DNA from: Micromonospora sp. NBC_00389
GTDB taxonomy: Bacteria > Actinomycetota > Actinomycetes > Mycobacteriales > Micromonosporaceae
Assembly (NCBI RefSeq): GCF_036059255.1
Contig: NZ_CP107947.1
Span: forward strand, 1,364,001 to 1,428,000
Length of the DNA stretch: 64,000 bases
Direction of reading: 5' to 3'
Made by a program: the position numbers and the translations under genes. The notes beneath the pieces are model-generated. The model was not told the DNA's origin. It was given only the letters and a program-made list of their open reading frames with translations, and did no database searches. Shown one piece after another: positions 1-64,000 of this stretch (position 1 is its first letter; each line of letters begins with the position of its first letter).

Positions 1-333
1 CGTGCGAACGCGATCGACCGACGTTGCGCCAATGACCTTGTAAAGGTTCAACGCCAGGCGGACCACTGGCTGCCCTACTTGGCCCTGCTGGCAGACCAGC
101 TGGAACAGGGGGTCGTCGGTCTGGAGACAGCCCTTGGGACTGTGCGCAATACCGCGCTCCTGCTCATGAGTGTCTACGACGTCCTCAGCACGATCCGGTA
201 CCCGCGGAGTAAGCGGCGCGGCCACCCGTTCGCGCCAAAGGTGTTGGACCTCGCCGTTGACGTGAACCTACTCAAGCGGCCGATCAAGCGTCTGTTCGAT
301 CCGTCGGACGAAGTGGTCGACGTGCTGCTATGA
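1..333 (+). CDS. C-terminal part of an unrecognised protein
   Basis: The frame is open from the first base of the window to a TGA at 331-333, so this is the last 110 residues of a gene that starts to the left. I do not recognise the family. The visible part is helical in character and mixes charged and hydrophobic residues, with a basic stretch (YPRSKRRGHPF) before the end. No catalytic motif or membrane segment is obvious. The TTG at 79 is a possible internal start but has no convincing ribosome binding site, so a truncated reading is preferred. It sits at the left edge of the accessory island and may be an island or phage-type gene. Function unknown. Confidence 0.5.
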   Translation, partial: RANAIDRRCANDLVKVQRQADHWLPYLALLADQLEQGVVGLETALGTVRNTALLLMSVYDVLSTIRYPRSKRRGHPFAPKVLDLAVDVNLLKRPIKRLFDPSDEVVDVLL

Positions 334-522
334 CCGGCCGGGCGGGCGGCGTCGCTGCCAACCCGCTCGGCTGGCCGGGCCGAGGTCAGCTGCGCCGGGC
401 AGAAAGGCGGGCCGATCGTCGACAGGCCTTCGCGGATTGGTGAGGGCTACGCCGTTTAGCTTGGCGGGGCTGCACCAGCGCCGCCCGGCCCTGTTGCACT
501 CCGGGTCGCGGGCAGAACGGCG

Positions 523-554
523 CGAGGCCGGAGCGGAAGTCCGCTCCGGCCTCG
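523..554 (-). terminator. Strong hairpin after the permuted tRNA
   Basis: A perfect 15-bp inverted repeat (CGAGGCCGGAGCGGA and its complement) with a 2-base loop at 538-539. On the minus strand it starts about five bases after the end of the permuted tRNA 5' half. There is no T-tract, as is common for actinobacterial terminators. It could also protect the 3' end of the precursor RNA. Confidence 0.6.
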
Positions 555-558
555 GCAA

Positions 559-637
559 GACAAGTCGCCGCTCTGCCAATTGAGCTACATCCCCGCGATG
601 TGGAGATGACGGGGCTCGAACCCGCAACGCGCGACAT
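559..637 (-). tRNA. Circularly permuted tRNA gene, anticodon probably GUC
   Basis: Read on the minus strand, a 3' tRNA half comes first. It holds positions 37-38 at 637-636, the anticodon-stem strand GTCGC 635-631, variable loop 630-626, T arm GCGGG/TTCGAGC/CCCGT 625-609, acceptor CATCTCC 608-602 and discriminator A 601. A 6-nt linker (600-595) follows, then a 5' half: acceptor GGGGATG 594-588, T8 A9, D stem GCTC/GAGC with loop AATTGGCA 585-570, G26, anticodon-stem strand GCGAC 568-564, T32 T33 and GTC at 561-559. In permuted order the acceptor pairs 7/7 (one G-U) and the anticodon stem 5/5. Neither half has a normal partner on its other side. Joining 36 nt of the 5' half to 37 nt of the 3' half gives a canonical 73-nt tRNA broken between positions 36 and 37. 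CCA is not encoded. The anticodon depends on the exact junction: GTC from the 5' half, while the 3' half flank reads ATC. Discriminator A is not typical of tRNA-Asp, so identity is uncertain. Confidence 0.8.
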
Positions 638-665
638 GATCAGGAGCACCTCGGGTGCTAGAGCA

Positions 666-694
666 AGCTTAGCACGATGCCCGAAATCACCCAA
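666..694 (-). promoter_or_regulatory. Promoter-like sequence for the permuted tRNA
   Basis: On the minus strand a -35-like TTGGGT (694-689) is followed, after exactly 17 bases, by an extended -10 element TGC-TAAGCT (-10 at 671-666). Transcription would begin near 658-660, about 20 bases before the 3' half of the permuted tRNA, making it an independent small RNA unit. The -35 match is only three of six, so this is a prediction from motif and spacing. Confidence 0.45.
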
Positions 695-991
695 TCGCCT
701 GCTGCCCGCCGACGCCGCCAGCGAGGTCCTGCGCACCTTTCGTCAAGAGCAGCGGCGCAACCTGCTCGGCAGCCTCGAGCCGGACGGCCAGCACGCCGTG
801 TAGACCACTGACCGGGCCCCGGAGATCGCCAAGGCAACAGGTGGACGGCGGCTGGGCGACCGGTGGCAGCACGGTTGCCCACAGACCGAAGAACGAAGAG
901 GTCAAAACCCAAGGCGGAGCAACACCGATCAGCTAGATGGTCCTCGTCCAGTCGGACGCTGTTCGTGAGTTGCTCCGCCCGTTGCGGTGAG
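695..991. other. Non-coding stretch, nothing recognised
   Basis: Several overlapping frames are open here, but none has a credible start, sensible residue composition or conserved motif. The stretch lies between the permuted tRNA promoter and the 3' end of the next minus-strand gene. Confidence 0.4.
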
Positions 992-1870
992 CTAGCGGTC
1001 CACGCTGGATTGGATCCGCAGCGTGTGGCCGTTGAGGTGAAGGTCGTGGGCCTTACCTGCCGCCGTGGCGGTCACGCCCGGCAGGCCGATGGTCTCGTCG
1101 AGCAGCATGCTGATGAGGTCTTTGGGGTACGGGTAGCTGTCCCATTGCAGGTGCCATCGTCGGCCGGCTCCGACAAGGCGGCGGCCTCGGAAGTCGTGGA
1201 AACTGGTGGGTGTCGCCCGCTGGAGTGGGTCGGAGAACCAGTGGCCGATGGCCCAACGTCCGGCGATGTCGCGGGCGTCGAGGCGCATGGCTAGTGCTCG
1301 CAGAATCGCGGCGACCCCTTTGCTGGGGGAAGGGTTGAACTGCAGCATGTGTTGTTCTGTGGCGTGGAGGGGCACGTCTGGCGTCCACCATCGGTAGCCA
1401 TCGCCAGTGTCGCGGGTGTAGACCCCGAAGCGGGCGTCGTCGAAGACTCCTCGGTGCTGGTCGGTGACGGTCATGCGCGCGCCGGTGGGCAGGTGCACCA
1501 GCCGGTAGGTCTCGTTGCCGTCGACTTGGTTCAGTCTCAGCCCGGGCAGCCCTATGGCCCCTGTTTCTTCGCCGCTGGGAACGAGGTATCCGAGGACATT
1601 GGTGGGGCAGTCGGTCACCACGACGAGGTCGTCGATGCGGGGGGACATCGTGAGCGAGTAGTGGGTCAGGCGGCTGACGATCGAGGTGCCGGCGATCGCT
1701 CCGTCAAACAGGTAGGTCGCGAGAAGGGTGCGGAGCCGTTGTTGGGGGACGGTGCAACGGTCCAAGCCGAGGTCGCCGATGTGTCCGATGCCCTGCCGGG
1801 CTGCGGTGATGTGCTCGCCGGTGTAGGCCGCCCGGAGACGGGCATGGGCGGTGTGAGCTGTGTGAGGCAT
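992..1870 (-). CDS. Hypothetical island protein, 292 aa
   Basis: The ATG start is well supported by GGAGGG seven bases upstream. I do not recognise the family. The protein is soluble, with no signal peptide or membrane segment. The N-terminal quarter (MPHTAHTAHARLRAAYTGEH) is helical and His-rich. The remainder mixes strands and helices and includes an aromatic segment (GYRWWTPDVP) and a C-terminal LHLNGHTLRIQ. Lower third-position GC than the chromosome to the right fits an acquired gene. Similar orphan proteins are common in integrative elements and phages of high-GC Actinobacteria, but no role can be assigned. It is transcribed toward the permuted tRNA unit, with about 300 bases between them. 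Confidence 0.7.
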   Translation of the reverse strand: MPHTAHTAHARLRAAYTGEHITAARQGIGHIGDLGLDRCTVPQQRLRTLLATYLFDGAIAGTSIVSRLTHYSLTMSPRIDDLVVVTDCPTNVLGYLVPSGEETGAIGLPGLRLNQVDGNETYRLVHLPTGARMTVTDQHRGVFDDARFGVYTRDTGDGYRWWTPDVPLHATEQHMLQFNPSPSKGVAAILRALAMRLDARDIAGRWAIGHWFSDPLQRATPTSFHDFRGRRLVGAGRRWHLQWDSYPYPKDLISMLLDETIGLPGVTATAAGKAHDLHLNGHTLRIQSSVDR

Positions 1871-2278
1871 GCGTGACCCTCCGCGCTGCCCGGCCAGCGG
1901 TTGTCACACAAGTTCGGTCTATGACGAAGTTGGCTTGCTGGCGGAGCGGGCGTGGCACACCCTTGGTCGGAGCGCTTGCCAGGTCCGGGGGTGGCCTGCG
2001 CTACTTCCAGCCCTCCGCGGCCGGATCATTTCCAGGCTAGCAGGCTTGCTCGATCCCCGAACGTGGCGATGCTTCTGGCGGCTACGTCCGCCAAGGCGTT
2101 CGGACGTTCGCCAACGCCAGTGATTGGCGTAATCCCCCAGAAGCGGATGTGTTGGTGCTCGCCCGGACGGGCTGAGCACGAGAGGGCGGGGCGGCCCCGA
2201 CGGTGGGCTCCTTTGCTGAACCGCCTCTACGCGGTGCCGAGCGAGCGCAACGGCTTGAGCTGGTCGCGCCGCGCCTAC
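1871..2278. other. Intergenic stretch, promoter of the preceding gene
   Basis: About 400 bases between two minus-strand genes. The part nearest 1870 must hold the promoter and ribosome binding site of the 292-aa protein. I see no RNA gene, repeat or convincing small ORF in the rest. Confidence 0.4.
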
Positions 2279-3166
2279 CTAGTCGCCAGGATTGGTTACG
2301 ACCCAGTCGAGAAGATTCGCGTAGGCAGTGATCGCGGCATACACGTCCTCGCGTAGTCCGGCCATGGTGATCAGTTGGGATCCGCAGGTTCGGCGGTCTA
2401 CGAGGCGCCACTCCACTCGCTGGGTTTTCCCTGGTCCGTCGGGTCGCGACCGGGCCTCGCCGACGACTCGGGTGATGTTCCCGTGTGCCAACTCGTTCCG
2501 ACGCCGCACGACGGCCCACAACTCCTCCCGCGGGAAGCTGCGGTTCGCTTCCGAGGATGGACGACTCGCCAGAAGCGACTCAACACGATGAAGTCGTTTG
2601 CCAATCATCCACTGGTCGAGCTCGTTTCGACGTGTCTCGAGATCATCTGGTTTCTCCAGATGCAGGATCACGTCGCCAAGGAGGTCCTCCAGGACGGTGC
2701 TCTGCGTGATGACGAGACCTCTCCGTTGATCAATCTCGCTGCGCTCGGCGACTTCTTCCCAGTCAAGGTCGACCTCGTCGTGAAATGACAGGAGAAGGTC
2801 ATAGCTTGAGAAGACGTTCAAGGGTTCGTCCGAGTCGTCGCCGAACGACACCTCGATCACGTCAACGGACAGTTGCTCCATGATCCGAACGTTGTTGTCG
2901 TCCAGCATGCCGGCGTAGGCCCAGTCGACGGTGTACGAACAGGCCAGGCCGGGATAGTCCGGCGTCCGGAAGGCGCAGCGCCAACCGCTGACTTCTGGAA
3001 CTAGGTCCGAGCTCTTGCGTCGGACGTCGCCGTGACGGGGGCACCTGATGTGTGTGGCGACCGGAGCAGCCTGCCAGCGACGAAGTAGCGCGACCTGCCC
3101 AGGGCTGAACGGCGCGTAGACCTTTGGCGTGTCGGTTGGAAGTTCCAGCGCGATTCGGAGCGCCAC
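2279..3166 (-). CDS. HEPN-motif protein with zinc-ribbon-like N-terminus
   Basis: A 295-residue protein with a GTG start and GGAG seven bases upstream. Around residues 222-229 it has RRNELAHG, which fits the R-N-x3-H signature (R-x4-6-H) of HEPN ribonucleases. Such domains act in toxin-antitoxin, abortive infection and RNA-targeting defence systems, usually as dimers. The N-terminal third holds Cys and His residues (CPRHGD, then WRCAF and GLACSY) that could bind a metal. The middle is acidic (FGDDSDEPL, DLDWEEVAERSEID). The position between an orphan gene and a CoiA-like nuclease, inside an island with other defence-like genes, suggests RNA cleavage on infection. The HEPN call rests on one motif plus helical context, so it is likely but not certain. 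Confidence 0.6.
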   Translation of the reverse strand: MALRIALELPTDTPKVYAPFSPGQVALLRRWQAAPVATHIRCPRHGDVRRKSSDLVPEVSGWRCAFRTPDYPGLACSYTVDWAYAGMLDDNNVRIMEQLSVDVIEVSFGDDSDEPLNVFSSYDLLLSFHDEVDLDWEEVAERSEIDQRRGLVITQSTVLEDLLGDVILHLEKPDDLETRRNELDQWMIGKRLHRVESLLASRPSSEANRSFPREELWAVVRRRNELAHGNITRVVGEARSRPDGPGKTQRVEWRLVDRRTCGSQLITMAGLREDVYAAITAYANLLDWVVTNPGD

Positions 3167-3359
3167 TCGATGTCTCCACTACCTGTCTCGGAAGGACGCG
3201 TCGGTGTGGACGAATGCGTCACGCCCCTATCCTGCCGTAGCGCCACCACCGTGGTCAGCCGTGACTACGGGGTTCTCGGGCCGCTGGTGAGGACCGGGAC
3301 TGCGACCGGCCAGGTCTCGGGCGCCGGGGACCTGGCGCGTACGTCGGATGGAATCCGAT

Positions 3360-4748
3360 CTAGATCAGCGACATCTGCTCGTGGTCGGGGAGGTCGAAGT
3401 GCACGACACGGGTGGGGTCAATGGCGCCGGTGGCGGCGAGTTGTTGGGCTTCCCGGGCGTTACGCACGTAAACCGGGACCGCAGGGGGCAGCCGATGCAG
3501 TGATGCAGGGCTGGGCCGGAGTACCCCGTGTAGCCGCAGGCGAACGCGAATCGCGATGCCGTAGGCGCGGTCTGGGGTGGGGCCTTGGGCATCGAACTCG
3601 GGGCGGGCGGCGTGCGTCTTCCACAGCAGATCCGCGACGGCCTCGCGGAATTCGTGGATCTGCTCGGCAGACAACTCCCCCCACCATCGGTCCGCGGCCA
3701 GTCGCTCGTCCTGCTCCTGGCGCAGCCGCTGCTGCTCAGCGGCGCGTTCCTGTGCCTGCCGCTGCTCCTCCTCGACTTCTCGTCGCTGGCGTGCCTGTTC
3801 GGCTTCGGCTGCCCACATGCGCAGTTGCTCATCTCGCCGGGCGGCCTCCTCCGCTGCCCTGATCTCGCGTTGCCGTTGCTCGTCTTTGCGTCGGGCCTCG
3901 GCTTCTGCTTCGGCTCGCTGCTCGGCCTGGCGTTGCTGCTCTTCGCGTTGGCGCTTGCGTGCCTCCTGGCGCTGCCGCATCGCCTCGTGCCGAGTCTCGC
4001 TATCAATGTGCGGGCTGGAGGTCCAGACCAGGCGCCGCCGACGGTAGAGGTCGTCGGCGGCGAACCACACCCGCCGGTATCGGGGGCGGACCTCGTGCAC
4101 GAGGGGCTGCCCTCGCGACGCCCAGCGGACGAAGGCGGTCAGCTCCAGCGTGTCGACGGCGCCCCAGGCGCCGCGGTCAAAGTCGAACGCTGACGGACCC
4201 TCCACGACGGTCCAGGGCCGGCCCTGCGTGGGTTCGCGGACCCGGATCGACGGCACGTGTCCCATCCACGGGGCCTGCGCTGCCGGACTGACCCAGCACA
4301 CGCCGACACCGGCGGCGCGGTATCGCTCGGTGCGCTCCTGGATGTCCTCGATGGTGATGGGCGACAGTTGGGCCTCCCAGGCGATGCGTCGGGTGCCGTC
4401 GTGCGAGGAGGCGAGGACATCGGCGCGCCATGAGCCATCCGGGGAGCGGACCTCCAGCTCGGCGTGCCAATCAGCGGCCCGTACGGCGGTAGCCAGTTCC
4501 AGCTTGAGGAGGTGATGCTCCAGGGACTCGTTCAACCAGGCGCAGTCGGTGAGGCGTCCGGGGTCATGGGCGAAGTACCGCAGCCCCCGAGCGGACACCT
4601 TGGCATGAACCCCATGCCCGCACTCCGGACACCGCAACGCCACCCGCGGCCGAATCCTGTGCACCGCCGACCAGGTCAGACCACAGCCGAGGTCGGGCAA
4701 GGTGGCGTCGATGCGGCCCACCTCGGGATGAATCGCCGCGAAGGCCAA
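3360..4748 (-). CDS. CoiA-like nuclease with long coiled coil
   Basis: Resembles the competence protein CoiA-like family. From the TTG start proposed here (462 aa), residues 37-46 form a zinc-type RCPECGHGVH. ESLEHHLLK follows (E74-E77), then WRADVLAS (D110) and WEAQLSPI (E125, Q127). Together these match the E...D...ExQ active site of the restriction-endonuclease fold. Residues about 245-385 are an uninterrupted, highly charged Arg/Glu/Gln coiled coil. A small beta-rich C-terminal domain ends with LPDHEQMSLI. The start is uncertain: the frame is open to 5033 and GTG 4793 is an alternative. TTG 4748 is preferred because the conserved part begins right there (LAFAAIHPEVGR). A short ORF at 4750-4806 ends one base before it and could couple translation. 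Role probably DNA cleavage in mobile-element biology or defence. Confidence 0.7.
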   Translation of the reverse strand: MAFAAIHPEVGRIDATLPDLGCGLTWSAVHRIRPRVALRCPECGHGVHAKVSARGLRYFAHDPGRLTDCAWLNESLEHHLLKLELATAVRAADWHAELEVRSPDGSWRADVLASSHDGTRRIAWEAQLSPITIEDIQERTERYRAAGVGVCWVSPAAQAPWMGHVPSIRVREPTQGRPWTVVEGPSAFDFDRGAWGAVDTLELTAFVRWASRGQPLVHEVRPRYRRVWFAADDLYRRRRLVWTSSPHIDSETRHEAMRQRQEARKRQREEQQRQAEQRAEAEAEARRKDEQRQREIRAAEEAARRDEQLRMWAAEAEQARQRREVEEEQRQAQERAAEQQRLRQEQDERLAADRWWGELSAEQIHEFREAVADLLWKTHAARPEFDAQGPTPDRAYGIAIRVRLRLHGVLRPSPASLHRLPPAVPVYVRNAREAQQLAATGAIDPTRVVHFDLPDHEQMSLI

Positions 4749-4914
4749 CTCACCGCCGCCGCCGTCTAAACGTGCCGCGGACAACCCGGCCACCGTTGGT
4801 GACCATGCGGATCTCGCCCACGCGCACCTCTCACCGATGGTCGCGGAAACGCATATACGTCGAGCATGGCAGAGCGGTACGACAACATCACTGCTCGTAC
4901 CTGTCCCCCAGTGG

Positions 4915-5178
4915 TCAGTCGAAGACCTGGTTGACCGTGACTCGGATGCGCTCGGGGTAGCTGTCGACGATGAGCCACCAGTGATCGTCGTAAGGCACCT
5001 CCAGGACCACGGGAGTGAGGTCGTAGAAGCCACCGAAGAACTCGTACTCGTCGCCGTCGACGTACGCCTGATACTCGTCGCCGTCCATCAGGCAGACCCT
5101 GGCGGTCGAGCCGCGCAACCCGATCTCGAACACCGCGCCAGTGGCGCACTCACCAAGGTCCCAGTAGAGGTGATCCAC
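4915..5178 (-). CDS. DUF1883-domain small protein
   Basis: 87 residues matching the DUF1883 pattern: VCLMDGDEYQAYVDG, then YEFFGGFYDLTPVVLEVP and HWWLIVDSYP. These correspond to the conserved LMD-x-Y, GGF, PV-x-L-x-VP and HW-x-x-VID positions of the family. The domain is a compact beta sandwich with no assigned function, found alone or fused to TIR and other effector domains. It lies upstream of the CoiA-like nuclease on the same strand, about 165 bases away, and may be co-transcribed with it. Its acidic, aromatic composition would suit a binding or inhibitory partner. That is inference. Confidence 0.75.
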   Translation of the reverse strand: MDHLYWDLGECATGAVFEIGLRGSTARVCLMDGDEYQAYVDGDEYEFFGGFYDLTPVVLEVPYDDHWWLIVDSYPERIRVTVNQVFD

Positions 5179-5671
5179 ACACTATGTGTAGTGGATGATG
5201 ACGCCCCGTAGAAAGCCCTACCGGGCGTGGTCTTGTCCGCTCCGCAACCCACGGCCGCTCGCGGGGTGCCTGCCGAGTTGATGCCGATGGTCAACACTTC
5301 TCGGCAGGTCACCACCGGCGGCAGTGTTCTCGACTAACGGGTCACCAGTCGTCCATGAAGATGAAGCTGATGTCGCCGCCGTAGACCGTCCGGTGCACCG
5401 CGTCGTCGACTACGGCCTGTTCGCGATCGGCCCGGCTCAGCACCGCCCGATCGACGCCGCTCTGCACGTCGACACCGCGAACCTGGCATCGGAACCGGAC
5501 CACCCTTCAGCGGACCAAGAAATGTGGTTGTCCACCGACTCCCTCTGCGACGTCGGGCCCTCGCGGGCATCCCCGACGAGATCGTGCGCTCTGCGCAGCG
5601 TCGCCTGCTGGCCGGGGCTGATGCTCACAAGCTTCGTCGGCGCTCGCCGCGCGAGCAGCGGCCGTCGGCGC
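5179..5671. other. Intergenic stretch with no secure gene
   Basis: Nearly 500 bases between the DUF1883 gene and the 3' end of the large STAND gene. It should contain the DUF1883 promoter. The only ORF with natural-looking composition is the 53-codon frame at 5342-5503 listed separately. No repeat or RNA gene is seen. Confidence 0.4.
5342..5503 (-). CDS. Possible small ORF, 53 aa
   Basis: A short frame from GTG 5503 to TGA, ending in GGDISFIFMDDW. The composition is protein-like (hydrophobic strand, acidic tail, regular spacing), unlike the surrounding shadow frames. However, there is no ribosome binding site at a proper distance, and an in-frame TGA lies two codons before the GTG. It could be a real small island protein or the remnant C-terminus of a longer decayed gene. 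No homologue comes to mind. Confidence 0.22.
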   Translation of the reverse strand: MVRFRCQVRGVDVQSGVDRAVLSRADREQAVVDDAVHRTVYGGDISFIFMDDW

Positions 5672-8600
5672 CTATGGCTCCCGATAGGGATAACGGGGAT
5701 AGGGCAGACCGAACCACTCCGCGAACGGTGGATATTCGCTGACTGCCGTGCCCACCTCGGGGGTGGGCTCAGGGGCACGCCACGGCGCTGCGGTTCGCCC
5801 ATCAGGCTCTAGCCCGTAGCGGCGCAATTGCTCCACCTCGGTCCCTTTCAAGCTGAACTGGAGATCGATGAGGTCAGCACCTGCCAGGCACGCGTCACGA
5901 AGCACCCGTTCGGCCTCCTTCGCGCGCCCGTCCTTCTCGAGTACATCGGCCAGCGTCGACAACACTTCCGTCGATGGTTGCGCCACGCCACGCAGTAGTT
6001 GTTCCGCCTCAGCAGTGCGCCCGGTTTCGGCGAGCATGCGGGCCAGTTCGACGAGTACGTGCAGGTCCTCAGCAGCTGTCTGGCGAAGGAGCGCCTCGGC
6101 CTGCTCGGGCTGACCGGCTTGCCGGAGGAGATGCCCGAGCCGAACCGGCGCCTGGGGTTTGCCAGCGGCGGTCAACCGCCGAAGCACCTCGTTCGCCTCG
6201 TCGTGATGCCCGAGGTGCATGAGTTGGCCGGCAACGTCGAGAAGGACTTCCTGGTCGTCGGTGGCCGCCCGCTGCCGTAGGACATCCGCCGCGTCCTCAG
6301 TCTTGCCTAGGCGGTCTAGCATGTTGGGCAGCAGCAGATTCGCGTGCTCGTCGCCTGCGTCGGCGGCCCGCCGCAGCCAGCTTTCGCCTTCTTCGAAGAG
6401 TTCCGGATCGTCGTCAAATTCGATGCCGTCGTCGATGAGCAGCCCGGCGAGCCGCTGCATGGCCCAGGCATGACCGTCTTCGGCCGCGTGTCGCAACAAT
6501 TCGTCCACTCCGCGCCACTGGTCGGCCTCGATCAGTAGTTCGACGCACTGCTCCAGGGCATCAGCGGGGATCCTGTGGACAATGGTCGAGAGTAATGTCC
6601 GGCTCTCCTCTGCGCGGCCGAGGTCATCCATGAGGCCGGCGAGCAGAATCGCGGCGATCGGGCTGCCCTTGGCGGTCTGCTGGTGCAGCAGGGGTTCCAG
6701 ATCGCCTTGCTGGTCCTGCTCGTACAGCACGTTTGCCAGCACGACGAGCGCGGGAGGATCGCCTTGTTCTGCGCGGCCCGTCAACAAGGCGCGGGCCTCG
6801 TCGCTGCGTCCGCTGTCGGTGAGCAGGTCCACGAGCCGAACAAGAGCGTCAAGATCGTCACGGTTCTCGACGAGCTGTCGCAGGTGCCGCTCGGCGTCGG
6901 CGGGGTCTTCGTGCACCTCCTGACCCGAGGTCGCGTCCCACACGTACCGCTGGGCGAGCGATTGAATGGCGCTCTCATGGCCGAGTTCGGCCGCTCGCCT
7001 TACCCAGGGGTCGCTCTCGTCGTGCCGGTCGAGTCTGCTGAGAAGCACGCCGATGGCCATGGCCGCGCCAGGTGAGCCCTGGTTGGCCGGCGACGCGCAG
7101 AGTGTGACCGCATCGCGGTAGAGATGGCGATCCTCGGCTTCCCTGGCCAGGCGTAGCTGGTCCTCAAGCGGGCCCGGATCGGCGAGCAGGACGGCCCACA
7201 ACTGTGGGGGCAGCGGATACATGTCTTGCTCGGGACGCAGGTGCTGAAGGAGATAGTCGGCGAGCACGTAGCCGTCGGGCTCGCCGAGATCGGACTGAGA
7301 CCGCACCGGCGTCAGCGGAGCGATGACACCCTTGACCATCCGGGTGACGTAGGCGATGGCCGCGGCGAACCAAGGTGCCGTACGGGCCCGTTGCTGTTCG
7401 TCGAGATAACCTGCCGCCGCGTGTTCGAGCATGGTCGCAGACAGCGGAGCGGCGCGACCGGCGGCGCGGGCATCGGCTGCGGCAAGCATGAGCGCTCGGG
7501 CGTACGGATCGGCATCCCGGTAGGCGGCGATAAGGTCCGGGCCGGCTGCCAGTGCCTGAGTAATCCGGTTCGAGGATCCGGCGGTCGCGATGGCGTCGCG
7601 AAGGCGTGGATCGGAGCGCGACCGGGCCACGTCGACATCGGCGGGTAGGAATGTCGGCGGTACGTCAATGCGGACTGCTCGGGCCAGCAGTGTTCGAACC
7701 TCATGGTATGGATCGGCGCCGTCCGCGTCCGGCTGCGTGGTGAAGCGTTGCCAGTACTGCGGCCACAGGGTGCCGATCACGACCACAGGCGCGTTCGAGC
7801 GCAGCAACTCCATCACGGCGACGGCCGCCGCCTCGCGATGGGGAGAGCTGAAATATCGCTGCGCCTCGTCGAGCCAGATCACTGAGGGTGGACCCGCCGG
7901 CCGCTCCGACAACGCGAGCGCGGTGGTGGGGAACTCCAGCGCCCAGTCCGGCAGGCACGCCAGGACCGCCTCGTATGCGGTGCGCGTCTTCCCGGTTGAT
8001 GACCCACCGACTAGGACGACGAGCACGCCGTTCATGGGCATGGGGTGCAACAGCCGACGAAGCTTCGCGTCATGGCTTCGACCCACGTAGTCCGGTAGCG
8101 TCGTCGCGACCTGCTCCGCCGGGCTGATCGACCGGTGCACGCCCAGGTCGAAGGGCTCCCAGTCGACTACCCGGCGCTCTGGCGCTACGGTCGCGCGCCG
8201 CCGCTCACGCAGGGCTTCGTTGACATCATTGATGGTGTCCATGGCCTGAGCCAGAACATCCCCGGGCGTAAGGAATTCCGCGAAACGTCGGCTGATCCCG
8301 GGATAGGCGTCCAGGTAGGCGGACAACTGATTGGCGTCCCACAAGGCCCAGCCTTTAAGGCCAAGGCGCTGCGCGTATTCGCTGAGGAGGTCGTTGACAC
8401 GGTCGATGCCGCCGCGCCCCGCGACGCTGGTCAAGCGAACGTTCGTGGCGACGATCAAGTACTGCGGCATTCGGCCGTCGGTGACGCGCCGCCGTCGCGG
8501 CTCAAGCCATTGGTTCAATTCGCTGGTGAGGGTCCGGCGCAACCATTGGGCATCGGGAACACCGTCAGCAATTTGGCGACACTTCGCCTGCAGGACACCG

Positions 8601-8788
8601 TAGCCGTTCCAGTCAGCCCGAAACGACACCCGGCCATCGAAGGTAGCCTCGCGGCCCCCGTCCGGGCCCGCGCCGAAAGCCTGGATCGCCGGGCCCAGCA
8701 CCCGCACCGCGAGCGCCCTACACAGCTCCTCGAATCGCCGCTCGTCCAGCCTGCTCAGCTCGTACGCCACTGAACTATCATGACCCAC
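5672..8788 (-). CDS. Nuclease-STAND NTPase with TPR/SEL1-type repeats, Avs-like
   Basis: A 1038-residue protein read from GTG 8788, with GGAG 11 bases upstream; GTG 8770 is an alternative. The longer open frame to 9247 overlaps the divergent neighbour and is not used. Residues 1-75 look like a PD-(D/E)xK nuclease (ERRFEELCRAL, GPDGGREATF with D43, then LQAK at 66-69). Residues about 250-500 are a P-loop STAND-type NTPase: Walker A GGSSTGKT (261-268) and Walker B VIWLDEAQ (303-310). From about 570 to 1000 there are helical repeats of about 35 residues (for example EQAEALLRQ, ETGRTAEAEQLL). Effector, STAND core and repeat sensor is the layout of Avs antiphage proteins, which bind a viral protein, oligomerise and degrade DNA. 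A role in phage defence is the best inference. Exact subfamily unknown. Confidence 0.8.
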   Translation of the reverse strand: MGHDSSVAYELSRLDERRFEELCRALAVRVLGPAIQAFGAGPDGGREATFDGRVSFRADWNGYGVLQAKCRQIADGVPDAQWLRRTLTSELNQWLEPRRRRVTDGRMPQYLIVATNVRLTSVAGRGGIDRVNDLLSEYAQRLGLKGWALWDANQLSAYLDAYPGISRRFAEFLTPGDVLAQAMDTINDVNEALRERRRATVAPERRVVDWEPFDLGVHRSISPAEQVATTLPDYVGRSHDAKLRRLLHPMPMNGVLVVLVGGSSTGKTRTAYEAVLACLPDWALEFPTTALALSERPAGPPSVIWLDEAQRYFSSPHREAAAVAVMELLRSNAPVVVIGTLWPQYWQRFTTQPDADGADPYHEVRTLLARAVRIDVPPTFLPADVDVARSRSDPRLRDAIATAGSSNRITQALAAGPDLIAAYRDADPYARALMLAAADARAAGRAAPLSATMLEHAAAGYLDEQQRARTAPWFAAAIAYVTRMVKGVIAPLTPVRSQSDLGEPDGYVLADYLLQHLRPEQDMYPLPPQLWAVLLADPGPLEDQLRLAREAEDRHLYRDAVTLCASPANQGSPGAAMAIGVLLSRLDRHDESDPWVRRAAELGHESAIQSLAQRYVWDATSGQEVHEDPADAERHLRQLVENRDDLDALVRLVDLLTDSGRSDEARALLTGRAEQGDPPALVVLANVLYEQDQQGDLEPLLHQQTAKGSPIAAILLAGLMDDLGRAEESRTLLSTIVHRIPADALEQCVELLIEADQWRGVDELLRHAAEDGHAWAMQRLAGLLIDDGIEFDDDPELFEEGESWLRRAADAGDEHANLLLPNMLDRLGKTEDAADVLRQRAATDDQEVLLDVAGQLMHLGHHDEANEVLRRLTAAGKPQAPVRLGHLLRQAGQPEQAEALLRQTAAEDLHVLVELARMLAETGRTAEAEQLLRGVAQPSTEVLSTLADVLEKDGRAKEAERVLRDACLAGADLIDLQFSLKGTEVEQLRRYGLEPDGRTAAPWRAPEPTPEVGTAVSEYPPFAEWFGLPYPRYPYREP

Positions 8789-8952
8789 ACCCCGACCTGC
8801 TCCATCCCCCACAGCGCGCCCGACTTCCACCTCAGTGGTCGATGCGATTGCGCAAGCAGGAGAACAGGCGTCGTTCTTACGAACGTGTGGCCGTAGCGTT
8901 GATCGCCGCAGAGGCAAGGTGCCTTCGGCGCTCTGCCTGCCAGAATGACACG

Positions 8953-9885
8953 ATGGTTGACGACGCGGGTGTCGCGACGCTTCGTGCGGTCGTGATCCGA
9001 GCCGCCCGCGCGATCGCTGTCGCAAGCACTCACGACAAGCTCGACGAGGACCTGGTTGCGGTTGGACTTCCGCCGTCGGCCGGGGGTGGGAGCAAAGCGC
9101 AGCGTGGCGAGAGCAGCGCCGCAGTGGTCCCGGACGAGCGGCTTCGTGAGGTCGCCGTGGGCCTGGTGGAGCGGAACGCCGGCCTGCACATGCTCGACCG
9201 CATGATGGTCCAGGATCTCGTGTGGGCAGACGAAAATCCTCCTTCAATTCCGAAGCGGACAGGTCGCGACCTCGCCCGGGCCCTGCCAGAGCGGGTCCTG
9301 GTCAACCACGCCCAGCGATTCCACACTCTCCTGGGCACGCTATTCGATCTGGGAAGCTATGACCTCTTCTTCGGGTTCGACGACACTAGCCTCAGCGGGC
9401 AGATCGATCGGCACTTCTACCGCAACGACGACTGGAGTGTCGAGCAGCTGTTCGACGAGCTCGGTGCGGTTGATCAGGCATCCGACCGCAGATTCGCTCT
9501 CTTCCTCGAAGGCATCGTGTCCGGCGACACCGTGCCCGATGAAGACGCCCAACGCCAGCTGGTCGACGCGATCAATCCACCACTGGCCGGTATCGGGCTG
9601 GAGCTTCGAGAGACAGGCAACGCCGACGGCTACCCGACCTTCCACCTGGTAGCCACCGGATCCAGGGCCGGCAGGCCAAAGCAGCTCATCTTCGCGTGCC
9701 CGCGAAAGCCTGATCTGGCCGGACGCACACGCACCGGCATCCCAACCATGATCCATACCAGGAGATACCCGAGCGCACGGGTCAACACCGACCGGCACGA
9801 ACCCCTGCTCAGACAGCACAGTGACAACGGAGCACCATTGGAGCACCAGGATCCAAACTCTGGGAAAAATCGTCCCAACGCTTAG
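8953..9885 (+). CDS. AbiJ-like N-terminal-domain protein, probably 3'-altered
   Basis: 310 residues from ATG 8953. The middle and end (DDWSVEQLFDELGAVD, SDRRFALFLEGIVSG, DGYPTFHLVATG, RPKQLIFACPRKPDL) match a domain I know from AbiJ-associated abortive-infection proteins. In relatives KPDL is followed by a conserved stretch ending the domain (RFRDAVNNDIEIVTNADKVL-type). Here, directly after KPDL, the sequence switches to an unrelated basic low-complexity tail (AGRTRTGIPTMIHTRRYPSA) that ends 54 bases before tRNA-Arg. A recombination or deletion at the island end probably replaced the C-terminus. It is divergent from the STAND gene, with about 165 bases between for promoters. The family call is from memory of the pattern. 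Confidence 0.6.
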   Translation: MVDDAGVATLRAVVIRAARAIAVASTHDKLDEDLVAVGLPPSAGGGSKAQRGESSAAVVPDERLREVAVGLVERNAGLHMLDRMMVQDLVWADENPPSIPKRTGRDLARALPERVLVNHAQRFHTLLGTLFDLGSYDLFFGFDDTSLSGQIDRHFYRNDDWSVEQLFDELGAVDQASDRRFALFLEGIVSGDTVPDEDAQRQLVDAINPPLAGIGLELRETGNADGYPTFHLVATGSRAGRPKQLIFACPRKPDLAGRTRTGIPTMIHTRRYPSARVNTDRHEPLLRQHSDNGAPLEHQDPNSGKNRPNA

Positions 9886-9891
9886 AAGCAG

Positions 9892-9931
9892 TCAAGGCCG
9901 CAACCAGCGTTTCCGCTGGTTGCGGCCTTGA
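9892..9931 (+). terminator. Perfect 18-bp hairpin terminator
   Basis: Arms TCAAGGCCGCAACCAGCG (9892-9909) and its exact complement (9914-9931) around the loop TTTC. It lies seven bases after the AbiJ-like stop and eight bases before the tRNA-Arg 3' end, so it can stop transcription from both sides and marks the island boundary. Confidence 0.8.
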
Positions 9932-9938
9932 TCATTTG

Positions 9939-10011
9939 TGCGCCCGAAGGGACTCGAACCCCTAACCTTCTGATCCGTAGTCAGATGCTCTATCCATTGA
10001 GCTACGGGCGC
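9939..10011 (-). tRNA. tRNA-Arg (anticodon ACG)
   Basis: A complete 73-nt cloverleaf: acceptor GCGCCCG/CGGGCGC, D arm GCTC...GAGC, anticodon stem TCTGA/TCAGA with loop CTACGGA (anticodon at 9978-9976), T arm ending GGGTTCGAGTCCC. CCA is not encoded. Its 3' end faces the accessory island, the usual geometry for tRNA-targeted integration. Confidence 0.97.
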
Positions 10012-10046
10012 AGGTGCTCAGCCAGTGTACACACCCGGCTTTCGCG

Positions 10047-10137
10047 CGGAGACTCCGGGATTCGAACCCGGGAGGGGCTTTAAGACCCCAACCGCATTAG
10101 CAGTGCGGCGCCATAGACCAGACTAGGCGAAGTCTCC
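10047..10137 (-). tRNA. tRNA-Ser (anticodon GCT)
   Basis: A 91-nt class II tRNA with acceptor GGAGACT/AGTCTCC, discriminator G, anticodon stem CCGCA/TGCGG with loop CTGCTAA, and a long variable arm (GGGGTCTTAAAGCCCC). T arm CCGGGTTCGAATCCCGG. CCA is not encoded. It lies 35 bases upstream of tRNA-Arg on the same strand, so the two may share a transcript. Confidence 0.97.
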
Positions 10138-10282
10138 CTGGTGGCCCGCAGACCACCGCGCCCGAGAATACAGGTCGCCACCCACAGGGAGCAAAGCGAC
10201 TTCCTCGGTACGCCCACCGGGGCCGTCGGCCCCGGTGATTCGACGCTGTGCGCCGGCGTGATCGGGACTACGCTCCATCGAT

Positions 10283-11881
10283 ATGCAAGAGCAGCCGCCC
10301 AGCGAGCCGACCCGCCGAGAGCCTGCTGACCGGGCGCGCCGGCGCCCCCCGCGTGCGACCTTCACGCCACCGACCGACGAGCAGTCGGTGGACGCGCCGG
10401 CACCGACGTCCGGGCCGACAGTGGCCTCGGCCACTCCGGGCGGCCAGCGCCCTCGCCAGGCCAAGGCCGCCCCGGCGGTGCTCTTCCAGCCTCCGGATCC
10501 GGACCTTCCACTGCCCCGACAGCCGGTTCCGACGCCCGCCGCCGGGAGCGGCCCAACGCCCGCCGACCAGCCAAGCTCGTCGGACGCTCGGGCCGTCGAA
10601 CAGCGGGGCCCAAGAGAGCGAGAGGCGGCGAGGGGCGCGGAGCCGGGGCCGACGGTTCCCGAGACGGGGAGCGGCGAGCGGCCCAACAACACCGAGCCGA
10701 CCGGCCCGGGCAGCTCGGTGACTCCGGCGGACGAGCGAGCGCTCGAGGTCAGCCCGGAGCAGTCGGCGGACCCGCCGACCCGGACTCCGAAATCCCGGGC
10801 CAGCCGCGCCGCCCCTGTCCGCAAGGCCGCCACCAAGAAGGCAGCCAGGGCGTCGGTCGAGGCGTCCACCACGACACCGCCGTCGCCCGACGCGCCCCCG
10901 GCCGCCCCGACGGCGATCCCCAACAAGCGGACCGCGACCCCGACCGCCCCGGAGGCGACCCCCAACGAGGGGACCCCCACCCCGATCACTCCGGCGGTGA
11001 CCCCCACCAAGCGCGCGGCGAGCCCGACCAAGCGCGCGGCGTCCGCCCGGAAGAGCGCTACGCCGAAGAAGGCCGTCCCCGCACCCGTACCGGAACCCCC
11101 GGCCGAGCAGGTCATGGCTGTGGTCGTGCCCGGCGACCCCACCCCTGCGGCCCCGGCTCAACCGGCCGAACAGCAGACCGCTGCGGACGAGAGGGACAGC
11201 GCGCGCCACGTCATGCCGGCTTCGGCGCGTACCCCCGAATCGGAGCTGCGGGCGGTCGCCGCGCGCCTGCTCGACCACCCGGGCTTCGCCCCGGAGTTGC
11301 TGGCCCTCGCCGCGGTGCGGTCGCTCGGCCCTGGAGCCGCCGACTGGGCTGAGCAACTCCGGGCCAGATACCCGGACGCTCCGGCGGACGGCCTGGCCCG
11401 GCTGGCCACCCGGCGGTTCGTGCGCTCGGCGGGCGCGGGCGGGGCGGTCGCCGCGCTGGCTGGGCTATTCGCGCCGCTGGCCGAGCTGACCTCGGTGCTC
11501 TGGACCCATTCGAACCTGGTGCTGCACCTTGCGGCGGCGTACGGGCAGGACCCGGCGCATCCCGACCGGGCGGCCGAGTTGCTGGTGCTCACCCAGGTGC
11601 ACCCTGACACGGCGAGCGCGCGTGCCGCGTTGGCCGCCGCGCGGGCGGCGGACGACCCGGCGGACGGGAAGTGGGCTCGGGCGGCGGAGGCCGCGTGGCG
11701 GCTGGCCGCACCACTCACGGCGCAGGCCGGCGGGTGGCTGGCGTTGCGGCTGGCGTCCCGGCTGCTGCCGGGCGCGGCGGTGCTGGCCACGGCGCTGGGT
11801 GACGCGGCGGCGGCCGACCGGCTCGCGGCCCGGGCGGTGGCCGTTTACCGGCGCGCCCCGGCCGCCCCGGTGACGGGCTGA
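10283..11881 (+). CDS. EcsC-like protein with long disordered basic N-terminus
   Basis: 532 residues. The first 300 or so are low complexity, rich in Pro, Ala, Thr and Arg, with lysine-rich histone-H1-like runs (KAATKKAARAS; TPTKRAASPTKRAASARK; ATPKKAVPAP). The last 220 residues form a helical domain (LLDHPGFAPELLALAAVRSL, FVRSAGAGGAVAALAGLFAP, LVLHLAAAYGQDP) that resembles the EcsC family, whose function is poorly defined. The repeated TPTKRAA units suggest a nucleic-acid or polyanion binding tail. The gene stands alone after the tRNAs and converges on the CPBP protease gene. The opposite strand is also open for long stretches, but only because of GC bias. Confidence 0.75.
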   Translation: MQEQPPSEPTRREPADRARRRPPRATFTPPTDEQSVDAPAPTSGPTVASATPGGQRPRQAKAAPAVLFQPPDPDLPLPRQPVPTPAAGSGPTPADQPSSSDARAVEQRGPREREAARGAEPGPTVPETGSGERPNNTEPTGPGSSVTPADERALEVSPEQSADPPTRTPKSRASRAAPVRKAATKKAARASVEASTTTPPSPDAPPAAPTAIPNKRTATPTAPEATPNEGTPTPITPAVTPTKRAASPTKRAASARKSATPKKAVPAPVPEPPAEQVMAVVVPGDPTPAAPAQPAEQQTAADERDSARHVMPASARTPESELRAVAARLLDHPGFAPELLALAAVRSLGPGAADWAEQLRARYPDAPADGLARLATRRFVRSAGAGGAVAALAGLFAPLAELTSVLWTHSNLVLHLAAAYGQDPAHPDRAAELLVLTQVHPDTASARAALAAARAADDPADGKWARAAEAAWRLAAPLTAQAGGWLALRLASRLLPGAAVLATALGDAAAADRLAARAVAVYRRAPAAPVTG

Positions 11882-11885
11882 CCGG

Positions 11886-12656
11886 TCACAGCCAGTCGAA
11901 CCACTCCTTCGGCAGCGACGCGTACCCGACGAAGGCCACCACGTCGAGCAGGGTGTGCGCGATGATCAGCGGCAGCACCCGCCGGGTGCGCAGGTAGAAG
12001 AGGCTGAACACGACGCCCATCACCGCGTTGCCGACGAACGCGCCGAAGCCCTGGTAGAGGTGGTATGAGCCGCGCAGCAGCGCGCTGGCCGCGATGATTG
12101 CGGCGAGCCGCCACTGGAGCTGGCGCAGCCGGGTGACCAGGTAGCCGACCACGATCACCTCCTCCAGCACGGCGTTCTGCATGGCGGCGAGGATCAGCAC
12201 CGGGACCGCCCACCAGACGTCGGGTAGCGACGCCGGCACCAGCGTGGCGTTGATGCCGAGCTGGGCTGCCACCCAGAACAGGGCCAGCCCGGGCAGGCCG
12301 ATCAGCGCGGCCAGGCCGGCGCCGCGGGCCAGGTCCTGGCCGGGCCGCCGGGCGTCCAGGCCGAGGGTCCGCACCGGGTCGCCGGGGTCGCGGGTGAGCA
12401 GGTGTACGGCGAGCAGCACCGGCAGCAGCGCGAAGACGATGCCGAGCAGCTGGTACGTCAGGTCCAGCCAGGGTCGGGCCGACGCCGAGGTGTTCAGCGA
12501 GGCGGTCTGCTTGGAGAGCGGCCCCTCGGCGGTCAGCTTCGCGATGATCGAGACCACCGCGTAGACCGCTGACTGGCCGAGGGACAGGCCGAGGACCAGC
12601 AGCGTCTCGGTCCCCAGAATCCGGCGGGACACCGGGCGGGTCAGCTCTACGGTCAC
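11886..12656 (-). CDS. CPBP family intramembrane metalloprotease
   Basis: A 256-residue polytopic membrane protein of the CPBP (CAAX protease and bacteriocin-processing, also called Abi) family. The family motifs are visible: paired glutamates in NAVLEEVIVVGYL, a histidine in RGSYHLYQG and another in LIIAHTLLDV. These coordinate the catalytic metal in the membrane. About seven or eight hydrophobic helices are evident. GTG 12656 is chosen because the upstream ATG at 12740 would add a poorly conserved extension reaching the divergent gene's promoter. The substrate is unknown; bacterial members process peptides or act in bacteriocin self-immunity. The gene is convergent with the EcsC-like gene, with four bases between the stops. 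Confidence 0.85.
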   Translation of the reverse strand: MTVELTRPVSRRILGTETLLVLGLSLGQSAVYAVVSIIAKLTAEGPLSKQTASLNTSASARPWLDLTYQLLGIVFALLPVLLAVHLLTRDPGDPVRTLGLDARRPGQDLARGAGLAALIGLPGLALFWVAAQLGINATLVPASLPDVWWAVPVLILAAMQNAVLEEVIVVGYLVTRLRQLQWRLAAIIAASALLRGSYHLYQGFGAFVGNAVMGVVFSLFYLRTRRVLPLIIAHTLLDVVAFVGYASLPKEWFDWL

Positions 12657-12802
12657 CGCACCACTCTGCCCGACGGGTGGCACCGGCGGCACGGCCGATC
12701 GGCCGGCGTGAACCGATCGCACATTCTGTGCGACCGGCATGCACTCTCCGTGGAGATTCTATGGGTGCCCGATCCGCTGCCGTCTGGAGAAGGAGCGCCC
12801 CG

Positions 12803-13918
12803 GTGGACAACGTCGCGCGGTTGCTGAAGGAGAGCTGGACCCTGGTCGAGGAGCACCGGGACCGGCTGAGTGGCCACTTCTACGCCCGGCTCTTCCTGCT
12901 CGACCCGGCTCTGCGGCAGCTCTTCCCGGTGCAGATGACCGGTCAGGGCGACCGCCTGTTGGAAGCGATCATCACGGCGATCCACACCGTCGACGACCCG
13001 GAGAGCTTCGACGAGTTCCTCCGGGCGCTGGGCCGCGATCACCGCAAGTACCACGTCGACGAGCGGCATTACGCGACGATGGGCCTTGCTCTGATGGACG
13101 CGCTGCGCAGCACCGCCGGTGACGGCTGGAACCTGGAGTACGACCAGGCGTGGCGGGACGCGTACGCGGCGATCGGCGCGAAGATGGTGGCCGGGGCGGC
13201 GGACGATGACAACCCGCCGTTCTGGCACGCCGAGGTGCTGACCCACGAGCGGCACGGCCCGGACATCGCCGTGCTGACCTGCCGGGCGTTGCAGCATCCG
13301 CTGGTCTGGCGGGCCGGCCAGTACGTCAGCCTGGAGGTGCCGCGCCACCATCCTCGGGTGTGGCGGACGTACTCGGTGGCGAACGCCCCGAACGACGACA
13401 ACGTGCTGGAGTTGCACGTGCGGGCGCCCGGGGCCGGCTGGGTGTCCGGCGCGCTGGTCCGCCGGGTGCGGCCGGGTGACCTGCTCCGGCTGGCCGCGCC
13501 GATGGGGTCGATGACCCTGGACCGCGCCTCTGAGCGGGACATCCTCTGTGTGGCTGGTGGGGTCGGGTTGGCGCCGATCAAGGCGCTGGTGGAGGAGTTG
13601 GCCACCTACAACCGGACCCGGTGGGTGCACGTCTTCTACGGTGCCCGGCAGGCGGCGGACCTGTACGGCGTGGCCGGGTTGCAGGAGTTGGTCGCCGTAC
13701 ACCCGTGGTTGTCGGTCACTCCGGCGTGTAGCGAGGACCCGGACTTCGACGGCGAGCTGGGCGATGTCGCGGACGTGGTGGCCCGGTACGGCCCGTGGAC
13801 CACGCACGACTGCTACGTCTCCGGCTCGGCCCGGATGGTCCGGTCCACCCTGCGGGTGCTGGCCGCGGACGAGGTGCCGCCGCCGCACATCCGCTACGAC
13901 ACCTTCGGTGACCTCTAG
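12803..13918 (+). CDS. Flavohemoglobin-type nitric oxide dioxygenase
   Basis: 371 residues from GTG 12803, with GGAGAAGGAG just upstream. The N-terminal globin domain shows the flavohemoglobin landmarks: Tyr B10 in HFYARLF (Y27) and the proximal His in GRDHRKYHV (H80). The C-terminal reductase half has the FAD motif RTYSVAN and the nucleotide motif GGVGLAPIKALVEEL. The protein would oxidise nitric oxide to nitrate using NAD(P)H and O2 in the cytoplasm. It is slightly shorter than enterobacterial Hmp (about 396 aa) because of trimmed linkers. It is divergent from the CPBP gene and terminated by a hairpin shared with the next convergent gene. No NsrR-type operator was recognised in the short promoter. 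Confidence 0.88.
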   Translation: MDNVARLLKESWTLVEEHRDRLSGHFYARLFLLDPALRQLFPVQMTGQGDRLLEAIITAIHTVDDPESFDEFLRALGRDHRKYHVDERHYATMGLALMDALRSTAGDGWNLEYDQAWRDAYAAIGAKMVAGAADDDNPPFWHAEVLTHERHGPDIAVLTCRALQHPLVWRAGQYVSLEVPRHHPRVWRTYSVANAPNDDNVLELHVRAPGAGWVSGALVRRVRPGDLLRLAAPMGSMTLDRASERDILCVAGGVGLAPIKALVEELATYNRTRWVHVFYGARQAADLYGVAGLQELVAVHPWLSVTPACSEDPDFDGELGDVADVVARYGPWTTHDCYVSGSARMVRSTLRVLAADEVPPPHIRYDTFGDL

Positions 13919-13934
13919 ACGTTCCTCCCCCCAC

Positions 13935-13976
13935 ACCGGGGCGCGTGCCCCTGCCCTCTGGGGCACGCGCCCCGGT
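13935..13976. terminator. 17-bp bidirectional hairpin terminator
   Basis: Perfect arms ACCGGGGCGCGTGCCCC (13935-13951) and complement (13960-13976) with an 8-base loop, lying between the convergent flavohemoglobin and XRE-deformylase genes. Confidence 0.8.
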
Positions 13977-13983
13977 CCCCGTC

Positions 13984-15513
13984 CTAGTAACGCCAGGGGT
14001 GCCCGGTCTCGCGGTACTCCTCCACCGGCACCAGTGGCACCCCGGGCGCCATCCGGTCGACGTAGAGCCGGCCCTCCAAGTGGTCGATCTCGTGCGCGAC
14101 CAGCCGGGCCATGCCGAACTCGAACGAGGTGATGATCCGGCTGCCGTCCCACTGGGCATGCTCCACGTCCAGTCGCAGCGGCCGGGGCACCAGACCGCGG
14201 TGGTCGAAGTAGGAGAGGCATCCCTCGTACTGCTCGTCGGTGTCCGGGGAGGCGTCGACCACCCGGGGGTTGATCAGCACGACCGGCTCCGCCAACCGGT
14301 CGGGTGGCCGAACCACGGCCGCCGCCCGGCCGATGCCGAGCTGCGGGGCGGCGATGCCCACCCCCTTGCTGAACGGGTGCAGCTCATCGAGGCGGGCCAG
14401 GGCCGTGTTGAGCCGGTCGACCACGTCCCGCGCCGCCTGTTCCTCGCCGGGCAGGTCGAACGGGCGGCCGCGCTGGCGGAGCAGGTCGGCGCCGCGCTGC
14501 ACGATGCCGATCCCGCGCATCCGGTCGCTGGGTCGGACCCGGGCCCCGCCGGGGCCGACGTCCGGGTCGGTATCCGGTCGGGCGCGGAAGCGCCACTGCA
14601 TCCGGTAGCGGGCGTTCAGCGGCGGGTCGTCGGTGTGCCAGTCGAAGATCGCCCGGTCGCCCTCGTCGTGTCGCTGCGGCGCCGTTCGCAGCGGGCCCTC
14701 CTCCGCCGAGAGCGAGGTCTCCACGCCCCAGACCTGCGGGTCGAGCGCCGCCGGCAGGTCCAGGCGTACGGCGAGCTGGCGGGTGGGCAGCCGGACGGCC
14801 CGCTGGAACCAGGGGCCCCACTTCTCCTGCCCGACGCTGTACGCGTACTCGATGGTGGCCCGGTCGCCGGGGTAGAGCGGGAACCGCCGCTCACCGTTCT
14901 CGAAGAGCAGCCAGATCTCCTTGAACGCGTCCCGGTCGTGCTTGGCCCGCCAGTGCATCGGCTCCGGGTCGCCGCCGCCGTCATCCCGGCGGGCCTGTAG
15001 TTGCAGCTCGGCGAAGGTGAGGGGGTGCTCCCGGTGGTGCCGGTTGGAGCGGCCGGGGTCGTTCGGGTAGCGGTCGACGGCGACCCGGACCAGGTAGCGG
15101 GTGACCGGCTCGGTGCCGGCGTTGTACAGCTCACGGTGGATGACGCACCGGTAGCCGTCGTCGGTGTAGGTGAGGGTGGCCAGCTCCCGTTCCACGACGA
15201 GGCCCGTGCCGGGTGGCAGCCACTGGCCGGGCAGGTGCGGCTCGCGGTGCGGCTGCCCGGGGCGTGCGTGCCGTAGCTCGTCGTACTCCCGGAAGCGCTG
15301 CCAGATCGCGCCGCTGGCCTCCAGGACGGCCTCGGCACGGCGGGCGAAGTCCTCGGTTGGGCGGTGCCGGCGCCCCTCGACGTGGCTGACATAGGACGGG
15401 TCGAACCCCATCAGGACGGCCAACTGCTTCTTTGACAGCCCCCGCCCTGTCCGCTGGCGGGCTAGCTCGGCCGCGAAGGAATCGGCAGCCCGTTCGAGGG
15501 GTGAGGTCGTCAT
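13984..15513 (-). CDS. XRE regulator fused to peptide deformylase
   Basis: 509 residues from ATG 15513, with GAGGAAG upstream. Residues about 5-75 are an XRE-type helix-turn-helix (RGLSKKQLAVLMGFDPSYVS). The middle (about 100-330) is a beta-rich domain (TLTYTDDGYRC, EIWLLFENGERRFPLYP) like that of other actinobacterial XRE regulators. The C-terminus (about 340-509) has all three peptide deformylase motifs: GVGIAAPQ, EGCLSYF and HEIDHLEG, including the metal-binding Cys and two His and the catalytic Glu. Housekeeping deformylases are about 170-230 residues and free-standing, so this is a fused regulator-enzyme. It may sense or process N-formyl peptides. Function inferred; the catalytic residues look intact. 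Confidence 0.88.
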   Translation of the reverse strand: MTTSPLERAADSFAAELARQRTGRGLSKKQLAVLMGFDPSYVSHVEGRRHRPTEDFARRAEAVLEASGAIWQRFREYDELRHARPGQPHREPHLPGQWLPPGTGLVVERELATLTYTDDGYRCVIHRELYNAGTEPVTRYLVRVAVDRYPNDPGRSNRHHREHPLTFAELQLQARRDDGGGDPEPMHWRAKHDRDAFKEIWLLFENGERRFPLYPGDRATIEYAYSVGQEKWGPWFQRAVRLPTRQLAVRLDLPAALDPQVWGVETSLSAEEGPLRTAPQRHDEGDRAIFDWHTDDPPLNARYRMQWRFRARPDTDPDVGPGGARVRPSDRMRGIGIVQRGADLLRQRGRPFDLPGEEQAARDVVDRLNTALARLDELHPFSKGVGIAAPQLGIGRAAAVVRPPDRLAEPVVLINPRVVDASPDTDEQYEGCLSYFDHRGLVPRPLRLDVEHAQWDGSRIITSFEFGMARLVAHEIDHLEGRLYVDRMAPGVPLVPVEEYRETGHPWRY

Positions 15514-15831
15514 CGGCTTCCTCGTGGCCGGGAGTATCAGTTTCACGTTCCGTGCCGAAACGCACACGCATCTGGCACCTTGCCGACACACTCCTTGACA
15601 ATCCACCGACGGCCATCAATCCTGCGCCAGCGTTTTCCAGGGCAGAAGCCGGGTAGTACGCCGAAGCGTGGGGTCCGCTCCCGCCGGAAGCGGCAGTGAC
15701 CTGCGGCTTCCGATCCGACCGAGGTGAGGCTTCCCTTAGACCTGCGGCCGTGGTTAGGCTAGCCTTAGCTCAGGACGGCACGTTCGTCCTCCGGGGTCAG
15801 CTCCTCGGTCACGCAGACGGGGGATGACACG
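15514..15831. other. Divergent promoter region
   Basis: 318 bases between divergent genes. Near 15540-15561 there is a dyad (GTTTC...GAAAC enclosing CACG-TTC-CGTG) just upstream of the XRE-deformylase start, a candidate autoregulatory operator. The right half holds the IdeR-like box at 15754-15770. No RNA gene is seen. Confidence 0.45.
15754..15770 (+). promoter_or_regulatory. IdeR/DtxR-type iron box
   Basis: TTAGGCTAGCCTTAGCT has a perfect AGGCTAGCCT core and closely matches the DtxR/IdeR operator (TTAGGTTAGCCTAACCTAA). It lies about 60 bases before the FhuF-like gene, placing that gene under iron-dependent repression. A second, weaker half-similar sequence (TGAGGCTTCCCTTA) begins at about 15725. 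Confidence 0.75.
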
Positions 15832-16626
15832 GTGACAGCGGTGATGCCGAGGCAGGACGTGTCCGTCCCGCCGCTCGCCCCCGTCACCGCGACGATGCGC
15901 GCCATGTTCGGCACCGACGACCTGCCCGGGCTCGCACGGGGCCTGCTGGTCGACGACGAGTTCGGCTGGGCGCCCGCGACCACCCTGATCGACGGCAGCC
16001 GGCTTCCCGAACTGCTGCACGCGGCCACCCTGCGCTGGGGCGGCACCCCGCACGCCTGTGCCGCGCTGGCCTGGAAGTCGTACAGCTACTGGACGGCGCT
16101 GCCCGTCGTGCTCGGCTGGGCCTCGGCCCGGCGGGTGCCCCTGCTCGACCCGTCCGACGTGCTGATCCACTTCGAGGACCACCGGCCGCTGCTCACCCTG
16201 GGCCTGCGCCGCAGCATCACCGTGGCGGTGCTGCCGAGCGACCCGCTGGCGCTCGCCGGCCGCCCTGAGGTGCGGGTCGTCGCCGACGAGGCGGAGCTGC
16301 TGGCCGCGCTGCGCGCCTCGCTGCTCGACGCCCACCTGGCCCCGCTCATCGCGGCGATCCAGGCGGAGGTCCGCGTGGGCACCCGGACGCTGCTCGGCTC
16401 GGTCGCCTCCGGCATCGCGCACGGCATCCTGCGGGCCGCGGACGGGCTGCCCGGCTCGACGGTGCAGACCATCGACACCCTGCTCGGCGCACTCGACCTG
16501 GCCGACCTGGTCGAGCTGGTGCCGGGGCCGACCGGCGAGCCGAGCGTGCAGCGGCGCACCTGCTGCCTCGCCTTCACCCTGCCCAGCCCGAAGGTCTGCC
16601 AGGGCTGCTGCGTACGCCAGGGCTGA
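15832..16626 (+). CDS. FhuF-like ferric-siderophore reductase
   Basis: 264 residues from GTG 15832, preceded by GGGGGA. The C-terminus carries the FhuF-type iron-sulfur signature CC-x10-C-x2-C, seen as RRTCCLAF and then KVCQGCC. It binds an unusual [2Fe-2S] cluster used to reduce ferric iron bound to siderophores in the cytoplasm. The rest is helical and moderately conserved. The IdeR-like box upstream agrees with iron-starvation expression. No siderophore transporter or biosynthesis gene is next to it in this window, so it probably serves siderophores imported by systems encoded elsewhere. Confidence 0.85.
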   Translation: MTAVMPRQDVSVPPLAPVTATMRAMFGTDDLPGLARGLLVDDEFGWAPATTLIDGSRLPELLHAATLRWGGTPHACAALAWKSYSYWTALPVVLGWASARRVPLLDPSDVLIHFEDHRPLLTLGLRRSITVAVLPSDPLALAGRPEVRVVADEAELLAALRASLLDAHLAPLIAAIQAEVRVGTRTLLGSVASGIAHGILRAADGLPGSTVQTIDTLLGALDLADLVELVPGPTGEPSVQRRTCCLAFTLPSPKVCQGCCVRQG

Positions 16627-16633
16627 GCCTCGC

Positions 16634-18463
16634 TCAGTCGGTCACCGGCCGGACGTCCCACACCCACACCCCGCCGGTGAAGACCGGCTGTATCCCGGTC
16701 AGCTCGGTCATCCCCCGCCGCAGTGCCGCCGCGTGCTCGTGCGGACCGAGAATGGCCACGCCGGCCCGCCAGTAGCGCAGGTCGTCGACCGCCTCCACGC
16801 GGCTCTGCGGGGTGATCGGGGGCACCGCACCGGTGCGTTGGATGGTGGCGAAGAAGCTGCTGGTCGGGCGGGGCGGGGCGCCGAACAGCGCGATCCGCGG
16901 CGCCTCCGCGCTCGGCCGCGTGTCCGGGCCGAGAAAGTAGCCGCGCGCCAACGGCATGTCCAGTCGGGTCGCCGCGGACCATCGCAGTGGCTCGGCGTAG
17001 TTCGTGTCCGGCAGCGGCAGGGTCACCACGCTGTGCCCGCCAGCCACGTAGGGCCGCCAGGCCCCACTGGTCACGAAGGTGGGAATCGGGTCGAGGCGGA
17101 CCACGGGCAGCGGGGTGGGCAGGATCGGCAGCAGGGCCATCGTGAGCACGGTGCCGGTGGCGAAGCGGATCTGCCGCCGGGCGGTCGGTGTCGAGCGAGC
17201 CAACTCACGGGCGTGCTCGACACCGTAGGCGAGCAGCAGCCCGATGATCGGGGTGATCGCCAACGCCCACCGGGTCGGCACCACCGAGTGCAGGATCGGC
17301 AGGTTCTCCAGCACCGCCCAGGGCCCCGGCACACCGGTACCCCGGCCGTCGAAGCGGATCTCCCGGCCCAGCGAGAGCACCGCGAAGAGCAGCCCGAGGG
17401 CGGCCAGCGCCAGCACCACGACCGAGCGGCGCAACCACCAGACCAGGGCGACCACCAGCACCAGCAGCGGCCAGCCGAAGAAGCTGTTCTCCTCGGTGGG
17501 GTTTTTGGCCAGGTTCGCCGCGGTGCGCGAGTTGCCGGCGAGCGATTCCCGGGAGTACGCCGCGAACGAGGCGAGATCGCTGGAGTAGCCGCGGATCAGG
17601 CGGGACAGCCCGGCGTAGGCCCCGGGTCCGAAGAACTGCACGTACAGCGGGTACGCCAGCAGCAGCCCGGCGACCCCGGCGGCGACGGCCAGACCGGCGA
17701 GGAAGGGCCTGGCCCGCGATCGAAGATCCGGGCGGCCGAGGGCGAGCGCGCCGACGATCACGCCCAGCCCGATCGCGGTCATCAGCAGGATCTCCAGGTT
17801 CAGGAATGCCTGCCAGACGATCACCAGTGCGAGGAGCACGCCGTTGCGCAGCCAGCGGCCCGGCTCACCGAGCCGCAGCGTGCGCCAGATGATCAGCGGG
17901 ACGACGAACTGCGACACGATGTTCGGGTGGGCATTGGCGTGCGACACCATCGCCGGCGCGAACGCGCAGAAGCCCGCACCCAGCCACGCCGGCCCGCGAG
18001 CGCCGATCAGGACCCGGGAGAGCAGGAAGTACCAGGCAGTGGCGGTGGCAATCATTCCGGCGGTCAGAAAAAGCAGGAATGCCGCGCGCGGCCCGAGGAG
18101 CAGGGTGATCGGTGTCATTGGCAGCGAAATGGATAATACGGACGTATTAGCCATCAGATTGACGCCGTCTGGAACGTTCATTCGGTCCGAATGGAACGGG
18201 TATGCGAAATGCGTGACGACCCGCGCACCGTGCGCCATCATCCATTCGAACTGCGACTGATCAGTGCGGTTGTCGCGCACCGCGCTGCCCGGCTCCAGCC
18301 AGAGCCGCCCGGTGACCCAGAAGCCGAGCACCACGAAGCTCAGCACGGCGGCCAGATCCACCCACTTCCCGTTGCGGGTCAAGCGTCCACGACCGCCAGC
18401 CCTCTCCACCGGCGACGCGGTGGCCGGGCCGTCTCCGGGCGCGTCCGATTCGGGAGTAGTCAT
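16634..18463 (-). CDS. GT-C type membrane glycosyltransferase-like protein
   Basis: A 609-residue protein with about twelve hydrophobic segments. A loop after the first helix holds acidic and polar residues (RDNRTDQSQFEWMM) at the place where GT-C enzymes carry catalytic aspartates. A soluble periplasmic-side domain follows after residue about 450. GT-C enzymes use polyprenyl-phosphate sugars as donors to modify proteins or envelope glycans outside the membrane. The acceptor is unknown. The gene converges on the FhuF-like gene with seven bases between the stops, and is divergent from a small methyltransferase gene. The family call is from topology and loop motif, so the exact enzyme is unclear. 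Confidence 0.65.
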   Translation of the reverse strand: MTTPESDAPGDGPATASPVERAGGRGRLTRNGKWVDLAAVLSFVVLGFWVTGRLWLEPGSAVRDNRTDQSQFEWMMAHGARVVTHFAYPFHSDRMNVPDGVNLMANTSVLSISLPMTPITLLLGPRAAFLLFLTAGMIATATAWYFLLSRVLIGARGPAWLGAGFCAFAPAMVSHANAHPNIVSQFVVPLIIWRTLRLGEPGRWLRNGVLLALVIVWQAFLNLEILLMTAIGLGVIVGALALGRPDLRSRARPFLAGLAVAAGVAGLLLAYPLYVQFFGPGAYAGLSRLIRGYSSDLASFAAYSRESLAGNSRTAANLAKNPTEENSFFGWPLLVLVVALVWWLRRSVVVLALAALGLLFAVLSLGREIRFDGRGTGVPGPWAVLENLPILHSVVPTRWALAITPIIGLLLAYGVEHARELARSTPTARRQIRFATGTVLTMALLPILPTPLPVVRLDPIPTFVTSGAWRPYVAGGHSVVTLPLPDTNYAEPLRWSAATRLDMPLARGYFLGPDTRPSAEAPRIALFGAPPRPTSSFFATIQRTGAVPPITPQSRVEAVDDLRYWRAGVAILGPHEHAAALRRGMTELTGIQPVFTGGVWVWDVRPVTD

Positions 18464-18674
18464 GACAATTCAGAGGGTAGTCAGCGTAACCCGCCGCCGT
18501 GACATGTTTCGGGGTACTGCCGTACTATGTGCCGGGTTCGCCGACCGCCGATCACGTGCCCACCCCCGACCGCAATTCGGCCACCCCGCTGCCCCGATTC
18601 TTCGCCCGTCCCAGCGGATGATTCACTCTGTCGGTCCAGGCACGGGTCGAGTTCATATCGTGAGGAATCGACGC

Positions 18675-19385
18675 ATGGCAGAAATCACTGGGGATCAGCG
18701 CGTCCAGTCCGAGGTTCTGGAGGGCCTGGCAACCGCTGTCAACCACCGCCGCTGGTTCGTCGAACTGGCGGTGCCGTACCTCGGTGACGACCCGATCGAG
18801 ATCGGTAGCGGTCTCGGTGACTACGCGCTGGAATGGTCAGAGCGGCTGCCCCGGTTCACCGCCACGGAGGCCGATCCGGACCGACTGGTGCAGCTCAAGG
18901 AGCGCCTCGCCGACCGACCTGGCATCGACGTCCGGCAGATGCTGCTGCCGCACGACGACCGGGGCGACTACAGCGCGGCGGTCTCGTACAACGTGCTGGA
19001 GCACATCGAGGACCACGTGGGCGCGCTACGCAGCATGCGCGACCTGGTCCGGCCCGGCGGCGCAGTGATCATCATCGTGCCGGCGTTCCAGTTCGCGATG
19101 AGCCCGGCCGACATCGCCACCGGCCACGTACGCCGCTACACGAAGAAGACGCTCGGGACGGCGATGACCGAAGCCGGCCTGACCATCGAGAAAATCCACT
19201 ACGCCAACGCGCTGGGCCTGCTCGGCTACTTCATGGCAACCAAGGTCTTCCGGCTGATGCCGAAGGAAGGCCCGATGGTGAAGGTGTACGACACCGTCGT
19301 ACTCCCCGCCACCAAGGCCGCCGAGCAGCGCATCCGCCCCCCATTCGGCCAGTCCGTCTTCGCCGTGGCCCGCGTCCCCGCCTGA
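18675..19385 (+). CDS. Class I SAM-dependent methyltransferase
   Basis: 236 residues from ATG 18675, with GAGGAA upstream. The SAM-binding motif I is DPIEIGSGLGDYALEW, the acidic end of strand 2 is ATEADPD, and motif IV-like YNVLEHIEDH follows, then LVRPGGAVIIIVPAF. This is the methyltransferase type 11/12 fold acting on small molecules or glycans. The C-terminal third (GHVRRYTKKTLGTAMTEAGL) is like methyltransferases found beside cell-surface polysaccharide glycosyltransferases. With a GT-C gene divergently upstream, a role in envelope glycan modification is plausible. The substrate is not identifiable. Confidence 0.85.
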   Translation: MAEITGDQRVQSEVLEGLATAVNHRRWFVELAVPYLGDDPIEIGSGLGDYALEWSERLPRFTATEADPDRLVQLKERLADRPGIDVRQMLLPHDDRGDYSAAVSYNVLEHIEDHVGALRSMRDLVRPGGAVIIIVPAFQFAMSPADIATGHVRRYTKKTLGTAMTEAGLTIEKIHYANALGLLGYFMATKVFRLMPKEGPMVKVYDTVVLPATKAAEQRIRPPFGQSVFAVARVPA

Positions 19386-19400
19386 TCCCCGCTCCTCCAC

Positions 19401-19480
19401 CCCCGTGACCTTGCACTTCCTGCCGCACTTACGCCCCTCTTTGTCGGGCATGCCTGGGCAGTAAGTGCAAGATCGCGGGG
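19401..19480. repeat. Long imperfect inverted repeat between convergent genes
   Basis: Arms at 19401-19418 and 19463-19480 match at 16 of 18 positions (CCCCGTGACCTTGCACTT against the complement of AAGTGCAAGATCGCGGGG). Inner CTGCC/GGCAG extends the stem. It shares the AAGATCGCG core with the element at 46941-47024. It probably acts as a bidirectional terminator and as a member of a dispersed intergenic repeat family; the dispersal is from memory of Micromonospora sequences. Confidence 0.6.
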
Positions 19481-19487
19481 GAGAGGG

Positions 19488-20030
19488 TCAGTCCTTGATC
19501 TGGTAGGTGGGGCGGATCACCGCTCGGGCGAGGGTGTGGAACGTGAGGTTGAAGCCGACGTAGGCGGGGGTGGCGTCGGGGGTCAGGTCCAGGCGGTCGA
19601 CGTCCAGGGCGTGCACCGCGAAGACGTACCGGTGCGGGCGGTCACCGGTCGGCGGGGCCGCCCCGCCGTAGCCCTGCGCACCGTAGTCGTTGCGGACCGA
19701 GAACGCCCCACCCAGGTCGGTGCCCGCCGCGCCACCCGCGCCGCGGGGCAGCTGCGTGACGTCGACCGGCACGTTTACCAGCACCCAGTGCCAGAAGCCG
19801 CTGCCGGTCGGCGCGTCCGGGTCGTAACAGGTCACGGTGAAGCTCTTCGTCTCGGCGGGGAAGTCCGACCACGTCAGCTGCGGGGAGACGTTGTCACCGC
19901 CGGTGCTGCCGTGTGCGTGCCGAGCGTCCATCGGCTCGCCGTTCTGCACGTCGTCACTGGTCAGGGTGAACGAGGGCACCGTCGGCAGCAGCTCGTACGG
20001 GTCCGGGGCAATCGGTCGTTCCAGGGTCAT
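19488..20030 (-). CDS. YbhB/YbcL family PEBP-like protein
   Basis: 180 residues, ATG start with GGAAGGA upstream. It matches the bacterial phosphatidylethanolamine-binding-protein family. The characteristic segments are [38 protein letters not shown] and [15 protein letters not shown], which form the anion-binding pocket (the D-x-D-P and H-W motifs). Cytosolic, with no signal peptide. The ligand of bacterial members is not well established, though roles with phosphorylated small molecules are proposed. It converges on the methyltransferase gene through a long inverted repeat. The length is typical for the family. Confidence 0.9.
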
Positions 20031-20174
20031 TGTGAGCGCGTCCTTCCGGTGTACGGAGATTCCTGCCCCTTCATACCCCGTCGCGGGCCGCCCGACGACC
20101 AGAAGTACCCGGTGTCCGAGATCCCACCGTCCGCACTAACGTTGTCACCCTGCAACGTTCCACGGGGGGAATTC

Positions 20175-20330
20175 TTGGCAAGCATCTGGCGCGATTTCCT
20201 GGTCGCCGTCTTCAGCGCACCGCGGAAGCGGGACGAGCAGGCGGTCGCCGAGGAGCGCCGGCGCGCGATCGAGCGGCTGGCCGACGAGACGATCCGGGAG
20301 AACCGGCGGGCCACCGACCCGCCGGAGTGA
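20175..20330 (+). CDS. Small basic hypothetical protein, 51 aa
   Basis: From a TTG at 20175 preceded by GGGGGGA, this frame encodes an amphipathic segment (LASIWRDFLVAVFSAPRKR) followed by a charged helix (EERRRAIERLADETIREN). The composition is strongly protein-like, and the ribosome binding site is good despite the TTG codon. I do not recognise a family. It lies between the divergent PEBP gene and LtrA and is separated from LtrA by about 110 bases, so it may be co-transcribed with it. Function unknown. Confidence 0.5.
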   Translation: MASIWRDFLVAVFSAPRKRDEQAVAEERRRAIERLADETIRENRRATDPPE

Positions 20331-20441
20331 CGGCAGTTGAGGGTGCGGGCGTCCGGCCCGAGATCCATCCTCGACGCCCACCGGCCAGCCGCGAACCCCA
20401 AACGCCGCGAGCGCCGCGCGGCGGACGATGAAGATGAAGCG

Positions 20442-21653
20442 ATGAGGCAGATCTTCGCGCCACGACCGGTGGTGACTGCGGAGACGCACCGGACGACCCT
20501 GTTCGAGATCTTCTTCGATCTGGTGTTCGTCTTCGGTCTCATCAGGGTCACCGAGTTCATGAGCGCGCGGCCTGCGCCGATGACCCTGGCGCAGGGATTC
20601 CTGGTCCTCCTGCTGCTGTGGATCTCCTGGTTGGTCTACTCCTGGCTGGGAAACCAGGCCCAGATCGATGTCGGGCTGATCCGTGCCGGTACCACCGTCG
20701 CCATGGCAGCCGTCTTCCTCGCAGGTCTCGTCATCCCCGACGTCTGGAAATCCGGGCCGGGAACGTTGGAACCGCGGCTGGTCCTGGTGCTGGCCTACGT
20801 CGTGGTGAGGGTGATTCATCTGGCCCTCTACTACTGGGCGGCGGCGGGCGACAGGCGGCTGCGCAGGACCATTCGCCTCTACGCCCTCTCCACCGCGCTG
20901 TCCTGGATACCGCTCGTCATCGGTGCCGTATCCGGCGGGACCGCGCAGATCCTGCTCTGGACAGCGGCGCTCGCCGTCGACCTGGCCGGCGGAGTGGTCG
21001 CCTCCGTTCTGAGTGGATGGCCGGTACGCAGCCCGGGCCACTTCGTGGAGCGACACAGCCTCGTGGTGATCATCGCGCTGGGCGAATCCCTGATCTCGGT
21101 CGGCGCCGGGGTCGGGGCTGGGATGGTCCGTGGACCGGTCCTGCTGGGCGGGCTACTCACTCTCACCGTCACGGTGTGCCTGTACCGGCTGTACTCCGAG
21201 CACGCGGCGACCGCCGGGAGGGCGCTGAGGACGGAGTCCGGCCTGCGGCGGGGCCATCTGGCCGCCAACGCCTACAGCGTTGTCCATTTCCCGCTGATCG
21301 CCGGGACCATCTACCTGGCGCTGGGGGTCGAGCAGGTGCTCGCCCGCCTGGCACACGATCAGGCTCACCACACCGCCGAGTTGCGCCTGGACTGGACCCC
21401 GGCGGTCGCGCTGTTCGGTGGGACTGCCCTGTACCTCGCGGGCAGGGCAACCTTCCTGAGCCTCAGCGTCCGGTCCGTGACGCCGGGACAACTTCTTGCC
21501 CCCGGTGCGGCGCTGCTGCTGATTCCCGCCGGCCGGTTCCTGCCCGGCCTGGCCGCTCTCGGGCTGCTCACCGCGTTCCTCGTCGTCCTTGTCAGCTACG
21601 AGGCGGTGTCCAGGCGCAGGCGAGGTTCCGGTGGCCCGAACGAGAGCGCCTGA
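20442..21653 (+). CDS. ltrA: Low temperature requirement protein A (LtrA) family
   Basis: A 403-residue polytopic membrane protein from ATG 20442. The N-terminus has the family signature TTLFEIFFDLVFVFGLIRVTEF, given here as two parts: TTLFEIFFDLVF and VFGLIRVTEF. The central HFVERHSLVVIIALGES is the second conserved LtrA block. About ten membrane helices are predicted. LtrA was named in Listeria for growth at low temperature, but its biochemical activity is unknown. The longer upstream frame is not used because ATG 20442 places the conserved block near the N-terminus, as in relatives. Confidence 0.88.
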   Translation: MRQIFAPRPVVTAETHRTTLFEIFFDLVFVFGLIRVTEFMSARPAPMTLAQGFLVLLLLWISWLVYSWLGNQAQIDVGLIRAGTTVAMAAVFLAGLVIPDVWKSGPGTLEPRLVLVLAYVVVRVIHLALYYWAAAGDRRLRRTIRLYALSTALSWIPLVIGAVSGGTAQILLWTAALAVDLAGGVVASVLSGWPVRSPGHFVERHSLVVIIALGESLISVGAGVGAGMVRGPVLLGGLLTLTVTVCLYRLYSEHAATAGRALRTESGLRRGHLAANAYSVVHFPLIAGTIYLALGVEQVLARLAHDQAHHTAELRLDWTPAVALFGGTALYLAGRATFLSLSVRSVTPGQLLAPGAALLLIPAGRFLPGLAALGLLTAFLVVLVSYEAVSRRRRGSGGPNESA

Positions 21654-21736
21654 GGGCCGGCGGCGAGCGGCTCGCTGGGCACCAGGAGTGGATCACGGCC
21701 GCTACGCTGTGCCGCACCACGACAGGGGGTGGGTCG

Positions 21737-22531
21737 GTGAGACATCGGCTGCGGCGCGTCGCGATGGTGCTGCTCGGCGCCGTGCTGCTGGGCACGGTCG
21801 GCCTGAGCGTCGGCTCCTGGTACGGCGGCCGCGGCGCCGCACCGCTCAGCATCGAGCAGGCTCAGACCATGGTGGCAGAGCTGCACCCCGGAACCGAGTC
21901 AACCAGCTCGATGTTCGCAGCCAGCTACCGGGCCGGCATCTTTTTGGCTGAGGACGATTTCGGTTCGACTCACGGGGAGGTCCACTACGACCCCAGCGCC
22001 GACTGTGCGCTCTCCGACCAACTGCGGCGCAACGCGGCATCGCTGGGGTGGCAGGACCTGCGTCGCGTGCCGGGCACCCCGTGCGACGGCTTGCGGGCCG
22101 AGCGGGACGGGGTGGCGATCACGCTCACCCACCGGGCGACCGGTCCGATGCTGAGGATCGCGCCGGCCGCACCGGACGGGTTCCTCGCCGCCACGCTCAC
22201 CGGCACCCTCCTCGGCGCCGCCGCCGGTGCGGCGCTGTTCTGGCTGGTGGCGCGGCTACGTCCGCCCGTACCCCGGCTGGTCGGCACCCTGATGACGGTC
22301 TCCCTGCTCCCGGGCGTCGCCCTCACCTGGCCGGACCTGTTCACGGACGGTCTCGCCGAGCCGGTGTGGCCCGTCTGGCAGGCCTTCGCTCCCCTGCTGG
22401 TGCCGCTGTGGCTCGTGCTCCTGCTGGTGGTAGTGATCGTCTATGCGAGGCGACGGAACCCGTCCGCCCCCGCCGTCGATGCGAGGGCCGCCGCGCCGGA
22501 AACCAGCCCGACCGCCAGCAGTGGCGGCTGA
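21737..22531 (+). CDS. Hypothetical membrane protein, 264 aa
   Basis: From GTG 21737 with a G-rich ribosome binding site (GGGGGTGGG). One N-terminal transmembrane segment (AMVLLGAVLLGTVGLSVG) is followed by an extracytoplasmic domain of about 120 residues with two cysteines (DCALSD and TPCDGL) that could form a disulfide. Three further helices lie near the C-terminus. No family recognised. The gene follows LtrA by about 80 bases, and a small hairpin (22544-22561) follows it. It may be an envelope protein of Micromonosporaceae. Confidence 0.7.
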   Translation: MRHRLRRVAMVLLGAVLLGTVGLSVGSWYGGRGAAPLSIEQAQTMVAELHPGTESTSSMFAASYRAGIFLAEDDFGSTHGEVHYDPSADCALSDQLRRNAASLGWQDLRRVPGTPCDGLRAERDGVAITLTHRATGPMLRIAPAAPDGFLAATLTGTLLGAAAGAALFWLVARLRPPVPRLVGTLMTVSLLPGVALTWPDLFTDGLAEPVWPVWQAFAPLLVPLWLVLLLVVVIVYARRRNPSAPAVDARAAAPETSPTASSGG

Positions 22532-22543
22532 CCGGCTGCAGGC

Positions 22544-22561
22544 CGCCCGTCGAGTCGGGCG
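22544..22561 (+). terminator. Short hairpin terminator
   Basis: CGCCCG (22544-22549) and CGGGCG (22556-22561) around TCGAGT, followed by a T-containing stretch, just after the stop of the 264-aa membrane protein and before tRNA-Ser on the other strand. Confidence 0.5.
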
Positions 22562-22580
22562 TTCTTGCTGGTTACGGGAG

Positions 22581-22667
22581 CGGAGGGTGTGGGATTCGAA
22601 CCCACGAAGAGGTTGCCCCCTTACCGGTTTTCAAGACCAGCGCCATCGGCCACTAGGCGAACCCTCC
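22581..22667 (-). tRNA. tRNA-Ser (anticodon TGA)
   Basis: An 87-nt class II tRNA: acceptor GGAGGGT/ACCCTCC, discriminator G, anticodon stem CTGGT/ACCGG with loop CTTGAAA, a long variable arm and T arm GTGGGTTCGAATCCCAC. CCA is not encoded. Confidence 0.97.
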
Positions 22668-22851
22668 CAGGCCGCTACCCGCAGGTGCGCGGCCGTGCCT
22701 AGTCTGCCATGGCACCCGACCGGCGGCCCGGCGTCCCTCCCCGGTCGGTCGGATCTGGGCGGTCCGGAAACCGTCCGGCGCGTCCACAGTGGCCTCCACC
22801 GCGAGCGGGGTGCGCCTGCGGCCCACTGTGGGATCGGGTAAGACTGAGCCC

Positions 22852-23829
22852 ATGCGAGCCATCACCGTTCCGCAGCCCGGTGGACCCGACGCACTCGTCT
22901 GGGCCGAGGTCCCCGATCCCGAGCCCGGCCCGGACGAGGTGATCGTGGACGTGCGGGCCAGCGGGGTCAACCGCGCGGACCTGCTACAGCGGCAGGGGCA
23001 CTATCCACCACCGCCGGGTGCGCCCGAATACCTCGGGCTGGAGTGCTCCGGGGTGATCACCGCGACCGGCGCGGAGGTGATCGAGTGGGCCGTCGGTCAG
23101 CAGGTCTGCGCGCTGCTGGCCGGCGGCGGGTACGCCGAGAAGGTCGCGGTACCCGCCGGGCAGCTGCTGCCGGTGCCCGCCGGCGTCGACCTGGTCGACG
23201 CCGCCGCGCTGCCCGAGGTGGCCTGCACGGTCTGGTCGAACGTGGTCCGGCTGGGCCGGCTCGGCTCGGGTGACACGCTGCTGGTGCAGGGCGGTGGCAG
23301 CGGGATCGGCACCTTCGCCATCCAGCTCGGGGCCGCCCTCGGTGCCACGGTCGTGGCCACGGCTCGGGGGGCCAAGCACCCGCAGCTAGTTGAACTGGGC
23401 GCGGCGCACACGATCGACTACCGCGACCAGGACTTCGTCAAGGAGGTCCGGCAACTCACCGACGGCCACGGCGCCGACGTCATCCTCGACATCATGGGCG
23501 CCTCCTACCTGGGCCGCAACGTCGCGGCGTTGGCCACCGGTGGCCGGCTGGTGGTGATCGGGCTACAGGGTGGCCGCAAGGCGGAACTGGACCTCGGCGC
23601 GCTGCTGACCAAGCGGGCCAGCGTCGCGGCGACCTCGCTGCGCACCCGGCCGCTGGCCGAGAAGGCGGAGATCGTCCGGGGCGTACGGGACGAGGTGTGG
23701 CCGTTGATCGAGGCTGGCAAGATCCGGCCGGTGGTGGACCGGCGGCTGCCGATGACCGACGCGGCGGACGCACACCGGCTGGTCGAGTCGAGCGACCACT
23801 TCGGCAAGGTGCTGCTCACCATCGGGTGA
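22852..23829 (+). CDS. NAD(P)H quinone oxidoreductase, PIG3 type
   Basis: 325 residues from ATG 22852. A zinc-independent medium-chain dehydrogenase of the quinone oxidoreductase/PIG3 type. The N-terminal GroES-like domain has VRASGVNRADLLQRQGHYPPPP, shown here as ASGVNRADLLQRQGHY. The Rossmann domain carries VQGGGSGIGTFAIQL, and IDYRDQDF follows. The zinc-binding cysteines of true alcohol dehydrogenases are absent. It would reduce quinones or enones with NADPH. It converges on a SoxR gene, which is suggestive because actinobacterial SoxR regulons often contain such reductases, but no SoxR operator was seen in its own promoter. Confidence 0.9.
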   Translation: MRAITVPQPGGPDALVWAEVPDPEPGPDEVIVDVRASGVNRADLLQRQGHYPPPPGAPEYLGLECSGVITATGAEVIEWAVGQQVCALLAGGGYAEKVAVPAGQLLPVPAGVDLVDAAALPEVACTVWSNVVRLGRLGSGDTLLVQGGGSGIGTFAIQLGAALGATVVATARGAKHPQLVELGAAHTIDYRDQDFVKEVRQLTDGHGADVILDIMGASYLGRNVAALATGGRLVVIGLQGGRKAELDLGALLTKRASVAATSLRTRPLAEKAEIVRGVRDEVWPLIEAGKIRPVVDRRLPMTDAADAHRLVESSDHFGKVLLTIG

Positions 23830-23909
23830 CGCCGGTCCTCCGGAGGGGGCGTCCCGGGCGGGGACAGCGTCAGGCGGCTGGTACGCCGGACCCGGGGACG
23901 GGGACGGCG

Positions 23910-24368
23910 TCAGGCGGATGTGTCGGCCGCTGCCCCGGGCAGCATCAGACGGGCGCCGGGGCCCTCGCCGGCCAGGGCGTCACCCGGGTTGTAGAGCGCG
24001 CAGCGCTGCAGCGACAGGCAGCCGCAGCCGATACAACCATCCAGGTCGTCGCGGAGCTTGCTGAGCAGCCGGATCTTCTCGTCCAGCCGACCCCGCCAGC
24101 TGGCGGAGAGCCGCGCCCAGTCCTGAGGGCTGGGAGTGCGGGCGTTGGGCAGCGAGTCCAGCGCCGCGCGGATCTCGTCCAGCGAGACGCCGACCTGCTG
24201 GGAGATCCGGATGAAGGCAACCCGCCGCAGCTCGGCGCGCGCGTACCGGCGTTGGTTGCCACCGGTACGGTCGGCGCGGATCAGACCGAGCCGTTCGTAG
24301 TAGCGCAGCGCCGACGGCGCCACGCCGGAGCGAACCGACAGCTCGCCGATCGTCAGGGAGTCCTGCAT
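23910..24368 (-). CDS. soxR: Redox-sensing transcriptional activator SoxR
   Basis: 152 residues from ATG 24368, with AAGGA seven bases upstream. A MerR-type DNA-binding domain opens the protein (LTIGELSVRSGVAPSALRYY), with a long dimerisation helix in the middle. The [2Fe-2S] ligands are canonical: CIGCGCLSLQRC (C-x2-C-x-C-x5-C). A longer frame from TTG 24398 would run through the operator palindrome and is rejected. In Actinobacteria, SoxR responds to redox-active metabolites such as quinones and phenazines rather than to general superoxide stress. The palindrome directly upstream indicates control of its own promoter. Confidence 0.94.
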   Translation of the reverse strand: MQDSLTIGELSVRSGVAPSALRYYERLGLIRADRTGGNQRRYARAELRRVAFIRISQQVGVSLDEIRAALDSLPNARTPSPQDWARLSASWRGRLDEKIRLLSKLRDDLDGCIGCGCLSLQRCALYNPGDALAGEGPGARLMLPGAAADTSA

Positions 24369-24378
24369 CACCGGGTCC

Positions 24379-24402
24379 TTAGTTGAAGTGCACTTCAACT
24401 AA
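24379..24402 (-). promoter_or_regulatory. Perfect 24-bp palindrome, SoxR operator candidate
   Basis: A perfect dyad with half-site TTAGTTGAAGTG and no spacer, centred about 22 bases before the soxR start. MerR-family regulators bind dyads between the -35 and -10 elements, so this is the likely SoxR site and implies autoregulation. No other gene starts at this site. Confidence 0.8.
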
Positions 24403-24432
24403 GAGGCTATCCGGCTCGCCCGAGGACCGCCG

Positions 24433-25137
24433 TCAGCGGGTGGACGCGACGGGACGACGGCGGGCGCGTTCCCGGCCGAGGATCCAGATCGCCTCGACGC
24501 CGTCCTTCCAGGTGATCTTCTTGCCCTCTTCCCGGCCACGTGCCCGGTAGCTGATCGGCACCTCGTACGGCCGGATCCGGCGGCGCAGCAGCTTGCCGGT
24601 CACCTCGGCCTCCATGCCGAAGCCGCGCGAGCGCACCTCAAGCGACCGGTACAGCGCCACCGGCATCAGCTTGAAGCAGGTCTCCAGGTCGCCGATGTAC
24701 GAGTTGAACAGCACGTTCGCCGCCATCGTGACGCCCTTGTTGCCCATCACGTACCAGAAGCTGTAGGCGCTGTGGCTGCCGAAGGTGCGATTGCCGTAGA
24801 CCACCGTGGCCCGCCCGTCGAGCACCGGGTCGAGCAGCTTGGGGATGTCCTGCGGGTCGTACTCCAGATCGGCGTCGAGGATGACCATGTAGTCGCCCTC
24901 GGCGCTTTCGACCGCCGTCTTGATGGCCGCACCCTTACCGGCGTTGCGCTGGTGGGTGATGACCCGCAGGCGTGCGTCGTCGGCGCGACCGAGGATCTCA
25001 CCGGTGCCGTCCCGGCTGCCGTCGTCGACCACGACCAGCTCGATTTCGCACGGATAGTCCACCGCCAATGCCTGCTTGAGGGCATCCGCGATGCGTTCTT
25101 CCTCGTTGTAGACCGGCATGAGGATCGAGAGCTTCAC
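24433..25137 (-). CDS. GT2 family glycosyltransferase
   Basis: 234 residues from GTG 25137 (GGAG six bases upstream), in preference to the in-frame GTG at 25149. A GT-A fold glycosyltransferase: SILMPVYNEEERI, VVVDDGSRDGTGEI, the metal-binding DADLEYDPQD and a C-terminal basic tail. This pattern is that of dolichyl- or polyprenyl-phosphate mannose/glucose synthases. The product, a polyprenyl-phosphate sugar, would feed GT-C enzymes, and a large GT-C-like protein is encoded divergently just upstream. No C-terminal membrane helices, so it is a peripheral enzyme. Confidence 0.88.
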   Translation of the reverse strand: MKLSILMPVYNEEERIADALKQALAVDYPCEIELVVVDDGSRDGTGEILGRADDARLRVITHQRNAGKGAAIKTAVESAEGDYMVILDADLEYDPQDIPKLLDPVLDGRATVVYGNRTFGSHSAYSFWYVMGNKGVTMAANVLFNSYIGDLETCFKLMPVALYRSLEVRSRGFGMEAEVTGKLLRRRIRPYEVPISYRARGREEGKKITWKDGVEAIWILGRERARRRPVASTR

Positions 25138-25261
25138 GGGAATCTCCACGGTGGCGACAACACGTCGGGCATAGCCTAGCCTGGCTGGTCAGCCTGACGC
25201 GTGCCGCCACCGTCGGACGGGCGGCGTGGCGGGTCCAGCGGCATGGTGTTTACTTCCCGCC

Positions 25262-27532
25262 ATGTCGGCTGCCGGCTCTCTGCTCGCGGTGGTGCCAGCC
25301 GCCGCGGTGCTCCTGCTCACCGTCGCGACGAGGCCGGGCGGGGTCGGCGCGGTGGCACCGCTACGGCTCGCCGTGCTGCGCGCCGCCCTGCTCACAGGCG
25401 CGTACGCGGTGCTCGTCGTCGAGTTGCTCGGCGCGCTGCACGCGCTGACCCGGCCAGCGTTCGTCGCCGCCTGGCTGCTCTTCCTGGCCGCCGCGGCGAC
25501 GGCAGCCGGACTGCGGCGACGCCGGATGACCCAGCTCGCGCAGCCGCCGGCTGCGGCACCCCGTCAGGTGCCGGTCGGCGCCGGGGTACCCGCCGCCGCC
25601 GGTCTGGAGGCACCCGCCCCGGTCACGGAGGGCGGTGAGGCCGGGCGCGGCCCCGCGCCGGTCCGGGTCGATCGGACGCCCGCCGGCCTGCTCGCCACGG
25701 CGATCGACGCCTGGCGTACGGCGGGTCGCGGCGAGCGGCTGCTCGCCGGCGCGGTCGGCGGGCTGGTGCTGGTGGAGCTGCTGGTCGCACTGCTGGCCGA
25801 GCCGAACAACTTCGACTCGCAGACGTACCACCTGCCCAAGGTGGAGCACTGGGTGGCCCAGGGCGACCTGGACTTCTGGCCCACCGCCATCCACCGGCAG
25901 GTGACCATCCCGCCCGGGGCCGAGTATCTGCTGCTGCACCTGCGCCTACTCACCGGTGGGGACCAGCTGTACAACCTGGTGCAGTGGGCGGCCGGGGTGG
26001 TCTGCCTGCTGGTGGCCGCCCGGATCACCGCGCAGCTCGGCGGCGGCCGACGAGCCCAGTTGATCACCGCGTTCGTGCTGGCCAGCACGCCCATGGTGGT
26101 GCTACAGGCGACGAGCACGCAGACCGACCTGGTCTGCGCGGCGTGGGTGGCCTGCGCCGCGACCCTGGTGCTGGACGGGCTGCGCCGGCGCACCGGCTGG
26201 GGCACCCTGCTGGGGCTGGGCGCGGCCACCGGGCTGACCGCGGTGACCAAGACCAGCGGCCTGGTCGCGGTCGGCCCGCTGCTGGTGCTCTGGGGGTTGG
26301 CCCAGCTGCGACTGGCCCTGACCGACACCGCCACACCGACCGATACGACAGCGGCCGACGCGGCACCCGGTGGGGTGCGGCGGTCCCGGCCGGCTGGCGG
26401 GGTGGCCCGCACGGTCGGCGCTTCGGTGCTGATCCTGCTGGTCGCGGCCGTGGTGGTCGGTCCGTTCCTGGCCCGGGTGACGGCCGAGTTCGGGCACCCG
26501 CTGGGACCGCCCCGACTGCGCGAGTCGATTCCGATGGAACGGCACGATCCGCCGTCGATCCTGGTCAACGCGCTGCGGATCGGGCACACGGCGTTCGACA
26601 CGCCGCTGGCACCGCTACGCCACGCCGGCGCCGAGGCGATCATCGGTGGCGCGGAGGCGATCGGGGTCGACCCGCAGGACCGGGCCATCACCTTCGGCCG
26701 GGAGGTCTTTCCCGAGCCCGCCTGGTACCCGGACGAGGACCGGGTGGCGTTCCCGATCGCCGGGGCGCTGGCGCTGATCGGCGCGGCGGTCGCGCTCGCC
26801 CGGCCGCGCCGGATCGACCCCGGGCAGGCCGGGCCGCTGCGCGGGTACGCGGTGGTGGTGCTGGCCACCGTGCTGCTGCACACCTCGATGATCAAATGGC
26901 AGCCGTGGGGCAACCGACTGCTCCTCTACGCCCTGGTCCTCGCCGTACCGCTGGCCGGGCTCTGGCTGGACGCGCTCTTCCGCCGCCACTCCGTCGCGGC
27001 AACCGGCATGCCGGGCACCGCGGCCGGCACGGCTGGCGCGACCCGGGCCGGGATGACTGGCGGCGGGCGTCGGTCGGTGGCCACGTTGGCGGCGGTCACC
27101 GTGCTGGCCACCTCCGCGCTGGCCGGGGTGCTGGCGCTGTCGTACGGCTTCCCGCGCAGGCTGGTCGGTGCGGGCTCGGTCTTCACCACCTCGGACTGGG
27201 ACACCCGGTTCCTGCGTCGCCCCCAGTGGGCCGACGAGTTCCGCTGGGCCGCTGCGTCGGTCCGCGACAGCGGTGCGCACCGGATCGGGCTGGTGCAGCA
27301 GAACGACAACTGGGAGTACCCGTGGTGGCTGCTGCTGCGGCAGCCGGACGGACGCTCACCGGAGTTGGTGGCGTTGCAGTCCGTGCTGCCAGAACGACCG
27401 CCGGCCGACCCCACCTCGGTGGAGGCGATCGTCTGCACCGGCAGCCAGCCTGCGTGCGCCAAGCTGGTGCCGGCCGGCTGGCGGCTGGAGTTCCGCGGTT
27501 ACGTCGGCTACGCGCTGCCGCCCGGTCGCTGA
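25262..27532 (+). CDS. GT-C type membrane glycosyltransferase, ArnT/PMT-like
   Basis: 756 residues from ATG 25262. More than ten membrane helices. The first large external loop has AEPNNFDSQTYHLPKVEHW, whose aspartate is the expected catalytic position of GT39/GT83-type enzymes using polyprenyl-phosphate sugars. A Pro/Ala-rich insert (about residues 100-140) and a second one (about 350-380) look like linkers. A soluble extracytoplasmic end follows after about 640. It is divergent from the GT2 gene, and the two likely work together: the GT2 enzyme makes the lipid-linked sugar and this enzyme transfers it. Acceptor unknown. Confidence 0.72.
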   Translation: MSAAGSLLAVVPAAAVLLLTVATRPGGVGAVAPLRLAVLRAALLTGAYAVLVVELLGALHALTRPAFVAAWLLFLAAAATAAGLRRRRMTQLAQPPAAAPRQVPVGAGVPAAAGLEAPAPVTEGGEAGRGPAPVRVDRTPAGLLATAIDAWRTAGRGERLLAGAVGGLVLVELLVALLAEPNNFDSQTYHLPKVEHWVAQGDLDFWPTAIHRQVTIPPGAEYLLLHLRLLTGGDQLYNLVQWAAGVVCLLVAARITAQLGGGRRAQLITAFVLASTPMVVLQATSTQTDLVCAAWVACAATLVLDGLRRRTGWGTLLGLGAATGLTAVTKTSGLVAVGPLLVLWGLAQLRLALTDTATPTDTTAADAAPGGVRRSRPAGGVARTVGASVLILLVAAVVVGPFLARVTAEFGHPLGPPRLRESIPMERHDPPSILVNALRIGHTAFDTPLAPLRHAGAEAIIGGAEAIGVDPQDRAITFGREVFPEPAWYPDEDRVAFPIAGALALIGAAVALARPRRIDPGQAGPLRGYAVVVLATVLLHTSMIKWQPWGNRLLLYALVLAVPLAGLWLDALFRRHSVAATGMPGTAAGTAGATRAGMTGGGRRSVATLAAVTVLATSALAGVLALSYGFPRRLVGAGSVFTTSDWDTRFLRRPQWADEFRWAAASVRDSGAHRIGLVQQNDNWEYPWWLLLRQPDGRSPELVALQSVLPERPPADPTSVEAIVCTGSQPACAKLVPAGWRLEFRGYVGYALPPGR

Positions 27533-27687
27533 CCAGACGGACCTACACCGACCGCCCGGCGAGGACAGCACCAGACCGGGCCGACAGCCCTCCGACCGCT
27601 CGCCGCACCGCCCGGATCGTCCGATCCGGGCGGTTCTGCATCCGTCGCGTAAGGATCCGAAGGGTATTCACATCCGTTGATCGGCAC

Positions 27688-27703
27688 GTTACCTTCTGGT
27701 AAC
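27688..27703 (+). promoter_or_regulatory. GTTACC-GGTAAC dyad
   Basis: A perfect 6-bp inverted repeat (GTTACC, TTCT, GGTAAC) about 40 bases before the start of the secreted hydrolase gene, in a short AT-richer promoter region. A candidate operator; the cognate regulator is unknown. Confidence 0.4.
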
Positions 27704-27743
27704 TCAATCGACGTCCGGCGATTGAGCCGAAAGGAGTGCGTCG

Positions 27744-29345
27744 ATGCCTGCAACCCCCGCCAGGCCCGAACGCGCGGCCCGACGACGGGCCCTCACCGTC
27801 GCCGTCGCCGTCGCCGCTCTCGTCCTGCCGATGCTCGCCGGCCCGGCCGCCCCCGCGGCCGCCGCCGACCGGCCGACCGTCCAGCCTCTCCCCGCCAACC
27901 TCGAGTCCATCCGAGCCGCCGAGGCGACCGCCCTCTACGGCAGCCCGGCGATCCGCCCGATCGAACAACGCCGCACCGCGCAGATCACCATGGGTGACAG
28001 CCAGATCTCCGGCGAGGGGGTCGGCAACTACATACCCAGCACCCACCAGGACGGCAACTGGTGCGACCGCTCGTACGACCAGGCGGTGTTCCGCACCGGC
28101 ATCCAGTCGGACGCGAGGTACAACATTGCCTGCTCCGGTGCCACTCCGTGGAACCTGATCGCCGGCGGCCCCACCCAGCACAACGAGCTGAACCAGGGCG
28201 ACTACCTGGGGATCAAGGCGCGCAACATGCACGTGAAGCTGATCTGGGTGGTGGTCGGCGCGAACGGCGACGGGACCATCCAGTTCGGCCCGGTCGCCAC
28301 CGACTGCGCGGTCAGCAGGGTCTTCCTCCAGGGCTCCTGCTACGCCACCTACACCGACCAGTGGACGATCCGCACCGACGGCAGCCGCCGAGCGGTGGCC
28401 GACGCCCTCACCGACATCCGGCAGACCATGACCAAGGCCGGCTACCTGCGCTCGGACTACGAGCTGGTGCTCATGTCATACCCCAGCCCGGCCAGCCCGG
28501 ACGTGGAGGACAACCCGAACTTCCCCGGCTGGTACGCCGGCGGCTGCCTGCTCTACCTGGCCGACGCCGCGTTCGCCCGGAACAAGGCGGTGCCGTTGTT
28601 CGAGTCGGCGCTGCGCGCGGCGGCCGCCCAGACCGGCACCCGCTATCTGGACGCCAGCCGGCTCTTCCACGGCCACGAGGTGTGCACCGACAACACCTCG
28701 GTCCGCGGCCTCCACATCGAGATCGGGGTCTGGAACGAGAACGCCGCCCGGCAGTCGTTCCACCCCAACGCGCGCGGGCACGGCATGTTCGCCCAGTGCA
28801 TCACCCAGTTCTGGAACTCCGGGCAGCAACAGGCGACCTGCGTCGACCCGGCCAGCACGGGCAGCGGCGTGCTCTACTCCGGCCTGCTGCAGTTCAAGCA
28901 GTTGCGCAACCTGGCCACCAACACCTGCATCGATGGCAAGGGCTACGACTCCCGCAACGGCACCGCCCAGCAGTCGTACGGCTGCCACGGCGGGCGCAAC
29001 CAGGGCTTCTGGTACGACTCGACCAAGCGGTCACTGCACTCGGAGCTCTCCCACGACCGGTGCCTCGACGTCGCCAGCGGATCGATGACCGCCGGTACTG
29101 CGGTCAACATCTACAACTGCAACGGCAGCGCCGCCCAGCAGTTCGCCTTCGCCGGCAACCAGCTCAAGCCGGCCAGCGCCAGCAACCTCTGCGTGGCGTT
29201 CGACAGCCCGTCGTCGGGCACTCCCCGGCTGCGGTTGGCCACCTGCTCCACCAGCACCCGACAGCAGTGGTCGTTCGAGGCCCGGACCGCCGCCAACCCG
29301 GTCGGCTACGGTCACGACGACTTCATCGGCTCCCGCGTCTACTGA
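27744..29345 (+). CDS. Secreted SGNH hydrolase with ricin-type lectin domain
   Basis: 533 residues. A Sec signal peptide with an arginine-rich start ends near APAAAADRPT. The catalytic part (about 65-370) has the SGNH blocks: ITMGDSQISGEG (Ser in GDS), VVVGANGDGTI (block III) and RQSFHPNARGHG (His). Paired cysteines fit extracytoplasmic folding. The C-terminal 140 residues are a ricin-B type beta-trefoil: NTCIDGKG, HDRCLDVASG and SNLCVAFDS, with repeated QQ-F/W endings (AAQQFAF, RQQWSF). The enzyme is probably an esterase or lipase docking on polysaccharide. The start is supported by AAAGGAG upstream. Confidence 0.85.
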   Translation: MPATPARPERAARRRALTVAVAVAALVLPMLAGPAAPAAAADRPTVQPLPANLESIRAAEATALYGSPAIRPIEQRRTAQITMGDSQISGEGVGNYIPSTHQDGNWCDRSYDQAVFRTGIQSDARYNIACSGATPWNLIAGGPTQHNELNQGDYLGIKARNMHVKLIWVVVGANGDGTIQFGPVATDCAVSRVFLQGSCYATYTDQWTIRTDGSRRAVADALTDIRQTMTKAGYLRSDYELVLMSYPSPASPDVEDNPNFPGWYAGGCLLYLADAAFARNKAVPLFESALRAAAAQTGTRYLDASRLFHGHEVCTDNTSVRGLHIEIGVWNENAARQSFHPNARGHGMFAQCITQFWNSGQQQATCVDPASTGSGVLYSGLLQFKQLRNLATNTCIDGKGYDSRNGTAQQSYGCHGGRNQGFWYDSTKRSLHSELSHDRCLDVASGSMTAGTAVNIYNCNGSAAQQFAFAGNQLKPASASNLCVAFDSPSSGTPRLRLATCSTSTRQQWSFEARTAANPVGYGHDDFIGSRVY

Positions 29346-29358
29346 CCAGCCGCTGAAA

Positions 29359-29403
29359 GGAAGGGCCCCTTGTCAACGCCCGGCGCTGACAAGGGGCCCT
29401 TCC
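29359..29403. repeat. 17-bp inverted repeat, dispersed-type bidirectional terminator
   Basis: Perfect arms GGAAGGGCCCCTTGTCA (29359-29375) and complement (29387-29403) with loop ACGCCCGGCGC, between convergent genes. I recall very similar GGAAGGGCCCCTT hairpins as frequent intergenic elements in Micromonospora and Salinispora. It would terminate transcription from both sides. Confidence 0.75.
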
Positions 29404-29404
29404 A

Positions 29405-30001
29405 TCACTTGGCGCGGGGGATGAGGATCAGCCGGGCCACGCCCTTGTCGCCGTCCTTCGCGCCGGCAACGCCGAGCGTCGTACCGACCTTGACCTCGCT
29501 CGGCTGCACCGTGGTCCGCCGCTCGACGACCCGCAGGTCGTCACCGAAGGTCCAGGTCATGGTGAAGCCGTCGGTGGACTTCACGGTCATCGAGTCGCCG
29601 TCGATCGCGGTCACCTCGCCGCGCTGCACGGCCACGGTGCGCGTACCGCCTTCCTTCGTCTGCACCACCGCCTCGCCGTGCAGGGTGTTCTTCCGCAGCA
29701 GCACGCGGGCCTGGCGGCGCTTGCGCCACTCCTCGCCGCGCTTCTGCCGCGCCTTCTCCGCCGCACTGGGGGAGGCGCCGGGCGTCGGGGTGGCCGGCGC
29801 GGCGACGGTCTGCACGTCCAGGTCGTTGGCGTCGAAGCCCATCGCGGCCAGCGCCTGGCCCTCCACACCCATGGCCGCGGCCACCTCGACGGCCGCCTCC
29901 CGGGCGGGTTGGCTGGCCACCTCCGCCGCGCCGCAGCCGCTGACACCGAGCGCGACCACCGCGAGCAACGACGTGGTGGCGACGAATCCCCAACGTGGCA
30001 T
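29405..30001 (-). CDS. Lipoprotein, 198 aa
   Basis: From ATG 30001, preceded by GAGGGAGAG. The N-terminus is a lipoprotein signal with lipobox VSGC (TTSLLAVVALGVSGCGAAE), so the mature protein is anchored outside the membrane. An Ala/Pro linker and a highly basic stretch (KARQKRGEEWRKRRQARVLL) come next. The C-terminal domain resembles small beta-barrel DUF5666-like folds (GEVTAIDGDSMTVKSTDG). It is encoded 56 bases after the histidine kinase gene on the same strand and is probably the third gene of that operon. It may be a regulated output or a sensor accessory of the two-component system. Confidence 0.75.
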   Translation of the reverse strand: MPRWGFVATTSLLAVVALGVSGCGAAEVASQPAREAAVEVAAAMGVEGQALAAMGFDANDLDVQTVAAPATPTPGASPSAAEKARQKRGEEWRKRRQARVLLRKNTLHGEAVVQTKEGGTRTVAVQRGEVTAIDGDSMTVKSTDGFTMTWTFGDDLRVVERRTTVQPSEVKVGTTLGVAGAKDGDKGVARLILIPRAK

Positions 30002-30057
30002 GACTCTCCCTCTCGTCCGTGAAGACCTCAGCCTGCCCCGCGACCACGAGCGGAGCA

Positions 30058-31542
30058 TCAGGCCGATGTTCGGGTCCGGTAAGGATCTCCGGGCAGTCGG
30101 ACCGTGAAGGCCGCGCCACCCTCCGGCGCGTGGCCCGCGACGATCTCCCCGCCCAGCCGGCGGACCAGCCCGGCGGCCAGCGCCAGCCCCAGACCGCTGC
30201 CCACCTTGCGCACCCCCCGGTACCGCTGGTGCAGCGCACCCCGCTCGAACGCCACCGCCAGGTCGTCGTCGGTGAAGCCGGGTCCGCCGTCGCGGACCTC
30301 CAGCACGCCGCCGGCAGCCGGGTCCGCGCCGGCCGGCCGGACCGCGAGCACCACCGGCGCTCCCGGGGGTACGACCCGCAGCGCGTTCTCCAGCAGCCCG
30401 TCCACCACCTGCCGGATCCGCCCCGGATCGGTGTACGCCGGCACCGGCCCGCCCGGCGTCTCCACCCGGAACGGCACCCCCACCGCCGCGCACCGGCCCG
30501 ACCAGGTCGGCTCGGCGTCGACGGCCAGCCGGGCAAGGTCCACCGGCACCGGTTCCAGCGGGAAGTCGGCGGCCTCCAACCGGGCCAGCGCCAGCAGATC
30601 GCCGATCAACCGGTCCAGGTGCTGGGCCTCGGCCAGCACCGTCCGGCCGGTGTCGGCCGTGCCCTCCGCGCCGATCACCCCGTCGGCCAGCGCCTCGGCG
30701 TACCCCCGGATCGCGGTCAACGGGGTCCGCAGCTCGTGCGAGACGGAGAGCAGGAACTCCCGCTGCCGTCCCTCGCTGGTGGCCAGCGCGGCGGCCAACC
30801 CGTTCAACGCCTCGGCCAGATCGGCGACCTCGTCCGGCGACTCGACCGGTACCCGGACGGCGCGGTCCCCGGCGCGCAGCCGAGCGGCGGCGGTGGCCGC
30901 GACGCGGATCGGCCGGGCCAACCGTCGGGCCAGCAGCAGCCCGGCCACCACGCCAGCGGCGAGCCCGGCCAGCAACGGCAACCAGAGGCTGAGCAGCACC
31001 TGCCGCCACAGCCCGGTCGTCGAGGCGCGGGAGAGCACCACCCCGTTGCCGCCGGGCAGCGCCCGGCCCTCGACCAGCGCGCGTCGGCCGTTCACCGGGC
31101 GGCGAACCGACACGTTGCGGCCCTGCTCGATCCGCTGCACCACCCGGGGCGGCAGGCCCGGTCGGTCGACCGTCCCCCGCCGGATCAGGTACGCGTCGAT
31201 GCCCTGGTTACGCAGTTGCTGGATAAGGCGCTCCTCGTCGGCGCCGCGGCCCCGGTCCAGCCGTGTCCGCAGCACCTCGGCGGCGAGCCGGGCCTGCGCG
31301 GCGAGCGCCTCCTGATCGCGTCGCTCCGCGCCCCGGATCGCCAGCGGCACCGCGACGATCGCGGTGACCAGCACCGACACCAGCGCCACCGCACAGGTGA
31401 CCAGGACCGCCCGGGCGGTCAGCGTCCGGCCGAACCGGCTGCGCCGAGGTGCGGCCGGCGGACGAACGTCGACCACCGGCAGCGCCACTGTCGGCGACTC
31501 CGGGTGCGCTGCGGGCTGCTGCCGGCCGGCGTGGTCAGGCAT
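30058..31542 (-). CDS. Sensor histidine kinase, OmpR-partner type
   Basis: 494 residues. An N-terminal membrane helix after a Pro-rich cytoplasmic tail, an external sensor domain of about 120 residues, a second helix and a HAMP region (RRLARPIRVAATAAARLRAG) precede the kinase core. The phosphoacceptor box is FLLSVSHELRTPLTAIRGYA, shown here as SVSHELRTPLTAIRGY. The ATPase part has LLENALRV (N box), RDGGPGFTDDD (G1) and GSGLGLALAAGLV (G2). It overlaps the response regulator stop by eight bases, so the pair is translationally coupled. The signal is unknown. Confidence 0.92.
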   Translation of the reverse strand: MPDHAGRQQPAAHPESPTVALPVVDVRPPAAPRRSRFGRTLTARAVLVTCAVALVSVLVTAIVAVPLAIRGAERRDQEALAAQARLAAEVLRTRLDRGRGADEERLIQQLRNQGIDAYLIRRGTVDRPGLPPRVVQRIEQGRNVSVRRPVNGRRALVEGRALPGGNGVVLSRASTTGLWRQVLLSLWLPLLAGLAAGVVAGLLLARRLARPIRVAATAAARLRAGDRAVRVPVESPDEVADLAEALNGLAAALATSEGRQREFLLSVSHELRTPLTAIRGYAEALADGVIGAEGTADTGRTVLAEAQHLDRLIGDLLALARLEAADFPLEPVPVDLARLAVDAEPTWSGRCAAVGVPFRVETPGGPVPAYTDPGRIRQVVDGLLENALRVVPPGAPVVLAVRPAGADPAAGGVLEVRDGGPGFTDDDLAVAFERGALHQRYRGVRKVGSGLGLALAAGLVRRLGGEIVAGHAPEGGAAFTVRLPGDPYRTRTSA

Positions 31543-32227
31543 CGACCGCGTACCCCACTCCCCGGTGGGTCCGGATCACGCTGGCCGGGCCGAGCTTCGC
31601 CCGTACCTGCGCGACGTGCACGTCGACGGTGCGGGTGCCGGCGTGCGCGGCGTACCCCCATACCCCGGCCAGCAACTCCTCCCGGGTGAAGACCCGGCCG
31701 GGCCGGGCCATCAGATGAGCCAGCAGGTCGAACTCGGTGGAGGTGAGCTGCACCGGGGCACCCGCGGCGGTGACCGTCCGGCGGGCCGGGTCGAGGGTCA
31801 CCGGGCCGACGACGCGCGGCCGGTCCGCCCCCTCCGGGCCGCCGGCCGAGCGGCGCAGCACCGCGCGCACCCGGGCGACCAACTCCCGCGGACTGAACGG
31901 CTTGGTGACGTAGTCGTCGGCGCCCAACTCCAGGCCGACGATCCGGTCCACCTCGTCGTCCCGTGCGGTGAGGAAGATGACCGGAGTCCAGTCGCCGGCC
32001 TCGCGCAACCGGCGGCAGACCTCGGTGCCCGGCAGGCCGGGCAGGGCGATGTCCAGGACGCAGGCCACCGGGCGCAGCCGGCGGGCGGCGCTCAGGCCGC
32101 CCTCGCCGTCCCGCTCCAGGTGGACGCCGAACCCGTCGCGGGTCAGGTAGAGCCGGACCAGGTCAGCGATGGCCGGCTCGTCCTCCACCACGAGGACGAG
32201 CCCGCGGTGCGGCGGTTCGACGGTCAC
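31535..32227 (-). CDS. OmpR-family response regulator
   Basis: 230 residues with a GTG start. The receiver domain has the acidic pocket VVEDEPAI, phosphoacceptor Asp in CVLDIALPG, the threonine in FLTARDD and the lysine in YVTKPFSPREL. The winged-helix output domain contains LTSTEFDLLAHLMARPGRVF and ends RTHRGVGYAVDA. It is the first gene of a regulator-kinase-lipoprotein operon. Target genes are unknown; autoregulation is usual for the family, but no direct repeats were recognised in the 100 bases upstream. Confidence 0.94.
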   Translation of the reverse strand: MTVEPPHRGLVLVVEDEPAIADLVRLYLTRDGFGVHLERDGEGGLSAARRLRPVACVLDIALPGLPGTEVCRRLREAGDWTPVIFLTARDDEVDRIVGLELGADDYVTKPFSPRELVARVRAVLRRSAGGPEGADRPRVVGPVTLDPARRTVTAAGAPVQLTSTEFDLLAHLMARPGRVFTREELLAGVWGYAAHAGTRTVDVHVAQVRAKLGPASVIRTHRGVGYAVDA

Positions 32228-32330
32228 CGGCCCATGATTGCCGACCCGACGGGCTCAGCGCGATCGGTGCGTGTTCGAGTTCGGTAAAGGCGATGCAAGG
32301 CCCGTCGCGGGCCTGGGGACCGGCGGGGCG

Positions 32331-32885
32331 TCAGCGCGCCACGACGGGGCGGAACACACTGGGCCGCGCGGTGGCCGCCGCGTCGCCGATGGTGGCGACG
32401 ATCCGCTCGCGGGGAGTCCGCAGGCGGGTACGGAAGGCGTGGTTGAGCAGTGCGTCGAGCTGCCACACCCGCTTCGGGTGGGTGGTGTGGATCACGAATC
32501 GCTCCCGGATCCCGTCGATCGCGGTGGCGGCCAACTCGACCGAGCGCAGCCGCGGGTCCGGGCTCCAGGTGACGTTGCTCAGCTCGCGTAGCTCGGTGTT
32601 GAGGTGCAGACGCAGCCGGTGCAGCAGCCGGGTCTGCTGGGTCACCACCAGCCGGCGGTGGGTGAGCAGCAGAAGATAGTCGCCGGTGACCGGGCGGTCG
32701 GGGCGGCTGCAACGGGTGACCAGGATGGTGGCGTCACCGGAGCCGACGCAGCGCCGGAAGACCGGCATATGCCGGCTCAGGGTCTGCACGGCCAGGCCAG
32801 CCTCAGCGGCGGCCGGGAGGAACGTTCGGGAGAAGACGTCCATGACCTGCCCAACGACCTCCCCGGTGAGAGTGACGTGGGTCAC
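32331..32885 (-). CDS. Hypothetical protein, 184 aa, possible PH-like fold
   Basis: From GTG 32885 (VTHVTLTGEVVGQVMDVF); the frame is open to 32921, and the ribosome binding site is weak for either start. The protein is soluble. The central part (GDYLLLLTHRRLVVTQQTRLLHR, then LRSVELAATAIDGIRERFVIHT) has the strand-turn-strand pattern of bacterial PH-like domains that read out with an L-x-H-x-R-L-V-V motif. The C-terminal helices carry a nucleotide-like WQLDALLNHAF. No catalytic residues seen. An inverted repeat (GGAAC-TTCCAC-GTTCC) lies just upstream near 32900. Function unknown. Confidence 0.6.
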   Translation of the reverse strand: MTHVTLTGEVVGQVMDVFSRTFLPAAAEAGLAVQTLSRHMPVFRRCVGSGDATILVTRCSRPDRPVTGDYLLLLTHRRLVVTQQTRLLHRLRLHLNTELRELSNVTWSPDPRLRSVELAATAIDGIRERFVIHTTHPKRVWQLDALLNHAFRTRLRTPRERIVATIGDAAATARPSVFRPVVAR

Positions 32886-32987
32886 GGCTGATTTTTGGAA
32901 CTTCCACGTTCCGGGTCGCACCGGCTGTCCGACATCGGGCCGGCCCGGGTACGGCGACCGCCCCGAAGGTGGGACTGCCGGCCTCCG

Positions 32988-33920
32988 TCAGCGGGTCGGC
33001 GGCCGCGTGCTGAGCCGTTGGAGAATCCTGGGCAGCTCTCGGAAAAGCCTCGACCGCGACCAACTCGGCTGGAGCCGGGGCGGCTGCCGGAGATCGAGGT
33101 AGTTGCTGTCGATGTTGATCCGCACCCCGCCCCAGGTCTCGTGGTGGTCGCCCTGGTACTGCTTCATCCGCTGGCCGGGCATCCAGTACGACGCCGGCAG
33201 CGCGCTGTCCGACACCGTCTGGACGCCGTCCCAGCGGGCAAAGTCGATCATGTCAGGGCGGGCGTGCCCCGGCCGCTGGTAAGCCGCAACCTGATCCGGC
33301 AACCCCGCCGAGGCGACATTCGTGTAGAAGCCGGAGTAGAACTTCTGCTCGTGCAGCCGGGTGGTCCACGCGCTCACGAAGGAGTTGACCGCCTCGGTGC
33401 AGGCGGCGTTCCCGGCCGGGTAGCGCTCCATGTCGAGCGTGATCGTGCTGCCAAGGGACAGACCGAGGCTGCGGGCGTTGCGGACAGCGTCGTCAGCCGC
33501 CTCACGGCCCTGAAGCGCAGCCCGCGCCGGATCGATCTTCCGCTGGTACGTCGAGCAGGGTGCCTGCAGGCCGACGTAGAGCGGGAAGATCCGCCAGCCC
33601 GCCGCCTGCTGGGTCGCCACCCAACCCGGGGTCAGGTTGGGCTGGGCACAGCCCCGGTTGACGCCGCCGATGTAGATGCCGACCGCTCGGTACGGCGACT
33701 GCAGCCACGCCTTCATGGCCGCGTTCGACGGGGCGGCGCAGGTGTCAAAGCCCAGCCCGGTGAAGGTCCCCGGCTGTGGCCCGTCGTAGACGGCAGCGGC
33801 CCGCGCCGGTCGAGCGGTGCCGGTCAGCGCGGCACCCACGGCGAGCACCACGACCGCCAGCACGGCGAGAACACGGTGGGTGCCACGAGGCGGGCCGAAC
33901 CGAGGAAGGCTGATGGTCAC
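32988..33920 (-). CDS. Secreted DUF1906 (glycoside-hydrolase-like) protein
   Basis: 310 residues. A long Sec-type signal peptide ends near RPARAAA. The mature part has DUF1906 features: GFDTCAAPSNAAMKAW, YIGGVNRGCAQPNLTPGW, IFPLYVGLQAPC, ITLDMERYP (the Asp/Glu at the presumed active site) and a closing NIDSNYLDL. The family is structurally a TIM barrel related to GH25-like hydrolases (Rv2525c in mycobacteria is a member) and is linked to cell-wall processes. Four cysteines could form two disulfides. A short Arg-rich tail follows the domain. The substrate is unproven. Confidence 0.88.
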   Translation of the reverse strand: MTISLPRFGPPRGTHRVLAVLAVVVLAVGAALTGTARPARAAAVYDGPQPGTFTGLGFDTCAAPSNAAMKAWLQSPYRAVGIYIGGVNRGCAQPNLTPGWVATQQAAGWRIFPLYVGLQAPCSTYQRKIDPARAALQGREAADDAVRNARSLGLSLGSTITLDMERYPAGNAACTEAVNSFVSAWTTRLHEQKFYSGFYTNVASAGLPDQVAAYQRPGHARPDMIDFARWDGVQTVSDSALPASYWMPGQRMKQYQGDHHETWGGVRINIDSNYLDLRQPPRLQPSWSRSRLFRELPRILQRLSTRPPTR

Positions 33921-34037
33921 GTGTCTACCGATCTGATGTGGACGGTGGGCGGGCCGGCGCCAAATCCTGCCCGCTCGGCCGGCCGCCTGTCCAGAGCGGT
34001 ACCCGGATGAACGGACGCCAGGACTGCCGGCACAGCC

Positions 34038-35048
34038 TCAGACCGGATCGGATTCCAGCAGCTCCTCCAACCAGCCAGGGACCGCGTCGGCGTACTCCGC
34101 GCGGGCCGGGTCGGGAGTGTCCAGGGCGCGCCGCCAGGAGAGCGACCGGCTCACCGCGCCCACGCTCACCGCGAGGCCGGCGGCCTCGACCAGGGTCCGG
34201 CGGTCGTACCGGTCGGTCCACGCCTCCAGATAGGCGTCGCGCAACCGGGCCAGCCGGGCGTCGTCGGCCGACAGTTCGGTGGCGTACCGGACGGAGCGCA
34301 GCGTCACCAGCAGCGTGCCGAACGGGTGCGCCACCGAGGCGTCGCCCCAGTCGAAGTAGCGGTACCCGGCCGGGCCGGCGAAGACGTTGCCGTCGTGCAG
34401 GTCGTCGTGCTGCACGGTGGCCGGGATGCCGAAGTCGGCGAGCCGGCGACACCGCTCCGCGTACGCCGGCAGCTCCGCCCGCAGCCGCTCGTACGTCTCC
34501 GGGCTGAGCCCGCCCTCGCCGCCGATCCGCAGCGACTCGCGATCGTCGAGCAGCTCGGCGAGCAGCCCGGGCAGCACCTCGGGGCGATGATCCGGAACGC
34601 CGAGCGCGATCAGCTCGTCGGCCCGGGGCACGGTGGCCAGTTGAAGCGCCGCATACCCGGGCAGCGCCCGCTCCCAGTGCGCCAGGTCCCGGTCCCGGCC
34701 CAGCACCTCGCGCAGCGACTCTCCGCCGTCCGGCAGCAGCGACCAGCCCTGGTCGGGGTCCAACGCGATCGGCGCCAGCACCCGCTCGGGCGCCAGCCGG
34801 GCCAGCTCCGCGATCAGGACCGCCTCGTGCGCCGTACCCGGGTTGTTGGCCTTGAACCAGACCGGCCCGCCGTCGGTCGGCACCCGCCAGACCAGCGACC
34901 ACGGCCGCACCCGAGGCTCCACCGGCCCGGTCACCCGCCGGCCGGCCCGGCTCAGCTGCCCGTCGACCCAGGACCGTGCCCGCACCTGCCACTGCTCGCC
35001 GGACCAGTCGGGCGCGTGCTTGTCGGCTGTCGTCGTCACGGTGCGCAC
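34038..35048 (-). CDS. Aminoglycoside phosphotransferase-family kinase
   Basis: 336 residues from GTG 35048; GTG 35039 is equally possible. It has the protein-kinase-like APH fold: a nucleotide-binding N lobe (VWRVPTDGGPVWFKANNP with the Lys), catalytic loop VQHDDLHDGNVFA (Asp and Asn) and the metal-binding Asp in RYFDWGDASVAHPFG. The C-terminal helices resemble those of orphan actinobacterial kinases rather than clinically relevant resistance enzymes. The substrate may be a sugar, choline-like or macrolide-type small molecule. There is no resistance gene context and no operon partner. Confidence 0.85.
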   Translation of the reverse strand: MRTVTTTADKHAPDWSGEQWQVRARSWVDGQLSRAGRRVTGPVEPRVRPWSLVWRVPTDGGPVWFKANNPGTAHEAVLIAELARLAPERVLAPIALDPDQGWSLLPDGGESLREVLGRDRDLAHWERALPGYAALQLATVPRADELIALGVPDHRPEVLPGLLAELLDDRESLRIGGEGGLSPETYERLRAELPAYAERCRRLADFGIPATVQHDDLHDGNVFAGPAGYRYFDWGDASVAHPFGTLLVTLRSVRYATELSADDARLARLRDAYLEAWTDRYDRRTLVEAAGLAVSVGAVSRSLSWRRALDTPDPARAEYADAVPGWLEELLESDPV

Positions 35049-35110
35049 CCTAGGCGGCCCAGCCGGGCCGGGGCGAGACGTTTTCCCGGAAGCCTTCCCG
35101 GGAGCGGGTG

Positions 35111-36283
35111 TCAGAGCAGCTCGACGATGGTGGCGTTGGCCATGCCGCCACCCTCGCACATGGTCTGCAGGCCGTAGCGGATCCCGTTGTCCCGCATGTG
35201 CTGGAGCATCGTGGTCATGATCCGGGCACCGGAGCCACCGAGCGGATGACCGAGGGCGATGGCCCCGCCGCGCGGGTTGAGCCGCTCCGGGTCCGCCTCG
35301 GTCTCCGCCAGCCAGGCCAGCGGCACCGGGGCGAACGCCTCGTTCACCTCGTACACCCCGATCTCCTCGATGCCCAGCCCCGCGCGGCGCAGCGCCTTCG
35401 CGGTCGCCGGGATCGGCGCGGTGAGCATGGTGACCGGGTCGTCGGCGGCGACCACGGCGGTGTGGATCCGGGCCAGCGGCCGCAGGCCGTGCCGGCTGGC
35501 CCACTCGCCGGTGGTGACCGCGAGCGCCGCGGCGCCGTCGGAGATCTGGGACGCGGACCCGGCGGTCACCACCCCGTCGGCACGGAACGGGGTGGCCAGC
35601 TCACCGAGCTTTTCCAGGGAGGTGTCCCGGCGGATGCCCTCGTCGGCGGCGAACTTGCCGCCGTCACCGAGCGGCACCGGCGCCAGCTCCGGGTCGAAAG
35701 CGCCAGCGTCCTGCGCGGCGGCCGCCTTCTCGTGGCTGGCCAGCGCGAACTCGTCCAGCTGGGTACGCGAGAAGCGCCACCGGCGGGCGATCAGCTCGGC
35801 CCCGACCCCCTGGTTGAACGGCAGCGGCGCGTCGTCGGCGAAGCCCTCCACGCCCCGGTAGCGGTCCCGGAGCTGGTCGCTGAACGGCATGCCGCCCGCC
35901 ACGCTGGAGCCCATCGGCACCCGGGTCATCGACTCCACCCCGCCAGCGACCACCAGATCGGCCTGGCCGGAGAGGACCGTCGCAGCGGCGAAGTGCAGCG
36001 CCTGCTGGCTGGAGCCGCACTGCCGGTCCAGCGTGGTGCCGGGGACCGTCTCGGGCCAGCCGGCGGCGAGCACGCCGTTGCGGGCGATGTTCCACGACTG
36101 CTCGCCGACCTGGGAGACACAGCCCCAGAAGACGTCGTCGACCTGCGTCGGGTCGAGGCCGGTGCGCTCGGCGAGGGCGCGCAGCACGTGCGCCGAGAGG
36201 TCGACCGGGTGGACACCGGCGAGGCTGCCCTTGCGCCGACCGACCGGGGTGCGTACCGCGCCGACGATGACCGCGTCACTCAT
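35111..36283 (-). CDS. Acetyl-CoA acetyltransferase (thiolase)
   Basis: 390 residues, ATG start with GGGGAG upstream. Thiolase signatures: nucleophile Cys in LDRQCGSSQQAL, the acyl-binding NEAFAPVPLAW, the catalytic His in GHPLGGSGARI and the second Cys in MCEGGGMANATIVEL. It cleaves 3-ketoacyl-CoA or condenses acyl-CoA in fatty-acid and ketone metabolism. The sequence QCGSSQQA is typical of steroid or lipid degradation-type FadA thiolases in Actinobacteria, but no beta-oxidation partners are adjacent. It stands alone and is divergent from a small PH-domain membrane protein. Confidence 0.93.
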   Translation of the reverse strand: MSDAVIVGAVRTPVGRRKGSLAGVHPVDLSAHVLRALAERTGLDPTQVDDVFWGCVSQVGEQSWNIARNGVLAAGWPETVPGTTLDRQCGSSQQALHFAAATVLSGQADLVVAGGVESMTRVPMGSSVAGGMPFSDQLRDRYRGVEGFADDAPLPFNQGVGAELIARRWRFSRTQLDEFALASHEKAAAAQDAGAFDPELAPVPLGDGGKFAADEGIRRDTSLEKLGELATPFRADGVVTAGSASQISDGAAALAVTTGEWASRHGLRPLARIHTAVVAADDPVTMLTAPIPATAKALRRAGLGIEEIGVYEVNEAFAPVPLAWLAETEADPERLNPRGGAIALGHPLGGSGARIMTTMLQHMRDNGIRYGLQTMCEGGGMANATIVELL

Positions 36284-36428
36284 GTTTACTCCCCGGTAAC
36301 CTGGGCTGCCCCGATCCTACGTCGTCCGTGGACCGACCGTCCCGCCCCGGTCCCGTCCGCCCCATCCGTGCCGACTCGGCGGCCCGGGCCGACGCGGTCC
36401 CAGCGGTCGACGCTGGCATGCTGATCGG

Positions 36429-36857
36429 ATGGATGCCGAAGCTCCCCTGATCCGGCAGTGGCGGGTGCCGACGAGCGTGCCGCTGGCGAAACTGGCCGGC
36501 GCGGTCGTCCTCGTGGCGCTCGGCCTGCTCTTCGCCGAGGGCGACCCGGTGCAGCTGACGGTGATCGGGCTGGTCGCCGCCGGGCTGGCCGGCTGGGCAC
36601 TGCGCGACCTGCTGGCGCCGGTCCGACTCGCGGTCGACCCGGCCGGCGTGGTCGTCACCCAGGGCTTCGCCGGCCGTCGCCTGCTGCCCTGGGCCACGGT
36701 CGAGCGGATCACCGTGGACCGCCGACCCCGGCTCGGGCTGACCACCGAACATCTGGAGATCGACGCCGGGGAGTCGCTGCACCTGTTCAGCCGGTACGAC
36801 CTGGGGGCCGCCCCGGACGACGTGGCCGAGGCGCTCCAGGCCGCCCGGCCGACGTGA
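36429..36857 (+). CDS. PH-domain membrane protein
   Basis: 142 residues from ATG 36429. Two membrane helices (KLAGAVVLVALGLLFAEG and LTVIGLVAAGLAGWALR) are followed by a small PH-like domain (VDPAGVVVTQGFAGRRLLPW, ERITVDRRPRLGL). The layout is that of the low-molecular-weight antigen 6-like (bPH6) proteins common in Actinobacteria, function unknown. It is convergent with the rhomboid gene, about 30 bases apart. Confidence 0.8.
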   Translation: MDAEAPLIRQWRVPTSVPLAKLAGAVVLVALGLLFAEGDPVQLTVIGLVAAGLAGWALRDLLAPVRLAVDPAGVVVTQGFAGRRLLPWATVERITVDRRPRLGLTTEHLEIDAGESLHLFSRYDLGAAPDDVAEALQAARPT

Positions 36858-36886
36858 CCGCCCGGCGCGGCGGCTGACCCGACCGG

Positions 36887-37801
36887 TCAGCCGGCGAGCA
36901 GTTGCGCGGTCCGGAACAGGACCAGACCGAGCAGGATCAGCAGGATGACCGCGCCGCCGCCGGCCTGCACCAAGGTGCGTCGGCCACGCGGTGCGTACGC
37001 GAGCACCAGGGCCATCGCCCCACCGACCACCAGGCCACCCAGGTGCCCGGGGATCGAGATGCCCGGCACGGTCAACGTGAACACCAGGTTGATCACCAGG
37101 ATCGGGATCACCTGGGAGATGTCCCGGCCCATCTTGCGCTCGATGATGATCAGCGCGGCGAAGAGGCCGAAGACGGCGGTGGACGCGCCGGCCGTGGCCG
37201 AGTTCTGGGCGCTGAACAGGTAGGCGGCGACGTTACCGCCGAGGCCCGCGATCAGGTAGAGCGCGCCGAAGCGCAGCGGCCCGAGATTGGCCTCCAGCGA
37301 CCGGCCGAGCACCCACAGAGCCCACATGTTGAGCAGCAGGTGGATCACGCCGTAGTGCAGGAACATCGCGGTGACCAGGCGGTACCACTGGCCATCGGCG
37401 ACCCCACCGAGCGTGCCGTCGGGGAAGACCGCCAGCCCGAGCACCGAACCCCAGTTGGTCAGCGGCGTGCTGCCGCCCATCAGGCCGCCGAAGCCGGAGC
37501 CGCCCACCGCCGCGTCCCCACCCCGGTCGGAGGCGATGGAGAGCAGCATGAGCAGCACGTTCAGCGCGATCAGCGCCCTGGTGACGTAGCCGTGCCGGCC
37601 GGCGGCACCGCCACCGAAGGCGGTACGCGCCGGCCGGACGCTGCGACGTCCCTCATTGACGCACTCCGGGCACTGGTGCCCGACGGACGCCTCCCGCATG
37701 CAGTCCGGGCAGATCGGCCGGTCGCAGCGGGTGCACCGGACGTAGGTCTCCCGGCCGGGGTGCCGGTAGCAGACCGGGGCGGTCGGCGGCGACTCGCTCA
37801 C
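36887..37801 (-). CDS. Rhomboid intramembrane serine protease with zinc-finger N-terminus
   Basis: 304 residues with a GTG start. Residues 10-50 form a B-box-like zinc module (CYRHPG, VRCTRCDRPICPDC, GHQCPEC). Six or seven membrane helices follow. The rhomboid dyad is present: Ser in AGASTAVFG and His in GHLGGLVVGG. The asparagine-containing loop HLLLNMWALW matches the oxyanion region. It cleaves membrane substrates within the bilayer; substrates in Actinobacteria are largely unknown. The gene is about 100 bases downstream of the cyclophilin gene on the same strand, and the two may be co-transcribed. Confidence 0.93.
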   Translation of the reverse strand: MSESPPTAPVCYRHPGRETYVRCTRCDRPICPDCMREASVGHQCPECVNEGRRSVRPARTAFGGGAAGRHGYVTRALIALNVLLMLLSIASDRGGDAAVGGSGFGGLMGGSTPLTNWGSVLGLAVFPDGTLGGVADGQWYRLVTAMFLHYGVIHLLLNMWALWVLGRSLEANLGPLRFGALYLIAGLGGNVAAYLFSAQNSATAGASTAVFGLFAALIIIERKMGRDISQVIPILVINLVFTLTVPGISIPGHLGGLVVGGAMALVLAYAPRGRRTLVQAGGGAVILLILLGLVLFRTAQLLAG

Positions 37802-37901
37802 CGGGCCAACCCTCCGTCCGCCACCGCGCGGTCCACCGGCGCCAGCCGGTGGGGTGCTCCGGAGCGCTCAATCATGCGAGCAAAGGTACCTCGCCGGCCG
37901 A

Positions 37902-38432
<531 letters not shown>

Positions 38433-38549
38433 GGGTACTCCTCACTCGTTGGTCAGTTCCATGCGGATCCTCCCATGTGCCCGATCTGGCATCGCGGAGG
38501 CATCCGAAGGTGGAGGATGACGAAGGAACAACTCCCAGGAGGTAGGACC

Positions 38550-39287
38550 GTGTTTGGAATCGGGCGGCGTAAGTCCCAGGGGCAGCTGGCCAAGGCCGAG
38601 CTGAACCAGAGCATCGGCCACCTGGTGCAGGCAGCCAACCACGCCGCGAGGGGCGCTGGCGCGACGGTCGGACCGCGCGTCCAGGTGGCCCGAGGCTACG
38701 TCGGGCCGGCCGCGGCGAAGGTGCGCGACCGCGCGTCGACCGGCTGGGGGACGACACTCACCACGCTGGCACCGCTGGCCGCGGCAGCCCGTGACGGCGC
38801 CGCGCAGGCAGGGCCGATGACCAGGAAGGCCAGGTCGAAGAACATGCGGATTACCGGCAAGAAGAAGCAGCCGCGCCGTCGCGGCTCCATGATGACCGGC
38901 CTGCTGGCAGCGGGTGCCATCGCCGGCCTGGCCGGCGTGGTCGCCCTGCGCCGCCGCCGGGAGCAGCAGGAGTGGGCCGAGTACGACCCGGCCCGCACCC
39001 TGGAGCCGATGCGCGACGAGGTGGGCTCGATCGAGGTGCAGACCCCGTCGGCCGGCACCAAGGGGACCGACGGTTCCACCATGGCCGGGATGACCGGCGC
39101 CAGCAGTTCGGCCGTGCCCGGCAGCGACAGCGCCAGCACCACCGGGGCGGCCAAGCCGGGCAGCGTCCGGCCGACCGACAAGGTCCCCGCCGTCGCCGAG
39201 GGCGCCAAGGACGTCTCCGGGCGCCCGGCCGACGACCTCACCAAGGCGCTGGGCAAGGACACCGCCCGCACCAACGGGCGCCGCTGA
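38550..39287 (+). CDS. Hypothetical membrane protein with basic centre and disordered tail
   Basis: 245 residues from GTG 38550, chosen for the excellent AGGAGG upstream. An ATG at 38517 lies directly against its own Shine-Dalgarno and is less likely. Residues 1-100 are helical with a Gly/Ala-rich repeat-like stretch (LNQSIGHLVQAANHAARGAG). A very basic patch (RITGKKKQPRRRGSMM) precedes a single membrane helix (MTGLLAAGAIAGLAGVVAL), and the tail is Ser/Thr/Gly-rich. Related proteins are widespread in Actinobacteria without assigned function. It is convergent with corA across a hairpin. Confidence 0.75.
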   Translation: MFGIGRRKSQGQLAKAELNQSIGHLVQAANHAARGAGATVGPRVQVARGYVGPAAAKVRDRASTGWGTTLTTLAPLAAAARDGAAQAGPMTRKARSKNMRITGKKKQPRRRGSMMTGLLAAGAIAGLAGVVALRRRREQQEWAEYDPARTLEPMRDEVGSIEVQTPSAGTKGTDGSTMAGMTGASSSAVPGSDSASTTGAAKPGSVRPTDKVPAVAEGAKDVSGRPADDLTKALGKDTARTNGRR

Positions 39288-39304
39288 CCGCAACGGTCAC
39301 GGAA

Positions 39305-39346
39305 AAGCGCCGGCGAGGCGGGGAGCACCCCGCACCGCCGGCGCTT
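39305..39346. terminator. 19-bp hairpin, bidirectional terminator
   Basis: Arms 39305-39323 and 39328-39346 pair with two mismatches (AAGCGCCGGCGAGGCGGGG against its partner) around AGCA. Read on the plus strand, it ends in TTCC. It separates the convergent membrane protein and corA genes. Confidence 0.7.
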
Positions 39347-39385
39347 CCGCGTCCGGGGGTCGTCCGGCGCCGCCGGGCCGGCCGG

Positions 39386-40531
39386 TCAGAGCCAGCCGTT
39401 GCGGCGGAACCAGCGGTAGAGGGCCAGGGAGACGCCGAGCATGAGAGCGAGTACGACGGGATAGCCGTACGTCATCTTCAGCTCGGGCATGTTGTCGAAA
39501 TTCATCCCGTATATCCCGGCGATGGCGGTCCACACCGCGGCGATGCCGGCCCAGGCGGCGATCTTGCGCATGTCGTTGTTCTGGTCGACGGTGACCTGCG
39601 CCAGTCGCGCCTGCAGGATCGAGTTCAGCAGGTCGTCATACGAGTTGACTTGCTCGACCGTGCGGCTCAGGTGATCCTGCACGTCCCGGAAGTAGCGCCG
39701 GATCTCCTTGGGCACGTCCCGGTTGACCTGGGACGTCAGGGTCATCAGCGGCCGCTGCAGCGGGACCACCGCCCGCTTGAACTCCACCAGCTCACGCTTC
39801 ATCTGGTAGATCCGCTGGATCCGGCCCCTGCCGTTGCGGTCGAAGACCTCGGCCTCCAGCACGTCCAGGTCATCCTCGACCTGGTCGGCGACCTCCAGGT
39901 AGAGGTCGACCACCCGGTCGGTCACCCCGTACGCCACCGCCCACGGGCCGTGGAGCAGCAACTCCTGCTTGGTCTCCAGGTCGGCACGGACCGGGGAGAG
40001 CCGGCAGGCGTCCCCGTGCCGGACGCTGATCAGGAAGTGCGGGCCGATGAAGAGCATCACCTGGCCGGTCTCCACGACCTCGGAGTTCTCGGTCAGCTCA
40101 GCGTGCTCGCAGTACCGGGCGGTGCGCAGCACCAGGAAGCTGACGTCGCCGAACCGCTCCAGCTTGGGACGCTGCTCGGCCTTCACCGCGTCCTCGACGG
40201 CAAGCTCGTGCAGACCGTAGGTCTCCGCGATGGCGGTCATCTCGGACAGCTCGGGCTGGTGCAACCCGATCCAGACGAAGCCGTGCTCCTCGCGGCGCGC
40301 CGCAGCCAGGGCATCCGCGTACGTCCAGTCGCCGGGTTGCCGCTTGCCGTCGATGTAGAGCGCGCAGTCGACCACGCCGCTACGACCGCTGCCGGTGGGG
40401 CTCGGCACGGGCGGTGAGCCGTCGGCGTTGAGGATCCGGGTCATCGCCCGGACCGGAGACGGCCACGCCCGGGGTCGTAGCACCCGGCCGGTGTTCAACG
40501 GCGCCCGGCCCCGCTCTTCCCGATCCGTCAT
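39386..40531 (-). CDS. corA: CorA-type magnesium/cobalt transporter
   Basis: 381 residues, ATG start with GGGGAGGTG upstream. A large soluble N-terminal domain with acidic and helical segments (FVWIGLHQPELSEM; LEVADQVEDDLDVLE) leads to two C-terminal membrane helices. The pore motif is YGMNF (IYGMNFDNMPELKM), with the FDNMPEL periplasmic loop, both diagnostic of CorA. The pentamer conducts Mg2+, and also Co2+ and Ni2+. A structured region upstream (40619-40688) could act as leader RNA or as a terminator of the upstream aminotransferase. No known Mg2+ riboswitch was recognised. Confidence 0.95.
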   Translation of the reverse strand: MTDREERGRAPLNTGRVLRPRAWPSPVRAMTRILNADGSPPVPSPTGSGRSGVVDCALYIDGKRQPGDWTYADALAAARREEHGFVWIGLHQPELSEMTAIAETYGLHELAVEDAVKAEQRPKLERFGDVSFLVLRTARYCEHAELTENSEVVETGQVMLFIGPHFLISVRHGDACRLSPVRADLETKQELLLHGPWAVAYGVTDRVVDLYLEVADQVEDDLDVLEAEVFDRNGRGRIQRIYQMKRELVEFKRAVVPLQRPLMTLTSQVNRDVPKEIRRYFRDVQDHLSRTVEQVNSYDDLLNSILQARLAQVTVDQNNDMRKIAAWAGIAAVWTAIAGIYGMNFDNMPELKMTYGYPVVLALMLGVSLALYRWFRRNGWL

Positions 40532-40851
40532 CGCGTCACCTCCCCGCGCTCAGCTGCGGCTTGCAGGCTACGCCGGTTGCCGCGGAGAGCACGGGTGACG
40601 GCGGTCGCATGGGGGGGTGGCGCCGGGCGGGCCGGGCCGCATCGGGGGGTGCGGGGACGACACGGCCCACCCGGCGCCGGTGGGGGCGGGGGTTGTGCTG
40701 CACGCGTCATCCGGGTCAGCGGGGGTGGCCAGCAACGGGCGGTGATCTCCGCTACACCTGAGTGACGCTCGCAGCATTGTGAGCCGCCGGCCGCCCGGAC
40801 GGGAGTCCCGGAACGGCCGGCATCGTCGTTTTGTCGGGAATCCGACAGAAA
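40532..40851. other. Intergenic region with a large inverted repeat
   Basis: 320 bases between the aminotransferase and corA, both on the minus strand. It contains the long stem at 40619-40688, a G-run (GGGGGGG at about 40611-40617 on the plus strand) and a small dyad TGTCGG-GAAT-CCGACA near 40838-40853 that could end the aminotransferase transcript. No ORF with credible coding character. Confidence 0.45.
40619..40688 (-). promoter_or_regulatory. 15-bp stem with 40-nt loop upstream of corA
   Basis: Arms 40619-40633 (GGCGCCGGGCGGGCC) and 40674-40688 pair at 14 of 15 positions around a 40-base loop, 88 bases before the corA start. This could be an attenuator or leader structure for corA, or a terminator for the gene upstream. 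It is not a family I recognise. Confidence 0.35.
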
Positions 40852-42015
40852 TCAGCTGCGGACGGCCTCTACGGCCGCCGCCAGCCGGCGGACACCCTCG
40901 TCGATCCGATCGGCGGTCACCGCCGAGAAGGCCAGCCGCAGGGCGTGCTGCCCACCGTCCAACACGAAGTCGCTGCCCTTGACCACGGCGACCCCGCGCT
41001 CGGCCGCCGCCGGGGCGAGCCGGTCGACCAGCACGTCCTCCGGGAACTCCACCCAGAGGAAGTAGCCGCCGTCGGGCTCCACGAACCGAGCCTGCGGCAG
41101 GTGCCGGCGCAGCGACTCGGCGAGCACCTGGGCCCGCTCACCCAGCGCCGCCCGGACGGTCTCGATCGAGCGGTCGATCTCACCGGAGACACAGAACTGG
41201 TGCACGATCGCCTGGGACACCATGCCGGGCGAGATGTAGAGGCTGGTCGCGTTCCTGGCGATGTCCGCGATCAGGTCCGACGAGCCGACCAGGTACCCGA
41301 CCCGCACGCCCGGGCAGACCGTCTTGGTGAAACTCGACGCGTGCACCACCACGTTGCGGGTGTCCAGCGAGAGCATCGACGGCAGCGCCTCACCACGGAA
41401 CCGGATGTCCGCGTACGGGTCGTCCTCGAAGATGATGAACCCGTACTCGGCAGCCAGGTCGAGCAACTCCCGACGCTTCTCCAGGGAGAGCGTCACGCCG
41501 GCCGGGTTCTGGTAGTTCGGGATGATGTGCGCGAGCCGGGGCCGAACCCCGGACTCCAGCAGCTTGCGCAGCTCAGCGGTGTCCAGGCCGTCCGGCTGGA
41601 CCGGGACGGCGTGCAGCTCACTGCCCATCCGCTGGAGGTTGAGCAGCGTCCGGTCGTACGTCGGGCGCTCCACCACGACCGCGTCGCCGGGGCGGACCAG
41701 GTGGTCGAAGAGGAACGCGTCGGCCTGGAGCGACCCGTTGGTGACCAGCACCTGGTCGGCCGCGACCCCGTGCTTCTCGGCGATCCACTTCCGCAGTGGT
41801 ACATAGCCGACGGAGGTGCCGTAGGCCGTAATCCCGGCTGGGTCGGCGTCGAAGGCGCGGACGGCGGCGGCCTTGAGCCCCTCGACATCGACGATGTCCA
41901 GCGAGGGAGCCCCACGGGCGAAGGAGATCAGCTGCTCGGCGGTCATGGATGTTGAGCGTACGGGCGGCGACGGGGGGCGCGCGGACGGCACGGCGATGTC
42001 CGCATCCTGAGCCAC
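40852..42015 (-). CDS. PLP-dependent aminotransferase, class I/II
   Basis: 387 residues if read from GTG 42015. ATG 41946 (364 aa, MTAEQLISFARGAPSL) is an equally good start and places the conserved FARGAPS near the N-terminus as in relatives. PLP lysine in HASSFTKTVCPGVRVGYLVG, the Tyr/Asp region FIIFEDDPYADIRF, and IPNYQNPAGVTLSLEKR are typical of the LysN/2-aminoadipate and MocR-type branch. It may transaminate aromatic or branched amino acids or aminoadipate. Free-standing gene. A 15-bp palindrome lies directly over the upstream start region. Confidence 0.9.
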   Translation of the reverse strand: MAQDADIAVPSARPPSPPVRSTSMTAEQLISFARGAPSLDIVDVEGLKAAAVRAFDADPAGITAYGTSVGYVPLRKWIAEKHGVAADQVLVTNGSLQADAFLFDHLVRPGDAVVVERPTYDRTLLNLQRMGSELHAVPVQPDGLDTAELRKLLESGVRPRLAHIIPNYQNPAGVTLSLEKRRELLDLAAEYGFIIFEDDPYADIRFRGEALPSMLSLDTRNVVVHASSFTKTVCPGVRVGYLVGSSDLIADIARNATSLYISPGMVSQAIVHQFCVSGEIDRSIETVRAALGERAQVLAESLRRHLPQARFVEPDGGYFLWVEFPEDVLVDRLAPAAAERGVAVVKGSDFVLDGGQHALRLAFSAVTADRIDEGVRRLAAAVEAVRS

Positions 42016-42018
42016 CGG

Positions 42019-42033
42019 GTCGGGTGACCCGAC
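42019..42033. promoter_or_regulatory. 15-bp palindrome at the aminotransferase start
   Basis: GTCGGGTGACCCGAC is a perfect dyad with a single central base, three bases upstream of the GTG at 42015. It would cover the ribosome binding region for that start, so it may be an operator for transcription starting from here toward ATG 41946. Confidence 0.4.
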
Positions 42034-42052
42034 TCCACCGGACGGCGACAGA

Positions 42053-42511
42053 TCAGACCGGAAGGGCGAGCGAGTCGTGCTGCGCCGCCCGGGAAAGTCC
42101 CTCCAGCTGCACGCCGAGCGCGTCGAGGAGCTGACTCCAGTCGAAGTAGGACCGCCAGGCGACGATTCGCCCCCGGCGGGCCCGAACCACGTCGGCCACC
42201 TCCCAGCTCACCATGCGCCCGGTGGGCGCGACGGTGCCGAACGGCGTGTGCAGCGTGCCGGTCTGGGTGCCGGTCAGGCGCAGCTCAATGGCCGCGCCCC
42301 CGCCGGTGCGCACCGCGCCCAGCGGGTCGACCCGCAGGTCCGGGAAGGCGCCGGTCCAGGTCCGCAGCAGCGCGGGCAGCTCGATCGGGCGGACCGTTAC
42401 ACCCGGCATGGCGTAGAACGCCTCCGGGGCATAGAGATCCGGCAGTCGGGCAACGTCCCGACGCAGGAGCATGGCGTACTGCTGCTCGACCAGGAACTCC
42501 GCGTCGCGCAT
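42053..42511 (-). CDS. SnoaL/NTF2-like protein
   Basis: 152 residues from ATG 42511, with GGGGGAGGG upstream. A cone-shaped NTF2-like fold of the SnoaL/ester-cyclase type: VEQQYAMLLRRDVARLPDLY, FYAMPGVTVRP, LLRTWTGAFPDLRV, IELRLTGTQTG and IVAWRSYFDW. The family covers polyketide cyclases and many small-ligand isomerases, and the ligand cannot be told from sequence. No polyketide genes are adjacent, so a general metabolic or unknown role is likely. It precedes the aminotransferase gene on the same strand by about 40 bases, so the two may be co-transcribed. Confidence 0.8.
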   Translation of the reverse strand: MRDAEFLVEQQYAMLLRRDVARLPDLYAPEAFYAMPGVTVRPIELPALLRTWTGAFPDLRVDPLGAVRTGGGAAIELRLTGTQTGTLHTPFGTVAPTGRMVSWEVADVVRARRGRIVAWRSYFDWSQLLDALGVQLEGLSRAAQHDSLALPV

Positions 42512-42613
42512 CAGGCCCTCCCCCACGGGCCACGGCGTCTCCGCGCCCGCAAGGGATCCCTACCCGTCGATCGGGACGGGCACACCTGCGCGCTGGAATC
42601 CGGGCATGCCCAG

Positions 42614-43009
42614 TCAGGTCGTGGCGACCGCCGTGCTTTCCGCCCAGACCCGCATGATGTCCCGGACGGAGATCACGCCGGCCACCTCGCGGCCGTCCAG
42701 CACCACCAGGTGCCGGAACCCGCCCCGGGCCATCGCGGCGGCCGCCTCGGCTACCGTCCACTCCGGCCCGGCGTAGACGACGTCCCAGGTCAGATGGGCG
42801 CCGGTGCGTTCCACGTCGCAGTCCAGGCCGGCACCGATGGCCTTCAACACGTCGCGTTCGGTCATGATCCCGATCCCCTCCGAGTCCGGATCGATCACGA
42901 CCGCCGACCCGACACCGCGGGCCGACATCATCCGCGCCGCCTGGCGGAGCGTGTGCTCCGGACCGACGACGAGGACCTGGCTGGACATCGCTTCCCGTAC
43001 CTGCATCAC
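42614..43009 (-). CDS. Two-CBS-domain protein
   Basis: 131 residues, ATG start with AAGGGG upstream. Two tandem CBS motifs: VREAMSSQVLVVGPEHTLRQAA with VVIDPDSEGIGIMTERDVLKAI, and VAEAAAAMARGGFRHLVVLDG with VAGVISVRDIMRVW. CBS pairs bind adenosine nucleotides or related ligands and regulate partner proteins. This one is a stand-alone CBS pair of the kind seen in Actinobacteria under hypoxic or stress control. It is divergent from the NUDIX gene. No partner is evident. Confidence 0.9.
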   Translation of the reverse strand: MMQVREAMSSQVLVVGPEHTLRQAARMMSARGVGSAVVIDPDSEGIGIMTERDVLKAIGAGLDCDVERTGAHLTWDVVYAGPEWTVAEAAAAMARGGFRHLVVLDGREVAGVISVRDIMRVWAESTAVATT

Positions 43010-43120
43010 GCATCACCCCTTTGGGACGGTGGCATCCGGTACCGACATGGTGGTCCGTGGATGTTTCCTGGACAAGACCGGGCATCGTCGCGATTCCGGA
43101 TCGCTCGCTACTGTCGAACG

Positions 43121-43570
43121 GTGTCCACCGACCCCCTGCGCTGCGCCGGCGCGCTGATCGTCGACCACGACGGCCGCATCTTCTTTCAGCGCCGATCGCC
43201 GCACCGACGCCTCTTTCCCAACTGTTGGGACATCGTCGGTGGCCATCTGGAACCGGGCGAGGAGATCGACGAGGCGCTCCGCCGGGAGATCACCGAGGAG
43301 ACCGGCTGGATCCTGTCGCACGTTCTCGGCCCGGTGGGTGAGTACCACTACGTCGGCGACGACGGCCTGGCCCGGATCGAACACGACTTCCTGGTCCGGG
43401 TGGACGGCGACCTCGACCACCCGACGCTGGAGGCCGGCAAGCACACCGAGTGCCGCTGGCTGGCCGAGCACGAGGTGACCGTGCTGGACGAGAACCGCGA
43501 CGTCAACGACGGGCTGATCCGGCGGATCGCGGAGGAGGGCTTCGCCGTCCTGCGGTCGATCGGTCTGTGA
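43121..43570 (+). CDS. NUDIX hydrolase
   Basis: 149 residues from GTG 43121. A full Nudix box, G-x5-E-x7-REU-x-EE-x-GU, is present as GHLEPGEEIDEAL followed by RREITEETGW. The N-terminal strand is CAGALIVDHDGRIFFQRRSP. The R/S-P and P-N-C-W context is like that of enzymes hydrolysing nucleoside diphosphate derivatives, including 8-oxo-dGTP-type substrates. The stop codon overlaps the GTG of the next gene by four bases (GTGA), so the two are translationally coupled. Confidence 0.9.
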   Translation: MSTDPLRCAGALIVDHDGRIFFQRRSPHRRLFPNCWDIVGGHLEPGEEIDEALRREITEETGWILSHVLGPVGEYHYVGDDGLARIEHDFLVRVDGDLDHPTLEAGKHTECRWLAEHEVTVLDENRDVNDGLIRRIAEEGFAVLRSIGL

Positions 43571-44334
43571 ACACCGTCGACCTGGCGCCGCACCGGTTCG
43601 CCGGGCTGCTCGCCCCGGCTGTGGACCGGGTCTTCCGCGCCGGCATGCTGGCCGGCCGCGACGGTGGCGGCGCCGAGCTGAGCCAGCGGTACGGCGGAGT
43701 GGCGGCGACCGGCTTCCTGGTCGACCTGCGCACGCGGCTGGCCGCACCCGGTGGCACGGTCGACGGGCCGGGGTTCGCGGCGATCACCCGGTACCACGAC
43801 CCGGTCACCTGCCAGCGGATCGTGGACAAACAGGTGGCGCACGGGATGCTCCACCGCGGCCCGGACGGCGCGCTCTCCGCCACCGAGCGGGGTACGGCCT
43901 TCCTCACCGAGCTGTACCAGGTGCACGCCGAGGTCACCGAGGAGCTGTGGGCGGGGCACGACGAGCGGGTGCCACGGCTGGTGGCGGCGCTCGGCCGGCT
44001 GCTGTCGTACGCCCTGGTGCTGGCCGACGAGGAGGGGGACCGGGGCGGGTCGGCCTTCGCCGCGATGGCGCCCCCGTACGAGCCGGACGGCACCCCGTCG
44101 GGCGTGCTGCTGCTCAACCGGCTCGGCACGCTGCGATACCACCGCGCCGACGCGCACGCCGCCGCCTGGGCTGCCGCCGGGCACACCGCGTCGAGCATCG
44201 CCGCCCTGCCGACCGGCCCCGAGCGGCTCGCCATCGAGCTGGAGACCGACCGACGGGCGGCCGGCCCGTACGCCATGCTCGGTGCGGAGGAGCGGCTGAC
44301 CATGCTCGCCGACCTGGCGGCGTTCCCCGGCTGA
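43567..44334 (+). CDS. Winged-helix-like protein of the SCO6745 type
   Basis: 255 residues, starting inside the stop codon of the NUDIX gene. The protein is all-helical with a winged-helix-like segment (RYHDPVTCQRIVDKQVAHGMLH, then GALSATERGTAFLTEL) reminiscent of MarR-type regulators. The rest is the SCO6745-like conserved region (YEPDGTPSGVLLLNRLGTLRYHRADAH). No catalytic motif. Coupling to the NUDIX hydrolase suggests a linked role, perhaps regulatory or in binding a related nucleotide; that is inference. The Streptomyces family has no established function. Confidence 0.7.
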   Translation: MNTVDLAPHRFAGLLAPAVDRVFRAGMLAGRDGGGAELSQRYGGVAATGFLVDLRTRLAAPGGTVDGPGFAAITRYHDPVTCQRIVDKQVAHGMLHRGPDGALSATERGTAFLTELYQVHAEVTEELWAGHDERVPRLVAALGRLLSYALVLADEEGDRGGSAFAAMAPPYEPDGTPSGVLLLNRLGTLRYHRADAHAAAWAAAGHTASSIAALPTGPERLAIELETDRRAAGPYAMLGAEERLTMLADLAAFPG

Positions 44335-44413
44335 CCCGGTTGGCCGGAGCGGCGCGGCCACCCGGGGCTATCCTCCACCGGTGACGGGGAGCAGGACGAG
44401 GGAGGATGTCGGG

Positions 44414-45145
44414 ATGATCGGGATGGTGCTCGCAGCCGGGGCCGGGCGCCGGCTGCGCCCGTACACCGACACGCTGCCCAAGGCGTTGGTGCCGGTGGAC
44501 GGCGAGACGACGATCCTGGACATCGCGCTGGGCAACCTGGCCGAGGTCGGGCTCACCGACATCGTGATCGTGGTCGGCTACGCGGCGGACGCGGTCCGCG
44601 AGCGGCAGGTCGACCTGGAGAAGCGGTACGGGGTCACGCTCACCCTGGTCCACAACGACAAGGCCGAGGAGTGGAACAACGCCTACTCACTCTGGCTGGC
44701 CCGGGAGTACTTCGCGCGCGGGGTGCTGCTGGTCAACGGGGACACCGTGCACCCGGTGAGCGTGGAGAAGACTCTGCTCGCCGAGCGCGGGCCCGGCATC
44801 CTGCTCGCGGTGGACACCCTCAAGCCGCTGGCCGAGGAGGAGATGAAGACCACCTTCGACGCCGCCGGCCAGCTCACCCGGATCACCAAGATCATGGACC
44901 CGGGCGAGGCGTACGGGGAGTACATCGGTGCCACGCTGATCGAGCCGCAGGTCGCCGGCGCGCTCGCCGACGCGCTGGAGACCACCTGGCGGCGCGACCC
45001 GAACCTCTACTACGAGGACGGCTACCAGGAGTTCGCCGACCGGGGCGGGGAGGTGCGGGCGGCGCCGATCGGCGACGTCCCCTGGGTGGAGGTCGACAAC
45101 CACGCCGACCTGGCCCGCGCGTGGGAGATCGCGTGCCGCTACTAG
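44414..45145 (+). CDS. LicC-like sugar/polyol-phosphate nucleotidyltransferase
   Basis: 243 residues from ATG 44414, with GGAGG upstream. A GT-A fold nucleotidyltransferase with LAAGAGRRLRPYTDTLPKAL (nucleotide-binding G-x-G-x-R-x9-P-K), LLVNGDTVHPVSVEKT (metal Asp) and PWVEVDNHADLARAW. This is the phosphocholine or inositol-phosphate cytidylyltransferase-like branch. The stop overlaps the next gene by 13 bases. Context argues that it activates the polyol phosphate made by the neighbouring dehydrogenase as a CDP derivative, which the third gene then transfers. CTP specificity is inferred from relatives. Confidence 0.85.
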   Translation: MIGMVLAAGAGRRLRPYTDTLPKALVPVDGETTILDIALGNLAEVGLTDIVIVVGYAADAVRERQVDLEKRYGVTLTLVHNDKAEEWNNAYSLWLAREYFARGVLLVNGDTVHPVSVEKTLLAERGPGILLAVDTLKPLAEEEMKTTFDAAGQLTRITKIMDPGEAYGEYIGATLIEPQVAGALADALETTWRRDPNLYYEDGYQEFADRGGEVRAAPIGDVPWVEVDNHADLARAWEIACRY

Positions 45146-46200
45146 CCCGCACGGTCAACACTCCGCTGCTGATCGAGGTCCGGCGGGGTGCGGTGGCGGA
45201 CCTGGGGCCGCTGTTGGCCGACCGGAGGATCTCCGCTGGCGGCGACGTGGCGGTGGTGGTCGGTCCCGGTCAGGGCGAGAAGATCGTCGAGCTGTGCCGG
45301 CCCAGCCTCGGGTCAGCCGACGTCTTCACCGTCGTCGGCGGCACCATCGACGCCGCGAACGAGCTCGGTGACCGGCTCCGGGCCCGCTCGTACGACGCGG
45401 TGATCGGCATCGGCGGTGGAAAGACCATCGACACCGCCAAGTACGCCGCCACCCGGTACGGCATGCCGATGGTGACCGTGGCGACCAGCCTGGCCAACGA
45501 CGGCATCGCCTCACCCACCGCGTCACTCGATCATGAGGGCGGCAAGGGTTCCTACGGGGTGCACATCCCGATCGCGGTGATCGTCGACCTGGACTTCGTG
45601 GAGAACGGCCCGGACAGTCAGACCCAGGCGGGGATCGGCGACGCGGTCAGCAACGTGAGCGCCTGCGCGGACTGGGAGTTGGCGCACGAGGTCCGCGGCG
45701 AGCCGATCGACGGCCTCGCCATTACCCTGGCGCGGACCGGTGCCGAGGCGTTGATCAACCACCCCGGCAAGATCACGGACGACGCGTTCCTCACCACGCT
45801 GGCTGAGGCGTTGATCCTCGGCGGGATCGCCAGTTCGGTGTGCGGGTCGACCCGCCCGGCCAGCGGCGGCGACCACGAGATCTCCCACGCCATCGACCGG
45901 CTCTATCCCGGCACCGGCTCGCACGGCGAGCAGGTCGGGCTCGGCGCGCTCTTCTGCACCTTCCTCCGCGGGGACCCGGAGCGGTTCGGTCAACTAGCCC
46001 GTTGCCTGCACCGACACGGCCTCGCCACCGTTCCCGGCGATCTGGGGCTCACCGACGACCAGTTCATCGAGGCGGTGCAATTCGCCCCGCGCACCCGACC
46101 CGATCGGTACACCATCCTCGAACACCTGGCGCTGTCGCCTACCGAGACGCGGGAGCGGCTGGCAGACTACGCCGGTGCAATCCGCAACCAGCTTGGCTGA
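45133..46200 (+). CDS. Glycerol-1-phosphate dehydrogenase-like enzyme (AraM/EgsA family)
   Basis: 355 residues from GTG 45133, overlapping the preceding gene. Iron/zinc-type alcohol dehydrogenase superfamily. The NAD-binding GIGGGKTIDTAKYAATRYGM and the family-typical ATSLANDGIASPTASL, metal-binding GGDHEISHAIDRLY and TGSHGEQVGLGA match sn-glycerol-1-phosphate dehydrogenases (archaeal EgsA and Bacillus AraM). The reaction would reduce dihydroxyacetone phosphate to sn-glycerol-1-phosphate, the mirror image of the usual bacterial glycerol phosphate. The operon with a nucleotidyltransferase and CDP-alcohol phosphatidyltransferase suggests a specialised headgroup or teichoic-type polymer. Confidence 0.85.
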   Translation: MPLLARTVNTPLLIEVRRGAVADLGPLLADRRISAGGDVAVVVGPGQGEKIVELCRPSLGSADVFTVVGGTIDAANELGDRLRARSYDAVIGIGGGKTIDTAKYAATRYGMPMVTVATSLANDGIASPTASLDHEGGKGSYGVHIPIAVIVDLDFVENGPDSQTQAGIGDAVSNVSACADWELAHEVRGEPIDGLAITLARTGAEALINHPGKITDDAFLTTLAEALILGGIASSVCGSTRPASGGDHEISHAIDRLYPGTGSHGEQVGLGALFCTFLRGDPERFGQLARCLHRHGLATVPGDLGLTDDQFIEAVQFAPRTRPDRYTILEHLALSPTETRERLADYAGAIRNQLG

Positions 46201-46897
46201 CCCCCGTCCCACCGTCGCCGACTTCCACCGGGTGAACCGGGGCGGCGGCCTGTTCAGTGAGTCGATCAGCCAGTGGTTGGGGGCCGTCTTCGCGCTGGTC
46301 GCCCAGCGACTCGGGCTGCGCCCGACCGCGCTGACCCTCACCAACCTGGTGCTCGGGCTGGCCACCTCGGTCACCGTGGTGGCGCTCGCCGGTCCGGTCG
46401 CCGACGGCGACGTACCGGCCTGGGTGGTCGGCCTGCTCGCCCTGGTCGGCTGGCAGGTGGCGTACGCGCTGGACTGCGCAGACGGGCAACTGGCCCGGGT
46501 GACCGGCCAGCGCAGCGCAGCCGGCGCCCGGATCGACGTGCTCTGCGACGTGGCCGCGCAGATCGCCCTGGTGGCCGCGCTCGCCGCCACCGCGGTGGCG
46601 CAGGAGCCGTCGACGCCGACCTGGCTGGTGGCGACCTTCGCCGGCACCTGGATGGTCAACCTGGTCACCTCGGTGATGCAGTCCGGCCCGAACGCGGCCA
46701 GCATGGTCACCTCGACCTCACTGCCGGTCCGCCTGGTGAAGCTGGTCCGCGACTACGGCGCGGTGATCTTCGTGGCCGCCCTGGTGCTGGCCGTGGCCCC
46801 CGCGCTGGTCCTCTGGGTGATCATCGCGTTCACCATCGTGAACGGCGGCTTCCTGCTCGCCAGCATCGCCTTCTCCGCCCGCGCCTCCCTGCGCTGA
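46175..46897 (+). CDS. CDP-alcohol phosphatidyltransferase family membrane enzyme
   Basis: 240 residues, GTG start overlapping the dehydrogenase by 26 bases. About six membrane helices. The diagnostic motif D-G-x2-A-R-x8-G-x3-D-x3-D is complete: CADGQLARVTGQRSAAGA, then RIDVLCD. The enzyme displaces CMP from a CDP-alcohol with an alcohol acceptor inside the membrane. In this operon it probably transfers a CDP-activated polyol phosphate made by the two upstream genes, onto a lipid or glycan acceptor that cannot be deduced. It ends with a long inverted repeat before the convergent glycosyltransferase. Confidence 0.9.
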   Translation: MQSATSLADPRPTVADFHRVNRGGGLFSESISQWLGAVFALVAQRLGLRPTALTLTNLVLGLATSVTVVALAGPVADGDVPAWVVGLLALVGWQVAYALDCADGQLARVTGQRSAAGARIDVLCDVAAQIALVAALAATAVAQEPSTPTWLVATFAGTWMVNLVTSVMQSGPNAASMVTSTSLPVRLVKLVRDYGAVIFVAALVLAVAPALVLWVIIAFTIVNGGFLLASIAFSARASLR

Positions 46898-46940
46898 CCC
46901 CCACCGCCCCACGCCCCGCACCGCCATGGTGCGAGCGCCT

Positions 46941-47024
46941 CGGCAAGATCGTGCTCGATCCAGGAAACAGGGACATCCGGCCGCTCCGAGGCCACTCTTT
47001 CCATGATTGAGCGCGATCTTGCCG
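46941..47024. repeat. Long inverted repeat between convergent genes
   Basis: Arms 46941-46960 (CGGCAAGATCGTGCTCGATC) and 47005-47024 pair at 18 of 20 positions, with weaker GGAAA/TTTCC pairing extending inward. It shares AAGATCGCG with the element at 19401-19480. Likely a bidirectional terminator and a member of a dispersed Micromonospora repeat family. Confidence 0.6.
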
Positions 47025-47063
47025 GGCCCGCCAACGGGCGGCGGGCAGCCGGGCGGGTCGGGG

Positions 47064-48332
47064 TCAGGGGTGGTGCGCGGTGCGGGCCATGCCCGCGTAG
47101 ATGTCGATGAGCTGCTTGGTGACCACGTCGGGGTGGAAGGTCCGCTCGTAGCGGGCGCGGGCGGCCGGGGCGAGCCCGGCGGCACCTGCCCGGGCCACCG
47201 GGAGGGCGGCGGCCAGCGCGGCCGCCTCCGGGGCCACCACCCAGCCGGCCTCGCCCAGGCCGATTCCGGCCGGCGTCGGCGACCCGCCGCCCCCGGCGAC
47301 GGCGGAGGCGATCTCGGCCGGCCCGGTGCCGGCGGGCTCGTGCGGGGCATCCGCGCCGACCAGGTACGGAATGCCGCCCAACGCGGTGCCGAGCACCGGC
47401 CGGCCGCTGGCGAACGCCTCGATGATCACGGTCGGCAGCACGTCGTGCCACATCGAGGCGGCGATCACCACCGCGCTCGCCTCGACCGCCGCCCGTACCC
47501 CGGCCCGGTCGAGCTGACCCAGGTAGACCACGTCGGGTCGCTCGGCGGCGGCGGCCTCCACCAGCGGGCGCAGCTCGCCGTCCCCGGCCACCCGCAGGGT
47601 GCCCAGTGCGCCCACCGGGTGCCGACGCCAGGCATCCAACAGCAGGTCGACGCCCTTCTCGGGGCTCAGCCGAGCCATGTAGAGGAAGCCGTCGCCGAGT
47701 GGCGCCGGCCGACCCGGGTCCGGCACGGCGTTCGGCTTCACCACGATCCGCTCGTCCGGAATGCCGTATTCGCGCAGGTGGTCGGCGATCGCCGTGGTGA
47801 GCGCGATGTACCGGTCCACCGACCGCCAGGTGCCCCGGTGCACGGCCAGGGTGGTCGCCATCAGCGCGCTCTGCGCCGCCGAGTCGCGGTAGCAGCGGTG
47901 CTTGATCGCCGGTACGCCCAACGCCCGACCCTTGCAGTCCTGGCAGATCACGCCATCCCGGAAATAGATCCCCGAGGAGCAGACCTGCCGGTAGTTGTGC
48001 ACCGTCTGTACCACCGGCACGCCGTGCCGGTGCGCGGTCCGCACCACCCAGGGCGAGAGCAGGGGGTACGGGTTGTGCAGGTGCAGCGCGTCCGGCCGGT
48101 GCTCGGTGAGCAGCCGGCTCAGGTCGTGCTGGGCGCGTGGAGCCCAGATCGGCGAGATCGGCAGCAGCGCCTTGGCCGCCTTCGACATCGACGGGATCTC
48201 GTCCGAGCTGCGGATGAACGGCAGCACCTCGACGCCGGCAGCGGTGAGCTGAGCGATCTCCGAGTCGACGATCGTGTTCTCGCCGGAGGGCTGGGCTTCC
48301 CGGTACCGGTTGTGCGCCACCACGATTCTCAC
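47064..48332 (-). CDS. GT4 family glycosyltransferase
   Basis: 422 residues from GTG 48332. A GT-B glycosyltransferase: donor-side motifs FLYMARLSPEKGVDLLLDAW and a C-terminal E-x7-E region in VLPTVIIEAFASGRPVLGT. The N-terminal half has ALHLHNPYPLLSPW and the cysteine-bearing VCSSGIYFRDGVICQDCKG, seen in actinobacterial exopolysaccharide glycosyltransferases. It is probably retaining, transferring a sugar to a glycolipid or polysaccharide. A Gly/Ala-rich insert lies around residue 360. A pair of direct repeats lies directly upstream of the start. Confidence 0.88.
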   Translation of the reverse strand: MRIVVAHNRYREAQPSGENTIVDSEIAQLTAAGVEVLPFIRSSDEIPSMSKAAKALLPISPIWAPRAQHDLSRLLTEHRPDALHLHNPYPLLSPWVVRTAHRHGVPVVQTVHNYRQVCSSGIYFRDGVICQDCKGRALGVPAIKHRCYRDSAAQSALMATTLAVHRGTWRSVDRYIALTTAIADHLREYGIPDERIVVKPNAVPDPGRPAPLGDGFLYMARLSPEKGVDLLLDAWRRHPVGALGTLRVAGDGELRPLVEAAAAERPDVVYLGQLDRAGVRAAVEASAVVIAASMWHDVLPTVIIEAFASGRPVLGTALGGIPYLVGADAPHEPAGTGPAEIASAVAGGGGSPTPAGIGLGEAGWVVAPEAAALAAALPVARAGAAGLAPAARARYERTFHPDVVTKQLIDIYAGMARTAHHP

Positions 48333-48384
48333 AGCGCTCGCCTTTCGTTCGCAGTCATGCCGGCTCCTGCTCGCGACTGCGGGG

Positions 48385-48442
48385 CTCGCAAGCTCACTCC
48401 TCGCGCTCGTGGCAGGGACTCGCAAGCTCATTCCTCGCGCTC
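48385..48442. repeat. Two 24-bp direct repeats
   Basis: Copies at 48385-48408 and 48419-48442 differ by one base; both contain CTCGCAAGCTCA and CCTCGCGCTC. They lie between the divergent GT4 and Fpg/Nei genes, in or near the GT4 promoter. I recall the same GCTTGCGAG-type unit near many Micromonospora genes; that is memory and is not shown by this window. Confidence 0.6.
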
Positions 48443-48468
48443 ACCGGAAAGAAGGCTACCGTTGTGTC

Positions 48469-49329
48469 GTGCCCGAACTACCGGAGGTTGAGGCGCTCGC
48501 GGGTTACCTGCGGCAGCGCGCGGTGGGGCGGCGTGTCGACCGGCTGGAGATCGCCGCGATCAGCGCCCTGAAGACGTACGACCCGGCACCCGCCGCGGTC
48601 GCCGGTCGGGCGGTGGTCGACGCCCGCCGGCACGGCAAGTTCCTCGACGTGCTGTTCGAGGGCGACCTGCACCTGCTGGTCCACCTGGCCAGGGCAGGCT
48701 GGCTGCACTACCGGGAGGCGTTCCCGGCCACCACCCCGCTGCGCCCCGGCAAGGGGCCGATCGCGGTACGGGTCCGCCTCGACGACGGCTCCGGGTTCGA
48801 CCTCACCGAGGCCGGCACGCAGAAGAAGCTCGCCGCGTACCTGGTCACCGACCCGGCGGCGGTGCCCGGGGTGGCCAAGCTGGGCCCGGACGCGCTCGCC
48901 GCGGACCTGCCCACCTTCGCCGAGCGGCTGCGCAGCCGGCGTGGGCAGGTCAAGGGGGTGCTGACCGACCAGTCGGTGCTGTCCGGGGTCGGCAACGCGT
49001 ACTCCGACGAGATCCTGCACGCGGCGAAGCTGTCCCCGTTCGCGATCACCGACCGGCTCACCGACGACCAGCTCGCCACCCTGCACGCGGCCACCCGGCA
49101 GGTGCTCGGTGACGCGGTCGAGCGCTCCCTCGGCCAGCGGGCCGCGGAGCTGAAGGGCGAGAAGCGCTCCGGGCTGAAGGTGCACGCCCGCACCGGGCTG
49201 CCGTGCCCGGTGTGCGGGGACACCGTGCGTGAGGTGTCGTTCGCCGACTCCAGCCTCCAGTACTGCCCGACCTGCCAGACCGGCGGCAAACCGCTCGCTG
49301 ACCGCCGGTTGTCTCGACTCGTACGGTGA
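48469..49329 (+). CDS. Fpg/Nei family DNA glycosylase
   Basis: 286 residues from GTG 48469. The catalytic N-terminus is VPELPEVEALAGYLRQ (Pro1/Glu2 active site after processing). The helix-two-turn-helix region has KGVLTDQSVLSGVGNAYSDE, and the C-terminal zinc finger is CPVCGDTVREVSFADSSL then YCPTCQ. It removes oxidised bases (formamidopyrimidine or Nei type) and cleaves the abasic site. Actinobacteria carry several paralogues; the LTDQSVLSG-type loop is common in the Nei-like actinobacterial group. Free-standing and divergent from the GT4 gene. Confidence 0.93.
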   Translation: MPELPEVEALAGYLRQRAVGRRVDRLEIAAISALKTYDPAPAAVAGRAVVDARRHGKFLDVLFEGDLHLLVHLARAGWLHYREAFPATTPLRPGKGPIAVRVRLDDGSGFDLTEAGTQKKLAAYLVTDPAAVPGVAKLGPDALAADLPTFAERLRSRRGQVKGVLTDQSVLSGVGNAYSDEILHAAKLSPFAITDRLTDDQLATLHAATRQVLGDAVERSLGQRAAELKGEKRSGLKVHARTGLPCPVCGDTVREVSFADSSLQYCPTCQTGGKPLADRRLSRLVR

Positions 49330-49581
49330 GTAATTCCACTCGCCGACTACGGAGCGGAATCAGCCCGACTGAGCCGAAGCTCCGGTCCACCGTTCTCGCC
49401 ACACGCGCATCCATCGGTATAGTGGCCCGGTCCCCGGCTTCTGAAATGGTGCGGAGCCGGCCAGATCCCGCCGGCACCATCGGTCGCCAATCTCCTACGG
49501 GGCAGCGACCGGTCGGAGCCCGCGTGGGAGACTGGGACGGTGGGCGACCCGGGCCCTCACTGCGAGTGAGCGGCACGTGTC

Positions 49582-51165
49582 ATGCGGGAGGACATGGGTG
49601 AGGTGACGGCAAGCCTCCAGCGCCCGGTAACCAACGAAGGCCGGAGCAAACTCGTGCGGCACGTCGACAGCTTCGAGATCCAGCCGCCGACACCGCCGTC
49701 GCACAACGGTGTCCCGCGGTCGGCATGGGCCAGGGCGCGACGCCGTGTCTCCCGCTGGCACCGCCCCTACACGGCGATCCTCCTGCTGCTCGACTTCGCC
49801 TCAGCGGCGTTCGCCAGCTGGATCGCGATCCAGCTCTTCGACCAGGCCGCCTCCGGTTTCAGCGGCACCCAGCAGGACCCGACCTGGTTCCACACCGTCT
49901 CCTACCTGCTGCTCCCGCTCGGCTGGGTGGTCACCCTCTGGAGCAACCGGGCGTACGACCGGCGCTATCTGGGGCTCGGACCCGACGAGTTCAAGCGGGT
50001 GATCCGGGCCGCGGTCACGGTCGCGGCCAGCGTCTCCTTCCTCGCCTTCGCCACCAAGACCGCGCTGTCCCGGTGGACGGTCGGCACGGCCCTGCTCGGG
50101 GCGCTGCTGCTCATCCTGTGGGGCCGGTTCGTGGCCCGCTGGGCGCTGCACTACATCCGCCGACGCGCCGGGCAGGCCGCGCACCGGATGGTGCTGGTCG
50201 GCACCCTGCCGGAGTGCCTGGAGGTCTACGCGGCGGTCACCCGCAGCCCGGCCGCCGGGCTGGTGCCGGTCGCCATCCACATCACCGACGGCTACGCGGC
50301 GGCCCGGGGGATGCCGACCCCGGTGCCGGTACACGCCGGCCGGGACGTCCTGGCCCTGGTCCGGGAGGTCGGCGGGGACACCATCGCGGTCTGCGGGTCG
50401 GCCAGCGCCGAGCCGGGCGAGCTGCGTCGACTGGCCTGGCAGCTGGAGGGCTCCGGGGTCGACCTGGTGGTCGCCCCACAGCTGACCGACATCGCCGGCC
50501 CCCGGGTGCACATCCGGCCGATCGAGGGCCTGCCCCTGCTGTACGTCGAGGAACCGACCCTCTCCGGGCCGGCGCTGCTGGCCAAGAACCTGATGGACCG
50601 GGTCGCCGCCGGCCTCGGCCTGCTGCTGCTGGTCCCGCTCTTCCTGGCCGTCGCCCTGGCGATCCGGATCTCCGACCCCGGACCGGTCTTCTTCCGCCAA
50701 CCCCGGGTGGGCCACGAGGGACGCACGTTCCGGGTGTGGAAGTTCCGGACCATGTACGTCGACGCCGAGGACCGGCTGGCCAGCCTGGTCGACCGGAACG
50801 AGACCGACGGCATGATGTTCAAGATGAAGGAGGACCCGCGGGTCTTCCCGGTGGGCCGCTTCCTGCGGGCCTCGTCGCTGGACGAGCTGCCGCAGCTGAT
50901 CAACGTGCTCTGGGGTGAGATGTCGCTGGTCGGGCCCCGCCCGTTGCCGGCCGACGACGGCGACTTCCTGGGCGACGTGCGCCGCCGGCTGCTGGTCCGC
51001 CCCGGCATGACCGGCCTGTGGCAGGTCTCCGGCCGCTCCGACCTGTCCTGGGACGAGGCCGTCCGGCTGGACCTCTACTACGTCGACAACTGGTCGCTGG
51101 CGTACGACCTGAGCATCCTGTGGCGCACCGTCGGAGTGGTGCTCGCCCGCAAGGGCGCGTACTAG
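49582..51165 (+). CDS. Polyprenyl-phosphate sugar-phosphotransferase (initiating glycosyltransferase)
   Basis: 527 residues read from ATG 49582; ATG 49594 and GTG 49603 are alternatives, and the GGAGG lies between them. Four N-terminal membrane helices, a cytosolic CoA-binding-like domain (HRMVLVGTLPECLEVY), one more helix, then the bacterial sugar transferase domain: RQPRVGHEGRTFRVWKFRTM, DELPQLINVLWGEMSLVGPRP and MTGLWQVSGRSDLSWDEAV. This is the WbaP/EpsE type that begins exopolysaccharide synthesis by moving a sugar-1-phosphate onto undecaprenyl phosphate. A nearby GT4 gene could add later sugars. Confidence 0.92.
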   Translation: MREDMGEVTASLQRPVTNEGRSKLVRHVDSFEIQPPTPPSHNGVPRSAWARARRRVSRWHRPYTAILLLLDFASAAFASWIAIQLFDQAASGFSGTQQDPTWFHTVSYLLLPLGWVVTLWSNRAYDRRYLGLGPDEFKRVIRAAVTVAASVSFLAFATKTALSRWTVGTALLGALLLILWGRFVARWALHYIRRRAGQAAHRMVLVGTLPECLEVYAAVTRSPAAGLVPVAIHITDGYAAARGMPTPVPVHAGRDVLALVREVGGDTIAVCGSASAEPGELRRLAWQLEGSGVDLVVAPQLTDIAGPRVHIRPIEGLPLLYVEEPTLSGPALLAKNLMDRVAAGLGLLLLVPLFLAVALAIRISDPGPVFFRQPRVGHEGRTFRVWKFRTMYVDAEDRLASLVDRNETDGMMFKMKEDPRVFPVGRFLRASSLDELPQLINVLWGEMSLVGPRPLPADDGDFLGDVRRRLLVRPGMTGLWQVSGRSDLSWDEAVRLDLYYVDNWSLAYDLSILWRTVGVVLARKGAY

Positions 51166-51203
51166 GGGTTGGCGCGCCGGGCCGGAGGGGCCAGGATCGC
51201 TGC

Positions 51204-52430
51204 GTGGGTGGCAACCTTTCCGCCGTCGTCGGCGTCGTCTCGCTGGTCACCGCGCTGACCGCGGCGCTGTTGGCCGTACTGCGGCTGCGAGCTCGCCGGG
51301 GCATCGCCACCGCCACCCAGCGGGCCACCTACGAGGTGCTGCACACCGCCGGGCTGGCGGCCGAGCCACTGCGGGCGGGGCTGAGCGCGGCGGGCGCGGC
51401 GAAGGCCGTACGCCATCTGCGCGCTCTGGTCGGCGCGGCCGGGCTGGCGCTCACCGACGCCGACGAGGTGCTCGCCCTCGACGGGCGCGGCGCGCACCAC
51501 GGCGAGCAACTGCTCACGGCGGCCCGGCGGGTGATGGACACCGGGCGCTCGACGGTGCTCGGTGAGCACGAGCTGAGCTGCGACCGGGTCGACTGCCCGG
51601 TCCGGGGGGCGGTCGTCGCGCCGCTGCACGGCGCGGACGGCCGGGTGGTCGGCGCGCTGGTGGCCATCGCCGACAGTCCGCCGGCGCCCGGGCTGGTGCA
51701 GGCCACCCTGGAGACCGCGCACTGGGCCGGCAACCAGCTCGCCCTGGCCGAGCTGGACTCGTCGCGGGAGCGGCTGGCGCGGGCCGAGATCCGGGCGCTG
51801 CGGGCGCAGATCAGCCCGCACTTCATCTACAACGCGCTGACCGCGATCGGCTCGTTCGTCCGCACCGACCCGGAGCGGGCCCGGGAGCTGATCCTGGAGT
51901 TCGCGGAGTTCACCCGGTACTCGTTCCGGGCGCACGGGGAGTTCACCACGCTGGCCGAGGAGCTGCGGTCGATCGACCGCTACCTGACCATCGAGCGCGC
52001 CCGGTTCGGCGACCGGTTGCAGGTGCGGCTGCAGATCGCCCCGGAGGTGCTGCCGGTGACGCTGCCGTTCCTCTGCCTGCAACCACTGGTGGAGAACGCG
52101 GTCCGGCACGGGTTGTCCCGCAAGCCGGGCACGGGCATGGTGAGCATCGAGGCCCGGGACGCGGGCGCCGAATGCCACATCACCGTGGAGGACGACGGGG
52201 TGGGAATGGATCCGACCACGCTGACCGCCGGCATCGCCGAGCTGGCCCGCAGCACCGGCGACCCGGGCGACGACCCGGGCCAGCACGTCGGCCTCTCCAA
52301 CGTCGACGAGCGAATGCGGTCGGTCTTCGGGGACCGGTTCGGCCTGGTCGTGGAGACCGGGTTGGGCTCGGGCACCAAGGTGAGCATGCGGGTGCCGAAG
52401 TTCCACCCCGGCGTACGGGCCGGATCGTGA
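51204..52430 (+). CDS. LytS/YehU-type sensor histidine kinase
   Basis: 408 residues from GTG 51204. One N-terminal membrane helix, a GAF-like segment with two cysteines (LSCDRVDCPV), then the His_kinase domain with LRAQISPHFIYNAL (phosphoacceptor His) and the ATPase domain (FLCLQPLVENAVRHGL; VEDDGVGMD; HVGLSNVDERM). It ends overlapping the next gene's GTG by four bases, so the pair is translationally coupled. LytS-type kinases respond to envelope or small-molecule signals; the two cysteines near residue 130 could sense redox or metal. Confidence 0.9.
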   Translation: MGGNLSAVVGVVSLVTALTAALLAVLRLRARRGIATATQRATYEVLHTAGLAAEPLRAGLSAAGAAKAVRHLRALVGAAGLALTDADEVLALDGRGAHHGEQLLTAARRVMDTGRSTVLGEHELSCDRVDCPVRGAVVAPLHGADGRVVGALVAIADSPPAPGLVQATLETAHWAGNQLALAELDSSRERLARAEIRALRAQISPHFIYNALTAIGSFVRTDPERARELILEFAEFTRYSFRAHGEFTTLAEELRSIDRYLTIERARFGDRLQVRLQIAPEVLPVTLPFLCLQPLVENAVRHGLSRKPGTGMVSIEARDAGAECHITVEDDGVGMDPTTLTAGIAELARSTGDPGDDPGQHVGLSNVDERMRSVFGDRFGLVVETGLGSGTKVSMRVPKFHPGVRAGS

Positions 52431-53215
52431 GCGAGCGACCCGGGTCGGCTGTGGTGAACGCGTCCGGATTTCTCCGCGTACTGGCGGTGGACGACGAGCC
52501 GCCGGCGCTCGACGAGCTGGCGTACCACCTGCGGGCTGACCCCCGGGTCGCCCGCCTGCACACCGCCGGGGACGCCACCGAGGCGCTGCGGCTGCTCCGC
52601 GACGGTGACGTCGACGTGGTCTTCCTGGACATCCGGATGCCCGGGCTGGACGGCATGGAGCTGGCCCGGGTGCTGCGCCGGTTCGCCCGGCCACCGGCGA
52701 TCGTGTTCGTCACCGCGTACGACGACGGCGCGGTGGATGCCTTCGACCTGGGGGCCACCGACTACGTGCGCAAACCGGTCCGTGCCGAGCGGCTGGCCGA
52801 GTCGCTGCGCCGGGTGATCGGCTCACGGGTGGTGCCGTCGCATCCGGCGGCGCTGGCCCGGGCGGAGGAGGACCCGACCATCCCGATCGAGTTGGCCGGC
52901 ACCACCCGGATGCTGCCCCGCTCGGCGGTGCGGTGGGTGGAGGCGCAGGGGGACTACGCCCGGTTGCACACCGCGGAGGGGTCGCACCTGGTGCGGGTCT
53001 CGCTGGCCACGCTGGCGGAGCGCTGGGCCGACGCCGGTTTCGTCCGGGTGCACCGGTCGTACCTGGTGCAGTTGAAGTTGATCGCGGAGCTGCGGCTGGT
53101 CAACTCCGGCTATGTGGTGGTGATCGACTCGACCGAGCTGCCGGTGAGTCGCCGGCACACCCGGGAGTTGAAGGACAAGCTGGTCAGGGCCGCGAAGCAG
53201 GACTGGAGTCGCTGA
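52427..53215 (+). CDS. LytTR-family response regulator
   Basis: 262 residues from GTG 52427, coupled to the kinase. Receiver domain: VDDEPPALDEL, phosphoacceptor VVFLDIRMPGLDGMEL, TAYDDGAVDAFDLGATDYV and the Lys of RKPVRAERL. The output domain is LytTR: LPRSAVRWVEAQGDYARLHT, FVRVHRSYLVQLKLIAEL and ELPVSRRHTRELK. It binds direct repeats in DNA. The regulated genes are not evident here; the sugar transferase just upstream is one possibility. Confidence 0.93.
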   Translation: MSERPGSAVVNASGFLRVLAVDDEPPALDELAYHLRADPRVARLHTAGDATEALRLLRDGDVDVVFLDIRMPGLDGMELARVLRRFARPPAIVFVTAYDDGAVDAFDLGATDYVRKPVRAERLAESLRRVIGSRVVPSHPAALARAEEDPTIPIELAGTTRMLPRSAVRWVEAQGDYARLHTAEGSHLVRVSLATLAERWADAGFVRVHRSYLVQLKLIAELRLVNSGYVVVIDSTELPVSRRHTRELKDKLVRAAKQDWSR

Positions 53216-53280
53216 TTCGGGAATGGGACGGCCACTCTCGTACGTTGTACGCTAGTCCGTACGACTTCCGGGAGGCCGCC

Positions 53281-53943
53281 GTGACCGAGACTCCGTTCGA
53301 CGCCGAGACCGAGTTCGACCGCCAACTCGACCGACTGGTTGAGCTGGGCTACCCCGCCCTCGCCGAACTGCCCGAGGCCGCCTTCCGCGGTCTGGTCGCA
53401 CCGCTGCGGGCCAAGGCGGTCGAGGGCGCCGCCGGCCTGCCCGCGCCCACCGACGCCCGGGTGCCGTTCCTGCTGGTCACCACGCGGGACCTGGTCGGGG
53501 TGGAGGCCCGGCTGGAGCTCACCACCCTGGCCGGAAAGCGCAAGCCCGGCATTCTCGACCGGCACTACGCCGAGGACGACCTGCCGCGCTTCGACCCGAT
53601 CAAGGAGTTGGAGGTGCCGGCCGGGCCGGCGTACCTGCTCTTCGACGTCGACCGGGGCGAGGAGTTCCGCAACCTGCCGCCCGCCACGGCCATGGAGGGA
53701 ATGACCGCCCAGGGTCGGCTGCCGCTCACCATCGACGAAGGGCTCGCCTTCATCACGCTGCACCCGGCCTCGCTGGCCAGCAACAGGTGCTTCTCGCTGG
53801 TCGGCTCCCGGTGCGGCGACAAGCGGGTGCCGGCGCTCTGGATCAGCCAGGGCGCGCCGAAGCTGGGCTGGTGCTGGTACGGCAACCCGCACACCTGGCT
53901 CGGCTCCGCCTCGGCCCGGCCGGAACGCATCGGCCTGGAGTGA
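53281..53943 (+). CDS. DUF5701 family protein
   Basis: 220 residues from GTG 53281, with GGGAGG upstream. A soluble protein of an actinobacterial family of unknown function. Conserved-looking stretches: LVTTRDLVGVEARLELTTLAG, GILDRHYAEDDLPRFDPI, LFDVDRGEEFRNLPPATAME and the final WISQGAPKLGWCWYGNPHTW. No catalytic pattern stands out. An inverted sequence (CGTACGTTGTACG...CGTACG) lies in its promoter, at about 53239-53262. It follows the LytTR gene by 65 bases, so co-transcription is possible but not required. Confidence 0.82.
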   Translation: MTETPFDAETEFDRQLDRLVELGYPALAELPEAAFRGLVAPLRAKAVEGAAGLPAPTDARVPFLLVTTRDLVGVEARLELTTLAGKRKPGILDRHYAEDDLPRFDPIKELEVPAGPAYLLFDVDRGEEFRNLPPATAMEGMTAQGRLPLTIDEGLAFITLHPASLASNRCFSLVGSRCGDKRVPALWISQGAPKLGWCWYGNPHTWLGSASARPERIGLE

Positions 53944-54028
53944 CCGCCAGGGTGCGCCGAGTCCATGGAGGATGGCCGTCCGGTCCGTAGCCATCGCTGG
54001 CGACCAGGCATGAAGCCGAGTTACCCGG

Positions 54029-54583
54029 TCAGAAGATGTCGGCCAGCGGAAGGGCGAGGGGAAACGGCTGCTCGGTGCGGTAGACCTCGCCGAGGAGAAC
54101 CGCCTGCTCGCGGTAACCGCCCGAGCCGTTGACCAGCACGGTCAAGGTCTGCTTAAGGGGTTCCACCAGCCAGTAGAGGGGAATGCCGGCCGCGGCGTAC
54201 TCGTGCCGTTTGAGCACCAGGTCACGGCCGGCATTGCTCGGCGAGATCACCTCCACGACAAGGAGCACGTCGGCGGGGTCGAGCGCGGCACCGCCGCTGG
54301 CCAGTGCGCTCTCATGGGCGACGAAGAGATCCGGCACGAAGTACGAGGAGCGCTTGGCGCTGACCCCGATGTCCTGCCCCACGAGCAGGCCGGCGGGGGC
54401 CTGCCGGTCGAGGATCCGACGGAGGCGGTTGGCGACCGCGCCGTGGAAGACGTCCGCATGGGGGGACACGAGCAGGCTCCCGTCGAAGATCTCGTAGACC
54501 TGGTCGTCCTCGGGAAGATCCTGGAGGTCGTCCACCGTCCAGGCGTCACCCCAGCCGGGCCGCCCAGGGTTCGTCACCGTCAC
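54029..54583 (-). CDS. Uma2 family endonuclease-like protein
   Basis: 184 residues with a GTG start. PD-(D/E)xK fold of the Uma2 (DUF820) family: YEIFDGSLLVSPHADVFHG, YFVPDLFVAHES (Asp), LLVVEVISPSNAGRDLVLK (Glu and Lys) and YAAAGIPLYWLVEP. These are abundant in Actinobacteria and cyanobacteria, often in multiple copies, with no established biological target. The catalytic residues look intact. It is convergent with DUF5701 and divergent from the response regulator, with the DnaA-box-like cluster between. Confidence 0.92.
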   Translation of the reverse strand: MTVTNPGRPGWGDAWTVDDLQDLPEDDQVYEIFDGSLLVSPHADVFHGAVANRLRRILDRQAPAGLLVGQDIGVSAKRSSYFVPDLFVAHESALASGGAALDPADVLLVVEVISPSNAGRDLVLKRHEYAAAGIPLYWLVEPLKQTLTVLVNGSGGYREQAVLLGEVYRTEQPFPLALPLADIF

Positions 54584-54621
54584 ACCTCCTCTCTACCGGC
54601 CCACCCTGACAGCTCGGTCGG

Positions 54622-54715
54622 TCGTCCACAACGAACCTCGGGTGTTCGCGGAGGCCGGCCGGCATGTCCACCGAGTTATCCACAGGCGTGACCCGTTCTC
54701 CACAGGTTGTTCACA
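54622..54715 (+). promoter_or_regulatory. Cluster of DnaA-box-like sequences
   Basis: TCGTCCACA at 54622-54630, TTATCCACA at 54676-54684, TTCTCCACA at 54696-54704 and TTGTTCACA at 54707-54715, all in the same orientation. The last three each differ by one base from the actinobacterial consensus TTGTCCACA, and TTATCCACA is also the perfect Escherichia coli consensus. The cluster lies just ahead of the response regulator start at 54761. Confidence 0.6.
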
Positions 54716-54760
54716 ACGCCACCCACCGATCTCCACGCCGGCTCCCTACAGTCAGGGCCT

Positions 54761-55438
54761 ATGAGGCAACGCCGGGTACTGGTGGTCGAGGACGAACGAA
54801 CCATTGCCGAGTCGGTCGCCGCCCGACTCCGCGCCGAGGGCTTCGCGGTGGAGATCGCGGCGGACGGCCCCAGCGCGGTCGAGCAGTTCCGCGCCGGACA
54901 GCCGGATCTCGTCGTCCTCGACGTGATGCTGCCCGGCTTCGACGGCCTGGAGGTGTGCCGGCGGATCCAGGCCGTCCGGCCGGTGCCGGTGCTGATGCTC
55001 ACCGCCCGGGACGACGAGACCGATCTGCTGGTGGGGCTCGCGGTCGGTGCGGACGACTACCTCACCAAGCCGTTCTCGATGCGGGAGCTGGCCGCCCGGG
55101 TGCACGTCCTGCTGCGCCGGGTGGAACGGGCCGCCGCGCCCGCACCACCCGCCATCCACCTCGGCGACATTGAGATCAACGAGGCCGAGCGGCGGGTCCG
55201 TCGGGCCGGCGCGGACGTACACCTCACGCCGACCGAGTTCGACCTGCTGGTCCACCTCGCCGGGCGGCCCCGCACCGTCCTCCCCCGGGAGCGGCTGCTC
55301 GCCGACGTCTGGGGGTGGGCCGAGGGGAGCGGCACCCGCACGGTGGACAGCCACGTCAAGGCGCTACGCCGGAAGCTGGGCGCCGACCTCATCCGCACCG
55401 TGCACGGAGTCGGCTACGCACTGGAGGTGTCGTCCTGA
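54761..55438 (+). CDS. OmpR-family response regulator
   Basis: 225 residues from ATG 54761. Receiver: VVEDERTIAESV, phosphoacceptor Asp in LVVLDVMLPGFDGLEV, LTARDDETDL and the Lys of YLTKPFSMREL. Output winged helix: LTPTEFDLLVHLAGRPRTVL and a C-terminal TVHGVGYALEV. It heads an operon with a histidine kinase and a DUF4173 membrane protein. The DnaA-box-like cluster in its promoter is unusual and may link it to replication or growth state; that is speculation from motifs. Confidence 0.94.
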   Translation: MRQRRVLVVEDERTIAESVAARLRAEGFAVEIAADGPSAVEQFRAGQPDLVVLDVMLPGFDGLEVCRRIQAVRPVPVLMLTARDDETDLLVGLAVGADDYLTKPFSMRELAARVHVLLRRVERAAAPAPPAIHLGDIEINEAERRVRRAGADVHLTPTEFDLLVHLAGRPRTVLPRERLLADVWGWAEGSGTRTVDSHVKALRRKLGADLIRTVHGVGYALEVSS

Positions 55439-56517
55439 GCGCCGTCCTGCTCGCTCGCCTGGACCGGGTGCTGGAACTGCTGCCCCGCCCGCTGGATCCG
55501 GTGCGCTCGATCAAGCTGAAACTGGGCGTACTGCTGGTCGCCTCCGGCGCGGCCGGGCTGGCGTACTTCTCGTACGGCATCGGTTGGCCGCCGCCGGTGA
55601 CCTCGGCGACCGCCATCGCCGTCGCCCTGCTCACCTCGCAGGTGCTCGCCCACGGGATGACCTCGCCGCTGCGGGAGATGACGGCGGCGGCCGGCGCGAT
55701 GGCCCGCGGTGACTACACCCGCCGCGTACGCGCCACCTCCCGAGACGAGGTCGGCGAGCTGGCTCAGGCGTTCAACAAGATGGCCGAGGACCTGCACGCC
55801 TCGGACCAGCGCCGACGGGAGCTGATCGCGAACGTCTCGCACGAGTTGCGTACGCCGATCACCGCGTTGCAGGGCGTGCTGGAGAACATGGTGGACGGGG
55901 TGGCCGCACCCGAACCCGCGGCGCTGCGCTCGGCGCTGTCCCAGACCGAGCGACTCGGACACCTCGTCGCCGACCTGCTCGACCTGTCCCGCCTCGATGC
56001 CGGGGTGGTCCCGCTGCGGCGGGTCCGCATCGACGTGGGGGACTTCCTCGACGAGGCGGTGGAGCACGCCACCGCGAGCGCTTGCGGCGCGGGGCTGGAC
56101 GTGCGCTTCCGGCTCCGCGAGCTGGCGGTGCCGCTGACCGTGCACGCCGACCCGTGGCGGCTGCACCAGGTGTTCGCGAACCTGCTCGACAACGCGGCGC
56201 GGCACAGCCCGCCCGGCGGCACAGTGCGGGTGAGCGCCGAGGAACACGCCGGCCAGCTTCGCTTCGAGGTGAGCGACGAGGGCCAGGGGATCCCACCGGC
56301 GGAGCGCTCCCGGGTGTTCGAACGGTTCACCCGTGGCGATCGGGCGGCCGGCGGCGGGACCGGACTCGGCCTGGCGATCGCCCGGTGGGTCGTTGAACTG
56401 CACGGCGGCCGGATCCGGGTCCTCGATCCCGCCGAACAGACCGGAGGCACCCAGCCCGGCTGTCGCATCCAGGTCACCATCCCCAGCGACGGGCCATACC
56501 GAGAAGAGGCCGCATGA
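55435..56517 (+). CDS. Sensor histidine kinase
   Basis: 360 residues. The likely start is CTG 55435, forming CTGA with the regulator's stop and preceded by GGAGG; GTG 55468 is the alternative. Two membrane segments with almost no external loop (LKLGVLLVASGAAGLAYF; SATAIAVALLTSQVL) suggest a membrane-sensing or partner-driven kinase. HAMP-like ARGDYTRRVRATSRDEVGEL, phosphoacceptor ANVSHELRTPITALQGVL, and ATPase motifs NLLDNAARH, SDEGQGIPPAERS and GGGTGLGLAIARWV are all present. The next gene starts inside its stop (ATGA). Confidence 0.9.
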   Translation: MSAVLLARLDRVLELLPRPLDPVRSIKLKLGVLLVASGAAGLAYFSYGIGWPPPVTSATAIAVALLTSQVLAHGMTSPLREMTAAAGAMARGDYTRRVRATSRDEVGELAQAFNKMAEDLHASDQRRRELIANVSHELRTPITALQGVLENMVDGVAAPEPAALRSALSQTERLGHLVADLLDLSRLDAGVVPLRRVRIDVGDFLDEAVEHATASACGAGLDVRFRLRELAVPLTVHADPWRLHQVFANLLDNAARHSPPGGTVRVSAEEHAGQLRFEVSDEGQGIPPAERSRVFERFTRGDRAAGGGTGLGLAIARWVVELHGGRIRVLDPAEQTGGTQPGCRIQVTIPSDGPYREEAA

Positions 56518-58604
56518 CCAGCCCTGGCAGCACCCACGTCCCGGCCGGCGACCCGCGACCTCCCGTTCCGGGCAGGCCCGGCCAGCCCTGGTTCGGCCCC
56601 GGCCCGGCGCTCCCGCCAGCGACCGGCCGGCCCCAACCCTGGCCCGCACCGCCGGTCACGCCCCGGCCACCCTCGCTGCTCGAACGTCGTTGGCCGGGGC
56701 CGTCCGGCGCCGCCCGCCCGGTGGTCCTGGCCGCGCTGACGGCGGCTGCGGCGATCGGTGCCTCGACGCTGTCGGTGGTTCGCCCCGGCGTCGGCTGGCT
56801 GGTGGCCGCGCTGGCCGCCACCGTCGCCCTCGTCACCGCCAGCGTCATCCGACCCGGGACGTCGCTGCGGGCGGAAATACCGCGACAGACCAGCTCTGGC
56901 GATTCGGCGGCGCGGGCCACGACCGCCGCACCCGACGCGGCCACGACCACCCCGGTCACCGCCACCACGCCACCAGCACCACCCACGACCGCTCCGCCCA
57001 CACCCCCCGGCCCGACCACGACCCTCACGCCTGCCCCGACACCCGCAGCGCCGCCGACCACCGCCGAGTCGCCGACGGCACCCGCCACCGTGACCGCAGT
57101 GCCGCCCAACACTCCCGGTCCGACCACGACAGCCGCACCACCGCCCACCGCAGCGCCGCCCACCACCGCCGAGTCGCCGACGGCACCCGCAGCCACCGCG
57201 ACCACAGCGCCGCCCACCACCTCCGGAGCGGCCACGACAGCCGCACCATCCACCACCGCACTGCCGCCCACGACCTCCGGATCGGTCACGACAGCTGCGG
57301 CGGCGGTCGCCCGTCCCGGTGCCACGGGGGCACCGGGGCGGGTGGCGGGGGCCGTCTGGGCCGCCGCGACCGTCGCACTGGTCGCGGTCGGCTCGGTCCG
57401 GGCCGCCGGCTGGCTCTTCGCGCTCTGCCTGATCGCCGCCGCGGTCACCGCGACGCTCGCGGTGACCGGCGGGCGAAGCCCGTTCGGGATGCTGGTGGCC
57501 GCGATGCTGCCGCCCGCCGCCACGGTACGGGCGCTCCCCTGGGCGGTACGCGGGCTGCGCCGCACCCGCCCGGCCGGCCCCGGGGTCGGACGCCTCCTGA
57601 CCAGCCTCGCGGTCTCGGCCGGGCTCCTGACACTGTTCGGTCTGCTCTTTTCCTCCGCCGACGCGGTCTTCGCCGACCTGGTCGCGGGTCTGCTGCCGGA
57701 CATCGCACTGGGCGGTGGCGTCGGCTGGCTGGCCCGTCTGCTGCTGATCGGCCTGGGCCTGCTCGGCGGCGCGTACCTGGTCAGCCGCCCACCCAACCTG
57801 GAAGGGCTGCGGGCGGCACCGACCCGACCGGCGCACCGGCTGGAGTGGACCCTGCCACTGGTGCTGCTCGACGCCCTCTTCGCCGCCTTCGTGTCGGTCC
57901 AGCTGACGGTGTTCTTCGGCGGCGCGGGGCACGTGCTGCGTACGGCCGGGCTCACCTACGCCCAGTACGCCCGCGGTGGGTTCTGGCAACTGCTCGCCGT
58001 CACCGCGCTCACCCTGCTGGTGATCGCGATCGCCGCCCGGCGGGCACCACAGTCCACGAGGGCCGACCGGCTGTTGGTCCGCGTGCTGCTCGGCACGCTT
58101 GCCGCGCTCAGTCTGGTCGTCGTCGCCTCCGCGCTCTACCGGATGCAGGTCTACGCCGACGCGTACGGTGCCACCCGGCTGCGGCTCGTCGTGGCGACCG
58201 TCGAACTCTGGCTCGGGCTGCTCTTCGTCCTGGTCGGGGTGGCCGTGGTACGGATGCGAGCCGACTGGCTGCCCCGGCTGGTGATCGGCACGGCGGTGCT
58301 GGCTCTGCTCGGGCTGGCGGTGGTCAACCCGGACCGGCTGATCGCCGACCGGAACGTCGACCGGTACCTGGAGACCGGCCGGTTGGACGTCGGTTACCTC
58401 TCCCGGCTCTCGGCCGACGCCGTACCGGCACTGGACCGGCTGCCCGAACCGATGCGGTCGTGCGCGCTGCGGGAGATCGCCGCCGAGTTGCCCCGGGACG
58501 GCCTCTGGGCCGCGAACCTCGGCCGGGAACGGGCCCGGCGGGAGCTCGGCCCGACCCCGGCGACCGCCAGCGTGACCGACTGTCCCGATCTGCGGCGCTG
58601 GTGA
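56514..58604 (+). CDS. DUF4173/DUF4153 membrane protein with Thr/Pro-rich insert
   Basis: 696 residues from ATG 56514, overlapping the kinase stop by four bases. The N-terminus is a Pro-rich cytoplasmic tail, then two helices. Next comes a 110-residue Thr/Ala/Pro low-complexity region (repeats of PTTAESPTAP and PPTTSG types) that contains identical 29-base DNA repeats at 57057-57085 and 57162-57190. The remaining 420 residues hold about ten helices with the DUF4173 core (DADAVFADLVAGLLPDIALG-like; YAQYARGGFWQLLAV; LYRMQVYADAYGATRLRL). Function unknown; possibly controlled by, or an accessory to, the upstream two-component pair. Confidence 0.85.
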   Translation: MTSPGSTHVPAGDPRPPVPGRPGQPWFGPGPALPPATGRPQPWPAPPVTPRPPSLLERRWPGPSGAARPVVLAALTAAAAIGASTLSVVRPGVGWLVAALAATVALVTASVIRPGTSLRAEIPRQTSSGDSAARATTAAPDAATTTPVTATTPPAPPTTAPPTPPGPTTTLTPAPTPAAPPTTAESPTAPATVTAVPPNTPGPTTTAAPPPTAAPPTTAESPTAPAATATTAPPTTSGAATTAAPSTTALPPTTSGSVTTAAAAVARPGATGAPGRVAGAVWAAATVALVAVGSVRAAGWLFALCLIAAAVTATLAVTGGRSPFGMLVAAMLPPAATVRALPWAVRGLRRTRPAGPGVGRLLTSLAVSAGLLTLFGLLFSSADAVFADLVAGLLPDIALGGGVGWLARLLLIGLGLLGGAYLVSRPPNLEGLRAAPTRPAHRLEWTLPLVLLDALFAAFVSVQLTVFFGGAGHVLRTAGLTYAQYARGGFWQLLAVTALTLLVIAIAARRAPQSTRADRLLVRVLLGTLAALSLVVVASALYRMQVYADAYGATRLRLVVATVELWLGLLFVLVGVAVVRMRADWLPRLVIGTAVLALLGLAVVNPDRLIADRNVDRYLETGRLDVGYLSRLSADAVPALDRLPEPMRSCALREIAAELPRDGLWAANLGRERARRELGPTPATASVTDCPDLRRW

Positions 58605-58648
58605 CCGCGACCGCTTGACAATCGCGCAGGGCGGGCGAGACTGCCGGG

Positions 58649-59062
58649 GTGGCCAAGCAACTTCCTGACGTCAGGTCGGGCGGTGCGGTACCGCCGCCCC
58701 GGCGGACCCGGATCGTGCTGGCCGACATCACCCGGCAGGACACTCGTGCCGAGCGGACCCGCGCCGAGCTGGCTCAGCAGACCCAGGTCGGCGAGGCGTT
58801 GGTCCGCGGCCTGGTCCGGGCCCAGCTCGCGCTGGCGCTGCGGCTCTCGCTGGTGGTGGCGATCGGGCTCGGCGGGCTGCCCTGGCTGTTCGCCATCGCA
58901 CCGTCGCTCGGCCGGACCACCGTCGCCGGCGTCAACCTGCCCTGGCTGCTGCTCGGTGTGGCCTCCTTCCCGTTCCTGATCGGCGTGGGCTGGGCGTACG
59001 TGCGGCTGGCCGAACGCAACGAACAGGACTTCACCGACCTGGTGCAGCGGCCGGAGCGCTGA
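58649..59062 (+). CDS. Small membrane partner of the SSS symporter
   Basis: 137 residues with a GTG start. Two membrane helices (ALALRLSLVVAIGLGGLPW; LPWLLLGVASFPFLIGVGW) and a C-terminal AERNEQDFTDLVQ are the pattern of the small DUF485-like subunit encoded directly before cation/acetate-type symporters. Only one base separates it from the next gene, so they are one operon. It probably stabilises or regulates the transporter. Confidence 0.8.
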   Translation: MAKQLPDVRSGGAVPPPRRTRIVLADITRQDTRAERTRAELAQQTQVGEALVRGLVRAQLALALRLSLVVAIGLGGLPWLFAIAPSLGRTTVAGVNLPWLLLGVASFPFLIGVGWAYVRLAERNEQDFTDLVQRPER

Positions 59063-59063
59063 G

Positions 59064-60704
59064 GTGGCCAACGACTACGTGGTCCCGGCCATCGTTGCGG
59101 TCACCCTGGTCACCGTCGGGATCGGCTTCTACGGGCTACGGCTGGCCCGGACGACCTCCGATTTCCTGGTCGCTTCCCGGGCGATCAGCCCGACCTGGAA
59201 CGCCGCCGCCATCGGCGGGGAGTACCTGTCGGCGGCGAGCTTCCTCGGCATCGCCGGCCTGGTCCTCAAGTACGGCGTGGACGTGCTCTGGTATCCGGTC
59301 GGGTTCGCCGCCGGCTACCTGGCCCTGCTGCTCTTCGTGGCCGCGCCGTTGCGCCGTTCCGGCGCGTTCACCCTGCCCGACTTCTGCGAGCTGCGGCTGG
59401 GCTCCCGCCGGCTGCGCATCCTGGCCACGGCCTTCGTGATCTTCATCGGCTGGCTCTACCTGGTGCCGCAGTTGCAGGGCGCCGGGCTCACCCTGGCCAC
59501 GGTGGCCGGCTCCCCGTACCCACTCGGTGCCCTGCTGGTGGCCGGCGTGGTCACCGCGAACGTGGCACTTGGTGGGATGCGGGCGATCACCTTCGTCCAG
59601 GCGTTCCAGTACTGGCTCAAGCTGACCGCGCTCGCCGTACCGGTGATCTTCCTGGCGTTGCAGTGGCAGGCCGACGGCCGGCCCGCGGTGACCCCGCCCG
59701 ACGGGCCGACGTTCCGGGCCGCGACCACCGTCGTGGTCGAGCACCGCGCGACCCTCACGCTGCCCGACGGCGAGATCCGGGAGGTACACCCCGGCGATGA
59801 GTTGACCTTCGCTGCCGGCGACCCGGTGCCGGAGGTGTCCGGGGTGGCCACCGACGCCAACGACTGGTTGCTGCCGAGCACCGCCGGCGACGACGACCGG
59901 GGCCTGTTCGCCACGTACTCGCTGATCCTGGCCACCTTCCTGGGCACCATGGGCCTGCCGCACGTGCTGGTCCGCTTCTACACCAACCCCGACGGCGCGG
60001 CGGCACGCCGGACCACCCTGGTGGTGCTGGCCCTGGTCGGCGCTTTCTATCTGCTGCCCACCCTGTACGGGGTGCTCGGTCGCATCTACACCCCGCAGTT
60101 GCTGGTCAGTGGGCAGACCGACGCCGTGGTGGTGCTGCTGCCCGGCGCGGCCCTCGGCGACGGGCTGACCGGGCGGTTGCTCGCCGCGCTGGTCGCGGCG
60201 GGCGCGTTCGCGGCCTTCCTGTCCACCTCGTCCGGGTTGCTGACCAGCGTCGCCGGAGTGATCTCGACGGACGTGCTGGGCCGGGGCTCGGTGCGCGGCT
60301 TCCGGCTGGCCACGGTGATCGCCGGTGGTGTGCCGGCGGTGCTGGCCCTGCACGTCTCCGGGTTGGACGTGTCGCAGGTGGTCGGACTGGCCTTCGCGGT
60401 CGCCGCGTCGAGCTTCTGCCCGCTGCTGGTGCTCGGCATCTGGTGGCGCGGGCTGACCGACCTGGGCGCCGCCGCCGGGGTGCTGGTCGGCGGTGGCGCG
60501 GCGATCGGCGCGGTGCTGGTCACCGTGCTCGGCCCGCCGTTGTCCGGCTGGCCGGCCACGCTCATCGCGCAGCCGGCCGCCTGGACGGTGCCACTGGCCT
60601 TCACGGTGATGGTCGCGGTGTCGATGGCGACACGTCGACGGGCCCCCGCCGACGTCGCTGCCACCATGCTCCGCCTGCACACCCCCGAAGCCCTCCGCTT
60701 GTGA
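59064..60704 (+). CDS. Sodium/solute symporter (SSS family, ActP-like)
   Basis: 546 residues with a GTG start and about thirteen membrane helices. SSF landmarks: SPTWNAAAIGGEYLSAASFLGIAG, with the signature shown as GGEYLSAASFLGIAG, GAFTLPDFCELRLGSRRLR, ALVAAGAFAAFLSTSSGLLTS and GLAFAVAASSFCPLLVLGIWW. An external soluble loop of about 60 residues (RPAVTPPDGPTFRAATT) is larger than usual. Related ActP/MctC carriers take up acetate or other short carboxylates with Na+ or H+. Substrate inferred from the small-partner gene context. Confidence 0.9.
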   Translation: MANDYVVPAIVAVTLVTVGIGFYGLRLARTTSDFLVASRAISPTWNAAAIGGEYLSAASFLGIAGLVLKYGVDVLWYPVGFAAGYLALLLFVAAPLRRSGAFTLPDFCELRLGSRRLRILATAFVIFIGWLYLVPQLQGAGLTLATVAGSPYPLGALLVAGVVTANVALGGMRAITFVQAFQYWLKLTALAVPVIFLALQWQADGRPAVTPPDGPTFRAATTVVVEHRATLTLPDGEIREVHPGDELTFAAGDPVPEVSGVATDANDWLLPSTAGDDDRGLFATYSLILATFLGTMGLPHVLVRFYTNPDGAAARRTTLVVLALVGAFYLLPTLYGVLGRIYTPQLLVSGQTDAVVVLLPGAALGDGLTGRLLAALVAAGAFAAFLSTSSGLLTSVAGVISTDVLGRGSVRGFRLATVIAGGVPAVLALHVSGLDVSQVVGLAFAVAASSFCPLLVLGIWWRGLTDLGAAAGVLVGGGAAIGAVLVTVLGPPLSGWPATLIAQPAAWTVPLAFTVMVAVSMATRRRAPADVAATMLRLHTPEALRL

Positions 60705-60787
60705 GGACAGCCGTCCGCCTCGGGGATGACGACGGGTCCACCCACCGCCGGAGCCCAGAATTGGCGATCGACCGATAGCGTCGGCTC

Positions 60788-61552
60788 ATGACTGGTGAGC
60801 AACCCGCGCTCGCACTGCGTGGCCTGGCCAAGCGGTTCGACGGCACGATCGCGGTGGCCGGCGTCGACCTCGACGTTCCCGCCGGTTCCTTCTACGGCCT
60901 GCTCGGCCCGAACGGCGCCGGCAAGACCACCACCCTGTCGATGGCGGTCGGGCTGCTGCGGCCGGACGCCGGCTTGGCCTGGGTGCTCGGCCACGACGTG
61001 TGGCGGGACCCGATCGCCGCCAAGCGGCTGCTCGGCGTGATGCCCGACGGGGTGCGGCTGTTCGACCGGCTGACCGGGGCGGAGCTGCTGGCGTACAACG
61101 GGCTGTTGCGCGGAATGGACCCCACGGTCGTCGACCAGCGGGCCGCGGAGCTGCTGGACGTGCTGGCGCTCGGCGACGCCGGGCGGACGCTGGTGGTGGA
61201 CTACTCCGCGGGCATGAAGAAGAAGATCGGCCTGGCGTGTGCGTTGCTGCACGGCCCCCGGGTGCTGGTGCTGGACGAGCCGTTCGAGGCGGTCGACCCG
61301 GTCTCCGCCGCTCTGATCCGGGACATCCTCACCCGGTACGCGGCCGGCGGCGGCACGGTGGTCTTCTCCAGTCACGTGATGGAGGTCGTCGAGCGGCTCT
61401 GCTCGCACGTGGCGATCCTCGCCGCAGGCACCATCAAGCGGGTCGGCACGATCGCCGAGGTACGCGGTGACCGATCGCTGGAACAGGTCTTCGTCGAGGT
61501 GGTCGGCGGGCGCACCGCGACCGGTGAGGAGCTGTCGTGGCTCTCCCAGTGA
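60788..61552 (+). CDS. ABC transporter ATP-binding protein
   Basis: 254 residues, ATG start. Walker A LLGPNGAGKTTTLSM, signature YSAGMKKKIGLA (S-A-G-M in place of SGG), Walker B RVLVLDEPFEAVDPVS and switch His in VVFSSHVMEVVERL. This is the ABC-2 export type. It overlaps the permease gene by 16 bases. The substrate is unknown; members of this subgroup move lipids, antibiotics or small peptides out. Confidence 0.93.
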   Translation: MTGEQPALALRGLAKRFDGTIAVAGVDLDVPAGSFYGLLGPNGAGKTTTLSMAVGLLRPDAGLAWVLGHDVWRDPIAAKRLLGVMPDGVRLFDRLTGAELLAYNGLLRGMDPTVVDQRAAELLDVLALGDAGRTLVVDYSAGMKKKIGLACALLHGPRVLVLDEPFEAVDPVSAALIRDILTRYAAGGGTVVFSSHVMEVVERLCSHVAILAAGTIKRVGTIAEVRGDRSLEQVFVEVVGGRTATGEELSWLSQ

Positions 61553-63240
61553 GCGCCGCCGCCGTACCCGCCGGGCCGGTCCGGGCCGTCTCCGCCCGGC
61601 ATTTCATGCGGCTCAAGCTGCGAGTGATGGGCAACAACTTCCGGGGGCAGGGCTGGCGGGTCGCGCTGTTCATCGGCGGTGCACTGGTCGGGCTCTGGTT
61701 CGCCGCCGCTGGCTTCTTCCTCTTCGCGGTGCCCGGCTTGACGGACAACGGCCGGTACGCGGTGCTGATCGCGGCGGCCGGAGGCGGGCTGCTGGTGCTC
61801 GGCTGGCTGCTCATGCCGCTGGTCTTCTTCGGGGTGGACGAGACGCTGGACCCGGCCCGGTTCGCGCTGCTGCCGCTGTCCCGACGCACGCTGGTCACCG
61901 GCCTCTTCGCCGCGGCCCTGATCAGCGTGCCGGTGCTGGCGGTGCTGATCGCGTCGTTCGGGCTGGTGCTCACCGCCTGGGCGCTGGGTGGTTGGTCCGC
62001 AGGTCTGGTGGCCGTGCTCGGCGTGATCGGTGGACTGCTGCTTTGCGTGGCCGCCAGCCGGGCGGTGACCAGCGCCTTCGCCACCATGCTGCGGTCCCGC
62101 CGCGTGCGTGACCTGGCGGCCGTGCTGCTGGCGGTGGTCGCCGCACTGCTCGGCCCGTTGCAGGTCTTCGGCCTCGCCGCGCTGCGGGAGACGGACTGGA
62201 CACGGCTGACCGGGGTGGCGACCGTGGTCGGCTGGACCCCGTTCGGCGCGCCGTGGACCGCCGGCATCGACGTGGCCCAGGGCCGGGTCTGGGCCGCTCC
62301 GCTCAAGCTGCTGATCACGGTGGTGGCGCTCGGTGCCCTGCTGGCCTGGTGGTCGCGGTCGCTGGAGTCGGCGATGGTGGGGGCGGTGAGCGCCGGCAAG
62401 GCCCCCGCCCAGCGCGACATCACCGCTGGCGCGGTCGCCCAACTGTTTCCCCGGGTCGCCGGCTGGGCCCGTCGGGACCGGTTCGGGGCGCTGGTCGCCC
62501 GGGAGGCCCGCTACTGGTGGCGGGACGCCCGACGCCGGGCCAACCTGATCACGATCGCGGTGGTCGGCATCTTCGTGCCGGTAATGATCAACCTTGGTGG
62601 CGCGGGGTTCGCGGTCGAGGACGAGCAGGGTCTGACGACGAGTGCCGCCGACAGCTCACCGGTCCTGGTCACCCTCTCCATGCTCTTCGTCGGCGTGCTC
62701 GCCTCGGTCACCCTGGCCAACCAGTTCGGCTTCGACGGCAGCGCGTACGCCGTGAACGTGGTGGCCGGGGTGCCCGGCCGGGTGGAGCTGCGCGCCCGGA
62801 TGACGGCCTTCTCGCTGTACGTGCTGCCGATGCTGGCGGTCGTCGCGGTGGTCCTGTCGGTGGTGCTCGGCCGCCCGGGCTGGATCGGCCTGACGGCCGG
62901 CAGCCTGGCCGCCACCTACGGTGCCGGGCTGGCAGTGAACAGCTTCGTCTCGGTGCTCGGGGCGTACTCGCTGCCGGAGACGAGCAACCCGTTCGCGATG
63001 AACAGCGGTGCGGGTATCGCGAAGGGCCTGCTCACCCTGCTGGCCATGGTCATCTCGGCAGTCGTCGCGGTGCCGATGGTGGTGGCCGCGGCGCTGCTCG
63101 GTGACGTGTGGCTCTGGTTGGCCCTGCCGGTCGGTGCGGCGTACGGGTTGGGCGCGGCGTTGTTGGGCGCGTATCTGGCCGGCGACGTGCTGGACCGCCG
63201 GCAGCCGGAGCTGCTGGCCACCGTCACCCCGCGCCGCTGA
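61537..63240 (+). CDS. ABC-2 type permease
   Basis: 567 residues. GTG 61537 is favoured because GAGGAG lies just upstream; GTG 61549 overlaps the previous stop as GTGA but lacks a ribosome binding site. About twelve membrane helices with long loops, like other large actinobacterial ABC-2 permeases. The region RDRFGALVAREARYWWRDARRR, shown in part as AREARYWWRDARRR, is the typical cytoplasmic coupling part. Together with the ATPase it forms an exporter of unknown substrate. Confidence 0.88.
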   Translation: MALPVSAAAVPAGPVRAVSARHFMRLKLRVMGNNFRGQGWRVALFIGGALVGLWFAAAGFFLFAVPGLTDNGRYAVLIAAAGGGLLVLGWLLMPLVFFGVDETLDPARFALLPLSRRTLVTGLFAAALISVPVLAVLIASFGLVLTAWALGGWSAGLVAVLGVIGGLLLCVAASRAVTSAFATMLRSRRVRDLAAVLLAVVAALLGPLQVFGLAALRETDWTRLTGVATVVGWTPFGAPWTAGIDVAQGRVWAAPLKLLITVVALGALLAWWSRSLESAMVGAVSAGKAPAQRDITAGAVAQLFPRVAGWARRDRFGALVAREARYWWRDARRRANLITIAVVGIFVPVMINLGGAGFAVEDEQGLTTSAADSSPVLVTLSMLFVGVLASVTLANQFGFDGSAYAVNVVAGVPGRVELRARMTAFSLYVLPMLAVVAVVLSVVLGRPGWIGLTAGSLAATYGAGLAVNSFVSVLGAYSLPETSNPFAMNSGAGIAKGLLTLLAMVISAVVAVPMVVAAALLGDVWLWLALPVGAAYGLGAALLGAYLAGDVLDRRQPELLATVTPRR

Positions 63241-63298
63241 GCACGAGGCCGGGCGGAACGGCCGGCCCTCCCGCTCGACGTGGGGTGGCGGGGTCACA

Positions 63299-63832
63299 AT
63301 GTTTCACGTGAATCATGATCCGGGTGCCGAGATCCACCACACCGACCCGTTCGCGGTGCCGGCCGGGCAGCGATCGCCGGTACGCCGGCTGCGCGGTCGG
63401 CTCGCCGCGCCGGTGACCCTCTGGACGGCGCCCGGCCCGGCCGGGCTGACCGTCTCGTCCACTCTCGTCGCCGAGGGTGAGCCGGACCGGCTGCTCGGGC
63501 TGATCGACCCGGAATCCGATCTCTGGGCGGCGGTTGAGGAGGCGGGCCGCTTCGCGGTGGCGCCGCTGGGGCCGCCGCACCGGCAGCTCGCCGACCGGTT
63601 CGCCGGCCTCTTCCCCGCCCCGGGTGGGCTCTTCGCCACCGGATCCTGGCTCGACACGCCGTACGGGCCGGTCCTCTCCGACGCTGGCGGGTGGGCCGGG
63701 TGCCGGCTGGACACCGCCCGGGAATGCGGGTGGGCACTGCTGGTGGAGGCCACGATCGAGGCGGTCGACCTGGCCGAGGATGGCTCCCCGCTGCTGCACT
63801 ACCGCGGTCGCTACCACGAGCTGCCGGGCTGA
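63299..63832 (+). CDS. Flavin reductase-like FMN-binding protein
   Basis: 177 residues from ATG 63299. A split-barrel flavin reductase fold: PVTLWTAPGPAGLTVSSTLVAEGEP, RLLGLIDPESDLWAAVEEAG and RFAVAPLGPPHRQLADRFAG resemble FMN-binding domains of flavin-dependent reductases (NADH:FMN type). The C-terminal YRGRYHEL closes the domain. It could supply reduced flavin to monooxygenases encoded elsewhere. Its start codon overlaps a parS-like palindrome (63300-63315). Confidence 0.8.
   Translation: MFHVNHDPGAEIHHTDPFAVPAGQRSPVRRLRGRLAAPVTLWTAPGPAGLTVSSTLVAEGEPDRLLGLIDPESDLWAAVEEAGRFAVAPLGPPHRQLADRFAGLFPAPGGLFATGSWLDTPYGPVLSDAGGWAGCRLDTARECGWALLVEATIEAVDLAEDGSPLLHYRGRYHELPG
63300..63315. promoter_or_regulatory. 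parS-like site (15 of 16 matches)
   Basis: TGTTTCACGTGAATCA differs at one base from the bacterial parS consensus TGTTTCACGTGAAACA bound by ParB. It overlaps the ATG of the flavin reductase gene. Chance occurrence in 64 kb of GC-rich DNA is unlikely. parS sites usually cluster around the replication origin, and no origin genes are visible here. Confidence 0.6.
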
Positions 63833-63871
63833 CCGGGCGGCCCGGCGGCTGACCGCGTCGACCCACCGGTC

Positions 63872-63892
63872 ACCGGAGTGACCTGGGTCACT
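63872..63892. terminator. Dyad after the flavin reductase gene
   Basis: GAGTGACC and GGTCACTC around TG form a perfect 8-bp dyad about 40 bases after the last gene's stop. It could be a terminator or an operator for a gene to the right of the window. Confidence 0.35.
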
Positions 63893-64000
63893 CGGCGCAG
63901 CCAGCCAACCGCTCGGCGCACTCACCGACCGGCGTCGATCTCACCCTTCCCCGGCAGGGAGCGCGCTCTCTACGGTGCGCGAAACCCCCCCGACGCCTGT

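Follow-up and report, generated by a model that had tools for sequence, protein, structure and literature searches.

Near the start of a 64,000-nucleotide stretch of the Micromonospora sp. NBC_00389 genome (the window), the two halves of a tRNA-like sequence lie in reversed order on the minus strand. The locus raises the question of whether it is a permuted gene for a decoding tRNA, a remnant of tandem tRNA genes, a Y RNA, or an RNA of another kind that imitates tRNA.

Organization of the permuted module

Direct reading and a pair scan revealed a complete permuted tRNA-like module on the minus strand at 635-564, in which 21 of 21 cloverleaf pairs are present. The acceptor (7/7) and the T stem (5/5) each contain one G.U; the D stem pairs 4/4 and the anticodon stem 5/5. 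The original prediction, in which a 3' half precedes a 5' half and the stems close in permuted order, was thereby borne out. Its claim that both halves break within an anticodon loop has to be given up, since no such loop is present and both module ends run on into flanking hairpins.

The predicted transcript is an RNA of about 135 nt, running on the minus strand from about 659 to 524, that carries a hairpin of its own at the 5' end and another, of 13 bp, at the 3' end (Table 1). The sequence upstream may hold a promoter, a weak candidate at which the promoter scan reported none; a TANNNT hexamer 6-7 nt 5' of the hairpin was also seen by eye in two homologues (TACACT in L059, TATGAT in L006). 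The same two loci carry 5' hairpins of other sequence at the equivalent place, again by eye and outside the counted alignments. In the 3' hairpin one pair is altered on both sides among three copies; the terminator scan, which needs a T run, did not report this hairpin.

Table 1. Features of the predicted RNA and its upstream region, in order along the minus strand
Feature	Position in window	Strand	Basis or remark
Weak candidate promoter TTGGGT-17-TAAGCT	666..694	-	by eye; 6/12 consensus matches
5' hairpin AGCACC-CGA-GGTGCT	645..659	-	direct reading; at predicted transcript start
Anticodon-type stem, 3' strand GTCGC	631..635	-	5/5 pairs with 568-564
Variable GCGTT	626..630	-	direct reading
T arm, loop TTCGAGC	609..625	-	pair scan; Rfam YrlA alignment
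Acceptor 3' strand CATCTCC, contains U70	602..608	-	7/7 pairs with 594-588
Acceptor loop ACATCGC, A73 = first base	595..601	-	direct reading
Acceptor 5' strand GGGGATG, contains G3	588..594	-	direct reading and alignment
TA between acceptor strand and D arm	586..587	-	direct reading
D arm GCTC-AATTGGCA-GAGC	570..585	-	pair scan
Single G	569	-	direct reading
Anticodon-type stem, 5' strand GCGAC	564..568	-	pair scan and alignment
Linker TTGTCTTGCC leading to 3' hairpin	554..563	-	same in L059, altered in L006
Terminator-like 13-bp hairpin without U tract	524..553	-	13/13 pairs in three copies

Conservation of the fold

A geometric scan of 3225 dinucleotide shuffles of the 64-kb window produced one match at 21 pairs and three at 20. 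Pairing by itself does not settle the matter: neighbouring copies of a single tRNA gene reach 21 as well, as all six tandem tRNA-Asn pairs scored here did (L042, L049-L053). Covariation, rather than pair count, was taken as the deciding evidence. In the window copy and its two close homologues, all 102 cells (34 pairs of module and 3' hairpin) are paired and 4 pairs are altered on both sides; 2 of 500 shuffles reached these copies in percentage paired, doubly changed pairs and covariation score, and 57 of 500 did so in pair types, for three sequences that share ancestry. An alignment of six sequences was composed of the window copy, the two close homologues (one plasmid-borne) and three distant sequences, L143-L145. 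Here 99.2% of cells are paired, one cell of the anticodon-type stem is unpaired, and all 5 anticodon pairs and 2 of the 7 acceptor pairs are altered on both sides. None of 500 shuffles reached the covariation score, 54 reached the doubly changed pairs and 212 the pair types, and slid structures came nowhere near the covariation score. Compensatory changes extend across the six sequences, and selection acts on the stems as paired stems. The original prediction had staked itself on homologues keeping compensatory pairs, and with five anticodon and two acceptor pairs found it is not refuted. Chance origin was rejected on the shuffle scan and the covariation tests.

Tandem duplicates that produce an equal 21 pairs would also allow a dead remnant, left when neighbouring tRNA genes lost their outer halves. 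The compensatory changes in five anticodon and two acceptor pairs, in stems that would otherwise be free to decay, make such a remnant highly improbable; decay may instead be pictured at a further copy, L007/L068, in which the T-arm half appears by eye to be broken. Free-energy folding of the module alone favours a non-tRNA hairpin, at -33.8 kcal/mol against -26.8 for the permuted fold. The RNAalifold fold of a first covariance model, R1, was not the permuted one, and R1 was set aside.

Search for a decoding tRNA

ARAGORN found no tRNA or tmRNA at the module and no tmRNA or tag in the window. Rfam lists at the module only YrlA and an 18-bit tmRNA fragment (the tmRNA threshold is 84 bits); a weak tRNA-model match is possible there, because the Rfam tool omitted one lower overlapping match of the tRNA/tmRNA clan. 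Sub-threshold tmRNA or permuted-tmRNA matches were obtained at L005 and L006. A ligated decoding tRNA of the algal or archaeal style could be imagined, as a 7-nt loop carrying U33 and A37 could be made from the module ends (by eye). Splicing to a true tRNA is unlikely, because no bulge-helix-bulge motif (two 3-nt bulges, 4-bp helix) was found at the ends in the window copy and two homologues; what recurs in the three sequences is just a helix of 3-4 bp with a 4/0-nt bulge. Nor is a mature decoding tRNA likely, because the would-be anticodon varies (GUC, GUC and GAC in three copies, by eye) and the ends enter structured flanks formed by hairpins. A permuted gene for a true tRNA is therefore very improbable. 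Among the options listed in the original prediction, the tRNA mimic is best supported and the true tRNA did not stand. Nor is the arrangement new to bacteria, as had been supposed: YrlA Y RNAs share the order, and two-piece tmRNA genes are permuted according to the available text of PMC3985003.

Elsewhere in the window (28838-28925, minus strand), ARAGORN calls an 88-nt tRNA-Phe, unusually long and with the anticodon at 31, which may be spurious. In the same genome at 6.753-6.758 Mb (L003, L148), an array of more than 20 tRNAs contains two odd anticodons (gggg, tg) by ARAGORN.

Relation to YrlA and Ro60

The Rfam YrlA model (RF02553) aligns at the module in permuted order with 32.6 bits, against a gathering score of 69. 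That the score is sub-threshold says little, because none of 246 genomes of the class passes the threshold (best 56.2), and the match alone is no proof, because ordinary neighbouring tRNAs also match the model. The outer stem is conserved in actinobacterial Ro-type Y RNAs, with GGTGCGCAGGC... on the 5' side and GATCTCGGG on the 3' side, and neither motif half was found in three of three window-type copies. This motif misses real cases, as the Ro60-linked RNA of phage GMA2 is without it, so a motif-free test was run in which the 45-nt flanks were taken as two strands and compared with shuffled flanks. Pairing of the flanks was no better than that of shuffles in the window copy, L059 and L006 (144, 176 and 184 of 200 shuffles as low), and likewise in L143-L145 (46, 61 and 169 of 200). 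The flanks of the phage Ro-linked RNAs of GMA2 and Cashline were beaten by 1 and 0 of 200 shuffles, respectively; 13 of 24 motif-defined Ro-type modules were beaten by at most 2 of 100 shuffles, and 11 of 24 fail this strict cut.

These results bear on a reading of the RNA as an orphan YrlA that serves a Ro60 encoded elsewhere. Its module order is identical, the window's genome has a Ro60-like gene (TROVE; VWA_2 match below cut-off) with tandem Y RNAs at 5.17 Mb, 3.8 Mb away, and host G077 likewise carries a TROVE gene. The Ro stem is nevertheless missing by motif and by flanks; the motif alone is not decisive, as GMA2 lacks it, yet the GMA2 flanks pair. Moreover, TROVE turned up in 3 of the 12 genus genomes examined and gave no match in host G106, which carries the L005 copy and is listed as 100% complete in 2 contigs. 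An orphan YrlA is accordingly quite improbable, and a plain YrlA was rejected on the missing stem and on G106. For YrlA domains, modification by DusA and TruB and binding to PNPase are described (PMC8394870, available text). The window module may work like the effector module of YrlA, but by the defining stem the RNA falls outside that family.

Several Ro-type RNAs were observed in passing. In the window's own genome near 5.17 Mb, three or four tandem Y RNA units precede the Ro60-like gene (L063 8300-7720, minus strand; by eye), of which the Rfam YrlA model reports just one. The Gordonia phages GMA2 and Cashline contain unannotated Y RNAs beside Ro60-like genes (L060 3498-3566, L061 3501-3559): in Cashline the Y RNA lies 5' of the annotated Ro-like gene, and in GMA2 a TROVE/vWA_Ro60 gene lies upstream of the Y RNA. 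In the same genus, a 22.8-kb contig has an array of 36 tRNAs and, about 250 nt downstream, a Ro-type YrlA (L057 9207-9276, minus strand). In a mycobacterial survey, yrlA was a candidate for acquisition by transfer (PMC9569102, available text).

An alanine-type acceptor end

G1-C72, G2-C71, G3.U70, G4-C69 and A73 are invariant in six of six aligned sequences, and covariation is seen at 5-68 and 6-67. In a tally in which related copies are not independent, G3.U70 with A73 occurred in 4 of 4 recognised stand-alone modules; the DUF7873 set had it in 6 of 72 modules and the Ro-type group, defined by both motif halves, in 0 of 24. The tally recognised only 4 modules in 8 stand-alone loci, L144 and L145 being scored via the alignment; the 72 modules came from 48 loci, some overlapping, and outside L113-L142 their position was not restricted to downstream of the gene. 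Judged by sequence, the acceptor end is of the alanyl-tRNA synthetase identity type, as fixed in tmRNA. Alanyl-tRNA synthetases rely predominantly on G3-U70 (PMC6451123, available text), and the accessible part of PMC3985003 describes their recognition as chiefly through the acceptor stem and the third acceptor pair of tmRNA as a completely conserved G-U. Two resident tRNA-Ala genes bear the identical GGGG/CTCC-A end; among 136 tRNA records from 13 loci, a set smaller than the whole genome, the module halves are closest to tRNA-Asp and tRNA-Trp. The acceptor loop encodes CCA in two of six aligned sequences, as ACCACAT in L059 and ACCAACAA in the other homologue, L006, and CCA after A73 is absent in the window copy and L143-L145. 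The idea that a CCA marks the loop of such RNAs in general lost support, as it is present in 20 of 47 DUF7873 module rows (behind 30 DUF7873 genes, with one module counted twice) and 2 of 6 stand-alone sequences.

An acceptor end of this kind would suit a split, alanylatable tRNA-like RNA, in which RNase P and tRNase Z would open the acceptor loop and alanyl-tRNA synthetase would charge the product. The RNA would then resemble a two-piece tmRNA without message, CCA being present or added. This is a possible though unlikely reading, and several findings speak for it: G3.U70 and A73 hold in six of six sequences while 5-68 and 6-67 covary, CCA is encoded in L059 and L006, the resident tRNA-Ala genes have a matching end, and RNase P and tRNase Z probably open permuted tmRNA precursors (PMC3985003, available text), in addition to the tmRNA G-U and the stem reading of the synthetase. 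The absence of CCA in four of the six sequences and of any tmRNA or tag by ARAGORN argues against it, as does the loop of 6-8 nt, which is short for processing; G3.U70 may also descend from a tRNA-Ala ancestor, and the loci L067 and L070 are without the pair. In the fuller form of this reading, which is unlikely, bacteria would cut a permuted tRNA of plasmids and islands at its acceptor loop and charge it with alanine without an anticodon; the RNA would be akin in function to a two-piece tmRNA that lacks a message and would represent one among several Ro-independent lineages (the window, DUF7873 and L067/L070 types).

Homologues and DUF7873-linked RNAs

Among 160 genomes of the genus, the window's own included, three other copies were found by DNA search: L005, on the 73-kb plasmid NZ_CP054924 of Verrucosispora sp. 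NA02020 (G106); L006, on a 96-kb contig that may be a plasmid; and L007/L068. Covariance model R2, built from the three intact copies (window and two close homologues), scores these at 143.5, 141.9 and 139.4 bits by construction and at most 66.4 bits elsewhere in 354 family genomes, so that 3 of 354 exceed 130 bits; the broken copy L007/L068 still scores 66.0. Some R2 match at E 0.001 was found in 174 of the 354 genomes. The 30 listed R2 loci are mostly Ro-type Y RNAs and DUF7873-linked RNAs, together with a tandem tRNA array (L079) and L067/L070. The latter two apparently represent another stand-alone lineage, one with incomplete acceptor pairing and no alanine signature; the six-sequence alignment A6 does not include them. 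Of 397 genomes of the order, six had R2 matches at E up to 1e-9; three of these were new and, picked out by R2 in this way, became the distant sequences L143-L145. These have a strong hairpin 3' of the module (by eye) and no tRNA gene within about 3 kb, and L143 lies near an integrase-like reading frame (by eye, without family search). Model R3 gave some match in 175 of 394 genomes; the 29 other loci listed are Ro-type, tandem tRNAs or other modules, with no further window-type member. Exact-pattern scans of genome and viral collections, from which records near the window's genome may be absent, yielded none. Two related islands (L097 7420-7297, minus strand; L099 8642-8764, plus strand) hold a further stand-alone permuted tRNA-like RNA, which has a terminator-like hairpin and lies close to a conserved protein of about 530 aa that has no Pfam match.

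A DUF7873 neighbour was noted at three of the six R2 loci first annotated and also at a fourth locus, L094 (G525). DUF7873 (PF25283) occurs in 102 of 250 family genomes, and one DUF7873 query matched 73 phage and 4 plasmid records. At 30 best-gene loci from relatives (L113-L142), R2 matches were present at 30 of 30, 64 in total with E up to 0.01, all downstream and on the strand of the gene. Among phage and plasmid loci, 7 of 10 have a module behind the gene (L101-L103, L106, L107, L109, L110), called by R2 at E 2e-6 or better or by a pair scan of at least 19; by eye, two more, L105 and L108, seem permuted with long loops, and none was seen behind the gene in L104 (Microcoleus phage). The downstream permuted RNA is the likely partner of DUF7873, an uncharacterised family on which the literature search found no paper. 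In L113-L142, L094-L096, L098 and L100-L110, the RNA behind the gene, where found, is unannotated and has one or two modules. No DUF7873 gene was found in six genus genomes tested, four of which have a window-type copy (one damaged).

Genomic neighbourhood

Just left of the window, L058 3371-6265 (plus strand) encodes BilA, BilB and BilD homologues of a ubiquitin-like antiphage system, which places a Bil-type defence operon about 4 kb from the RNA. GC3 of four reading frames at 992-9247 is 0.73-0.82 against 0.88 at 10283-11881, a difference that weakly fits an island. The original prediction of a permuted tRNA-like RNA in an island-like region holds up, and covariation marks the RNA as functional. 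Within the low-GC3 stretch, a 1191-aa TPR protein (5672-9247, minus strand) has weak antiphage-model matches. No protein is common to the neighbourhoods of the copies once the stretch that L058 shares with the window, and the frame read through the RNA itself, are set aside.

The defence operon would be in line with a decoy role against anticodon nucleases or further weapons that cut tRNA, and Hughes et al. suggested the YrlA domain as a possible competitive inhibitor of anticodon nuclease (PMC7790460, available text). The RNA, however, offers no anticodon loop for binding or cutting, and its homologues lack a common neighbour protein; a decoy is rather doubtful.

Proposed function and comparison with known systems

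The locus probably encodes a stand-alone structured RNA of about 135 nt, a permuted tRNA mimic without the Ro60 stem that would engage host tRNA enzymes. The RNA would be transcribed from the minus strand and would present a tRNA elbow and an alanine-type acceptor stem to these enzymes, candidates being RNase P, TruB- and Dus-type enzymes, PNPase or alanyl-tRNA synthetase. It might act as a competitor, tether or pseudo-substrate in the service of the element that carries it. Counted against this mimic are the alternative hairpin at -33.8, the rarity of the RNA (3 of 354 genomes), the want of a common neighbour protein, the common descent of the three close sequences, the recovery of L143-L145 through R2 itself, L067/L070 without the alanine signature, and the 11 of 24 Ro-type modules that likewise fall short of the flank cut. 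A search of titles and abstract starts found no description of a Ro-independent permuted tRNA-like RNA, most subscription journals lying outside it. YrlA papers of Wolin and co-workers (Chen 2014, Wang 2018, Sim 2018) may mention Ro-independent or double YrlA-like RNAs, and the novelty of the stand-alone and DUF7873 RNAs is therefore uncertain. The locus shows the permuted tRNA mimic to be a portable RNA module, more than an appendage of Ro60, and one lineage retains the alanine acceptor end, which makes bacterial processing and charging of a permuted anticodon-less tRNA directly testable.

Natural circularly permuted RNAs, including tmRNA and tRNA, are reviewed in PMC10085705, the available text of which is without the word YrlA. 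With the permuted tRNA genes of algae and archaea the window RNA shares the 3' half before the 5' half, but it has neither the bulge-helix-bulge nor a constant anticodon. Two-piece tmRNA is alike in its permuted order, its G3.U70 and A73 end and, in two homologues, CCA; it differs in that the window RNA has a full D arm, an anticodon-type stem, no tag found and a length of about 135 nt. The DUF7873-linked RNAs share the module, and some of their acceptor loops are ACCACAT, identical to that of L059; they often have two modules and adjoin the DUF7873 gene, whereas the window type stands without it. YrlA shows the same succession of anticodon-type stem strand, T arm, acceptor hairpin, D arm and stem strand. 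Unlike YrlA, the window RNA is without the Ro60-binding stem and an adjacent Ro60 gene, its acceptor loop is of 7 nt instead of the UUCG of several Ro-type RNAs, and it has an alanine-type acceptor end and a 3' hairpin of its own.
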